Of a stretch of DNA of 40,171 bases, positions 1 to 40,171 are shown piece by piece (within the stretch, counting starts at the first letter, position 1; every line of letters starts with the position of its first letter). The position numbers were made by a program, and so were the translations under genes. The DNA is from Candidatus Omnitrophota bacterium (GTDB taxonomy: Bacteria; Omnitrophota; Gorgyraeia; Pluralincolimonadales; Pluralincolimonadaceae), in assembly GCA_028716565.1 (NCBI GenBank), contig JAQUPL010000011.1:1-40171 (forward strand), in the 5' to 3' direction. The notes under the pieces are model-generated. The model was not told the origin of the DNA, searched no databases, and worked only from the letters and a program-made list of their open reading frames with translations.

Positions 1-92
1 AAACCCGGATTGGTTATAAGATTAGCGTAAACATTTGAAGACGAAACCAGAACCAACCCTGCTACTAACCCGAGGAAGAATAGTTTCTTCAC
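1..92 (-). CDS. Start of a secreted protein (partial, runs off the window)
   Basis: Only the first 30 codons are inside the window. They start with GTG at 92 and read MKKLFFLGLVAGLVLVSS, then SNVYA and NLITNPG. This is a classic signal peptide: two lysines, a hydrophobic core, and a signal-peptidase-like V-Y-A before N. The N-L-I-T-N-P-G that follows is the usual mature start of CBM-like and PEP-CTERM-type exported proteins, whose next residues are normally F-E. A purine-rich ribosome site (AAGGAAAGGGGG) lies five bases before GTG and supports this start. The gene has its own promoter at 210-238. It resembles the neighbour at 311-1537, which begins its mature part with NLLKNESFE. The rest of the protein, and so its function, is not visible. 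Confidence 0.75.
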   Translation of the reverse strand, partial: MKKLFFLGLVAGLVLVSSSNVYANLITNPG

Positions 93-132
93 TCTTACCC
101 CCTTTCCTTTTTGTTGCTGTTGTTTTCCATAC

Positions 133-152
133 TTCTGCCCCCGAGGGCAGAA
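133..152 (-). promoter_or_regulatory. GC-rich hairpin in the 5' leader of the left-edge gene
   Basis: A perfect inverted repeat, TTCTGCCC and GGGCAGAA around a 4-base loop, lies about 40 bases before the GTG start and inside the leader predicted from the promoter at 210-238. No U-run follows on either strand, so it is not an intrinsic terminator. It could stabilise the mRNA or be part of a regulatory leader. Confidence 0.45.
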
Positions 153-209
153 TAAAGGAAAATACAATGTGGCTTTATTAGGTTCGAGGATTATTAAGGA
201 ACTAGGTAA

Positions 210-238
210 AATTTACCATGCTATCGTATCTTTGTCAA
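210..238 (-). promoter_or_regulatory. Sigma70-type promoter of the left-edge secreted gene
   Basis: On the minus strand there is a perfect -35 TTGACA (233-238), a 17-base spacer and a -10 TAAATT (210-215, four of six matches). It lies in the 218-base gap between the CBM gene and the left-edge gene and points to the latter, giving a leader of about 110 bases. Nothing else coding is seen in this gap. Confidence 0.6.
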
Positions 239-310
239 GAAAACTAATTTGCTATTTTTCAGCAATTTTTTGCCCACGTGCGCATCGTCACGCAAAAAAT
301 GAAACAGGCC

Positions 311-1537
311 TTATCTCACGAATGACAGATCGTCTATGTATATCCTTCCGGATTTTTTATCGGCATTCACTACGTCATCAAACCGGATGACAAATTCCGT
401 CACAGAAGAAAAATTAGTTATATCCGCGAATTCCTTCAGCGGTATCGCAAATCTTTTCCAATCCTTTGTTATTCCGGAAAGGGTATATTTCCCGGTTTCC
501 CCTTTGGAGTTTTTTAGTTCCAATTTTATGTTCTTCGAAAATCCGGTCGAGCCGTCGCCTTTGACCCAAAGGCTCAATTTGCCGTATTGCGAAAGGTCCA
601 GATCCTGCAGTTTCAGCCAAACGCCGATCATGGCGGGATTCGGGGAATCTACGTCGTAGTCGATCTGAAGGGAGAAACCCGCATCCCCGTGCTTGACCTG
701 CGAGTTAATGGCCGTTGTGCAGCCCTGGGTATTGTCGTTAGGGTCTTTTGCCCAAACGCCGCCTGGGCCCATGTCTCCGAAATTGAAATCGACCGCCATC
801 AATGACAACCCGGTCTCCTCGTCCTGGCCGTCGCCTTCTCCCGTTTTAGGCTTTTCCGTTCCGCCTTTTTCCGCGGGTCTGGCGGCCCTGGTGCCGGGGC
901 GCGACCCAGAAAGGATATATTTCTTGATGCCAATACCCTTTTTTATCTCCTCCGCCGATACGTCGTCAACGTAGAACCTTCCGCTGCCGTTCTCTTTATT
1001 AAGGAACTCCACGACGAAATTACAGTTATCGGCATCGACCGGGGCTATGGCTGACATGGTAATTGCTGTCCACCTCATAGTCGGTGTCCCGGACTCGAAC
1101 ACCGGCCCGTAATCACGGCCTAGTTCCGTCACTACATCCTTGTTATCTTTATCCTTGGTCGTCTTGCGCCATTCTATATGCAGCTGGCCGAAGGCGTTGC
1201 CGCTTAACGGGTCCGACGCGCAGTTTAGGAAATGCGCGGTAAACTTATACCTGTTACCCGGTTTAACTTTCTTATTGGTAAAGAAGATGCCGGTCGAATC
1301 ATTCTGTTTCGGGCAATTGATATATACCGACTGCTGCCCCCTCCTGCTTTCCGTCGTAGAGATCCCGTTATAATCGGAATTCCAGCTGCCCCAATCGAGC
1401 GGCGTCTCGTCCTTGAAACCGGGACGGTTCTCGAAACTCTCGTTCTTAAGGAGGTTCCTCCCGACCAGAGGGGTTTCGGCGGCATACAGAGGGACCGTGA
1501 TCACAATGATGAGCGCGACTAAAAATATTCGCAGCAT
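311..1537 (-). CDS. Secreted protein with two carbohydrate-binding-like domains
   Basis: This 408-residue protein starts with a signal peptide (hydrophobic residues 3-18, then YAAETP). Residues about 28-200 look like a CBM4/9-type jelly roll: NLLKNESFE opening, W and Y aromatic residues, and the closing GRFYVDDVSAEEI, which is the usual last strand. A charged, low-complexity linker (about 205-240, rich in K, G, E) leads to a second beta-sandwich of the CBM11/CIA30 kind (FNFGDMGPGGVW near its start, SGRIYIDDLSFVR at its end). No catalytic domain is present, so it probably binds glycans at or outside the cell surface. The ribosome site AAAGGTG stands six bases before ATG. It follows the PAS/HD-GYP gene by 26 bases and is probably co-transcribed with it. 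Family assignment is by motif only. Confidence 0.7.
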   Translation of the reverse strand: MLRIFLVALIIVITVPLYAAETPLVGRNLLKNESFENRPGFKDETPLDWGSWNSDYNGISTTESRRGQQSVYINCPKQNDSTGIFFTNKKVKPGNRYKFTAHFLNCASDPLSGNAFGQLHIEWRKTTKDKDNKDVVTELGRDYGPVFESGTPTMRWTAITMSAIAPVDADNCNFVVEFLNKENGSGRFYVDDVSAEEIKKGIGIKKYILSGSRPGTRAARPAEKGGTEKPKTGEGDGQDEETGLSLMAVDFNFGDMGPGGVWAKDPNDNTQGCTTAINSQVKHGDAGFSLQIDYDVDSPNPAMIGVWLKLQDLDLSQYGKLSLWVKGDGSTGFSKNIKLELKNSKGETGKYTLSGITKDWKRFAIPLKEFADITNFSSVTEFVIRFDDVVNADKKSGRIYIDDLSFVR

Positions 1538-1563
1538 TTAAAACACCTTTCTCCCCCACAGGA

Positions 1564-4323
1564 TCATTTTTTTGCCTTCTTCTCTTTCGTCACTATCTCC
1601 ATGAAGATCGCCACGATCTTCGGATCGAAATGCGTCCCGGATTCCTCTCTTATTATCTTAAGGGCCTCCCTCTTTGAATAGGCCTTCCGGTAAGGCCTGT
1701 TGGAGACCAGGGCCTGGTAGACATCCACGACCGCTATTATCCTGGCGCCGATCGGTATCTCATCGCCCTTCAATTTGGAACCGTAGCCGTATCCGTCGTA
1801 TCTCTCGTGGTGGTGCAGGATGATCGGAACGACATCCTTAAGGAAATGGACGGGCCTGATTATGTCCGCGCCGATCTGCGGATGCTTCTTTATCACCTCG
1901 AATTCCTTCTTGGTCAGCTTGCCGCGTTTGAGAAGGATCTTCTCGCTGACGCCGAGCTTGCCAATGTCGTGGAGCATGGCGCCGTGCTTGAGGTCATCGA
2001 GCTCCTGGTCGGTAAGATTCATTTTTTTGCCGACTTCCGTCGATAACTTCACCATCTCTTCCGAATGTTCCTCGGTATAGGCATTCTTGGCGCCGACCGT
2101 GTGAGCCAGGGCATAGACCGCCTCTATCGTGTTCAGCCTGTTGCGCTTCAACAGGTCTACGAATTTATTCGTGATATTATTAACCCGCTTCTGCGAATCG
2201 GGATCTACGGGGTTTCGCGCGGTTTTCTTCTTACGCAATTGGCTGCACACGCTTATCGTGTCCCCGCCTTGTTCTTTCGCATGACGTACGCACTTGTCCG
2301 CAGTCGTAAGCAGCTGGTCAACGGTAGCAATGCCGTCCTCGGGATACGAGCAGATACCTATGCTTATCCTGAGTTTTACTTTGCTTGCCCCGAACCTGTG
2401 TTTCTTCATTATCCTCTGTATCCTGTCGGCAAAGGCCAAGGCGCCCTTCTCTTCCGTATCGGGCAGGATGATCGCGAACCCTTCGCCTTCAAACCTTGTG
2501 ACAATGTCTATGCCCCGGGAGGCATGCTGCAGGACTATAGCGAACTCCTGCAGGACCGTATCGCCGTACTCGTGCCCGTAGGTGTCGTTTACGGATTTGA
2601 AATAATCTATGTCCACCATAAGTATCGAAAGGGGCGTGGCCCTGCGTTTCGATAATTCAAATTCAGAATGCAATCTCCTCTGGAGATAACGGTAATTATA
2701 AAGCTGGGTATGCGGGTCTATGAGGGCGAGGGCTTCAGCCTCTTTTTTCTCGCGCTCTATCCTCTTGAGCTCCGAAATGTCCCTGAATATCCCCTGCGCC
2801 ACTTTCCTCCCGCCGATCTCGAAGACAGAGACGCTTATATAGACCGGCACCCTTTCGCCCTTTGAATTGAATATCTCCGCCTCAAGGGAGGGAGTATGGG
2901 AGTTTTTCATTTCCTGCGCATCGCTGGTTATACTGTAAAATTTTTCCTTATAGCTCTCGACTTCTTCCGGCGGATGAAGCTTGGCCTGGCTTATACCGAT
3001 GAGCCCCTTTCTGGGCTTGCCCATCAGGTTCTCCGCCGCTTTGTTTACATCTAATATCTCGCCTGTCCGCAGATCCGCGATAAATATCGCGTCGTTAGCC
3101 GACTCGAAGATCCTCCGGAACTTCTCCTCGGATTCCTTAAGCTGGAATTCGAGCTTTTTTCTCACGGTAATATCGCGCGCGATGCCGGTCGTGCCGATAA
3201 CCTCGCCTTTCTCGTTAAAGATGGGGGTCTTGATCGTCTCTATCCACTGCACCCTCCCGTCCTTATCGTGCATCGGCTCTTCTATTATTTTTCTCCTCCC
3301 CGTCCGTATGACCTCGGCATCATCAGCCCTGTAGCTCTCCGAGAGGTTCCTGGGCCATATATCAAAATCGTTCTTACCAACGAGGTCTTTGGGCGCTACT
3401 CCGCAAGCCCTGCTGAACGGCTCATTTACCGCGATAAACCTGCTCTCCTTATCTTTGAGCCACGCGATATCGGGGATGTTGTCGAGTATGGCTTCCTGCT
3501 GCTTCTCGATCTCTTTAAGTATTTCTTCGGTCCGCTTCCTCTTTGTGATATCGAACATGACACCCTGGAGGAAGAGCGGCTTCCCGGATTCGTCTTTTAT
3601 TACCGACGCCTCATCGGTGACCCATATGACGCGGCCGTCCTTCCTCGCCATCCTGTAATCCATCCGGAAAGACGACATGGACTTATGGCATTTCTCCAAC
3701 TCGGCAACGACCCTGTCGCGGTCTTCCGGATACAGCTGTTTCAGCCATATCTCCCCCTCCGCCCTATAGTACTCTTCCGGGGTGAACCCCAGCAGGTCCT
3801 TGATCTGGGGGCTGATGAAAAGCGTCCTGCTGTCCTTGCCCAGGTCCGCGATGTAAGTGACCGCCGGAAGTTTTTCGACAAGGGAACGGTATTTCTTTTC
3901 CGTCTTCGCCCTCTCTTCGTCCAGGCGTTTATGTTCGGTCACATCCTCTACGACCTCGATCACGGAGATTATGTTGCCGGCCCTGTCCTTGACCGGCGAG
4001 GAGACCACGCGGAAATTTACTATTCTATCAAATCGGGGCGTCTCGGTGACGGCTTCATGGACTTTTCCGTCTTTTAGGGTTTTTGCGGTCGGACAATATG
4101 AACATTTCTCGTTGCGCGGCGGGTTATTGAAACAGGTATAACAGATAGGCTTTTTGTTTACGTCCACTTCCGGGAACCATTTCTTCATGACTTTGTTTAA
4201 GGCGAGGATCTGCATCTCCGGGCTTATTACGGCAACGCCCACCCCAAAGTCATCGAATAATGCGAAAGCGACCTTATTATCCTTGACCCACTTATCGTTC
4301 TTTACGAAGAGGTTTACGAACAT
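1564..4323 (-). CDS. Multi-PAS sensor with degenerate GGDEF and HD-GYP domains
   Basis: This 919-residue cytoplasmic signalling protein has no membrane segment. Four PAS-like domains are visible (about 18-132, 145-262, 270-388, 397-520). The first carries a four-cysteine cluster (CYTC and CSYC) seen in some PAS subfamilies, possibly a metal or redox site. A GGDEF domain follows (about 535-700; DPHTQLYNYRYL, MVDIDYFKSVNDTYGHEYGD), but its signature reads EGEGF instead of GG(D/E)EF, so cyclase activity is doubtful. The C-terminal HD-GYP phosphodiesterase domain (about 730-910) keeps HDIGKLG, HHHERYDG and GDEIPIGARI, although GYP is GYG. The likely role is sensor-controlled hydrolysis of cyclic di-GMP, with the GGDEF part as a possible nucleotide sensor. 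A ribosome site (TAGGAG) precedes ATG closely. It lies 17 bases after the aldolase gene. Confidence 0.85.
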   Translation of the reverse strand: MFVNLFVKNDKWVKDNKVAFALFDDFGVGVAVISPEMQILALNKVMKKWFPEVDVNKKPICYTCFNNPPRNEKCSYCPTAKTLKDGKVHEAVTETPRFDRIVNFRVVSSPVKDRAGNIISVIEVVEDVTEHKRLDEERAKTEKKYRSLVEKLPAVTYIADLGKDSRTLFISPQIKDLLGFTPEEYYRAEGEIWLKQLYPEDRDRVVAELEKCHKSMSSFRMDYRMARKDGRVIWVTDEASVIKDESGKPLFLQGVMFDITKRKRTEEILKEIEKQQEAILDNIPDIAWLKDKESRFIAVNEPFSRACGVAPKDLVGKNDFDIWPRNLSESYRADDAEVIRTGRRKIIEEPMHDKDGRVQWIETIKTPIFNEKGEVIGTTGIARDITVRKKLEFQLKESEEKFRRIFESANDAIFIADLRTGEILDVNKAAENLMGKPRKGLIGISQAKLHPPEEVESYKEKFYSITSDAQEMKNSHTPSLEAEIFNSKGERVPVYISVSVFEIGGRKVAQGIFRDISELKRIEREKKEAEALALIDPHTQLYNYRYLQRRLHSEFELSKRRATPLSILMVDIDYFKSVNDTYGHEYGDTVLQEFAIVLQHASRGIDIVTRFEGEGFAIILPDTEEKGALAFADRIQRIMKKHRFGASKVKLRISIGICSYPEDGIATVDQLLTTADKCVRHAKEQGGDTISVCSQLRKKKTARNPVDPDSQKRVNNITNKFVDLLKRNRLNTIEAVYALAHTVGAKNAYTEEHSEEMVKLSTEVGKKMNLTDQELDDLKHGAMLHDIGKLGVSEKILLKRGKLTKKEFEVIKKHPQIGADIIRPVHFLKDVVPIILHHHERYDGYGYGSKLKGDEIPIGARIIAVVDVYQALVSNRPYRKAYSKREALKIIREESGTHFDPKIVAIFMEIVTKEKKAKK

Positions 4324-4340
4324 TAACTCCTACGCTCCGT

Positions 4341-5138
4341 TCAGGGCTTAGTCTTGCCTTTGAGGGTATCCAGCATCTGCTTCGCCTTGTCAATAGAGAT
4401 GTTGTCGTGGACGATGGCGCGGATCGTCTTTATCATCGCCACCGGATTTCCGGACTGCCATATATTGCGCCCCATATCCACCCCGCACGCGCCGCGCTTT
4501 ATCGCCTCATACGCTATCTCGAGCGCGTCTGTCTCCGTTTTTAACTTCGGGCCGCCTGCGATGACGAGCGGCACAGGGCAGCTCTTTACCACTTTCTCGA
4601 AATCTTCGCAATAATAAGTCTTCACGAAACTTGCGCCTAATTCCGCGGCGATCCTGCAGCAGAGCGACAGGTAACGGGCGTCCCTCTTCTCAAGCTCCTT
4701 CCCGACCGCGGTCACTGCCAATGCCGGTATCCCGTATTCCATCCCCTCGTCGACGAGCCTTGAAAAATTTACGATAGTCTGGTGCTCATGCTTCGAACCT
4801 ATATAGATAGAGAACGCAACGGCCGAAACATTCAGGCGGACCGCGTCTTTCATTGAGACCGTGATCTCTTCATTGGAGAGGTCTTCGCCTATTATGGTGT
4901 TCCCGCCTGAGGCCCTGAGGACTATCGGTATATCGATGCCGGCATCAACGCAATTCCGCAGCACCCCCCGCGTGGGCATGAGCGCGTCTGTATAAGGAAG
5001 CAGCGGTTTGATTGTCTTGGAAGGATCTTCTAATCTCTGGACGGGCCCGAGAAAATATCCGTGGTCTATTGCGAGCATGACTGTGCGGCCATCCGGCTTT
5101 ATTATCCGGCTTAGGCGGTTCTTGAGTCCCCAATCCAT
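4341..5138 (-). CDS. Class I aldolase of the FbaB/LsrF family
   Basis: This 265-residue TIM-barrel protein is of the DeoC/FbaB/LsrF group. Visible family marks are MLAIDHGYFLGP (residues 21-32), ALMPTRGVLR, VLRASGG, the putative Schiff-base lysine K173 in FVKTYY, and the phosphate-binding end segment VIAGGPK followed by GACGVDMGRNIWQ. Genome pipelines usually label such proteins 3-hydroxy-5-phosphonooxypentane-2,4-dione thiolase (LsrF), but no other lsr gene is here, so autoinducer-2 breakdown is unlikely. Alternatives are fructose-bisphosphate aldolase or an aldolase of aromatic amino acid synthesis (ADH synthase type). It has its own promoter at 5173-5200 and a good ribosome site (AAGGAG, seven bases from ATG). 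The two-component gene downstream follows within 17 bases. Confidence 0.75.
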   Translation of the reverse strand: MDWGLKNRLSRIIKPDGRTVMLAIDHGYFLGPVQRLEDPSKTIKPLLPYTDALMPTRGVLRNCVDAGIDIPIVLRASGGNTIIGEDLSNEEITVSMKDAVRLNVSAVAFSIYIGSKHEHQTIVNFSRLVDEGMEYGIPALAVTAVGKELEKRDARYLSLCCRIAAELGASFVKTYYCEDFEKVVKSCPVPLVIAGGPKLKTETDALEIAYEAIKRGACGVDMGRNIWQSGNPVAMIKTIRAIVHDNISIDKAKQMLDTLKGKTKP

Positions 5139-5155
5139 GTTGTAACTCCTTTTTT

Positions 5156-5176
5156 GGTGGGCAGTATATTTAATTA
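5156..5176 (+). repeat. Diverged copy of the dispersed palindromic repeat
   Basis: The sequence GGTGGGCAGTATATTTAATT matches the repeat core GGTGACAGTATACTTAATT except for one extra base near the GGTG end and one C-to-T change. It sits between the promoter -10 and the ribosome site of the aldolase gene. The match may be chance in AT-rich DNA, so this is tentative. Confidence 0.35.
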
Positions 5177-5200
5177 TACCCTATTTGACTCATTTTTCAA
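5173..5200 (-). promoter_or_regulatory. Promoter of the aldolase operon
   Basis: Minus strand: -35 TTGAAA (5195-5200), 16-base spacer, perfect -10 TATAAT (5173-5178). It lies in the 82-base gap after the M48 protease gene and would give a leader of roughly 30 bases. A diverged copy of the dispersed repeat (5156-5176) touches the -10 region. Confidence 0.65.
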
Positions 5201-5220
5201 GAGGATTAGAAACGTTTCGT

Positions 5221-6705
5221 TCATAACTCCCCGTTCCTGCTCTTCTCGATCAGGTACTGGAGCATCTCGAGCTCACCCTTATCGAACCAGATATTCCCGC
5301 ATTTAAAACATTTATCTATGATGACCGGCAGCCCGTACGTGAAGAAGCCGCGTTCCATCGCCTCCCGGCACCTGGGACAGGCCAACTTATCTGTCACGTT
5401 AAAGAAGTTAGGCGGGTTCTCCCTCCAATGGCTCTTCATGAGCGCTTCGGAGGACTCTCTTATCTCTCCGGGAAATAAATAATTTTCCCTCGCGATTATC
5501 CTGGTTGCTACATCGGAGGCGGCCAAAACCCCTCCGCAAAAACGGCACTTCATTGCCGGCGCGCCCTCATATGATATTTCCGAAAGCGCCTGGCCGCATT
5601 TAGGGCAGAACGGCCCTCCTCTCCGGGCGTCAACGGAAAGCCCTTCCAATTCGACCGGCTCCTCTTCGACCACTGTCTTAGGCGCCGTCCTTATACCGCT
5701 CTTTAAAGACTGCAAGTCGGAGTGCGCCATGTCGAGCAGTATATTAAGGCGGTTCTTGAACGGCGGATGCGTCGAAAAGAGGTCGGAAAATATGCCCTCG
5801 GACTCCGAGAGGCTGTCGGTATCCGGGGCCGTTATGAATATCGGCGAGAGCGAGCCGGGTATCACTCCCACCCCGCGCCACCCCCTTGATATAAGATAGA
5901 GGGCCTCGGAGAGCGCTACCGGGTCCCTTGTTAGGCGGACCGCGACGGCGTCGGCCCGGTATTCGCGCTGTCTGGAGATGAACATATTAAGGAGATGGTT
6001 CGCGCCTTTTACGACGAGAAGGACCAGGTAGACGACCAGGAGATACGCCCCGAACCTCGCGCCGACGCTAACCCTCTCTTTGGAGCTGTCGCCGGACCTC
6101 CCCAAGGTGATCCTGTTGATCCCTTCGAGTAGCGCGCCGTAGATACCGAAGAGGGAGCATATCACCGTCGTCGAAAAACTGTCGCCGGAGGCGATGTGCG
6201 CGGCCTCATGGCCGACGACTGCCTCTAGCTGGCTCCTGCTAAGCCTCGAGAGCAGCCCCTCGGTGACGCCTATGGCGGAATTTCCCTCGAGATCCGATAC
6301 GGCGAAGGCGTTCATCCCGCTAGAGGGCACGACGTAGCATCCGATCTTCCTTCCGCCTGTGGCGATAGAAACCTCATCGACGACATTCCGGAACATCTTA
6401 TGGTAGGTATCCCCGAGGTCCGGCGCCCTGGCGTCGAGAAGATTAGTCAAATCCGCTATCATATTCCGGGTCGAATAGTACCAATGGAGGGATGCGACCG
6501 CGAGGGCAACGGCAAATACTATCACAAATTCTCCCGGGGAGAAGAGCTGCGCCGGGCCGGCGAACGGAGACTGGGAACTAAAAAACATCCTCGTCACTAT
6601 CCAGAGGAGTTCGGCGACGAGGAAATAAAATACCAGCAGAAAGACGAAGACTGCTTTTATTACCCACGTCTTCTCTTTCTCTATCTCGACAAATGAGTAG
6701 GGCAT
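5221..6705 (-). CDS. M48-family membrane metalloprotease with C-terminal zinc ribbons
   Basis: This 494-residue protein combines an HtpX/Ste24-like protease with extra zinc-binding parts. Two membrane segments lie near the N-terminus (about 15-38 and 58-75), followed by the zinc motif HEAAH at 166-170, further hydrophobic segments, and the third-ligand region REYRADAVAV. From about residue 355 two cysteine clusters follow: CPKC paired with CRFC, and CPRC paired with CFKCGNIWFDKGELE, the latter a TFIIB-type zinc ribbon with its usual W-D-K-G-E-L tail. Classical HtpX has about 290 residues and lacks this tail. It likely cleaves misfolded or specific membrane proteins, with the ribbons binding substrate or a partner. 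It lies six bases after lemA, an association common for M48 proteases. Confidence 0.85.
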   Translation of the reverse strand: MPYSFVEIEKEKTWVIKAVFVFLLVFYFLVAELLWIVTRMFFSSQSPFAGPAQLFSPGEFVIVFAVALAVASLHWYYSTRNMIADLTNLLDARAPDLGDTYHKMFRNVVDEVSIATGGRKIGCYVVPSSGMNAFAVSDLEGNSAIGVTEGLLSRLSRSQLEAVVGHEAAHIASGDSFSTTVICSLFGIYGALLEGINRITLGRSGDSSKERVSVGARFGAYLLVVYLVLLVVKGANHLLNMFISRQREYRADAVAVRLTRDPVALSEALYLISRGWRGVGVIPGSLSPIFITAPDTDSLSESEGIFSDLFSTHPPFKNRLNILLDMAHSDLQSLKSGIRTAPKTVVEEEPVELEGLSVDARRGGPFCPKCGQALSEISYEGAPAMKCRFCGGVLAASDVATRIIARENYLFPGEIRESSEALMKSHWRENPPNFFNVTDKLACPRCREAMERGFFTYGLPVIIDKCFKCGNIWFDKGELEMLQYLIEKSRNGEL

Positions 6706-6711
6706 TTAACT

Positions 6712-7269
6712 CTAGGTGAAGCTGACTTTTGGCGGCTCCCTCTCCGCGAGGTCCTTGAGCTCGAAGAATTCTTCCGGGGCGAAACCCAGCGCCGGGGCGA
6801 CCGTATTGGCCGGGAAGGTCTTGACAGTCGTATTATAGCGCGTGACCTCGTCGTTGTAATACTGCCTTGCGAAGGCGATCTTGTTCTCGGTAGAGGTCAA
6901 TTCTTCCTGCAGCGCCAGCATGTTCTGGTTCGCCTTCAGGTCCGGATATTTTTCTGCGACTGCGAAAAGTGAGCGCAAAGCTCCGGTAAGCATGTTCTCC
7001 GCGCCCTCTTTGTCCTTGACCGTCGTCGCCTGGGTCGCCTGGGTGCGCGCCTTTATGACGTTCTCGAGGGTCTCGCGCTCGAACTTCATATATCCCTTCG
7101 CCGTCTCGACGAGGTTAGGGATAAGGTCGTGCCTCCTCTTGAGCTGGACATCTATCTGTGCCCAACCGTTCTTGACCCGCATCTTCAGCTGGACCAGGCC
7201 GTTATAAACGCCGATCAGCCAAAGCACCGCGACGACTACGATGACAAGAATGATAAATAATGCGGCCAT
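6712..7269 (-). CDS. lemA: LemA family protein
   Basis: This 185-residue protein has one N-terminal membrane helix (about 3-22) and then the LemA helical bundle. Recognisable marks are YNGLVQLKMRVKNGWAQIDV, KRRHDLIPNLVETAKGY, and the family's typical ending with FPANTVAPALGF and EEFFEL. The soluble part should face the outside of the inner membrane. The biochemical role of LemA is unsettled, but it is often encoded beside M48 or TPM-domain proteins, as here. A strong ribosome site (GGGAGGT) stands six bases before ATG and a promoter at 7291-7319 serves this gene and the protease. Confidence 0.92.
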   Translation of the reverse strand: MAALFIILVIVVVAVLWLIGVYNGLVQLKMRVKNGWAQIDVQLKRRHDLIPNLVETAKGYMKFERETLENVIKARTQATQATTVKDKEGAENMLTGALRSLFAVAEKYPDLKANQNMLALQEELTSTENKIAFARQYYNDEVTRYNTTVKTFPANTVAPALGFAPEEFFELKDLAEREPPKVSFT

Positions 7270-7290
7270 AGCGCTACCTCCCTTTTTTAA

Positions 7291-7319
7291 AGTATACCCG
7301 ATTTATTTATGGGGTTCAA
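7291..7319 (-). promoter_or_regulatory. Promoter of lemA and the M48 protease
   Basis: Minus strand: -35 TTGAAC (7314-7319), 17-base spacer, -10 TATACT (7291-7296, five of six). It overlaps the last codons of the upstream dehydrogenase gene and gives a leader of about 15 bases that holds the ribosome site. Confidence 0.6.
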
Positions 7320-8334
7320 TGATGACTTTTATGGAATTCGAGGCGCCGGCGACAAGCTTAAAGCCTTTGCCCGCGTCGGCCAGGGCGAACCGGTGCGTTA
7401 TCATATCCTTGGCGTTTATTTTGCGCGATCGCAGCAATTCGAGGGCCTCAAGGTGTTCTTTGGGGCTGGCCGCGTAAGAGCTGGTAAGGGTCGCTTCGTT
7501 GCGCCAGAAAATATCATTTATGGATTTGGGAAGCATGAGGTCTTTCTCTGCGGCCGCGAAAAAAAGGACGGTCCCGCCGCGCTCTACCGAGGCCAGCGCC
7601 TGTTCTACGGCGGACTTGGCGCCGGCGCACAGAATGACTACGTCGGCGAGTATACCGCCGTTTGCGGCTTTCAATTTTTCCGGGGAATATTCCTTCGCGT
7701 TAAAGGCGATATCCGCGCCGAATTTCTTAGCGGCGTCGATACGGTATTGCGATATATCTGTCGCCGCGACTAATTTCGCGCCGAGAGCGCGCGCATATTG
7801 GATATGCAGGAGGCCTGATATCCCGCTTCCTATTACGAGGACTGTCTTTCCCTTTTTTATTCCGGCCAGCCTCTGGCCGCGCAGGACGCAAGCTAGAGGC
7901 TCGATGAATGTCGCCTCGTCAAAAGAGACGTCTGCAGGCAGCGGATAGACGCCCCCCTTCCCGATATTTACCGCCGGGATGTGAACAAATTCGGCAAACC
8001 CTCCCGGATAGAAATTAGTCTTGCGTAGTGTTTCGCATACGGTTTCGTGGCCACTAAGGCAATAGTGGCAATTAAGGCAAGGGACATGGTGTGAGGCCGC
8101 TATACGGTCGCCTATTTTAAAATTCTTTACGCCCGCGCCGGTCTTTTCAACCGTCCCGGCTATCTCGTGGCCGAGGACAAGCGGCACCCTGCCGATGCGG
8201 TACCACTCCATTACGTCGCTTCCGCAAATGCCGCTCGAGACCACCCGGATGAGGATATCGCCCGGCCCGATATCCGGGACGGGCGCCTCTTCGAGGCGGA
8301 CATCATTGTTGCTATAATACATCGCGACTCGCAT
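7303..8334 (-). CDS. Zinc-dependent alcohol/polyol dehydrogenase
   Basis: This 343-residue medium-chain dehydrogenase resembles the sorbitol/threonine dehydrogenase branch. The catalytic zinc site is visible (C37 in SGICGSD, H56-E57 in LGHEIAG) and the structural zinc is held by C86, C89, C92 and C100. A Rossmann fold starts at VLVIGSGISGLLHIQYA, and ATDIS with an acidic residue at the end of the second strand suggests NAD rather than NADP. It would oxidise an alcohol or sugar alcohol reversibly; the substrate cannot be read from the sequence. It is the last gene of a six-gene operon, 12 bases after the FmdB-like gene. Confidence 0.88.
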   Translation of the reverse strand: MRVAMYYSNNDVRLEEAPVPDIGPGDILIRVVSSGICGSDVMEWYRIGRVPLVLGHEIAGTVEKTGAGVKNFKIGDRIAASHHVPCLNCHYCLSGHETVCETLRKTNFYPGGFAEFVHIPAVNIGKGGVYPLPADVSFDEATFIEPLACVLRGQRLAGIKKGKTVLVIGSGISGLLHIQYARALGAKLVAATDISQYRIDAAKKFGADIAFNAKEYSPEKLKAANGGILADVVILCAGAKSAVEQALASVERGGTVLFFAAAEKDLMLPKSINDIFWRNEATLTSSYAASPKEHLEALELLRSRKINAKDMITHRFALADAGKGFKLVAGASNSIKVIIEPHK

Positions 8335-8346
8335 AGAAATCCTTTT

Positions 8347-8598
8347 CTATTTGTGCTTATGCTTGCAGCTTGATGGGCAGCTTGAGGTCGCCTTCTCGCA
8401 AGGGGCCGGCCGGGGCTTCTTCTTGTAATCGGTCTCGTAAAAACCCGAGCCCTTGAATATTACGCCGGCGCCGCCGCTTATGAGCCGCTTGACCTTGCCG
8501 CCGCATTTGGGGCACTTCTCGAGACGCTTGTCGGCCATAGACTGGAAGACCTCAAATATATGTTTGCATTTCTGGCATTCGTAATCGTAAGTGGGCAT
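8347..8598 (-). CDS. FmdB-family zinc ribbon protein
   Basis: A small protein of 83 residues that opens with MPTYDYECQKC, the hallmark of the FmdB regulatory-protein family. Two CxxC pairs (CQKC and CPKC) form a zinc ribbon, followed by VKRLISGG and the typical GSGFYETDY; the tail is basic and cysteine-rich (CEKATSSCPSSC). An upstream in-frame ATG would add four residues, but it touches the ribosome site with no spacing, so the family-typical methionine is chosen. FmdB was first linked to formamidase/amidase regulation, but the general role is unclear. It lies between pyruvate kinase and the dehydrogenase in one operon. Confidence 0.85.
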   Translation of the reverse strand: MPTYDYECQKCKHIFEVFQSMADKRLEKCPKCGGKVKRLISGGAGVIFKGSGFYETDYKKKPRPAPCEKATSSCPSSCKHKHK

Positions 8599-8619
8599 TT
8601 TGCCGCGCATCCTCTCTTT

Positions 8620-9672
8620 TTATTTGCAGGACAGGATGAACCTGCCGTAAAGGTAGCCCTCTGTAAAATCTATTATGCTCTCCATCATCTTGACCGTCTC
8701 GACGGGATGGCGGCCTACCGCCGTCTCTCCGGAAAGCATCACACAGCTTGTGCCGTCAAGGATGGCGTTTGCGACATCGGTAACCTCGGCCCTTGTCGGG
8801 CGCAGGTTCTCAGTCATACTCTCTAGCATCTGGGTAGCCGTTATCGCGAATTTCCCGTCCCTGTTGCACCTTTTTATTATCATTTTTTGTATGATAGGGA
8901 TCTGCTGTATCGGCATCGAGACCCCCATATCTCCGCGCGCGATCATCACGCCGTCGGCAGCCGCAATTATCTCGTCGATATTCCTGATGCCCTCCCTGTT
9001 CTCTATCTTGGCGATTATCTTGCAATCCGGCAGGCGGGGCCTGATGAGTTTCGCTATGTTGAGGATGTCACGCCTGTTCCGCACAAACGACTGCGCGATA
9101 AAATCCACTTTATTGCGTATCCCAAACTCTATGCTCGACTTATCCTTATCGGTGACGCCCGAGAAATGAAGGGACGCGCCGGGCATGTTCACGCCCTTCC
9201 TCTCGCCGATAAGGCCGCCGGCCCATACCTTCGTCTCTATACGGTCCTTATATATCCTTTTTACCTTGAGCGCGATATTGCCGTCATTTATGTAAATGAA
9301 CTCCGCGCCTCTTACGTCTTCCGGCCGGCCCCTGTAATCAAAAGGCAGGACGTTTCGCTCGCCGACTACATCCCTGTTGGTAAGAATGACGGTCTGGTTC
9401 TTTTTTACTTCTATCGGCTTGCCGTCCTTAAGCCGGCCTATCCTTATCCTGTAGCCTTCAAGGTCCTGCAGCACCTGTATCTTCTTCTCCCGTTGCCCGT
9501 TTATCTTTCTTACCAGGCCTATCTTCGCTTTATGCTCTTTGATCGTCGAATGGGAGAAATTCAGGCGGGCGACGTCCATTCCCGCAGCGGCCATCCTTCG
9601 CAGGACCGGTTCGGTCGAGCTCGCGGGCCCCAAAGTACAGATGATCTTTGTCTTGCTGTTTGGTCTTGCCAT
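8620..9672 (-). CDS. pyk: Short pyruvate kinase lacking the C-terminal domain
   Basis: Pyruvate kinase makes pyruvate and ATP from phosphoenolpyruvate and ADP. This protein has 350 residues instead of about 470: the A and B domains are present and the C-terminal regulatory domain is missing. Catalytic marks are visible: TKIICTLGPAS, ARLNFSHS, the catalytic lysine in IIAKIENREGI, the metal-site ARGDMG, and the threonine in ATQMLESM, then RPTRAEVTDVANAILDG and MLSGETA. The usual DTKGPEIR is changed to DLEGYRIR, which may affect nucleotide handling. The reading frame ends naturally, soon after the helix where the A domain closes, and the next gene starts 21 bases later, so this looks like a genuine short form rather than a frameshift. 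It starts three bases after the radical SAM gene. Confidence 0.88.
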   Translation of the reverse strand: MARPNSKTKIICTLGPASSTEPVLRRMAAAGMDVARLNFSHSTIKEHKAKIGLVRKINGQREKKIQVLQDLEGYRIRIGRLKDGKPIEVKKNQTVILTNRDVVGERNVLPFDYRGRPEDVRGAEFIYINDGNIALKVKRIYKDRIETKVWAGGLIGERKGVNMPGASLHFSGVTDKDKSSIEFGIRNKVDFIAQSFVRNRRDILNIAKLIRPRLPDCKIIAKIENREGIRNIDEIIAAADGVMIARGDMGVSMPIQQIPIIQKMIIKRCNRDGKFAITATQMLESMTENLRPTRAEVTDVANAILDGTSCVMLSGETAVGRHPVETVKMMESIIDFTEGYLYGRFILSCK

Positions 9673-9675
9673 ATT

Positions 9676-10674
9676 TTATATCCAGCAGAGTCCGTCTTCG
9701 GCCAGGTAATCGTCCCCGACCGCGTAAGCGAAAGCCCTGCATCCGCGGCATTTAACTATACGGCAGGTACGGCACTTGCCTTTTAATTTGCTCTTATCGG
9801 TCACTTCCTTGAGCACCCTGCTTTCGCTTATTATATCAGCCAGGCTTTTATCGAGGAGGTTGCCGATCTTCATGGCGAACCTGCGGCACGGGAGCAGGTC
9901 CCCGTTGGGCATTATCGCGAAGGCGTCCTCTCCGAGATTGCATTCTGCTCCGAGCAGTTCCGCGTCGCCTTCTTTGAACTTTATCCAGAACGCCTTGCAG
10001 GCGAGCATATCATCCTCGATAGCGTCGACCGCCATATATTCGCATATCTCGCCTACCAGCCTTTTCCAGTCGTCCTTATCTATGACCTCGGATTTAAGGC
10101 CCTTGCTCTGGCCCAGCGGTATGAAGCGCTCTATTATCAGGCCGTCGACCTTGAGGTCCCTGCACAACTGGAAAAGCGCGGGCAGCTCATAGGTGTTCGA
10201 CCGCATCGCCGTAAGCATTATTATGACTTCGAAGGCGCCCTTCTCCTGAAGCAGGTTAATTTTTTCAAGTACGGTTTTGAAAGCGCCTGGCCTGCGTATC
10301 GCGTCGTTAGTCTTTTCAGTCGCCCCGTCGAGGGAGATCTTTATCTGTTTTAATTTCTTTATCCCGTTGAGTTCCGCGACTGTATCCTCGTCTATCAGGC
10401 TCGCGTTCGTTATCACGGCGAGCTCTTCGGTGGTATCGTGTTTGTCGAGATAACGCAGCAGGCTGAAGAAGTCATTCCTAAGAAAAGGTTCCCCGCCGGT
10501 CAGGTTTATCTTCGTCTTCCTGCCGCCTGCGCTCGCAGCAATATTCTCATATATCTTGATGAGGGCTGCCAGCGGGAGGTCGGAGGCCTTCGTGAAATCA
10601 TGCTGGTAACAATGGCGGCACCTGAAATTGCACGCGTCGGTTATGTGCCACTGGAAAAAAAGGTTCTCCCCCAT
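9676..10674 (-). CDS. Radical SAM/SPASM protein, NirJ/AhbD-like
   Basis: This 332-residue enzyme carries the [4Fe-4S]-SAM motif C15-x3-C19-x2-C22 (CNFRCRHC) within HITDACNFRCRHC, and the NLTGGEPFLR segment. The C-terminal SPASM-type cysteines are CNLGEDAF, LPCRRF, CRTCRIVKCRGCRAFAYA and a final LAEDGLCW. The GCRA-AYA-GD-LAED pattern is shared with NirJ/AhbC/AhbD heme-pathway enzymes and with peptide-modifying SPASM proteins. No other heme-pathway gene and no obvious short peptide substrate gene lie beside it, so the substrate is unknown. It is in the middle of a tight operon, one base after the ferritin-like gene. Confidence 0.82.
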   Translation of the reverse strand: MGENLFFQWHITDACNFRCRHCYQHDFTKASDLPLAALIKIYENIAASAGGRKTKINLTGGEPFLRNDFFSLLRYLDKHDTTEELAVITNASLIDEDTVAELNGIKKLKQIKISLDGATEKTNDAIRRPGAFKTVLEKINLLQEKGAFEVIIMLTAMRSNTYELPALFQLCRDLKVDGLIIERFIPLGQSKGLKSEVIDKDDWKRLVGEICEYMAVDAIEDDMLACKAFWIKFKEGDAELLGAECNLGEDAFAIMPNGDLLPCRRFAMKIGNLLDKSLADIISESRVLKEVTDKSKLKGKCRTCRIVKCRGCRAFAYAVGDDYLAEDGLCWI

Positions 10675-10675
10675 C

Positions 10676-11173
10676 TTATGGCCCGTTCCTCCTGGTTTTC
10701 AGGATCTCTATGAGCGACTCGAGATGCTTCTCCTCTTCTTTTATTATATCCTCAAAAGCCTTTTTTGCCGTGGCGTCGGATGTCTTGCCGAGGCAGGCCT
10801 TAAAGAAACCGACAGAGCGCTTTTCGAAAAGTATGCCCAGGTCTATCGCCTTATTCTCGTCTTTAATTATTGAGGCCAGGTCGACCGACTCGCCGAAAGG
10901 TCCGAAGACCTTCGTATCTATCTCGTCGACTATGCTGTTCTCGTCGAAAGGCCCGGAGATCTCTTCGACCTTTTGGTTGAAAAATTTCAGGTGCTTCCTC
11001 TCCTCGGTAAGGAGCGAATAGACCGCCTTTTCGGTATCCACGTCATCCACAGATGACAGGAAAATACTGTAAAAATTTATCCCCTCGGCCTCGAGCCTGC
11101 GCGCGATCTTATACGCCTCCAACGGCTTGAAGTCCGATATGATTATCTCGTCGCCTTTATACTCTATCTTCAT
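10676..11173 (-). CDS. Ferritin-like/rubrerythrin-like diiron protein
   Basis: This 165-residue protein has a four-helix-bundle pattern with carboxylate-histidine pairs typical of diiron ferritin-like proteins: EAEGINFY, then LTEERKHLKFF, then FEKRSVGFF and IIKEEEKHLESL. There is no rubredoxin-type cysteine pair, so it is rubrerythrin without the rubredoxin domain, or a related family. An N-terminal 15-residue beta-like segment (MKIEYKGDEIIIS) is additional. It may handle peroxide or iron, or supply electrons or metal for the radical SAM partner encoded one base downstream. Its own start follows the yjbQ stop by one base. Confidence 0.75.
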   Translation of the reverse strand: MKIEYKGDEIIISDFKPLEAYKIARRLEAEGINFYSIFLSSVDDVDTEKAVYSLLTEERKHLKFFNQKVEEISGPFDENSIVDEIDTKVFGPFGESVDLASIIKDENKAIDLGILFEKRSVGFFKACLGKTSDATAKKAFEDIIKEEEKHLESLIEILKTRRNGP

Positions 11174-11174
11174 A

Positions 11175-11591
11175 TTATTCCCCTATTATCTTGACCAGGA
11201 CCCTCTTGCGCCTCTGTCCGTCGAACTCGCCGTAGAATATCCGTTCCCACGGCCCGAAATCGAGCTTTCCCTTCGTCACGGCTACGACTACTTCCCGGCC
11301 CATTATGGTCCTTTTGAGGTGTGCGTCGCCGTTATCCTCTCCTGTGCGGTTATGCCTGTATCTCTCGACGCCGTAAGGCGCCAGCTTCTCTACCCAGTCC
11401 AGGAAATCCCGGTGCAACCCGTCCTCGTCGTCGTTAATGAAGACACTTGCAGTGATGTGCATGGCATTTACCAGGCAGAACCCTTCCTTTATGCCGCTCT
11501 TATCGAGCGCCTTCTCGACCTGGGCGGTGATATTTACGATCTCGTACCTCTTTTCGGTATTGAATACGAGATACTCGGTATAGGCTTTCAT
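11175..11591 (-). CDS. yjbQ: YjbQ/UPF0047 family protein
   Basis: This 138-residue protein matches the YjbQ family in length and in motifs: [11 protein letters not shown], the histidine-bearing [16 protein letters not shown], the [12 protein letters not shown] segment and [13 protein letters not shown] near the end. E. coli YjbQ has weak thiamine phosphate synthase activity, and the fold has a putative metal site of histidines and glutamate, but its physiological role is unclear. It is the first gene of a six-gene operon. There is no ribosome site; instead a perfect -10 element ends nine bases before ATG, so the mRNA is probably leaderless. Confidence 0.88.
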
Positions 11592-11600
11592 AATTTATCA

Positions 11601-11629
11601 ATTATAACAAGAATCATAAGGTATATCAA
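11601..11629 (-). promoter_or_regulatory. Promoter of the yjbQ operon, probably leaderless
   Basis: Minus strand: -35 TTGATA (11624-11629), 17-base spacer, perfect -10 TATAAT (11601-11606). The expected transcription start is only two to four bases before the yjbQ ATG at 11591, and no Shine-Dalgarno sequence exists between them. Confidence 0.7.
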
Positions 11630-11696
11630 CGTCAGAAATTTAAGTCTCGCTTGGCCTTATTAATATATTTGATTCTTCTTTTAGGAATGATATCAT

Positions 11697-12284
11697 ATGT
11701 TCATGAGATATATTAAGTTAATTATAGCTGTTGCCGCCGTATTCCTGTCCTACTCTCACGCGATCGCCGGAGAGGACTACCGGCCGAGGAACATACGCAT
11801 TGACGTGGAATACAGGCAGTCCGGTGAGAGCGGCCGGGGTATCGGCGCTGCGCAGTGGCGCACAGGCAAGAACAGCTCTTACTCAAAACAATTCATCGTC
11901 GTCTTGGACGGGTTCTCGGCGAGCATATTTGTCGGGGAAGAAGTTCCCTTTGTGAACTTTTACAGGACATTCCTCTTCGAGCACGGCTATATCGTAGAAG
12001 AAGAGGAAGTGGTGATAAAGGATATCGGGACTAAATTGAAGGTCGAGCCCCGCATAGTCGGGAATAACGCCGTGGAGATAACGCTCACCCCCGAAATAAG
12101 CTTCGTGCGGGACAGGAAGCGCCGGACAATAGATATCAAGACGTTAAGCACGACCGTCATCGCGGCAGACGGCCAATCGATCCCGATCGGAGGGCTCCAG
12201 AAGGACGCGGAGTTCGACAAGTATTTCTTCTCCGCCGCCTCGCAAAGCGATCTCGAAATAATCCTCACCCCGCATATACAATAG
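11697..12284 (+). CDS. Exported stand-alone secretin-domain protein
   Basis: This 195-residue protein has a signal peptide (core IKLIIAVAAVFLSYSHAIAG). The remainder follows the secretin homology domain of type II/III secretion and pilus channels: IFVGEEVPFV, VVIKDIGTKLKVEPRI, AVEITLTPEISFV, LSTTVIAADGQSIPIGGL and the closing LEIILTPHI. True secretins have over 400 residues with N0/N1 domains before this part; here only about 50 residues precede it, and no other secretion gene is nearby. It could be a pilotin-like, regulatory or relic homologue, or assemble with a secretin encoded elsewhere. The ribosome site TAGGA lies ten bases before the chosen ATG. Its last 20 bases overlap the convergent pseudouridine synthase gene. 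Confidence 0.75.
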   Translation: MFMRYIKLIIAVAAVFLSYSHAIAGEDYRPRNIRIDVEYRQSGESGRGIGAAQWRTGKNSSYSKQFIVVLDGFSASIFVGEEVPFVNFYRTFLFEHGYIVEEEEVVIKDIGTKLKVEPRIVGNNAVEITLTPEISFVRDRKRRTIDIKTLSTTVIAADGQSIPIGGLQKDAEFDKYFFSAASQSDLEIILTPHIQ

Positions 12285-12909
12285 GGGCCGCTTCAAGGAA
12301 CTTCGCCATATCTTCCGGCAACGGGGTCGTAAAACCAAGGGGTTTTTTAGTAAACGGATCTTCAAACCCGATCTTGTGGGAATGAAGCGCCGCCCTCCTG
12401 AACTTAAGTTTATAATCCTTGGCGAACGCGAATTTTCTTTCTCCGACCAGCGGATGGCCTATCGACTTAAAATGGATCCTTATCTGGTTGGTCCTGCCCG
12501 TCTCCGGCTCGATCTCTACGACCGAAAAATCCCTTCGCTCCTCGATCACCTTGTATCGCGTCACGGACTTCTTGCCCTCTATCGGGCGGTCGATCGTGCC
12601 CGCCTTCCTGCCGAGCCGTCCGTGGACAAAAGCGATGTATGATTTCTTGACCCTGCGGGCCCTGAACTCCTCCATCATCGCCTGCTGGGCCTTCTTCCCC
12701 TTCGCATATATTATGAGCCCGGAAGTATCCCTGTCAATGCGGTGGCACGGGTGGGCGTTCGCCTCTATACCGCGGGCGTCGAGCTCGCGGTTCAAAAGGC
12801 TCGTGAGGGTATTCGGCTCACCCTTAGGCGTCGGGATCACAAGCATCCCCGGCGGCTTATCTACGGCCATTATATGGTCGTCTTCATAGAGTATCTTGAT
12901 TCCGCTCAT
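12265..12909 (-). CDS. RluA-family pseudouridine synthase
   Basis: This 214-residue enzyme isomerises specific uridines to pseudouridine in rRNA or tRNA. The catalytic motif HRIDRDTSGLIIYAK contains the active aspartate, ILYEDDHIMAVDKPPGMLVIP is the standard entry segment, and GRTNQIRIHF and GHPLVGERKF are the family's later motifs. There is no N-terminal S4 domain, so it resembles the short RluA/TruC type; which position it modifies cannot be told. A perfect -10 TATAAT ends seven bases before ATG and there is no ribosome site, so the mRNA is probably leaderless. It is divergent from the tandem-HD gene and convergent with the secretin-domain gene. Confidence 0.9.
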   Translation of the reverse strand: MSGIKILYEDDHIMAVDKPPGMLVIPTPKGEPNTLTSLLNRELDARGIEANAHPCHRIDRDTSGLIIYAKGKKAQQAMMEEFRARRVKKSYIAFVHGRLGRKAGTIDRPIEGKKSVTRYKVIEERRDFSVVEIEPETGRTNQIRIHFKSIGHPLVGERKFAFAKDYKLKFRRAALHSHKIGFEDPFTKKPLGFTTPLPEDMAKFLEAAPIVYAG

Positions 12910-12916
12910 CGACGTG

Positions 12917-12968
12917 ATTATACATCCGGCAGAGATGAATTGACAACGTAAAATTTATATGATAAGTT
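12917..12968. promoter_or_regulatory. Divergent promoter pair with overlapping -35 elements
   Basis: Leftward (for the pseudouridine synthase): -35 TTGTCA (12941-12946), 18-base spacer, perfect -10 TATAAT (12917-12922). Rightward (for the tandem-HD gene): -35 TTGACA (12940-12945), 17-base spacer, weaker -10 TAAGTT (12963-12968). Both -35 boxes are the two strands of one seven-base TTGACAA, so only one polymerase can probably bind at a time. The leftward set is convincing; the rightward -10 is uncertain. Confidence 0.6.
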
Positions 12969-12980
12969 TATATAAATAGT

Positions 12981-14213
12981 ATGGACATAAATACAACTCG
13001 CACTATCAATGAACTCGTCTCCGCTATCGCTTATGTCCTTGATGTCATGAGCGAAGGCACTAACCTTTACCACTCATGGCGCGTAGGCATATTCGCCTCT
13101 CAATTCGCAAAGGCGACCGTCCCCGACGAAAGAAAGACCATATTTTACGCCTCGCTCCTGCATGACATCGGTTATCTCGCGCTTCCCGAACATATAACGC
13201 ATTATCTTTTCGCGCAGGAAGACCCGACTAAGGACCCGATAATACTCTCCCATCCTATCATCGGCGCGGAACTGACCAGCCAGATACCGAACCTCTCTAC
13301 GATAGCCAAGCTTATCCTGAACCACCATGAACGGTATAACGGCAGGGGTTATCCGCTCGGTAAGCAGCGCAATGAGATCCCTTTGGGCGCGCAGATAATA
13401 CTGCTCTCCGACCAGCTGGATATGCTCATGAGGAACGAATCGGTGCGCGGCATAAAAGCGATAGAGAAAGAGATCTCCTCATGGTCGAATGAGCGCGTTT
13501 CGGCCGAGCTCGTCGAAACGGCCATAAGGGTCCTCAGGGACGAAGGGCTTATCGAGGAAGTATCGGCCAAGGAAAAGATACCGGCTGTATTTAACAGGGT
13601 AAGGGAAGAGACCGGCCCCGTGGATATACCCGGAAGCGTCGACGCGGTAGGTATCGCCTGCGAGGTCTTCTCGCAACTTATAGACACAAAACACCCTTCG
13701 ATGATCGGGCATTCCAAAAGGGTCTCGGTCTATTCGATGCTCATTTCGCTCGCGATGAACCTCTCCCACGACGAGATAACCAAGACAAAATGGGCCGCCT
13801 TGCTCCATGACGTCGGGAAACTGGGCATCGCAAAAAGCCTCATAAGCAAACCCGGGAAGCTCACGCCCCAGGAATTCGCGACGATGAAGATACACGCCGT
13901 ATTTACGCGTGAGCTGCTCGAGACGATCACAGACTTTAAGGATATAGCGCTGATAGCCAGCTCCGACCACGAACGCTATGACGGGAAGGGTTATCCGATG
14001 GGGATTAAGGGCGACCAGATACCTTTAGGAACAAGGATAATCTCGGTCGCCGACGCTTTCGACGCGATGACATCGACAAGGACTTACCGAAAGGCCCTGG
14101 GCAAGGACTCCGCGTGCGACGAGATCGAAAAATGCGCCGGGACACAGTTCGACCCGGCCGTGGTCAAGGAAGCTATCCCGGTCCTGCGCAACCTCTCTAT
14201 TTCCCTAATGTAG
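12981..14213 (+). CDS. Tandem HD/HD-GYP domain protein
   Basis: This 410-residue protein has two complete HD-type phosphohydrolase domains in a row. The first (about 1-170) has LLHDIGYLALPE, ILSHPIIGAEL and NHHERYNGRGYP. The second (about 225-400) has LLHDVGKLGIAK, SDHERYDGKGYP and DAFDAMTSTRTYRKAL. HD-GYP domains hydrolyse cyclic di-GMP. Here each copy deviates: the first has HDIGY instead of HDIGK and N for D in the ERYDG position, the second has DHE where HHE is usual. One copy may be catalytic and the other regulatory. No sensor or receiver domain is present. The short upstream region has no ribosome site, so translation may start from a very short leader. It is divergent from the pseudouridine synthase gene. 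Confidence 0.85.
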   Translation: MDINTTRTINELVSAIAYVLDVMSEGTNLYHSWRVGIFASQFAKATVPDERKTIFYASLLHDIGYLALPEHITHYLFAQEDPTKDPIILSHPIIGAELTSQIPNLSTIAKLILNHHERYNGRGYPLGKQRNEIPLGAQIILLSDQLDMLMRNESVRGIKAIEKEISSWSNERVSAELVETAIRVLRDEGLIEEVSAKEKIPAVFNRVREETGPVDIPGSVDAVGIACEVFSQLIDTKHPSMIGHSKRVSVYSMLISLAMNLSHDEITKTKWAALLHDVGKLGIAKSLISKPGKLTPQEFATMKIHAVFTRELLETITDFKDIALIASSDHERYDGKGYPMGIKGDQIPLGTRIISVADAFDAMTSTRTYRKALGKDSACDEIEKCAGTQFDPAVVKEAIPVLRNLSISLM

Positions 14214-14229
14214 GAAATAACACGCCGCT

Positions 14230-14808
14230 TCAGGCAAAAAGATCAATATCTATTTTTTTAAGCATCTTCGCGAGCTTCGCTAACGGCAGGCCGATGACAT
14301 TGTTAAAGCAGCCTTCTATCCTGTTGATGAATACGCTTCCCAGCCCCTGTATATCGAAACTCCCCGCCTTGTCGAGCGGCGAGACCTTCCTGAAATAATT
14401 CCTTATCTGCCTGTCGCTCAAGCGGTACATGTAGATCTTCGTCTTCTCATAATCGGTAAGAACTTTTTTATTATCGATATCTATGACCGCCATCCCGGTA
14501 TAGACCCATTGGGGCCTGCGCGAGATGAGTTTTAACGTCCTGAACGCGTCGCCGAGGTTCTTCGGCTTGCCGATTATCTTCTTGCCGGAGAGGACGACCG
14601 TATCGGCGGCGATGACGATGCCGGAGCGGTATCTTTTCGCGACATCCTTCGCTTTTTTAAGCGCGTTATCCATGACCAGGTCAGCGCAGCCGCTTTTAAG
14701 CCTCATATCCTCTTTTACATCTGACCTGGCGGAAACGAATCGCAGGCCTATCTGCCTCAGGAGCTTCTGCCTCTGTTTCGATTGCGACGCGAGTATTATA
14801 TTACGCAC
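14230..14808 (-). CDS. maf: Maf-family nucleoside triphosphate pyrophosphatase
   Basis: This protein hydrolyses non-canonical or specific nucleoside triphosphates to monophosphates, a house-cleaning function. Family motifs are NIILASQSKQRQKLLRQIGL at the start, VIAADTVV, and the DKAGSFDIQGLGSVFI and EGCFNNVIGLPL segments. I chose the GTG at 14808 (192 residues), because Maf proteins start a few residues before LAS and this start overlaps the stop region of the upstream gene by only eight bases. A longer frame from 14859 would add 17 basic residues not usual in the family. It is the last gene of the nine-gene Rrf2 operon and is convergent with the tandem-HD gene. Confidence 0.88.
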   Translation of the reverse strand: MRNIILASQSKQRQKLLRQIGLRFVSARSDVKEDMRLKSGCADLVMDNALKKAKDVAKRYRSGIVIAADTVVLSGKKIIGKPKNLGDAFRTLKLISRRPQWVYTGMAVIDIDNKKVLTDYEKTKIYMYRLSDRQIRNYFRKVSPLDKAGSFDIQGLGSVFINRIEGCFNNVIGLPLAKLAKMLKKIDIDLFA

Positions 14809-16093
14809 TTGTCCCGCCCTTTCCGGAAAGTTCGGGATTCGCCGCGCTCTCCCCTGCAAGATATCCCGTAGAGAATGCCTGCTGAAGGTTATAACCGCCG
14901 CTCGGCGCGGTCGCGTCTATTATCTCGCCGGCAAAATATAAGCCGGGAATGATCCTCGACTCCATCGTGCGCGGGTTGATGTCCTTGACCGGGATGCCGC
15001 CGCACGTGACCATAGCCTCCTCGAGCGGCAAGGCGCCTACAACCGTCATCCTGAAATCCTTGAGCAGCGCCGTTATCCCTTCCCTCTCTCCCTTGGCAAG
15101 CTGGTTTATCCTCTTTGCCGGGTCAAGATTAAGCGCCGAAGCGAATACCGGGATCATCTTCAGCGGCAGCATATCTTTAAGAAGCGTCTTTATGTTTATG
15201 CTCCCATGTTCTTCTACATCGCGCAGCATCCTGTTATCGAGCTGCTCTTTGGTGAGCCCGGGTTTCAGGTCAATAGATAGCGCGACTTCTTTTTTATCCC
15301 CGAGAAGGTCGACGACCTGCGAGCTTAAGTCGAGGACCAAGGGCCCGGAGACCCCGAAATGCGTGAAGAGCATCTCGCCCACTTCCGAGTTTATTTTTTT
15401 CCCGCCGCATTCGAAGACGATGCGCACATTCTTGAGCGTCAGGCCCTGCATCTCCGTCACCCAGCCCTCTTTGGTCTTTAACGGTACGAGCCCGGGTCTT
15501 AAAGGGTTAAAGGTATGGCCGAGCAATTTCGCGAAATGGAAACCGTCGCCGGTGGAGCCGGTCGCCTTATAGGATGCCCCGCCTGTCGCGAGGATGAGCC
15601 GGCTGGTCCATATCTCTGTCCTGCCTTCGAACTTCAAATGGAATATCCCGCCCTCTTCCCTTATCCCCATCACGCGCGAGCCGGTAAGGACGTGGACGCC
15701 GGTCTCGGCAAGCGCCTTCTCGAGCGCCCGGACCACAGATATCGACTTGTCGTCCGACGGAAATACCCTTCCCTGCCTTTCGGCTTTGGCTGAGAGACCG
15801 TATTCTTTAAAGAAATCAATAAGGTCGTTATTGAAGAATTCATAGAAGGCCGAACGCAGGAACTGCCCTTGCTTGCCGAATTTTTGCATGAATGCTTCCA
15901 TATCGGCGGTGTTGGTCAGGTTGCACCTGCCTTTGCCGGTTATCAGTATCTTCCGGCCTATAGATGCGTTCCTCTCGACCAGGACGACGTTCTTTTTCAG
16001 CTGCGCGGCGCGTATCGCGGCCATGGTCCCGGCCGGGCCGCCTCCGACGACAACGACGTCATAATAATCAACAGCAGCCGCGCGGCCGGTCAT
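14801..16093 (-). CDS. BaiN/HI0933-type FAD-dependent oxidoreductase
   Basis: A flavoprotein of 431 residues from the start chosen here. The FAD-binding VVVVGGGPAGTMAAIRA comes near the N-terminus and is followed by the family signature GRKILITGKGRCNLTN. Later motifs are LILATGGASYKATGSTGDG, VTCGGIPVKDINPRTMES and the terminal GLYFAGEIIDATAPSGGYN. The family is widespread (BaiN, YhiN) but its substrate is generally unknown. The ATG at 16093 overlaps the upstream stop codon as ATGA; a further upstream ATG at 16159 would only add residues overlapping that gene. Confidence 0.9.
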   Translation of the reverse strand: MTGRAAAVDYYDVVVVGGGPAGTMAAIRAAQLKKNVVLVERNASIGRKILITGKGRCNLTNTADMEAFMQKFGKQGQFLRSAFYEFFNNDLIDFFKEYGLSAKAERQGRVFPSDDKSISVVRALEKALAETGVHVLTGSRVMGIREEGGIFHLKFEGRTEIWTSRLILATGGASYKATGSTGDGFHFAKLLGHTFNPLRPGLVPLKTKEGWVTEMQGLTLKNVRIVFECGGKKINSEVGEMLFTHFGVSGPLVLDLSSQVVDLLGDKKEVALSIDLKPGLTKEQLDNRMLRDVEEHGSINIKTLLKDMLPLKMIPVFASALNLDPAKRINQLAKGEREGITALLKDFRMTVVGALPLEEAMVTCGGIPVKDINPRTMESRIIPGLYFAGEIIDATAPSGGYNLQQAFSTGYLAGESAANPELSGKGGTSA

Positions 16094-16569
16094 TTCAGCC
16101 CCACGGAGACGCACAGTAACGATACGATTATTCCCGCAGTGATGATACCGAGGATACATCCCGCAACGGCATAACGAAACTTCATCTTAAGAAGCGAAGC
16201 GGCGATGGCACCCGACCACGCGCCGGTCATAGGCAGGGGTATCGCAACGAATATTGCCAGCCCCCACATTTCGTATTTCTGGATCGTATCGGTTTTCTTG
16301 AGCGTCCTCGTGAATAGCCAGTCGAAAAAACGGGCGAAAGGTTTGAACCTGCTCAGCCTTTTCGAGACCGGCTCCAGCAAAAAAAGGACCGGTATGACCG
16401 GGATAAAGTTGCCTATGACGGATATGATAAAGGCCTTTTGGACCGGTATCCCGAACGATAGAGCCGCGGGGATCGCTCCCCTTAATTCCGATACGGGAAG
16501 CATCGCAATTACGAGGACAACGATATCCTTCGGCAGTCCGTTCATCCACAAGATCAAGTTCTCAACCAT
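16090..16569 (-). CDS. Small multidrug export family (COG2426) membrane protein
   Basis: This 159-residue protein is very hydrophobic, with about four or five membrane segments. The family signature ELRGAIPAAL (residues about 28-37) and the later IPLPMTGAWSGA are both present. The family is called putative small multidrug export protein, yet direct transport evidence is sparse and it resembles part of the DedA/SNARE-associated fold group. It sits between the PNPOx-like gene (37 bases upstream) and the flavoprotein gene (4-base overlap), so it is co-transcribed with Fe-S and cysteine genes. Confidence 0.85.
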   Translation of the reverse strand: MVENLILWMNGLPKDIVVLVIAMLPVSELRGAIPAALSFGIPVQKAFIISVIGNFIPVIPVLFLLEPVSKRLSRFKPFARFFDWLFTRTLKKTDTIQKYEMWGLAIFVAIPLPMTGAWSGAIAASLLKMKFRYAVAGCILGIITAGIIVSLLCVSVGLK

Positions 16570-16606
16570 ACGGGATATTCTAACTTCTTTGGAAGGATTT
16601 GTCCAC

Positions 16607-17068
16607 TTATCTGAGCGGGGGCGGCGTGAGGTCGACTATATCGCTTACTGTCATTACTATAAGGTATTTCGGCTTCGGGAGCTGCGCCTCGGGATGTCTT
16701 TCGTGACCCGGCTCGCCTTTCAAATTCTTGATGAGCCGGTGAGCTATCCTTGTGGTGAGCTTTTCTTCCCATGCCTTTATTATATGCGATTTCAGCTCTT
16801 CTTCTTTTATTATCTTCGCCGTGCCTTTCAGGCTGTAGCCCCTGAATTTATGCTCGTCAACGGCGCTCAAGTTTATCGCGGGATTCCTTTCGAGATTAGC
16901 GCGCGTCTTGCCGGTGTACAGGTCGAGGAGGTATATCGTCCCGTCCGGATCTATCTGTACGATGCCTTTGCATGAGATATGCGGCATCCCGTCAGGGTCT
17001 ATCGTCGAAACTATTGTAAAATGCTGGCTGTGGAAAAATTTCACCACATCATCGGGTAGTTTAGCCAT
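16607..17068 (-). CDS. Pyridoxamine 5'-phosphate oxidase-like flavin-binding protein
   Basis: This 153-residue protein has the split-barrel flavin-binding layout. Marks are FTIVSTIDPDGMPHISCKGI at the N-terminus, YLLDLYTGKTRANLERNP and AINLSAVDEHKFRGYSLKGTAKI. This arrangement is typical of small PNPOx-fold proteins that bind FMN, F420 or heme, and the true substrate cannot be inferred. It lies seven bases after nifU in the Rrf2-headed operon. A short ribosome-like TAGGG precedes ATG. Confidence 0.8.
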   Translation of the reverse strand: MAKLPDDVVKFFHSQHFTIVSTIDPDGMPHISCKGIVQIDPDGTIYLLDLYTGKTRANLERNPAINLSAVDEHKFRGYSLKGTAKIIKEEELKSHIIKAWEEKLTTRIAHRLIKNLKGEPGHERHPEAQLPKPKYLIVMTVSDIVDLTPPPLR

Positions 17069-17075
17069 TTTTGCC

Positions 17076-17687
17076 CTATTTCGAAAAATGCTTCTTCTTG
17101 TACTCCTCGAGCATCTGTATCGCCTTGTCCTTGCATTGCCCGCAGACAGTGCCGAGTTTCGTGTGTTCCTGCAATTCGAGGTAGGTCCTTGCGCCCTCCA
17201 GCACGGCCTCCTCTATCTCAATATCGGTGACGTTCATGCACTGGCAGATAATATGGGCTTTTTCTTCTTCGACCTTATTGGTCATGCCGTTGCGCGTATA
17301 ATAATCCTCTATCGCAGCGCGCAGGGCCTTATGGCCGAGGACCGAACAATGGATCTTATGCTCAGGCAGGCCGCCGAGCTCTTTCGCGATATCTTTCGCA
17401 GTCAGGTGGTATGCCTGATCAAGCGTCTTTCCTACGACGATCTCTGAAAGGATAGAGGTGCTGGCGATCGCGCTGGCGCAACCGTATGTCTTCCATTTGC
17501 ACTCGGCGATCGTATTTTTCTTCTTGTCGACCTTTATCGCGACGACCATCTCGTCGCCGCATTTGATATTACCTACGATGCCCCTGCCGTCCGCATTATA
17601 TGCCGCCTCATCGGTAAGGACGTTACGGGGATGCATGAAATGGTCTTTTACTTTTTCCGAATATACCCATTCAAATTTATTGTCCAT
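17076..17687 (-). CDS. nifU: NifU-type iron-sulfur scaffold with [2Fe-2S] domain
   Basis: This 203-residue protein assembles Fe-S clusters. The N-terminal IscU-like domain has its three cluster cysteines in KCGDEM, KTYGCAS and IHCSVLGHKAL, and starts with YSEKVKDHFMHPRNV. A BFD-like ferredoxin domain follows (about 145-203) with CQCMNVTD and VCGQCKD, four cysteines for a permanent [2Fe-2S] cluster. The C-terminal Nfu domain of full NifU (about 300 residues) is missing. It starts four bases after nifS, its sulfur donor. No nitrogenase genes are here, so this is general Fe-S assembly. Confidence 0.93.
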   Translation of the reverse strand: MDNKFEWVYSEKVKDHFMHPRNVLTDEAAYNADGRGIVGNIKCGDEMVVAIKVDKKKNTIAECKWKTYGCASAIASTSILSEIVVGKTLDQAYHLTAKDIAKELGGLPEHKIHCSVLGHKALRAAIEDYYTRNGMTNKVEEEKAHIICQCMNVTDIEIEEAVLEGARTYLELQEHTKLGTVCGQCKDKAIQMLEEYKKKHFSK

Positions 17688-17691
17688 GGCC

Positions 17692-18867
17692 TCACCTCAC
17701 CGTAGACATTTTCCTGATCTTATCGATGACCAGGGCGATCTTTTCAACCGTGTAGCCGATGTCTTCTTCGGTATTATCCCTTCCCATGCTTATCCTGATG
17801 GATCCGTGCGCTTCCTCAGCCGGGAGGCCGGCCGCTATCAACACATGCGACGGGTCGAGCGAGCCGGACGCGCACGCCGAACCGGTAGATACGGCTATCC
17901 CCTCGAGGTCAAGATATAGGAGTATCGCCTCTCCCTCTGCGCCGAAGAATGAGACGTTCAAAGTGCCGGGCAGTGAATCGATCGGATGGCCGTTGAACTG
18001 GATATTCGGGATATTTTTTTCGATGCCGGCTTTGAGTTTAGCCTTAAGCGACGACAAACGCTTCGCTTCAGGGCCCATTTCGGTAACCCGCATCTCGATG
18101 GCTTTCCCGAAACCTGCAATGCCTATCGTATTCTCGGTTCCCGCGCGCCGTCCCCTCTCCTGGTGCCCGCCCCGTATAAACGGACAGAACGGCACTCCGG
18201 GCGAAACGTAAAGAGCGCCAACGCCCTTGGGCCCGTATATCTTATGCGCCGAGAGCGACAGATAATCGACGCCCAGCTCGTGGACATTGACGGGTATCTT
18301 GCCGACCGCCTGTATCGCGTCGGTATGGAACATCGCGCCGTGTTTATGGGCGATCCTGCCTATCTCTTTTATGTCCTGTATGGTGCCGATCTCGTTATTG
18401 GCCATCATGACCGTGACGAGCGCGGTCTTATCCGATATGACCGATGAATATTTGTCCATATCTATCTTCCCGGTCTTATGCACGGGCAAATAGACGACGT
18501 CAATGCCCCTCTCCTCGAGGCATGCCGCCGCCTCCAGGATACAGGGGTGTTCTATTTGCGATGTGATTATTTGGTGTCTTTTTGTGTGGGGCGCTTCGCA
18601 GTGCCTCGCGGCGCAATAAAGCAGGTTCAAGACGGTATTGTTCGCCTCGGAGCCGCTTCCGGAAAAGACAATGTCCTCGGCTTTTCCTCCGATGAATGCG
18701 CCTATCTTATCCCTCGCGTCATCGATGAGGCGCCGCGCCTGCCTTCCGAAGCTGTGCAGGCTCGAGGGGTTCCCGAAGGCGTCCATCGCTTCTATCATCA
18801 CCTTCTTTACCTCCGGATGCAACGGCGTTGTCGCGTTATGATCCAGATATACTTTGCGTTTAGACAT
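17692..18867 (-). CDS. nifS: Cysteine desulfurase (NifS/IscS)
   Basis: This PLP enzyme removes sulfur from cysteine and passes it to NifU for Fe-S clusters. It opens with KVYLDHNATTPLHPEV. The PLP lysine is in SLSAHKIYGPKG, and the active cysteine loop is STGSACASGSLDPSH, the NifS/IscS class I arrangement. Full family length is kept (391 residues). Two consecutive ATG codons follow an AGGAGG ribosome site; the second gives better spacing and is used here. cysK, its probable source of cysteine, ends 18 bases upstream. Confidence 0.95.
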   Translation of the reverse strand: MSKRKVYLDHNATTPLHPEVKKVMIEAMDAFGNPSSLHSFGRQARRLIDDARDKIGAFIGGKAEDIVFSGSGSEANNTVLNLLYCAARHCEAPHTKRHQIITSQIEHPCILEAAACLEERGIDVVYLPVHKTGKIDMDKYSSVISDKTALVTVMMANNEIGTIQDIKEIGRIAHKHGAMFHTDAIQAVGKIPVNVHELGVDYLSLSAHKIYGPKGVGALYVSPGVPFCPFIRGGHQERGRRAGTENTIGIAGFGKAIEMRVTEMGPEAKRLSSLKAKLKAGIEKNIPNIQFNGHPIDSLPGTLNVSFFGAEGEAILLYLDLEGIAVSTGSACASGSLDPSHVLIAAGLPAEEAHGSIRISMGRDNTEEDIGYTVEKIALVIDKIRKMSTVR

Positions 18868-18885
18868 CATGCCTCCTAAAATATT

Positions 18886-19812
18886 TTATTCCTGGAATAA
18901 CCAAGTAGAAAGATAGCGTTCTCCCGTATCGGGAAGCAGCGCTACTATTGTCTTTCCGGCGGATTCCGCCAGTTTCGCGACTTCCAAAGCGGCCCATAAT
19001 GCCGCTCCGCTTGAGATACCGACAAGAATGCCCTCTTCCCTGGCCAACTGCCTTGCGGTGGCGCCGGCATCATCGGAAGCGACCTGTATTATCTCATCAA
19101 TGAGGCTTTTATTCAAGACTTGCGGAACAAATCCCGCCCCTATCCCCTGTATCTTGTGCGGGCCGGGTTTTCCGCCCGATAATACGGGAGAATCCTTGGG
19201 TTCCACCGCAATAATTTTTATATTTCTATTCCTTTTTTTCAGGGTCTCGCCGACGCCTGTTATCGTGCCGCCGGTGCCGACGCCTGCGACAAAAATATCG
19301 ACTTTACCGTCCGTATCCTTCCATATCTCTTCCGCCGTCGTGCGGCGGTGTATCTCGGGATTCACGGGGTTGTCGAATTGCTGCGGAATGAAACTTTTCG
19401 GGGTGCTCTTTGCGAGTTCCGCTGCCTTATCGATCGCGCCTTTCATTCCCTTCGCGCCTTCGGTCAGCACGACCTCCGCGCCGAGTATCTTAAGCAGTTG
19501 CCTGCGCTCGACGCTCATCGTATCGGGCATGGTAAGTATGAGCCTGTAGCCCCTGGCCGCAGCCACGAACGCGAGAGCGATACCGGTATTACCGCTCGTC
19601 GGTTCTATTATGACGCTGCCTTCACTTAGGAGCCCGGCCGCTTCGGCCGCATCTATCATCGCGACGCCTATCCTGTCCTTTACGCTGGATAAGGGATTGA
19701 ATGATTCCAATTTGACAAGTACGGTCGCCCTGGCGCCGCGGGAAAGGCGGTTTATCTTTACCAGCGGCGTATTGCCTACGGTTTCCGTGATGTCTTCGAA
19801 TACCCTGGCCAT
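18886..19812 (-). CDS. cysK: Cysteine synthase (O-acetylserine sulfhydrylase)
   Basis: This 308-residue PLP enzyme makes cysteine from O-acetylserine and sulfide. The PLP lysine is K45 in [11 protein letters not shown], the phosphate-binding [13 protein letters not shown] follows, and [11 protein letters not shown] and [12 protein letters not shown] close the site. [10 protein letters not shown] near the start and [13 protein letters not shown] at the end are also typical. A clear AGGAG stands eight bases before ATG. It lies 11 bases after rrf2 and directly before nifS, so cysteine supply and desulfuration are made together. Confidence 0.95.
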
Positions 19813-19823
19813 TTGATCATCTC

Positions 19824-20273
19824 CTATATGTAATATATCGGGGCGACTGCCTGCCCTTTATTTATGCGATCCTTCTTCTGCAGCATATCTTCAAGCGTTA
19901 TCGAGCTTAATTTCTGCGCGATCTGCACGCCTATCTCTTCCCAGATATCGAGACTCGGGCAACATCGCGAACGTTTACATAACGAGGGATTCTCGGCGCA
20001 TGACGTAATATAAAGCGGCCCCTCAAGGATAACTATGATATCCTTTAATGTGACTTTTGATGGTGGTTTTGTCAGCGTATAGCCGCCATGCGCCCCTCTT
20101 CCCGATGTTATTATTCCCGCTTTTTTCAGCGGATTAACAAGCTGCCAGAGATATTTCTCTGAAATGTCCTGGCGCCTTGATATCTCCCTGAGCGTAAGAG
20201 GTCCCCTGCCGAAATTCTGCGCCAATTCGAGCATAAGGCGCACTCCGTATCTTCCTCTGGTGGAAATTTTCAT
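19824..20273 (-). CDS. Rrf2-family transcription regulator, IscR-like
   Basis: This winged-helix repressor of 149 residues starts [18 protein letters not shown], the standard Rrf2 opening. I reject a longer frame starting at 20351, because its extra residues overlap the tautomerase gene. HTH residues include [19 protein letters not shown] and [11 protein letters not shown]. Cysteines C92, C99, C104 and C105 lie where IscR binds its [2Fe-2S] cluster, although the spacing differs slightly, so Fe-S sensing is likely but not certain. CymR-type cysteine-metabolism regulators are the alternative. It probably controls its own operon through the palindrome at 20490-20523, repressing when Fe-S or cysteine is sufficient. 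Confidence 0.9.
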
Positions 20274-20292
20274 TCGATCTCTTACTTTTACT

Positions 20293-20472
20293 TTATCCGA
20301 AGAATTTTTCGCCTTGGGCCCAGTTTTCGCCGCTGACTTCATCGATGACAAGGTACGTGGCCTCCTTAGGCTTGCCGGCTACCTTCAGCAGCGTATCGGA
20401 AAATTTCTCGGCGATCTCTTTCTTCTGTTCCTTCGTCAACTTCCCCACTACTTTTAAATTAATGAACGGCAT
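20293..20472 (-). CDS. 4-oxalocrotonate tautomerase-like small protein
   Basis: A 59-residue protein that starts M-PFINLKVVG, so proline would be the N-terminal catalytic base after methionine removal, as in the 4-oxalocrotonate tautomerase family. The following helix KLTKEQKKEIAEKFSDTLLK and strand TYLVIDEVS, then the terminal GENWAQGEKFFG, fit the beta-alpha-beta fold and the usual length of about 60. The 4-OT residue Arg39 is not conserved (tyrosine in its region), so the substrate is likely different. A strong ribosome site (AAGGAGGGGG) precedes ATG. It is the first gene of the Rrf2 operon, which is unusual company, and it is easily lost because it is short. Confidence 0.85.
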   Translation of the reverse strand: MPFINLKVVGKLTKEQKKEIAEKFSDTLLKVAGKPKEATYLVIDEVSGENWAQGEKFFG

Positions 20473-20489
20473 CTTCCCCCTCCTTCTTT

Positions 20490-20523
20490 AATCTCTACTA
20501 TCTCTACCATATTAGTAGAGATT
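20490..20523. promoter_or_regulatory. Putative Rrf2 operator: three ATCTCTAC half-sites
   Basis: Within these 34 bases an 8-7-8 dyad ATCTCTAC-N7-GTAGAGAT (20500-20522) is preceded by a third half-site ATCTCTAC (20491-20498). The outer arms (20490-20500 and 20513-20523) also form a perfect 11-base inverted repeat. The dyad size matches the 23-25 bp sites of IscR-type regulators, although the bases differ from the E. coli consensus. It overlaps the -10 element, which fits repression by Rrf2. Confidence 0.7.
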
Positions 20524-20547
20524 ATATTAAAATGAGGCTTTTGTCAA
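20521..20547 (-). promoter_or_regulatory. Promoter of the tautomerase-rrf2-cysK-nifSU operon
   Basis: Minus strand: -35 TTGACA (20542-20547) and perfect -10 TATAAT (20521-20526) with a short 15-base spacer; a TAATCT shifted by two gives 17. A T-run lies just upstream of the -35. The short spacer suits a promoter whose activity is tuned by the overlapping operator. Confidence 0.65.
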
Positions 20548-20564
20548 GAAAAAAATGTACCCGC

Positions 20565-21233
20565 CTATTCGAGCTTTTCTGGATGGTGCCTTACGACCTT
20601 CGCCTGGACCATGTATATCACGTCCTCGGCGATGTTTGTTGCGTGGTCGCAGATGCGCTCGAGATGGCGGGCTATCAAAAGGAGCGGCACGGCGCGCGGG
20701 GCAGTGGACTTATCCTTGGCTATGTAATCGTTTATAAGCTCACCCTGTACGAAATTCCTCAGCTTATCGGCTTCCGGGTCCGTAAGGACGACCCTCTTCG
20801 CCAATTCTATGTCCCTGTTGACGAAAGCGTCTATCCCCTGCTTTACCATGCTCTGCGCTATGGCGCACAGCTTCGGTATGTCGACCAGGGGTTTGAGCAA
20901 CGGCTTATCCACTATCTCGAGAACGCGCTGCGCGATATCGACCGCGAGGTCGGCTATCCTCTCGAGCTCGTTGTTAAGCTTCATAGCAGTAGTGATGAAC
21001 CTGAGGTCTATGGCGATCGGCTGGTGCAGGGCCAGCATCTCAAGGCAGCGCTCTTCTATCTCGAGCTCCATCATGTCTATCTGCTTGTCCGAATCGATGA
21101 CCTTCAGGGCCAGGGCCTTATCCTGGTCTTTGAGGGACTTGACCGAGTTCATTATCGCTTCCTCGGCCAGGGCGCCCATCTTTAGTATCCGGGCGTTAAG
21201 GTCCTTTAATTCCTCGTCAAAATGTCTTTCCAT
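20565..21233 (-). CDS. phoU: Phosphate signalling protein PhoU
   Basis: This 222-residue all-helical protein carries the duplicated PhoU repeat: ALAEEAIMNSVKSL in the first half and MVKQGIDAFVNRDIELA in the second, with the metal-binding ELERIADLAVDIAQR and HLERICDHATNIAEDVIYM. It couples the Pst transporter to the PhoR kinase and restrains phosphate uptake when phosphate is plentiful. Its ATG follows the pstB stop codon with no gap. It is the last gene of the porin-pst operon. Confidence 0.96.
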   Translation of the reverse strand: MERHFDEELKDLNARILKMGALAEEAIMNSVKSLKDQDKALALKVIDSDKQIDMMELEIEERCLEMLALHQPIAIDLRFITTAMKLNNELERIADLAVDIAQRVLEIVDKPLLKPLVDIPKLCAIAQSMVKQGIDAFVNRDIELAKRVVLTDPEADKLRNFVQGELINDYIAKDKSTAPRAVPLLLIARHLERICDHATNIAEDVIYMVQAKVVRHHPEKLE

Positions 21234-21998
21234 TTAACCAAACCTCCCTGTGATATAATCCTCTGTCCTCTTGTCTTTCGGGGCGGTGAAGATATCCTGA
21301 GTCTTCCCGAATTCAACCAGTTCGCCCAGCAGGAAGAACGCGGTGTAATCCGAGACGCGCGCCGCCTGCTGCATATTATGGGTGACGATGACTATAGTAT
21401 AATACTTTTTCAATCCGAGTATGAGTTCTTCTATCTTGCTGGTGGATATCGGATCAAGGCTCGCGCACGGCTCATCGAACAACAACACCTCGGGTTCGAC
21501 CGCGAGGCAGCGGGCTATACAAAGCCTCTGCTGCTGCCCTCCGGATAATTTGAGCGCGCTCTCATGCAACCTGTCCTTTACCTCGTCCCACAGCGCCGCC
21601 TTTTTGAGTGACTCCTCCACCCTTTTCTCTATGAATCCTTTATCTTTTATCCCGTTGATCCTCAAGCCGTAACTTACGTTCTCAAGTATGCTCTTCGGGA
21701 AGGGGTTCGGTTTCTGGAATACCATCCCTATGCGTCTTCTTATATAGACCGGGTCCACGCACGGGCCGAACATGTCTTCCCCCTCCAGGAATATATTCCC
21801 TTTCAGGACGGTGCCGGGCACAAGTTCATTCATCCGGTTCAAAAGCCTTATAAAAGTGGATTTCCCGCAGCCCGACGGCCCTATTATGGCGGTGACCTGG
21901 TTCTTATAGACCTCCAGGCTCACGGAATCCAGCGCCTGACGGTCCCCATAAAAGAAGCCAACTCCCCTCGCCTCTATCTTGACTATCTGCCTATCCAT
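21234..21998 (-). CDS. pstB: Phosphate ABC transporter ATPase PstB
   Basis: This 254-residue ATPase drives phosphate import. Walker [10 protein letters not shown], the signature LSGGQQQR, Walker B VLLFDEP and the switch histidine in VTHNMQQAA are all intact. PstB-specific segments such as [14 protein letters not shown] and [18 protein letters not shown] identify it against other ABC ATPases. Its first eight bases overlap the end of pstA. Confidence 0.97.
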
Positions 21999-22842
21999 GG
22001 ATGACCCTCTGTCTTTGCCGTATGACTATCGCTATAGTAGAGATCAATAAGACCAGGACCAAAAGGATCAGCGCGCACCCGTAGGCTATCGCCGCCTGCT
22101 TGTCCGGATGGGTGCCTTCGGTCATCAACGCGTAAATATGGTAAGGAAGCGCCATAACTTCCGAAAATACCGAATCGGGATAATGCCGCGTGTAAAACGT
22201 CGCCGCGGTAAAAAGTATGGGCGCGGTCTCTCCCGCGACACGCCCGATGCTTAAGATCACGCCGGTCAAAATACCGGGCAAGGCCGTCGGAAGGACGATC
22301 TTTTTTATCGTGTCCCATTTTGTCGCGCCGAGGGCCAAGGACGCTTCCCTTAAAGATTGGGGGACAGCCATAAGCGCCTCCTGCGCCGCGGATATTATGA
22401 CCGGCAGGGCCAGTATCCCGAGGGTCAGGCTGCCGGACAATATCGAAACGCCGAATTTCATGTATTTGACGAATACCGCGAAACCAAAAAGCCCGAAGAC
22501 GACCGACGGGACGCCGGCGAGGTTATTTATGCTCATCCTGATCAAATTCACCAGGGCGCTTTTCGGGGAATATTCGCAAAGGTATATAGCGCACGCCAGG
22601 CCGAGCGGAAGTGAGACTAGTATCGCCCCCATCGTGAGATAAAATGTCCCTAATATCGCCGGCGCTACTCCGCCCTCGGTCATTCCGTTTTTAGGGACCT
22701 GGGTCAGGAATTCCCACGATATGACCTTTATTCCCCTGACGGCAATAAAATAGATTATCGCCCCGAGGAAGAACAGGGTGACCGCCATGCAAAGGAAGAG
22801 CAGCGCAAAACCTATATTCTGCGTTACCTTGTGTTTTTTCAT
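21991..22842 (-). CDS. pstA: Phosphate ABC transporter permease PstA
   Basis: This 283-residue inner-membrane permease has about six membrane segments. The ABC permease coupling loop reads [22 protein letters not shown], and [14 protein letters not shown] is a PstA/PstC hallmark; the order and length indicate PstA. It overlaps pstC by four bases (ATGA). Confidence 0.95.
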
Positions 22843-23723
22843 CCACCCAACCCCAGTTTTATCCTGAATTTGCGGCTTATGAGTTCGGCGATGATATTAA
22901 ACACAAAAGTTATAAGGAACAGGACCAGCGCGATCGCGAATAGCGAATGATAATGCGCGCTGCCCATCGGCGCCTCTCCCATCTCCGCGGCTATGGCCGA
23001 GGTCATGGGCCGCACCGGCTCAAAGAACGAATGGGGTATGACGGCTGCGCCGCCCGCGACCATCAGGACCGTCATCGTCTCTCCTATGGCCCTGCTCATC
23101 CCGAGTATTATCGCCGTAGATATACCTGAGCCGGCCGCCGGGATCACGACGTTCACAAGCGTCTGCCAGCGGTTCGCGCCCACGGAGAAAGAGGCCTCCC
23201 TGAAACTTTTCGGCACATAGCTTAACGCGTCCTCGGCGATACTGCAGACCGTAGGCGTCGCCATTATCCCCAGGGTCAGGCTCGCGGTGAAAGCGCATAA
23301 TCCCGTAGGAAGATGCAGCAAATTTTGCAAAAAAGGGGCAATCATCATCATGCCGAAAAACCCGTATACTACCGACGGTATGCTGGCCAGGATCTCGACA
23401 AGCGGTTTTAATACCGCCTTCTGCCGGTGGCTTGCCAACTCGTTCAGGTAAAGGGCGCTGCCTACGCCTAACGGGACGCAGACGAACATGGCGCCTACGG
23501 TGACCCAGAACGACGCAAGTATCAAAGGCAGGATCCCGAATTCCGGAGGGTCGAATGTCGGATACCACGCCTTCCCGAAGATAAAATCCAGCGGCTTGAC
23601 CTCTTTAAATACGGGCAATCCTTCCTTAAAGAGGACGATTATTATGCCGACCAAAAAAATAAGGGATGAGAAGGCCAGCGTAGTGAATATCCACTCGTAG
23701 GCCTTCTCTTTCATTTTTGCCAT
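22839..23723 (-). CDS. pstC: Phosphate ABC transporter permease PstC
   Basis: This 294-residue permease pairs with PstA. It has an N-terminal membrane segment, the LASIPSVVYGFFGM motif and the coupling loop EASFSVGANRWQTLVNVVIPAA, followed by SRAIGETMTVLMVAGG. An ATG four codons downstream is also possible. It begins one base after the pstS stop codon without a clear ribosome site, so translation is probably coupled. Confidence 0.95.
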   Translation of the reverse strand: MAKMKEKAYEWIFTTLAFSSLIFLVGIIIVLFKEGLPVFKEVKPLDFIFGKAWYPTFDPPEFGILPLILASFWVTVGAMFVCVPLGVGSALYLNELASHRQKAVLKPLVEILASIPSVVYGFFGMMMIAPFLQNLLHLPTGLCAFTASLTLGIMATPTVCSIAEDALSYVPKSFREASFSVGANRWQTLVNVVIPAAGSGISTAIILGMSRAIGETMTVLMVAGGAAVIPHSFFEPVRPMTSAIAAEMGEAPMGSAHYHSLFAIALVLFLITFVFNIIAELISRKFRIKLGLGG

Positions 23724-23724
23724 T

Positions 23725-24546
23725 TTATTTAAGCGCTACAAACCCTTCCTCGTCTACGATCTTCTGCCCGTCCTCGCTCATTATGAAATCAAGGAACGCC
23801 TTGGTCGCTCCTTGTGGGGCGCCATTTGTATACATGAACAATGGCCTCGAGAGCGGGTATTTGCCCGAAAGGACCGTCTCTTTGGAAGGCTCAACGCCGT
23901 TTATGGGTATCGCCTTGACCTCACCGCCCATGTATCCCAAACCCACATACCCTATCGCGCCCGGCGTCTTCGCTATGACAGAGGCGACGGCCTGGTTTGA
24001 TGCCTGCATCAACGCGTCAGCCCGGACCTTCCGGCCGTCAAGCGCTAGCGCGCCAAAGGCCTCGAACGTCCCGCTTGAGCTGTCGCGTGAGACAACCACT
24101 ATCTTATCGCCTGTCCCACCCACATCGGACCATTTCGAGATAGAACCGGTAAAGATGTCTTTAAGCTGCTGTTTCTTCAGGGCGCTCAGCCCGTTGGATG
24201 GGTTCACGATCACCGCTATCCCGTCCATCGCTATTACGTTCGCTTTGGGATTTTTGCCTCTCGTGCCGGCTTTTTCCAACTCGGCGTCTTTCATCGAGCG
24301 CGACGCGTTCCCGATATCGCAGGTGCCGTCTATCAACGAAGCGACGCCTACTCCCGAACCGCCGCCGCGCACCGATATATCCACGGCCGGGTTCTTCGAC
24401 ATGAAGACCTCAGCTGCCTTCTGCGCGATCGGCAGGACCGTGGTCGAACCCTCAAGCACTATTTTGTTCGCGGCCGCGGCATCCGCATTCATGCAAAAAC
24501 CTGCTCCAAAAACCGCGATAACCATTAACCAAATAACCTTTTTCAT
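23725..24546 (-). CDS. pstS: Periplasmic phosphate-binding protein PstS
   Basis: This 273-residue protein has a signal peptide ending ADAAAANK. The phosphate-contacting regions are visible as LEGSTTVLPIAQKAAE, the SVRGGGSGVGVASLIDG segment, IGNASRSMKD and SRDSSSGTFEAF. It captures phosphate in the periplasm for PstCA. There is no lipobox, so it is a soluble form as expected for a diderm cell. It lies ten bases after the porin gene. Confidence 0.96.
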   Translation of the reverse strand: MKKVIWLMVIAVFGAGFCMNADAAAANKIVLEGSTTVLPIAQKAAEVFMSKNPAVDISVRGGGSGVGVASLIDGTCDIGNASRSMKDAELEKAGTRGKNPKANVIAMDGIAVIVNPSNGLSALKKQQLKDIFTGSISKWSDVGGTGDKIVVVSRDSSSGTFEAFGALALDGRKVRADALMQASNQAVASVIAKTPGAIGYVGLGYMGGEVKAIPINGVEPSKETVLSGKYPLSRPLFMYTNGAPQGATKAFLDFIMSEDGQKIVDEEGFVALK

Positions 24547-24555
24547 TATTCCCCC

Positions 24556-25857
24556 TTAGAATTTTATGTTCCAATCTGCCTGGATAACCTGCGCCGGCAG
24601 CCTGGAGCTTCCGCTATCTGCCGTCAACCTGGTCAAATTATGCGTGTTGAAATAACTGAGCGTAAGCCAGGAATTCTTGCTCAGCCCGAAGTTGAACGCT
24701 ACATGGTCGCCGCCCGCGTTCGTCTTTCCGCCATAGAAGTCAGAGTCCGGATAGGCGTCCAAAAAGGCGTCCTTCTCGATCATCCTGTGGTCGTAGACCA
24801 GCTGCCACTGGTACTTATCCGCAACCTTCTCGTTGCCGATCTTGAATCCGGCGATCCAGCCCGTGCCCTTGTCGCTGGCGCTCATATTATCCATGTACTC
24901 GCCGAATACGGCGAAATACGGGAAACCCAGGTTATAACCGAAGAACGGCTCGGTAAAACCCAGCTCCAGTTTCGGGACGACGGAGTTATAATCATTCTGG
25001 TAAACAACATCGCTGGCCGGCCCCTGGTCGGCATTCCTGGCAAGAGTGTTCGTCCCGACGGTATTATTTATCTGCCTCATGCCTTTTACCTCGGCTAACC
25101 AGAAATCGACTGTGGATTTCAGTTTGACGTTGTCAAGCACGCTCCAGGAAACACCCGGCTGGACTACGTTTTGCAGCGTGTTCTTTGACTTCGGAAAGGT
25201 ATCACCCAGATACAGGAAACCGTAGTTCAAAAACACATTGGCGCTCGGATTAACATTATAGCTTAACTGCAGCGCGGCCCCCTCGGGGTTGATGTCCCCG
25301 TCCACGAGCGCGGTTATCGGTTCCCAGAACGGATTCTTGAATTTACCTGCCGTGAAAGTAGCATCGACAGGCGCTGTCCAGTGCGGAATATACTGGCCGT
25401 AGCCGTAGTCCAATATTATATTCTTGAAGGAAAAACCGTCACCTAACGTTACATTCGTGGATTTCGGATCGGTGGTTGTTCCGGTAGCTATACCCAGGCC
25501 TACCTTGAAATCCTCGATTACCCTCGTCTCGGCGCCGACCCTGACCCTTATCCTGTCCCTGTTCCTTTCGGTCGCAACCGAGGTCGCGCTCTTCGCTTTG
25601 TCCCACTGGTACCTGTTCCTGAAATCGCCCTTGAGCTTGATATTCTGTACCCACTGCGGGATATTTGCCGCCTTGCCCTGCGCCACTTCTTTTCTTGCTT
25701 CCTCTTTCGTCTCTGCGAGGACCTGCGCGCCTTCCCCTTGCGTCAGGACACCCTTATCGACGAGCTTCTGGACGAGGATCTCCATCTCGCCCGCGTAGGA
25801 ACGGCCGGCCAACGCAACCATACCTATTACGCCTAACAGCAACATCGCCTTTTTCAT
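24556..25857 (-). CDS. Outer-membrane porin, probably for phosphate
   Basis: The protein of 433 residues has a signal peptide (KKAMLLLGVIGMVALAGRSYA), then a short helical region (EILVQKLVDKGVLTQGEGAQVL) typical of putative porins of this group. Alternating-residue beta strands with aromatic girdles follow, and the end NIKF puts a phenylalanine last, the usual outer-membrane beta-barrel signal. It is similar in layout to OprP/OprO-like and Porin_5 proteins. Position before pstS suggests phosphate uptake. An ATG 18 codons upstream is rejected because the second start has an ideal GAGGAGAGG ribosome site and gives a clean signal peptide. A Pho-box-like repeat lies upstream. Confidence 0.85.
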   Translation of the reverse strand: MKKAMLLLGVIGMVALAGRSYAGEMEILVQKLVDKGVLTQGEGAQVLAETKEEARKEVAQGKAANIPQWVQNIKLKGDFRNRYQWDKAKSATSVATERNRDRIRVRVGAETRVIEDFKVGLGIATGTTTDPKSTNVTLGDGFSFKNIILDYGYGQYIPHWTAPVDATFTAGKFKNPFWEPITALVDGDINPEGAALQLSYNVNPSANVFLNYGFLYLGDTFPKSKNTLQNVVQPGVSWSVLDNVKLKSTVDFWLAEVKGMRQINNTVGTNTLARNADQGPASDVVYQNDYNSVVPKLELGFTEPFFGYNLGFPYFAVFGEYMDNMSASDKGTGWIAGFKIGNEKVADKYQWQLVYDHRMIEKDAFLDAYPDSDFYGGKTNAGGDHVAFNFGLSKNSWLTLSYFNTHNLTRLTADSGSSRLPAQVIQADWNIKF

Positions 25858-25915
25858 GCCCTCTCCTCTTTTGTTGGACTTCCGGTTAACGTAGCGGTTT
25901 TTTAACTTCAAGGAG

Positions 25916-25944
25916 AGTATAAGATTTGAAGGTTACGGACAAAG
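25916..25944 (-). promoter_or_regulatory. Promoter of the porin-pst-phoU operon
   Basis: Minus strand: -10 TATACT (25916-25921, five of six) with a poor -35 (CTTTGT, 25939-25944, 17-base spacer). A weak -35 next to activator repeats is what a PhoB-dependent promoter usually shows. Confidence 0.55.
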
Positions 25945-25952
25945 GGAGGGAA

Positions 25953-25976
25953 TGTGAACTTTCTGTGAACTGTAAA
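25953..25976 (-). promoter_or_regulatory. Pho-box-like direct repeats
   Basis: On the minus strand TTCACA occurs twice with 11-base spacing (25964-25969 and 25953-25958), preceded by a related TTTACA (25971-25976). Eleven-base direct repeats of TT-ACA type are the known binding pattern of PhoB/PhoP regulators. The site lies just upstream of the porin promoter and directly after phoR. Confidence 0.6.
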
Positions 25977-25997
25977 CGGGGTATTTTAGGGGGGGGG

Positions 25998-27767
25998 TCA
26001 GGCCTTGGGGATAGTAAAACTGAAGGTCGAGCCGCGGCCCGGTTCTGATTTGACCCAGACCTGGCCGCCATGGGACTGGACGATGTGTTTAACGATGGAT
26101 AGGCCGAGGCCTGTGCCGCCGAGCTGCCTGGAACGTGCCTTGTCTACCCGGTAGAACCTCTCAAAGACCCTGGGAAGGTCGCTTTCCGGGATCCCGACGC
26201 CGGTATCGGTGACATCGACTTGAAGGTACTTATCCTGCGGGAAGACCGAAATCTTTACCGAACCCCCCTCAGGGGTATATTTTATCGCGTTATCGAGCAG
26301 GTTCAAAAACACCTGCGAAAGCCTGTTCTCGTCCGCCATGACCTTAGGCAGGCCCTCCGGAATATTAAATTCTACCTTAATGGACTTATCGCGGGCTGAT
26401 TTTTCAAGCACTCCGGCGGAGCGTTTTACTACCGGGTTTATTTCTACGGGCATGAAGACCATGGCCATCTTGCCCGATTCTATCTTGGAAAGGTCGAGGA
26501 GGTCATCGATGAGCTTCGCCAGCCGGTCGCTCTCGCGTTGGATTATGCCGAGGAACTCCTTCCGGTCTTCCTCTTTCGGCACTCCGCCGATAAGCGTTTC
26601 CGAATATCCTTTTATGCTCGAAAGCGGGGTCCTCAACTCGTGCGAAACATTAGCGACAAAATCCTGCCTTACCTTCTCGAGACGGCGCAACTCGGTTATA
26701 TCATGAAAAACAAATATGGCCCCTTCGCACTGTTCTTCTTTTATTATCGCGACACCGCTGACTTTAATGAATTTTTCCTCGGGACTGTTTATGCCTATCT
26801 CCTCCACCGCTATCCTCTGGCCGCCCTTAAGCACCCGGTCCGCGATATTTTGTACGGCGGAGTTGCGGACCACTTCGAGCGGGGTCTTCCCCTCGGGCGC
26901 CGTATCGATAAAGAACAGCTTCCTGAGCGAAGGATTTGCCAGGATTATCTTTCCCTTTGCGTCGGTCACTATGACGCCTTCTACCATGCCGGAAAGCACC
27001 GTCTCGAGTTTCGCCTCGCCCGACCTTACTTTTTCTATCTTGGCCTTTATTTCATCCGACATATAATTCAATGTCGCGGCAAGGTCGCCTATCTCGTCCC
27101 GGGAAATGTTAAATACTTTCCTGGAAAAATCCCCGGATGCCATGGCCTTCGCCGCCGATGAGATATTAGCCAGCGGGCGCGTCACTGCCATGGATATCAA
27201 GAAGCTCAGGACAAGCGAAGCAAAGAAGACCATTACGACCCCAACCGCCAGTATCTTCTGCATCCCCGCTTCGAATTCCGCGACTTTTGCGACCGGGATC
27301 ACGAGGCGCAGTATGGCCACGGGCTTCTCCTTCCCGACAACCGCGGCATTATAGAGCATATACTTCTTTAAGGTATAGCTGTAACGCTGGCTGGCGCCGA
27401 AACCCTCTTTCAGCGCCTGTTGGACCTCGGGGCGGCTTAAATGGTTCTCCAGTTTCGGGAGGTCTTCCTTTTTTACCTCGGAATCGCCGAGTACGGTCCC
27501 GTCCGGCGAGATTATCGTCACCCTGACGCCGAGGTCCGCTCCTATCCTGTTTGCCAGGTCAACGGATACCGCGGCCGCAGGCTGCCTGTTGAACTCACTC
27601 TCCAGGTAATCCTTGCTCAAAAAGAGTTCTTTTTTCAGGTTGCTCTCGATATCCCTTAGGAGGAAAGATTTCAGGTGGGAATTAAAATATATGTAGGCCG
27701 CCGCGAGAATAAAAACAGCGAGCAGGCAAAAGATCGCCGTCAGTTTCCACTGGAGCTTAATCCTCAT
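25998..27767 (-). CDS. phoR: Phosphate-sensing histidine kinase PhoR
   Basis: This 589-residue sensor kinase has two membrane segments (about 8-29 and 165-190) around a periplasmic domain of about 135 residues, then HAMP ([19 protein letters not shown]), a PAS domain (about 250-360), the histidine site [15 protein letters not shown], and the ATPase boxes ([12 protein letters not shown]1: DTGVGIP, G2: GGTGLGLSI). The periplasmic domain makes it the PnpS/PhoR type of Gram-positive and deep-branching bacteria, unlike E. coli PhoR, which lacks one. It overlaps phoB by 11 bases and lies beside the pst genes. Nine cytosines follow the stop codon directly. Confidence 0.92.
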
Positions 27768-28452
27768 CGTCTTCCCTGCATCTGTAGCCTAACCCTCTTA
27801 CGGTTTCCAGCAGTTCCCCTGCCTTGCCCAATTTTTCCCTTAATCTCTTGATGTGGGTATCGATCGTGCGCGTATCGACATCGGTGGCGATATCCCAGAC
27901 GTCGGTCAACAGTTGTTCGCGCGACTGGACGCGGCCCTGCCGCTCGGCTAATGTCGCGAGCAGCTTGAATTCCATAGGGGTGAGCTCGACCTCTTTCTTC
28001 TTCACGGTCACTTTATGCTTCTCTATATCAATCACCAGGTCCCCGGCATTAATAATATTTTTTTGGGTGGTTTCGGGCTTGCCGCGCTTCAGGATGGCTT
28101 TCACCCTCAGGACAAGCTCGCGCGGGCTGAAGGGTTTCACGATATAATCGTCGGCGCCTAATTCAAGGCCGACCACCCTGTCGACCTCCTCGCCTTTCGC
28201 CGTGACCATTATGACCGGGATATTTTTGAGCTTGGGGTCCTGTTTTATCGAACGGCATACGTCAAATCCGTTTATCTTAGGGAGCATTATGTCGAGGATT
28301 ATGAGGTCCGGGAAAAATCTTTTGAGGTGCTCGAGCGCCTCCTCGCCGTTAGGCACGGCGAAAGCGTCGAACCCCTCCTTCTCAAGATTGAACTTGATGA
28401 GCTTGGAGATGTTCTTGTCGTCTTCTACTATGAGGATCTCTTTTTTCTGCAT
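27757..28452 (-). CDS. phoB: Phosphate regulon response regulator PhoB
   Basis: This 231-residue OmpR-family regulator has a receiver domain (acidic pair in VEDDKN, phosphoacceptor aspartate in LIILDIMLPKING, KPFSPREL with the conserved lysine) and a winged-helix domain (ELTPMEFKLLATLAERQG, VDTRTIDTHIKRLREKLG, VRGLGYR). It should activate phosphate-starvation genes after phosphorylation by PhoR, including the porin-pst operon. It overlaps the HAD gene by 25 bases upstream and phoR by 11 bases downstream, so all three are made from one mRNA. Confidence 0.94.
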   Translation of the reverse strand: MQKKEILIVEDDKNISKLIKFNLEKEGFDAFAVPNGEEALEHLKRFFPDLIILDIMLPKINGFDVCRSIKQDPKLKNIPVIMVTAKGEEVDRVVGLELGADDYIVKPFSPRELVLRVKAILKRGKPETTQKNIINAGDLVIDIEKHKVTVKKKEVELTPMEFKLLATLAERQGRVQSREQLLTDVWDIATDVDTRTIDTHIKRLREKLGKAGELLETVRGLGYRCREDDED

Positions 28453-29087
28453 TTTTTGCTTACCCGTAAAAGGTCCGGGAGTTTACCGGCTATCCCGCAT
28501 GGCCGGGCCTTCTTCAATTCCGAATGCGACGAAGAACCGCCCAGGACCGCCACAACTTTTACGCCCGCGTTATGGCCGGCATGGACGTCGACGGTCATGT
28601 CCCCGACGTATAGCGCCTCGTCCTTTTTGATACCCAGCTTTTTTAGTATGCGCGGTATCAAAAAGGGTTTTGGTTTTATCTCGGTTTTATCTTTCGCGCA
28701 CGCGATAGCATCGAAATATTTAACCAGGCCGAGATGCTTTAACAGTATCATACTGAACTTAGGCGGCCTGTTGCTGGCCACGGCTAGTTTATAGCCCTTC
28801 TTTTTAAGGCCCCGCAAAAGCTGCCTCGCCCCGGGAATCACTTTTGAATATCTTAGGAGCGCTTTTTCGTGATGCGCGCGATAGAGCTTTAGCCCTTCCT
28901 TGACATCCTTCTTCTCGACAAAATATTCTACGAAATTCTTGTCTCCGTGGCCGACTGCCCTGCGCACGACCGGCAACTTTGCCTTCGGATACCCGAGCTT
29001 TACGAGCGCATAATTCAGGCTCTTCTCTATCGCGCCATAGGCGTCCACTATCGTCCCGTCAATATCGAAGATTATTAGTTTGAACAT
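28428..29087 (-). CDS. HAD-superfamily phosphatase
   Basis: This 219-residue hydrolase has all four HAD motifs: FDIDGTIVD with the nucleophile aspartate, VASNR, the lysine in EIKPKPFL, and YVGDMTVDVHAG. A helical cap lies after motif I, as in phosphoglycolate phosphatase and pyrophosphatase-type members (subfamily IA). It removes phosphate from a small molecule; the substrate is not readable. Its ATG begins at the very edge of a dispersed repeat and has no ribosome site. Position ahead of phoBR suggests a role in phosphate scavenging. Confidence 0.88.
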   Translation of the reverse strand: MFKLIIFDIDGTIVDAYGAIEKSLNYALVKLGYPKAKLPVVRRAVGHGDKNFVEYFVEKKDVKEGLKLYRAHHEKALLRYSKVIPGARQLLRGLKKKGYKLAVASNRPPKFSMILLKHLGLVKYFDAIACAKDKTEIKPKPFLIPRILKKLGIKKDEALYVGDMTVDVHAGHNAGVKVVAVLGGSSSHSELKKARPCGIAGKLPDLLRVSKKCRKKRSS

Positions 29088-29113
29088 AATTATGGTGACA
29101 GTATACTTAATTA
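29087..29113 (+). repeat. Dispersed palindromic repeat, copy A
   Basis: Intact copy with core GGTGACAGTATACTTAATT (29094-29112) flanked by TAATTA on both sides. It fills the 19-base gap between the YggU gene and the HAD gene and supplies the last bases of the YggU stop codon. Its internal AGTATACT is a palindrome, so a TATACT -10 hexamer is present on both strands. Confidence 0.85.
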
Positions 29114-29328
29114 TCTATTTCGAATATCTTCTGCTTTGAGGTATGCCCTTTGATGAGGCTTATTCTTGATTTCGCGATATCGAAATGCCCGGCGAGGGCT
29201 TTGGTGACCGCCTCGTTCGCTTTCCCGCCGGCGGGTTTTGCCATCACCCATACCGAATAATCGCCCTCTCCCGTCTTTTCGACCTTCTCACGGCTGGAGC
29301 CGGCCTTGACTTTGACACTTATCTTCAA
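29107..29328 (-). CDS. DUF167/YggU family protein
   Basis: This 73-residue protein has the YggU family pattern: KISVKVKAGSSREKVEK, then DYSVWVMAKPAGGKANEAVTKALAGHF and ISLIKGHTSKQKIFEI. Structures exist but no clear function is known. Start is TTG, directly after the stop codon of the upstream gene (TAATTG), so it is translated by coupling. Its stop codon lies inside repeat copy A, which suggests the repeat inserted at, or just after, the end of the gene. Confidence 0.88.
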   Translation of the reverse strand: MKISVKVKAGSSREKVEKTGEGDYSVWVMAKPAGGKANEAVTKALAGHFDIAKSRISLIKGHTSKQKIFEIDN

Positions 29329-29895
29329 TTATTTATTTTTCCACTCATACGAGCCGGACGCATTCATCACCTCGATGGGCGTCCCGGCAGGAGCGTCGTT
29401 CTGCAGGCGCTGCGCGTAAAGTTTCTGCACATCTCCGAGAGGCGCGCCGTTCTTCTGCGATATCTCTTTGTATATCGCCATCCTGTCGGCATTTTCCGCG
29501 CTGATAAGGTCCGCGGGAGCGCCGCTTCCCTTCGCCTCGACCATACCGGACCTATTCTCGCCTATAACGCCTTTTTCCTCAAGCGATGTAAGTTCCGCGT
29601 ACCTGGCCTTACGCCTTGCCGCCGCCTGCTGCACTTCCGGCGATAAAGATTCCTCGGCATAAGCATTGACCATGAGGAAATTCAATTTCATGCCGCCTTC
29701 CGGTTTCGGCGCGGCTTTGCCGGATACCGCGTTCTCGATAGCGTTGATGTCGCTTGTCACATGCTGGTACACATCGAGCCGCATGGTCACGTCGACCTTT
29801 ATCGCTTCTTTCGGCGCCTTGACCTGCATGCTCATGCATCCCGTACCCAAAAACACGGCCAGCGAGACCGCCAAGACTGCTATTCCTTTTTTCAT
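29329..29895 (-). CDS. Fused YnbE-YdbL-like lipoprotein
   Basis: This 188-residue protein carries a lipoprotein signal (LGTGC, lipid cysteine C20). Residues about 24-58 (VKAPKEAIKVDVTMRLDVYQ onward) match E. coli YnbE, a 61-residue outer-membrane lipoprotein that extends the YdbH bridge. Residues about 90-188 match YdbL/DUF1318: AARRKARYAELTSLEEKGV, GENRSG, YKEISQKNGAPLGDVQ, and the end with GSYEWKNK. In E. coli these are two separate genes next to ydbH. Here they are one reading frame, joined by a stretch around residues 68-82 ending A-Y-A-E-E, which resembles a leftover signal peptide and might be cleaved. It lies 13 bases after the YdbH-like gene with a good AAGGAG site. Confidence 0.8.
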   Translation of the reverse strand: MKKGIAVLAVSLAVFLGTGCMSMQVKAPKEAIKVDVTMRLDVYQHVTSDINAIENAVSGKAAPKPEGGMKLNFLMVNAYAEESLSPEVQQAAARRKARYAELTSLEEKGVIGENRSGMVEAKGSGAPADLISAENADRMAIYKEISQKNGAPLGDVQKLYAQRLQNDAPAGTPIEVMNASGSYEWKNK

Positions 29896-29907
29896 CTTTT
29901 CTTCTCC

Positions 29908-30771
29908 TTAAAATCCGTGCAATGCGACCGTAACGTCCCTTTTCCCTTTCGCCCCTTCCAGGATCACATGCAAAAGTATCGAATCCTTGTTCCTTGATAC
30001 TCCAAGCGTCCCCTTCGTGAAGTCATAATTCCCGAAACTGTCCTCGATAAGCGAAAGCGGCTGTTTCGTGTTATCCGCGAGCCTTTTGAGAATCTCCTTG
30101 TCGGTTATGACCAGCGAGCCTCCCGGCGCCGCGGTCGAAAAATCCCCTTTTATATCGGTGATATCCTTCTGCTCGCCGCGCAGCGCGATCGCGCCGCTCA
30201 TAATGCCTTTCATCTCCACGCGGCCTTCGGCATTCAACCCTTTCGGCAGCAAGGCAAGGTCGATCCCCCCGGCTTCGATCTTCGCGTCATAGACTACCGC
30301 CTTGCCTGTCTTCATATTGCCGCTCGCGAGGAGACTAAGTTTCCAGTCGGCCGTATTCAGTTCCACTGCCATGCCCGTTATGATGAGCGATCTGACCACA
30401 AAAGCCTTCCCGGGTTTGAGGGCCGGATATTCGATAATGTCGCGTAATTTTTTTCCGGGAGAGTTGAATTCCAAAGAGCCGCCCTTGACGGTTACCTCGG
30501 GTATTATCTTCGTAAATAATGAAAGCGGCGAAAATCTTATCTCTACCTGCTTGATACGGTAGCGCAGGGCATCGCCTTTCTTTACGTCGATTCCGGTGAT
30601 CGCGATCAAATCAGCGCTCCGCACCTCAATGCCGTCGATAGAGACATCGCAGCCGGGAAACGCGCTTTTGATCTGCCCGCCGGCGATATCGGCTACCAGA
30701 GACCTGCCGAACAGCCACAAGGCCAGCACGACCGCCAGTATTACCGCGAAAATGACTAATTCCCGTCTCAT
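29908..30771 (-). CDS. Short YdbH-like AsmA-superfamily protein
   Basis: This 287-residue protein has one N-terminal membrane helix (about 5-24), then repeating beta strands of AsmA type (IKSAFPGCDVSIDGIEVRS, VEIRFSPLSLFTKIIPEVTV, GSLEFNSPGK). Its C-terminal part, SFGNYDFTKGTLGVSR onward with LHVILEGAKG, fits the YdbH end. E. coli YdbH has about 880 residues and is thought to form a lipid-conducting bridge between membranes with YnbE. This form is only one third as long, which could not span the periplasm as a single chain. Identification rests on fold pattern plus the YnbE-YdbL neighbour. It overlaps the GH94 gene stop by four bases (ATGA). Confidence 0.7.
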   Translation of the reverse strand: MRRELVIFAVILAVVLALWLFGRSLVADIAGGQIKSAFPGCDVSIDGIEVRSADLIAITGIDVKKGDALRYRIKQVEIRFSPLSLFTKIIPEVTVKGGSLEFNSPGKKLRDIIEYPALKPGKAFVVRSLIITGMAVELNTADWKLSLLASGNMKTGKAVVYDAKIEAGGIDLALLPKGLNAEGRVEMKGIMSGAIALRGEQKDITDIKGDFSTAAPGGSLVITDKEILKRLADNTKQPLSLIEDSFGNYDFTKGTLGVSRNKDSILLHVILEGAKGKRDVTVALHGF

Positions 30772-33245
30772 CTTTTAAATATATGCCTTACGGCCTTACC
30801 CTTCAGGTTATACCTCACTTCGATATCCCCGCCATGGAAATCATCCGGGACGAGCTTGGGCTTCAACGCGGCTTTCCCGAAATTGAATTTTACGCCGAGG
30901 ACTTCGTCTATCAGCGTATAAATATACCAGCTCGCCGAACCGGTCAGGTAAAAATAAAGCCCCCGGCCCTCGTTATTGAAATATTCCGGTATCATGGGGT
31001 ATATCCGGGCCGCCTCGCCCGTCGACATCTTATAGACGGAATCGAAGACCTCGCGCCCTTCCTTAATGAAACCTCTTTTATACAGGGCATTCGCCAGCAT
31101 CACGTTCATGTGGTTGAAGAACGCCCCGTTCTCCTTGTCGCCGTAGGCGAAACCGAACGCGCGGCCGAGGTCCATATATACCGTCCTGAAATCGGTCCCG
31201 AGGCGGAACCCGCCGAGCCCCGGGTCCTTCAGGTATTTTTTGATAGATTGCCACATCTTCCTTATCTGGCTGTCGGTCGCGCAGCCGCTCATTATCGCGA
31301 AGACCTGCGAAGCTAGCTTCATGCGCACTTTGTCGCCGGATTTTCCCTCCACGCGGCGGCCCTTGTTATCATAGTAGCCGTTGAAAAAACCCGCACCCTC
31401 AAGCCATTCTTTTTTCCTAAGCCACGCAAAGAGATGGTCGGCTTTCTTGTCCAGGTCCGCGATCAGGTCGTCGATATCCACCTCGACCGCTTCGCCGGTG
31501 ATGCTCCTGCAGGATTCGAGGTATTCCTCGAGCCGCCTCTGTTTCTCTTTATAATTATCATAATCGACCGGGGTGCCCAGGTTATCGAGCAGCATCAGGA
31601 ATTCCGTCAATAATTTAACGCTCTTATGCCTCTTCTTCATCTCCTCGAGGATGACGCAGATGTCGCGCAGGTTATACGCATACATGAAACTGAACGCCAC
31701 GCTCTCGCCCCTGTCGGCCGCCATGTCGAGCCCGTCGTCCCAGTCGGCGTTCTCGAGGCGTATGACGTTATGCTCGCCGACGTTGAAGAATTGGACGACG
31801 TTCTGGACGAGGATATGCTCGAGGACACTGCCCCTGTATATCCTCCCGGAATTGTCGCGCTGGATGAAATCCGGCTGGTTGAAATCCTTATCTATAAATT
31901 TGGCGCGCTTGAGCTGGTAGTCCCTGAAATATTCGGCCTTATTCAGCATGAAACCGGAGTCGCCCGTCTTTTGGATATAAAGGCGGGCCGTAAGGTACGG
32001 CCATATCCCGTGGTCCATCCAGACGCGGCTTATCCTGTTGCGGTCGGCGGTGAACTTTCCGTCTTTAGCGATGACCGTCGCGTTCGAGCCGTCGAGCCGC
32101 ACGCCGCGGAAACTGTCGAATATGAAATCCCTCGCCTTCTCCGGCTCGGTCAGCAAAAGCGTCAGCGCGTCCTGCCAGATATCGCGCCAGCCGCGGCCGC
32201 CCTTTCCGTAATCATAGTGCGGCAGGAACGAGTTGCCGAATAATTTCCTGAGGGTCGGCTGCATCTTGACCCATAGCAGCCAGTTATTGAAGTCGCCGTC
32301 GTTGAAATCGAACTCGAGCTTCGAAAGGTATTGCTGCCAGTATCTCTTCGTCGCCTCGAGGCTCTTTTCGACCTTTGACGGCGAGTTCAGGCCCTTGAAT
32401 ATCTTTTTTACGCCTTTCCTGTCGTCGGCAATGCCCATCACGAGGATATAATCGGCCCTGCCGCCTTTTTTCAGTTTTTTGCGGTTGAACCTGAACGCGG
32501 CGCACGCTTCTTTCCCGTCGGATTCCGGGAGTTTTTTCGCGGCGGGCTTCACATATTTCTCTACCGCGTCCGGGAATATCAGGTCGCCCTCGCCGCAGAA
32601 CATACCTATCGTCGGGAATTGCCCTGCCGGCGCCTTGCCGTTATCCTCGCAGCCGAATACGGAATAATCCGTCTTGTTCTCGGTGTGGCCCTTCTCGTCG
32701 AATATCATCGTCGGTTTGAGGGATATGCCGTACCTGTCGAGGTAGACGCGGTTCAAGAGCGAGCTCACATGCCTGTGGTCGCGGATATTCTTCTCGCTGC
32801 GGCCGTATAACGGGATGAAAGACGTCGGCGTTATCTCGACCTCTTTGCCCCTTTTATTTGTGACGCGGACGCGCATGACCTCTACGGCCGTATTGAACGG
32901 GATGAAATTCAGCACCTCTATCTCGAGGCCGTGGGCCTGTTTCGTGACCTTATGGTACAGGAAACCCGCCTCGATGACATCATCGTGCGGGTAAGAGAGC
33001 CGTATTATCTCATTCCCTATTTTGATGAAGAAATCGCGGCGGCAGAAGAGGTTGTTGCGGACGTCCTCGATGCTCGCCGGCGGCGTAAGGAAATGGTCGT
33101 TGTCCCGCTTGATATCCCCGCCGAGGTTGGGGCTTATAGAAGACAGCAGCTTCCCGTCTTTATCGGCCAGCGGGAAATACAGGTTATACTTGTGCGGGTC
33201 TTTTACGGTGAACGTGCCTTTATCGTCAATGAATCTATAGATCAT
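30768..33245 (-). CDS. GH94-family glycoside phosphorylase
   Basis: This 825-residue cytoplasmic enzyme has the layout of cellobiose-phosphorylase-like GH94 proteins: an N-terminal beta-sandwich (about 1-290), a linker, an alpha/alpha barrel (about 330-760) and a C-terminal beta part. GRGWRDIWQD and ENADWDDGLD (the aspartate region used as the general acid) are family hallmarks, and NGAFFNHMNVMLANALYKRG completes the active cleft. It would split a disaccharide with phosphate to give a sugar phosphate; the substrate could be cellobiose, laminaribiose or similar, and cannot be chosen. There is no signal peptide. Repeat copy B lies just upstream. Phosphate use may explain its place before phosphate genes, but that is speculation. 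Confidence 0.85.
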   Translation of the reverse strand: MIYRFIDDKGTFTVKDPHKYNLYFPLADKDGKLLSSISPNLGGDIKRDNDHFLTPPASIEDVRNNLFCRRDFFIKIGNEIIRLSYPHDDVIEAGFLYHKVTKQAHGLEIEVLNFIPFNTAVEVMRVRVTNKRGKEVEITPTSFIPLYGRSEKNIRDHRHVSSLLNRVYLDRYGISLKPTMIFDEKGHTENKTDYSVFGCEDNGKAPAGQFPTIGMFCGEGDLIFPDAVEKYVKPAAKKLPESDGKEACAAFRFNRKKLKKGGRADYILVMGIADDRKGVKKIFKGLNSPSKVEKSLEATKRYWQQYLSKLEFDFNDGDFNNWLLWVKMQPTLRKLFGNSFLPHYDYGKGGRGWRDIWQDALTLLLTEPEKARDFIFDSFRGVRLDGSNATVIAKDGKFTADRNRISRVWMDHGIWPYLTARLYIQKTGDSGFMLNKAEYFRDYQLKRAKFIDKDFNQPDFIQRDNSGRIYRGSVLEHILVQNVVQFFNVGEHNVIRLENADWDDGLDMAADRGESVAFSFMYAYNLRDICVILEEMKKRHKSVKLLTEFLMLLDNLGTPVDYDNYKEKQRRLEEYLESCRSITGEAVEVDIDDLIADLDKKADHLFAWLRKKEWLEGAGFFNGYYDNKGRRVEGKSGDKVRMKLASQVFAIMSGCATDSQIRKMWQSIKKYLKDPGLGGFRLGTDFRTVYMDLGRAFGFAYGDKENGAFFNHMNVMLANALYKRGFIKEGREVFDSVYKMSTGEAARIYPMIPEYFNNEGRGLYFYLTGSASWYIYTLIDEVLGVKFNFGKAALKPKLVPDDFHGGDIEVRYNLKGKAVRHIFKR

Positions 33246-33264
33246 GAGTAAAGTCGCCCTTTTG

Positions 33265-33290
33265 AATTATGGTGACAGTATACTTAATTA
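33265..33290 (+). repeat. Dispersed palindromic repeat, copy B
   Basis: Intact copy with core GGTGACAGTATACTTAATT (33271-33289) and AATTAT flank, identical to copy A over 26 bases. It occupies most of the 53-base gap between trpB and the GH94 gene, the same orientation as copy A relative to the genes. Confidence 0.85.
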
Positions 33291-33298
33291 TTTGATCC

Positions 33299-34651
33299 TC
33301 ATTCGTTGCCGATCCCCGGGATCTTCTTGATCGCCTCTTTGATCTTCTCTTCGGGATGCTCGTAGTCCTCAAGCTTACCGTCGAGGTACGCGTCGTAGGC
33401 GGAGAGGTCGAAATGTCCGTGGCCGCTGTAATTGAATACGATGCACTTGCCGTCGTTCTTCTTCGCCTCGTCGATGACGCAGCGTATCGCGTGTGACGTC
33501 TCCGGCGCAGGCAGGAACCCTTCTGTCCTCGCCCATATCACGGCCGCGTCAAAGACCGGGTTCTGCGAATACGCCCTCCCCTCTATCACTTTCTTCTTCG
33601 CCAACAGCGATACCTCAGGCGCCATACCATGATACCTCAACCCCCCTGCGTGTATCCCTGCCGGCACGAAACTGTGGCCCAGAGTGTACATCTTCATGAG
33701 CGGCGTAAGTTTCTCGGTATCGCCGAAATCGTACAGGTATTCGCCCTTCGTTAACGTCGGGCAGGCGGTCGGTTCGACCGCGATGAACCTTATATCCTTC
33801 CCCTTCAATTTATCCGGCACGAACGGGAACGCGAATCCGGCGAAATTGCTGCCGCCGCCTACGCACGCTATCATCGTGTCCGGTTTCTCGCCTATCATCT
33901 CGAGCTGCTTCTTCGTCTCAAGGCCGATGACGGACTGGTGCGTAAGCACGTGGTTTAACACGCTGCCGAGGGAATATTTGGTGTCGTCGTGCGTGGCCGC
34001 GTCCTCGACGGCTTCGGAAATGGCGATGCCAAGGCTGCCCGGCGTCTCCGGATCATCGGCCAAAGCCGCTTTTCCGGAATTAGTCTTCATCGTCGGCGAC
34101 GGAAATATCTCCGCGCCCCAGACACGCATCAGGGACTTGCGGTAAGGCTTCTGGTAATAGCTCGCCTTGACCATGTAGACCGTGCACTTCAGGCCGAGGA
34201 TGTTGCAGGCGAACGAGAGCGCCGAACCCCACTGCCCGGCGCCTGTCTCGGTCGATATGCGCTTTACGCCCTCTTTTTTGTTGTAATACGCCTGCGCGAT
34301 GGCCGTGTTCAATTTGTGGCTGCCGGCAGGCGATACGCTTTCATCCTTATAATAAATGCGGCAATTCGTCTTAAGGGCCTTCTCGAGGCGGACCGCCCTC
34401 TTGAGCGGCGTCGGCCTGTAAATTTTATATACGTCAAGGACTTCGCCGGGGATATCTATCCAGCGCTGCTGGCTCATCTCCTGCTCTATCAGGGCCATCG
34501 GGAATATCGGCGCCAGGTCTGCCGGCCCGAGCGGTTTTCCTGTCCCGGGATTAAGCGACGGAGGCAATTGTTCGGGCAGGTCAGGCGCGATGTTATACCA
34601 GGATTTTGGGATATCATTCAACGACAAAATAACTCTGTCCTTGTCCATCAC
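33299..34651 (-). CDS. trpB: TrpB2-type tryptophan synthase beta chain
   Basis: This 450-residue PLP enzyme condenses indole and serine to tryptophan. The PLP lysine is in [12 protein letters not shown], followed by [16 protein letters not shown], and the glycine-rich phosphate loop is [16 protein letters not shown]. The long N-terminal part ([21 protein letters not shown]) and the length mark it as TrpB2 rather than TrpB1 (about 400 residues). TrpB2 enzymes often work without TrpA, and no trpA or other trp gene is nearby. The ribosome site AAGGAG stands seven bases before ATG. The 112-base gap upstream holds the inverted repeat pair. Confidence 0.93.
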
Positions 34652-34689
34652 AGGTCTCCTTTTTGGTGGGTTTTAATATTTTAGCATAT

Positions 34690-34749
34690 AATTATGGTGA
34701 CAGTATACTTAATTCCCGCCTTAACCAGATAATTAAGTATACTGTCACC
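34690..34749. repeat. Inverted pair of dispersed repeats, copies C and D
   Basis: Copy C (34690-34714, core on plus GGTGACAGTATACTTAATT at 34696-34714) and copy D (its exact reverse complement, 34731-34749) face each other across a 16-base spacer, giving a perfect 19-base inverted repeat. It would form a long hairpin in DNA or RNA, like a REPIN. It lies between the glycoside-hydrolase-like gene and trpB and may also slow transcription, but no U-run follows. Confidence 0.88.
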
Positions 34750-34763
34750 GAAATTATTAGACA

Positions 34764-37037
34764 TTAATACAGGGTGACCTCATAGATGTCGCACTCGCCG
34801 GCGCCGGTATTTCCCGGGAAATAGAGGTCGATGTTGCGGACGGCCTGGAGGTCGAGCGTCTTGTTGCCGCTCTGGTTGCCGTACATATTTCTGATGGTGA
34901 GCTCGTCAAACGGGAATTCGTATGTCTCGACCTTGCCCGTTCCGTCATTAGATTCCGAACCGAAACTCTCGCCGTCTGCGCCGTTGACGCCGCCATAATT
35001 CACTTTCCCGAGGTCGTCCACGCCGGATTCATTGATGAAGAGCGAGAACGTCATGCCCCCGGTCAGGGACATCTTTATCCTGATACCCTTGAAGCCCTGG
35101 AAGTCGAAAGAACCGTCGCTGTTGACGGTCTTGACCTGGCAAGGGATGCCGAAACCGCAGCCCCAGCCGGTGCCGGTATCTATAACGCATTTCAAATATC
35201 CCTTGCTGAACTTTATCCCGGCCGTTGTCGAGGCGTCCGCCCATGCGCCTAATTTTTTCGCATTGATGCTCATGACATCGCAGAAAGGCGCGCTTTCGCG
35301 TTTGACATCCTTATTATTCACCTTGGCGTATCCGCTCGTCTTGACCAATTCAACGGGATAAGGCGCGGCAGATTTTTTATGGACGGCATCGGCTGCCGCA
35401 TTTGTCTTTTTCATCTCGGCGGTCAGCATCTCATATTCATTATCGCGGATGTCGACGATCCCGTAATCGCTGTTCTCTCCGTCGAAGCTGCGCCCTTGCG
35501 GCGACTCGTCGAAGTACTGGAACCAGTGATAACCGACCAGGTACGGGAATTCCATCATCTGCGTCACGTATTTTTTGAAACCTTCGGCCCTGTCCTGCTG
35601 GGTCTTGACCGTGACGTCGGCGCCTTTCGTGTTCTTGTCGCCGCTGCTGTTCTCCATCGCCCTGTAGGAGAACTCGGTTATCATGACAGGTCTCTGCCCA
35701 AGGAAATAGAAATTATCCAGCAGCTCTTTATCGACCTCCATATTCTTGCAATAGTAATTGAGCGATACCACGTCGCAATATTTCCCGCACGCCTTCACCA
35801 CCTCGTCCGGGGCGTTGCCGGCGAAACGGACGCCGAGTATCAGGTGGTTCGGGTCGTATTTCCTGATGTATCCGCACGTCACGGAGAAATAGCGCTCGGC
35901 GACGAGGCCGGCGAAAAGTTCCCGCGCTTCTTTGGCCGTGGCGCCGCGCACGCGCATGAATTCATCGATAGTTTTGCCGTACTTATCCTTTAAAAATGCG
36001 GTTAGCATGGTCCTGCCCGGCGCGTTATCCGGGAGTTTGGCATATTCATCGAGAAGTGTGGGCACATGGCCGGTATACCAGCCGAAATCCCCGTACCACG
36101 GCAGTTCATTTTCTATAAAATATCCCAACAGGTATTTCGCGTCCGCGAACCGCCTGCATTTGCCCGCGACGTTCTGTTCGGCCCTCTCGTCGAATAGCGG
36201 GTCGAAGACATCGACGAGCCTGTGGTCGGTGGTCGACGGGATGCCCAGCATGAAAGTGAAAGGTGTATCGTAATAGAACGTGCCCGGGTCGGACCAGGAC
36301 CCTATCGTGTTAAAATTTAATTTCTTGAGGCGTTTTATAACGCTCCCGGCCCATTCCCTGTTGTCCTTATATTTCGACGACACGTCATAATATTCGGAAT
36401 TCGGGAGAACTGCCCCATCCCTGCTCAGGACCGCGTTTACCCCTTTAGAGATGAACCGCTCACCGCCCGGACCGAACAACCAGTATTTGCCCTTCTCCTG
36501 CTTGACGGTGAAGAAGGTCTTGCCCTTCGGTATCGACATCCTTTTTGGAATGTCCTTATAAGGCCCGTCTGTGTTGAATTCCATCTCCCATATGGAGAAC
36601 CCCCATGCCGTCGTCTTCTCGATGCAGTCTATTTTTACGAATTTGCACGACGTCTTCTCTTTGAAATTTAATTTTATGTCCTCGCCTTCGTTTCCGTCGT
36701 TTATCTCGGCGAGGGCCTGCCACGCGGCCCCGTCGGCCGAACCCAGGACTTTATAGCGGTATGCCGCGGCCGTCTCCCATTTTATCTCCATGCCGTACAG
36801 GTCGACGGGTTGCTCGAATTCCACCTGTATCCACTGGTTATCTTTCCATTCCGATTCCCAGCGCATCAAAGGTTTACCGTCTACCACCTTCTCCGCCCTG
36901 TTGTTATCTATTTCTGACGACGCGGTGACGGCCTTGATGACCGGCGTGGGGGCAGGCGTTTCGGCGCAATAGGCGGGAATAATAAAAGCGGACAAGAATA
37001 ATAACGAAAAAACGACGACACTAACGGCTCTTTTCAT
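34764..37037 (-). CDS. Secreted multidomain glycoside hydrolase-like protein
   Basis: This 757-residue protein has a signal peptide (to about PAYCA, 24), an F5/8-type (CBM32-like) domain (about 30-155), a TIM-barrel domain of GH50/GH-A type (about 170-550) and a C-terminal beta-sandwich carbohydrate-binding-like domain (about 590-757). The barrel shows GERFISKGVNAV, NFNTIGSW and GYFIENELPW, whose N310-E311 pair is the likely acid/base, and E455 in VMITEFSYRA as nucleophile. GH50 enzymes include beta-agarases, but the substrate here is not known. It would attack or bind polysaccharide outside the cell. It lies 20 bases after the peptidase-MA-like gene with an AAAGGAG site. Confidence 0.78.
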   Translation of the reverse strand: MKRAVSVVVFSLLFLSAFIIPAYCAETPAPTPVIKAVTASSEIDNNRAEKVVDGKPLMRWESEWKDNQWIQVEFEQPVDLYGMEIKWETAAAYRYKVLGSADGAAWQALAEINDGNEGEDIKLNFKEKTSCKFVKIDCIEKTTAWGFSIWEMEFNTDGPYKDIPKRMSIPKGKTFFTVKQEKGKYWLFGPGGERFISKGVNAVLSRDGAVLPNSEYYDVSSKYKDNREWAGSVIKRLKKLNFNTIGSWSDPGTFYYDTPFTFMLGIPSTTDHRLVDVFDPLFDERAEQNVAGKCRRFADAKYLLGYFIENELPWYGDFGWYTGHVPTLLDEYAKLPDNAPGRTMLTAFLKDKYGKTIDEFMRVRGATAKEARELFAGLVAERYFSVTCGYIRKYDPNHLILGVRFAGNAPDEVVKACGKYCDVVSLNYYCKNMEVDKELLDNFYFLGQRPVMITEFSYRAMENSSGDKNTKGADVTVKTQQDRAEGFKKYVTQMMEFPYLVGYHWFQYFDESPQGRSFDGENSDYGIVDIRDNEYEMLTAEMKKTNAAADAVHKKSAAPYPVELVKTSGYAKVNNKDVKRESAPFCDVMSINAKKLGAWADASTTAGIKFSKGYLKCVIDTGTGWGCGFGIPCQVKTVNSDGSFDFQGFKGIRIKMSLTGGMTFSLFINESGVDDLGKVNYGGVNGADGESFGSESNDGTGKVETYEFPFDELTIRNMYGNQSGNKTLDLQAVRNIDLYFPGNTGAGECDIYEVTLY

Positions 37038-37056
37038 GTGGGCTCCTTTGTAATAA

Positions 37057-37746
37057 TTATCTATATGCCAAAAATATCTCGCCGGACTTCTTTTCTAGTG
37101 ATTTCAGGTCGACGCCGAAGGCCTTCGAGAATTTATCGCTGAAAGTGCCGCTCTGTTTATAGATGGCCTTGAGTTTATCCTTGCCGTAAGTATCCATCAC
37201 ATATGAAATGACAGCCCATGAGTAATAAGATGCATCTTGTCTCTTGGCTGTCTGGAATGCCTGCTCAAGCCGGGCAAATGTAAAATTATCAAAAGGCGGA
37301 AGGCCCCTGTGCCTCCCCCGCATATCCCCATATGCTGCGTACAGCTCCAGGCCCCTGGAAAACCATCGCGGCGCGGATCCCAGCGGCTTGGAGATGACAA
37401 TATGGGCGATCCCCTGCCTGAGTATTCCCTCATCGATCCTTCCGAGCGTAAGGTACAACGACGACCCGCTCGCAGCCGACCTCAAGGCCCTGCCTTTCTC
37501 CGGCGTAACGTATACCCGGATCTCTATCTTCCCGGAGCTGGTGTATCCGGTGCCAAGCAGAACCGTGACCTCATTATACAGGCTCTCGGCTAGATCGCCT
37601 GTCTTCTTAAGGTCATCCTTAGTGACGCCCTCCCCGTTATCGACGACCCTGAAATGCGCCGTCTCTACCGGCGATATTGCAGCGGCCGTTCCCGCAAATA
37701 AAAGTATACAACATACGGCGGTCGCGCACAGGGCATACCTCTTCAT
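37057..37746 (-). CDS. Exported peptidase-MA-like protein with lost zinc motif
   Basis: This 229-residue protein has a signal peptide (LCATAVCCILLFAGTAAA). It follows the gluzincin peptidase-MA-like family in layout: TAHFRVVDNG, KIEIRVYVTPEKG, then GIAHIVISKPLGSAPRWFSRGL, and the end with SYVMDTYGKDKLKAI. In active relatives the last stretch carries HExxH and E in PRWLSEG. Here H115 remains but the second residue is isoleucine, the second histidine is serine (119) and the glutamate is arginine (131). It is therefore probably a binding protein, not a protease. It overlaps the transglutaminase-like gene by four bases. Confidence 0.75.
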   Translation of the reverse strand: MKRYALCATAVCCILLFAGTAAAISPVETAHFRVVDNGEGVTKDDLKKTGDLAESLYNEVTVLLGTGYTSSGKIEIRVYVTPEKGRALRSAASGSSLYLTLGRIDEGILRQGIAHIVISKPLGSAPRWFSRGLELYAAYGDMRGRHRGLPPFDNFTFARLEQAFQTAKRQDASYYSWAVISYVMDTYGKDKLKAIYKQSGTFSDKFSKAFGVDLKSLEKKSGEIFLAYR

Positions 37747-38369
37747 TTATTTCTCCTTAATGTTTCAAGCCATGCGTTCAATTTTTCGACGAATTCCAAG
37801 TAGGCGGCCTTCTGCTCTTCTGTATAACGCGCGCGCAGGCCGGTGTCGTATTGGACCCGCTCTTCGATCGTGTCGTGGAGGACCTCGCCCCGTTGCGACG
37901 GGACTCCGCTGATAGGCGTCACGGCGTTTTTTGTATCGCTTACGCCGTCCCATCCCTCGTTGACCGGGAAACCGGCTTTTTTAAGCGGCGGGTCCCATGT
38001 CGCGTCTACGAGGACCCACCTGCCGTCTATTAAAACTTTGCAGGCGAGGTGGTTTCCACTCGGTATCTTTTTGGTAAGCGCCCTGAGTTCCGGCGGATAT
38101 TTTACGGCTGGATCGTCCCAATTAAAAGCGTAATTCGCGTATTTTACCTTGTAACCGAGCCGCGTGAAGAGCTCGCCGAGGAGGACATGCTTCGGGTTGC
38201 ACGAGCCGTGGTTTCTTTCGATGAGAGCCGCCGGGCCGACCTTAGGATCGCGCATGGCCGCGATTATTGCGTACGGGATGTCGCGGGTATGCTCGAAGAC
38301 CGAAATGCGCGCCTCTTTCGGCCCCTTCCCTGCGGTCCACTCATTGAATTTTTGGGTTATTATATCCAT
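37743..38369 (-). CDS. Transglutaminase-like protein
   Basis: This 208-residue protein carries a papain-like transglutaminase fold with a complete triad: C57 in HGSCNPKHVLLGELFTRLGY, H107 in SGNHLACKVLIDG and D122 in WVLVDATWDPP. No signal peptide is seen, so it is probably cytoplasmic. Bacterial proteins of this fold are proteases, amidases or transferases on peptides; the substrate is not known. It sits between DUF2007 and the degenerate peptidase, overlapping the latter's start (ATGA), so the two may act in one process. Confidence 0.82.
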   Translation of the reverse strand: MDIITQKFNEWTAGKGPKEARISVFEHTRDIPYAIIAAMRDPKVGPAALIERNHGSCNPKHVLLGELFTRLGYKVKYANYAFNWDDPAVKYPPELRALTKKIPSGNHLACKVLIDGRWVLVDATWDPPLKKAGFPVNEGWDGVSDTKNAVTPISGVPSQRGEVLHDTIEERVQYDTGLRARYTEEQKAAYLEFVEKLNAWLETLRRNK

Positions 38370-38375
38370 GCCCCG

Positions 38376-38597
38376 CTATTTCTCCAACCCTTCTAAGATC
38401 TTTTTCGCATCTTCCGCATTTTCTTCGGCAACTTGTATCACGGGAACCCCGTCTATGGCGCCAAAACCGATCAGGTTCTGCACGTCCTCGCCTTTGACAT
38501 AATATTCTATACCCACGCTTTCAAGAAGCGATTTCGCCGTCGCCATCGAGGCACGGTCGCCGGTTGCTAATATGGTTACAAACTCTGACTTTGCCAT
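38376..38597 (-). CDS. DUF2007-family small protein
   Basis: This 73-residue protein matches DUF2007: VTILATGDRASMATAKSLLE, then GIEYYVKGED and IQVAEENAEDAKKIL. The family has a ferredoxin-like fold, called putative signal-transducing protein, without known function. It starts just after the interrupted repeat copy E and precedes the transglutaminase-like gene by six bases. Confidence 0.82.
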   Translation of the reverse strand: MAKSEFVTILATGDRASMATAKSLLESVGIEYYVKGEDVQNLIGFGAIDGVPVIQVAEENAEDAKKILEGLEK

Positions 38598-38608
38598 TAT
38601 ACCGCCCT

Positions 38609-38667
38609 AATTAAGTATATCCTCCGCAATCAAATTGCTATAGGACAAACTTGTCACCATAATTATT
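38609..38667 (-). repeat. Dispersed repeat, interrupted copy E
   Basis: Plus strand AATTAAGTATA (38609-38619) and TGTCACCATAATTATT (38652-38667) are the two ends of the repeat, separated by about 32 bases. The inserted bases form their own hairpin, GCAAT-CAA-ATTGC, flanked by TCCT and AGGA. It lies between the DUF900 and DUF2007 genes. Confidence 0.65.
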
Positions 38668-39826
38668 TCGAGCCCTGCATGACCCAATAATCCGCGCCGT
38701 TGCTGTATTTCAAAAGGTAGAGATGCCTGTTAATGTTCGGCTGCGTGTCAAAAATGCGCATATAAAAATCGTCATAAAATTCCGGGCATTCGAGGTAATA
38801 GCCGTGCTTGAAACTCGAGTTATTTATCGCGGTCACGTCGATCGTCATGAAACGCTCAGGGTCAAGGGATTTCAAATAAAGCACCCCCCTTGCTTCTTCG
38901 AGCTGCTCCGGCTCTGTTACCCTCAGTTTTTCGCGCCCAAGCTTCTTCTCCCCGTTGATTATCCCGCTCATCAGCAAGGCATTATCGTCGGAAGAGACAT
39001 ATGCGGTCAATTTCTTCGATATGGCCGTAAACTCCTTTTCGAACTTCTCATCGAATTTGTTGCGGCTTATGTCCGGGGCCGCAAGTATGACCTGGTCTAT
39101 CTCGATATCCGCGTCGGCAAAATCGGGCTGCGTATAGAGCGTGTCAAAAGCGTCGCAGACCACCTGGCAGCCGAGGCTCGACGCCTCTATCCAGAGTTTT
39201 TTCGGTTTGACCTCGCGGACGACCTTTGCCAATACATTCGCCAGATATGGCCCGGAGGCGCCGGCCAGGGATTGGGCTTTCATATAACCGCCGATACTGA
39301 CCGGCTGGTCGCCGGGCCAGTCAAATAACAATACCGGCGTATTGACATCCAGCAGGTACGCGAAATAGGCGGCCTTCATCGCCGTGGCCTCAAAGCCGTC
39401 CTTATAGCCGAAGACGAGGACGAGCAGGGATTTATGCGGAGACGCCTGCACTGCTTCGGACAACTGCTTCGAGAAAGCGTCCGGATCCAATCTCTTTGTT
39501 TCCTGCAGTTCTATTATGCCGTTCTTCTTAAGCTGGTCCGGTAGCATCGTCCCTATCCTTACCCTTGGGTCCATCCTGATATCCAGAGTGCCATATGTCG
39601 TCTCGCCGGCCATTTTGGCTTTAAAGGCCGGGAAGGGTTTTGCGGTATAGTCGACTTCCCGGCTAGTCGCGTAGAAAATATTAACTACCCTGTAGCCGCC
39701 CTCAACTTTATAGCCCATGCGCTTATAAATGTCGTCGAGGGAATAGGACTGCCCTTTCTTGACGGGAAGGGCCGCGCAGCCAGAGAGGATCGCGCAACAA
39801 CATAGCAGCATTAAATATCTACGCAT
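38663..39826 (-). CDS. DUF900-type alpha/beta-hydrolase lipoprotein
   Basis: This 387-residue protein has a lipobox (LSGC, lipidated cysteine 17) and then VNIFYATSRE, the usual DUF900 opening. The alpha/beta-hydrolase core shows VLVFGYKDGFEATA, VLLFDWPGDQ and the nucleophile-elbow EASSLGCQVV, with a possible D and H in IDVTAINNSSFKHGYY. The family's common HGYN is FGYK here. It could be an envelope esterase or lipase; the substrate is not known. It starts four bases after the stop of the edge gene. Confidence 0.82.
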   Translation of the reverse strand: MRRYLMLLCCCAILSGCAALPVKKGQSYSLDDIYKRMGYKVEGGYRVVNIFYATSREVDYTAKPFPAFKAKMAGETTYGTLDIRMDPRVRIGTMLPDQLKKNGIIELQETKRLDPDAFSKQLSEAVQASPHKSLLVLVFGYKDGFEATAMKAAYFAYLLDVNTPVLLFDWPGDQPVSIGGYMKAQSLAGASGPYLANVLAKVVREVKPKKLWIEASSLGCQVVCDAFDTLYTQPDFADADIEIDQVILAAPDISRNKFDEKFEKEFTAISKKLTAYVSSDDNALLMSGIINGEKKLGREKLRVTEPEQLEEARGVLYLKSLDPERFMTIDVTAINNSSFKHGYYLECPEFYDDFYMRIFDTQPNINRHLYLLKYSNGADYWVMQGSK

Positions 39827-39829
39827 TGG

Positions 39830-40171
39830 TTATTTCTTCCTTAATGTCCTTAGCGCCCACACGATGAACCGGGCCAGCAACAAGACTGAATAAATGATAA
39901 GAACTTTTAAAGCAAAAAATTTACCGAAAAATGAAAAGAATAACTTATAGCAATAAACCGCCATAGAATTTACATAATATGATCCTTTTAAACCGGATTT
40001 AATATGCGCCGTATCTGTGAATTCCTTTATCCGCTTTTCAATAACTTTTGGCGGCGGATTAAGAGTCGCCTCGATTATCTCGCTGGAATTCAACCCGTTG
40101 CGTATCTCCGGATGTATGTTTATAGTATATGTTTCCCCGTTAGTAAATTCCAATTTATATTTCGGGTATAC
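39830..40171 (-). CDS. C-terminal part of an unknown membrane protein (partial)
   Basis: The frame is open to the window edge, so the start is outside; 113 residues are visible, beginning VYPKYKLEFTNGETYTINI. I do not recognise the family. The visible part is a polar, probably beta-rich region (ETYTINIHPEI), a tail with PPPKVIEKRIKEF, then hydrophobic segments around LFFSFFGKFFALKVLIIYSV and a basic end LRTLRKK, which fits a membrane anchor. By hand count its G+C is about 36%, well below its neighbours. It is followed by the DUF900 gene within four bases, which suggests one operon. Confidence 0.55.
   Translation of the reverse strand, partial: VYPKYKLEFTNGETYTINIHPEIRNGLNSSEIIEATLNPPPKVIEKRIKEFTDTAHIKSGLKGSYYVNSMAVYCYKLFFSFFGKFFALKVLIIYSVLLLARFIVWALRTLRKK

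Follow-up and report, generated by a model that had tools for sequence, protein, structure and literature searches.

On the minus strand of the window, the whole stretch of 40,171 nucleotides analysed here, two open reading frames lie 12 nt apart at the positions given in an earlier note on this DNA, encoding a short YdbH-type protein of 287 aa and a fused YnbE-YdbL lipoprotein of 188 aa (Table 1). The minus-strand gene order runs from a TrpB-like enzyme and a GH94 enzyme, whose gene overlaps that of the short YdbH by 4 nt, through the short YdbH and the fused lipoprotein to YggU (DUF167) and a HAD phosphatase, followed by a response regulator and a histidine kinase, both assigned by reading the sequence. 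The GH94-type phosphorylase gene (30768-33245, minus strand) was seen beside ydbH solely in the nearest relatives.

The genome to which the window belongs (1.73 Mb, 97% complete) has a single DUF1318 gene. Named relatives are nearly all Omnitrophota MAGs, and one record from the same genus shares 88% identity over the lipoprotein. An assembly error or frameshift was considered as the cause of the fusion and rejected, because the same fusion is present in many independent assemblies.

Table 1 Features of the ydbH and fused ynbE-ydbL genes in the window.
Feature	Coordinates	Strand	Basis
287-aa short YdbH-type protein with one beta-groove of ~13 strands behind an N-terminal membrane helix	29908..30771	-	structure model, PDB matches, relatives' PF11739 matches
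Predicted N-terminal membrane helix, residues 2-37	30661..30768	-	secondary structure of predicted model
C-terminal end, residues 188-287, counterpart of canonical YdbH C-terminus	29911..30210	-	hhalign E 7e-7
Fused YnbE-YdbL lipoprotein, 188 aa	29329..29895	-	ORF, DUF1318 match, profile comparisons
Lipoprotein signal peptide, residues 1-19	29839..29895	-	hydrophobic stretch then GTGC; Cys20 invariant in alignment A3
YnbE module, residues 20-60, from lipidated (predicted) Cys20	29716..29838	-	profile match to canonical YnbE
Variable linker with short hydrophobic patch, residues 61-80	29656..29715	-	pLDDT 57 over residues 71-80; variable alignment columns
A-Y-A, residues 78-80, candidate internal signal peptidase I site, cut expected after Ala80	29656..29664	-	-1/-3 conservation, all four Ala codons
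YdbL domain (DUF1318 match), residues 97-177	29365..29607	-	E 9.4e-14; 28oj TM 0.80

A short YdbH-type protein

The predicted model of the 287-residue protein (mean pLDDT 89.7) consists of a long membrane helix followed by about 13 strands, and its only PDB matches at E < 0.001 are Vps13 and LPD-3, with low TM-scores of 0.25-0.36. Vps13 and LPD-3 are bridge-like lipid transfer proteins, and low TM-scores are usual for curved grooves that differ in twist. Structure prediction of each protein, which the earlier note had proposed as a check, thus recovered an AsmA/YdbH-like groove here and a YdbL fold in the lipoprotein. No Pfam model, PF11739 (YdbH) included, is matched by the window protein itself; among 61 aligned relatives, PF11739 is matched by 29 (best 3.6e-12) and the AsmA model by 23.

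Since neither of the Pfam models, for YnbE or for YdbH, recognises the window proteins, profile-profile comparison was used. When the last ~100-110 residues of the short YdbH were compared as a profile, hhalign matched them to the C-terminal end of canonical YdbH (E 7e-7, score 42.8; shuffled controls score at most 13.9) and gave no match to the canonical region preceding it. This test supersedes a comparison of the whole short YdbH with E. coli YdbH alone, in which hhalign returned 16% probability. It is the fused-lineage profile alone that matches, the C-termini of short YdbH from three-gene lineages giving 2% when compared directly with canonical YdbH. In PMC12045153, YnbE is modelled as joining E. 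coli YdbH by strand addition, and the YdbH C-terminus is the place proposed for the added strand. Sequence and predicted model together show that the short protein keeps the membrane helix and this C-terminal end, with a predicted anchor in the inner membrane. Reading frame, groove model and C-terminal match all bear out the proposal of a short YdbH of 287 residues.

At 287 aa, the protein does not reach the length for spanning the periplasm (about 880 aa), and its groove, for which 13 strands x 4.8 angstrom give ~60 angstrom as an estimate and not a measurement, cannot cross a typical periplasm alone. The genome also encodes a 970-aa AsmA/YhdP-like protein, so that the short groove need not be the sole inter-membrane route; this second protein could be a full-length one. 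TamB was looked for in the same genome and not found.

It is improbable, in our view, that the short groove forms no bridge at all and instead works in a GspN-like way at the inner membrane, where it would lift lipids or lipoproteins and YnbE-YdbL would be the cargo receptor. The groove is about as long as that of GspN, which carries lipoproteins in Acinetobacter (PMC12802150), and the GspN_Lepto model is weakly matched by the window protein and by 21 of 61 relatives (best 1.1e-12); however, the window match reaches 22.6 bits against a model cut-off of 50 (TIGR04411), and type II secretion genes were not recognised in the window. The presence of ynbE and ydbL partners throughout and the YdbH-like C-terminal end also argue against it.

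The fused lipoprotein and its conserved junction

Sequence comparison and structural modelling show that the second gene encodes a single predicted precursor, in which a YnbE module is followed by a chaperone-type YdbL domain, with a strictly conserved (A/V/I)-x-Ala in the linker that joins the two. The C-terminal half scores 52.2 bits with DUF1318 (PF07027; cut-off 27, E 9.4e-14), and its model aligns with the crystal structure of E. coli YdbL, 28oj, with a TM-score of 0.80 (by target length) and an rmsd of 2.6 over 86 columns. The N-terminal half carries a lipobox with Cys20, followed by APKEAIKVD, and the APKEPIT of E. coli YnbE corresponds to APKEPIK in the fused lipoproteins. PF13617, the Pfam YnbE model, does not match the N half in the window and is listed for 0 of 74 relatives. 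A profile built from mature N-terminal halves, with the signal peptide removed, nevertheless matches canonical YnbE with E 2.1e-6 and a score of 28.7, while 30 column-shuffled profiles score at most 15.7; with the signal peptide included, E is 6.7e-8. The YnbE traits present are the lipobox and a homologous mature segment. The earlier note had staked its assignment on YnbE and DUF1318 HMMs matching the two halves: the DUF1318 model did so above its cut-off and PF13617 did not, yet profile comparison upholds a single YnbE-YdbL lipoprotein.

YdbL here shares one reading frame with YnbE and is not a separate protein with its own signal peptide. An internal start at Met69 that would yield a separate YdbL was rejected, because no more than 5 of 73 relatives have Met at this position, and the signal peptide so created would be 12 residues long.

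The junction was analysed in alignment A3, which comprises 73 Omnitrophota fusions and was built without using any motif. Position -1 is Ala in 73/73 (GCC 44, GCG 13, GCT 13, GCA 3), position -3 is Ala in 61, Val in 11 and Ile in 1, and Tyr occupies -2 in 66. At +1, Gln, Ala, Glu, Asp or Ser occur and Pro never does. The residues at -4 and -5 vary freely, as does the linker from position 60 onward. All 73 conform to the (-3,-1) rule of signal peptidase I. Because the site is invariant in these diverged proteins and all synonymous Ala codons are used, A-Y-A is, on the evidence of the aligned genes, under strong purifying selection and not a mere or decaying remnant.

The earlier note had likened A-Y-A to a remnant signal-peptidase site; the likeness to such a site stands, and the word remnant does not, given Ala at -1 throughout and in four codons. 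In three-gene relatives the signal peptide of YdbL sits where the fusions have their junction, a position that would suit a functionless leftover of an old YdbL signal peptide, as would a partly decayed hydrophobic part. A neutral remnant of this kind is nonetheless very improbable, being largely refuted by the codon evidence, and a similar junction recurs in a second phylum. In the model, A-Y-A lies within the stretch of lowest confidence (pLDDT 57), and conservation of a site without visible structure points to a recognition site.

Distribution in Omnitrophota and a second phylum

DUF1318 is present in 53 of 145 Omnitrophota genomes. Together with the window, the loci from these genomes comprise 17 fusions, 1 decayed fusion and about 30 three-gene versions, and among 84,980 species genomes scanned there were 79 fusions of the Omnitrophota type, a set that overlaps partly with that from the 145-genome sample. 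The search for the same fusion elsewhere, which the earlier note had suggested, thus yielded about 80 genomes with the Omnitrophota-type fusion, as well as fused lipoproteins with longer AsmA-like partners in a second phylum.

The order ydbH-ynbE-ydbL is kept across Omnitrophota, and in the phylum sample the YdbH next to the lipoprotein measures 244-424 aa. It is short in fused and split operons alike, so that a small YdbH characterises the phylum and does not follow from fusion. The description of the locus as a miniature system is right in that a short YdbH accompanies the fusion, but the link between the two falls away, since three-gene Omnitrophota also have a short YdbH. In a domain tree with few columns and many open forks, the fusions of G112, G057 and G026 nest within split genes (SH-aLRT 91-95), which points to the fusion having arisen at least twice in Omnitrophota.

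Several loci depart from these arrangements. Tandem short YdbH genes of 244 and 287 aa precede the fused lipoprotein at L085:3383-4988, in the same genus as the window, and a tandem is also found at L077; the window genome has one such gene. At L137:229-2700, an 823-aa YdbH-like ORF lies near a 377-aa short YdbH, placing long and short forms at one locus. The decayed fusion L074 (genome G073) has lost the lipobox Cys and retains an A-W-A junction, and no ydbH was found upstream of it. L045 and L056 are DUF1318 lipoproteins without a YnbE module (SCREH...RLHKT), away from any ydbH, and L218, L223, L225 and L227 are DUF1318 lipoproteins with a different N module (ERTALENQVLGSY) in which the A-x-A junction is absent.

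The second phylum is that of L164, where DUF1318 occurs in 63 of 247 genomes, some of them with three-gene operons. Many encode, downstream of an AsmA-like gene of at least about 500 aa, a lipoprotein that begins C-VTVN(V/I)YFP and continues with DUF1318. All 38 VTVN-type fusions have [AVC]-[YWFHLEQ]-A-[QAEGDSK] in the linker, compared with 4.7 expected from shuffled linkers, a pattern that had been broadened once the data were known; a narrower one, [AV][YWFH]A, is found in 31, against 2.7 expected. At this junction -3 and -1 are restricted and -2 is variable. L164 itself combines a 789-aa YdbH with a YnbE-YdbL fusion that has almost no linker and no A-x-A, and from its sequence this fusion is presumably uncut. 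A second type of three-gene operon in the same phylum (L173-L183 and L189) has a YnbE-like lipoprotein with KPIHITIDVNVKVDRALDDFF, then a separate YdbL.

Proposed processing and comparison with known systems

Judging from the conserved junction, YnbE and YdbL most likely arise by cutting of a single precursor. Besides adherence to the (-3,-1) rule, this reading is favoured by the similar junction in all 38 VTVN-type fusions, by the location of the site in a low-confidence linker, in the place of a separate YdbL's signal peptide, and by the genome encoding both signal peptidase I and lipoprotein signal peptidase (II). Against it stand the L164 fusion, which lacks linker and site, and a weak hydrophobic core: the best 8-mer hydropathy before the site has a median of 1.32 in Omnitrophota fusions and 0.80 in second-phylum fusions, compared with 2.43 in true split-YdbL signal peptides. 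Both fusion medians are below the 95th percentile of the soluble-domain background (1.34), and a signal-peptide-like core was not found before the site. Given this weakness, cleavage by signal peptidase I at the junction is likely without being assured, and a motif that stays uncut and has some other role is a serious rival.

The main rival to cutting is that the fusion persists as a permanent tether, in which YdbL would be an in-cis chaperone on lipid-anchored YnbE and the conserved hydrophobic-AYA segment would act as a short linear binding motif, for instance for the YdbL or YdbH groove or for the membrane surface. The weak core suits this arrangement, as do conserved hydrophobic positions spaced as one helix face, the preference for Tyr at -2 in Omnitrophota beyond what signal peptidase needs, and L164 as an uncut fusion that is tolerated. 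It accounts poorly for second-phylum junctions that are exactly restricted at -3 and -1 yet variable at -2, and the hydrophobic-AYA segment is not confidently placed against either domain in the model. We hold an uncut fusion to be a genuine possibility, while leaning against it.

The locus is best explained as an Omnitrophota version of the YdbH-YnbE-YdbL lipid-transfer system whose precursor is cut at the internal site, an interpretation that we regard as evenly balanced. The fused precursor would be exported and lipidated at Cys20 via Lgt and LspA, and LepB (signal peptidase I) would then cut after Ala80, leaving lipid-anchored YnbE and soluble YdbL in equal amounts. The 1:1 ratio that the fusion had been suggested to fix would hold for synthesis, but not as a permanent tether if the site is cut. 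At the C-terminal edge of YdbH, YnbE would contribute a strand and so lengthen the hydrophobic groove, and YdbL would prevent self-stacking of YnbE, as proposed in E. coli. Fusion would in this way couple the synthesis and export of an aggregation-prone client to those of its chaperone, and cutting would free both. A groove this short might reach the outer membrane through stacking of YnbE, through multiple YdbH copies, of which L085 has two in tandem, or across a narrow periplasm, or it might perform a GspN-like task at the inner membrane, lifting lipids out of it.

A broader proposal, to which we lend tentative credence somewhat short of even, is that two phyla make a YnbE-type lipoprotein and YdbL as one precursor and process it on either side of the YnbE module, with lipoprotein signal peptidase acting at the Cys and signal peptidase I at an internal A-x-A whose hydrophobic core is only vestigial. 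Client and chaperone would be released 1:1, in Omnitrophota beside a YdbH that could not by itself reach across the periplasm.

The route of phospholipids to the outer membrane is a long-standing question, and a phylum-wide short YdbH raises the question of whether such proteins must span the periplasm at all. The set is a natural minimal construct for structure work, reduced to membrane helix, groove and YnbE-binding end, while the conserved internal cut-like site predicts how an aggregation-prone lipoprotein is held in check. Within the literature covered, a search for DUF1318 returned unrelated work only, and the YdbH and YnbE literature examined concerns E. coli or other proteins. The components are known ones, and they are varied here in a new way through the short YdbH, the fusion and, most of all, the conserved internal site that resembles a cut site.

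In E. coli, ydbH (879 aa), ynbE (61 aa) and ydbL (108 aa) are adjacent in that order, in agreement with the earlier note's comparison with three genes and a YdbH of about 880 residues. In the model of Kumar, Davis and Ruiz from 2024, YdbL reportedly stops runaway YnbE stacking. The window shares with this system the three components and their order, the YnbE lipobox and APKEPI motif, the DUF1318 fold of YdbL, and the membrane helix and C-terminal end of YdbH. It differs in a YdbH of 287 instead of 879 aa, in YnbE and YdbL forming one chain with a conserved internal A-x-A, and in proteins matched by neither the YnbE nor the YdbH model of Pfam.

GspN of type II secretion (PMC12802150; TIGR04411) resembles the short YdbH in its single short AsmA-like groove, N-terminal membrane helix and weak model match, whereas the window has no recognised type II secretion neighbours, has YnbE and YdbL partners and gives a match below the cut-off. 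The C-VTVN(V/I)YFP lipoproteins of the L164 phylum are alike in having an N-terminal lipobox module, a variable linker with A-x-A, DUF1318 and an AsmA-like gene upstream, but they differ in their N module, which may or may not be a YnbE, and in an upstream gene of about 500 aa or longer. The cytochrome b/c1 precursor FbcH of Bradyrhizobium offers a bacterial precedent for one chain that signal peptidase cuts internally; it has a full internal signal sequence, whereas the corresponding hydrophobic part of the fused lipoprotein is weak.
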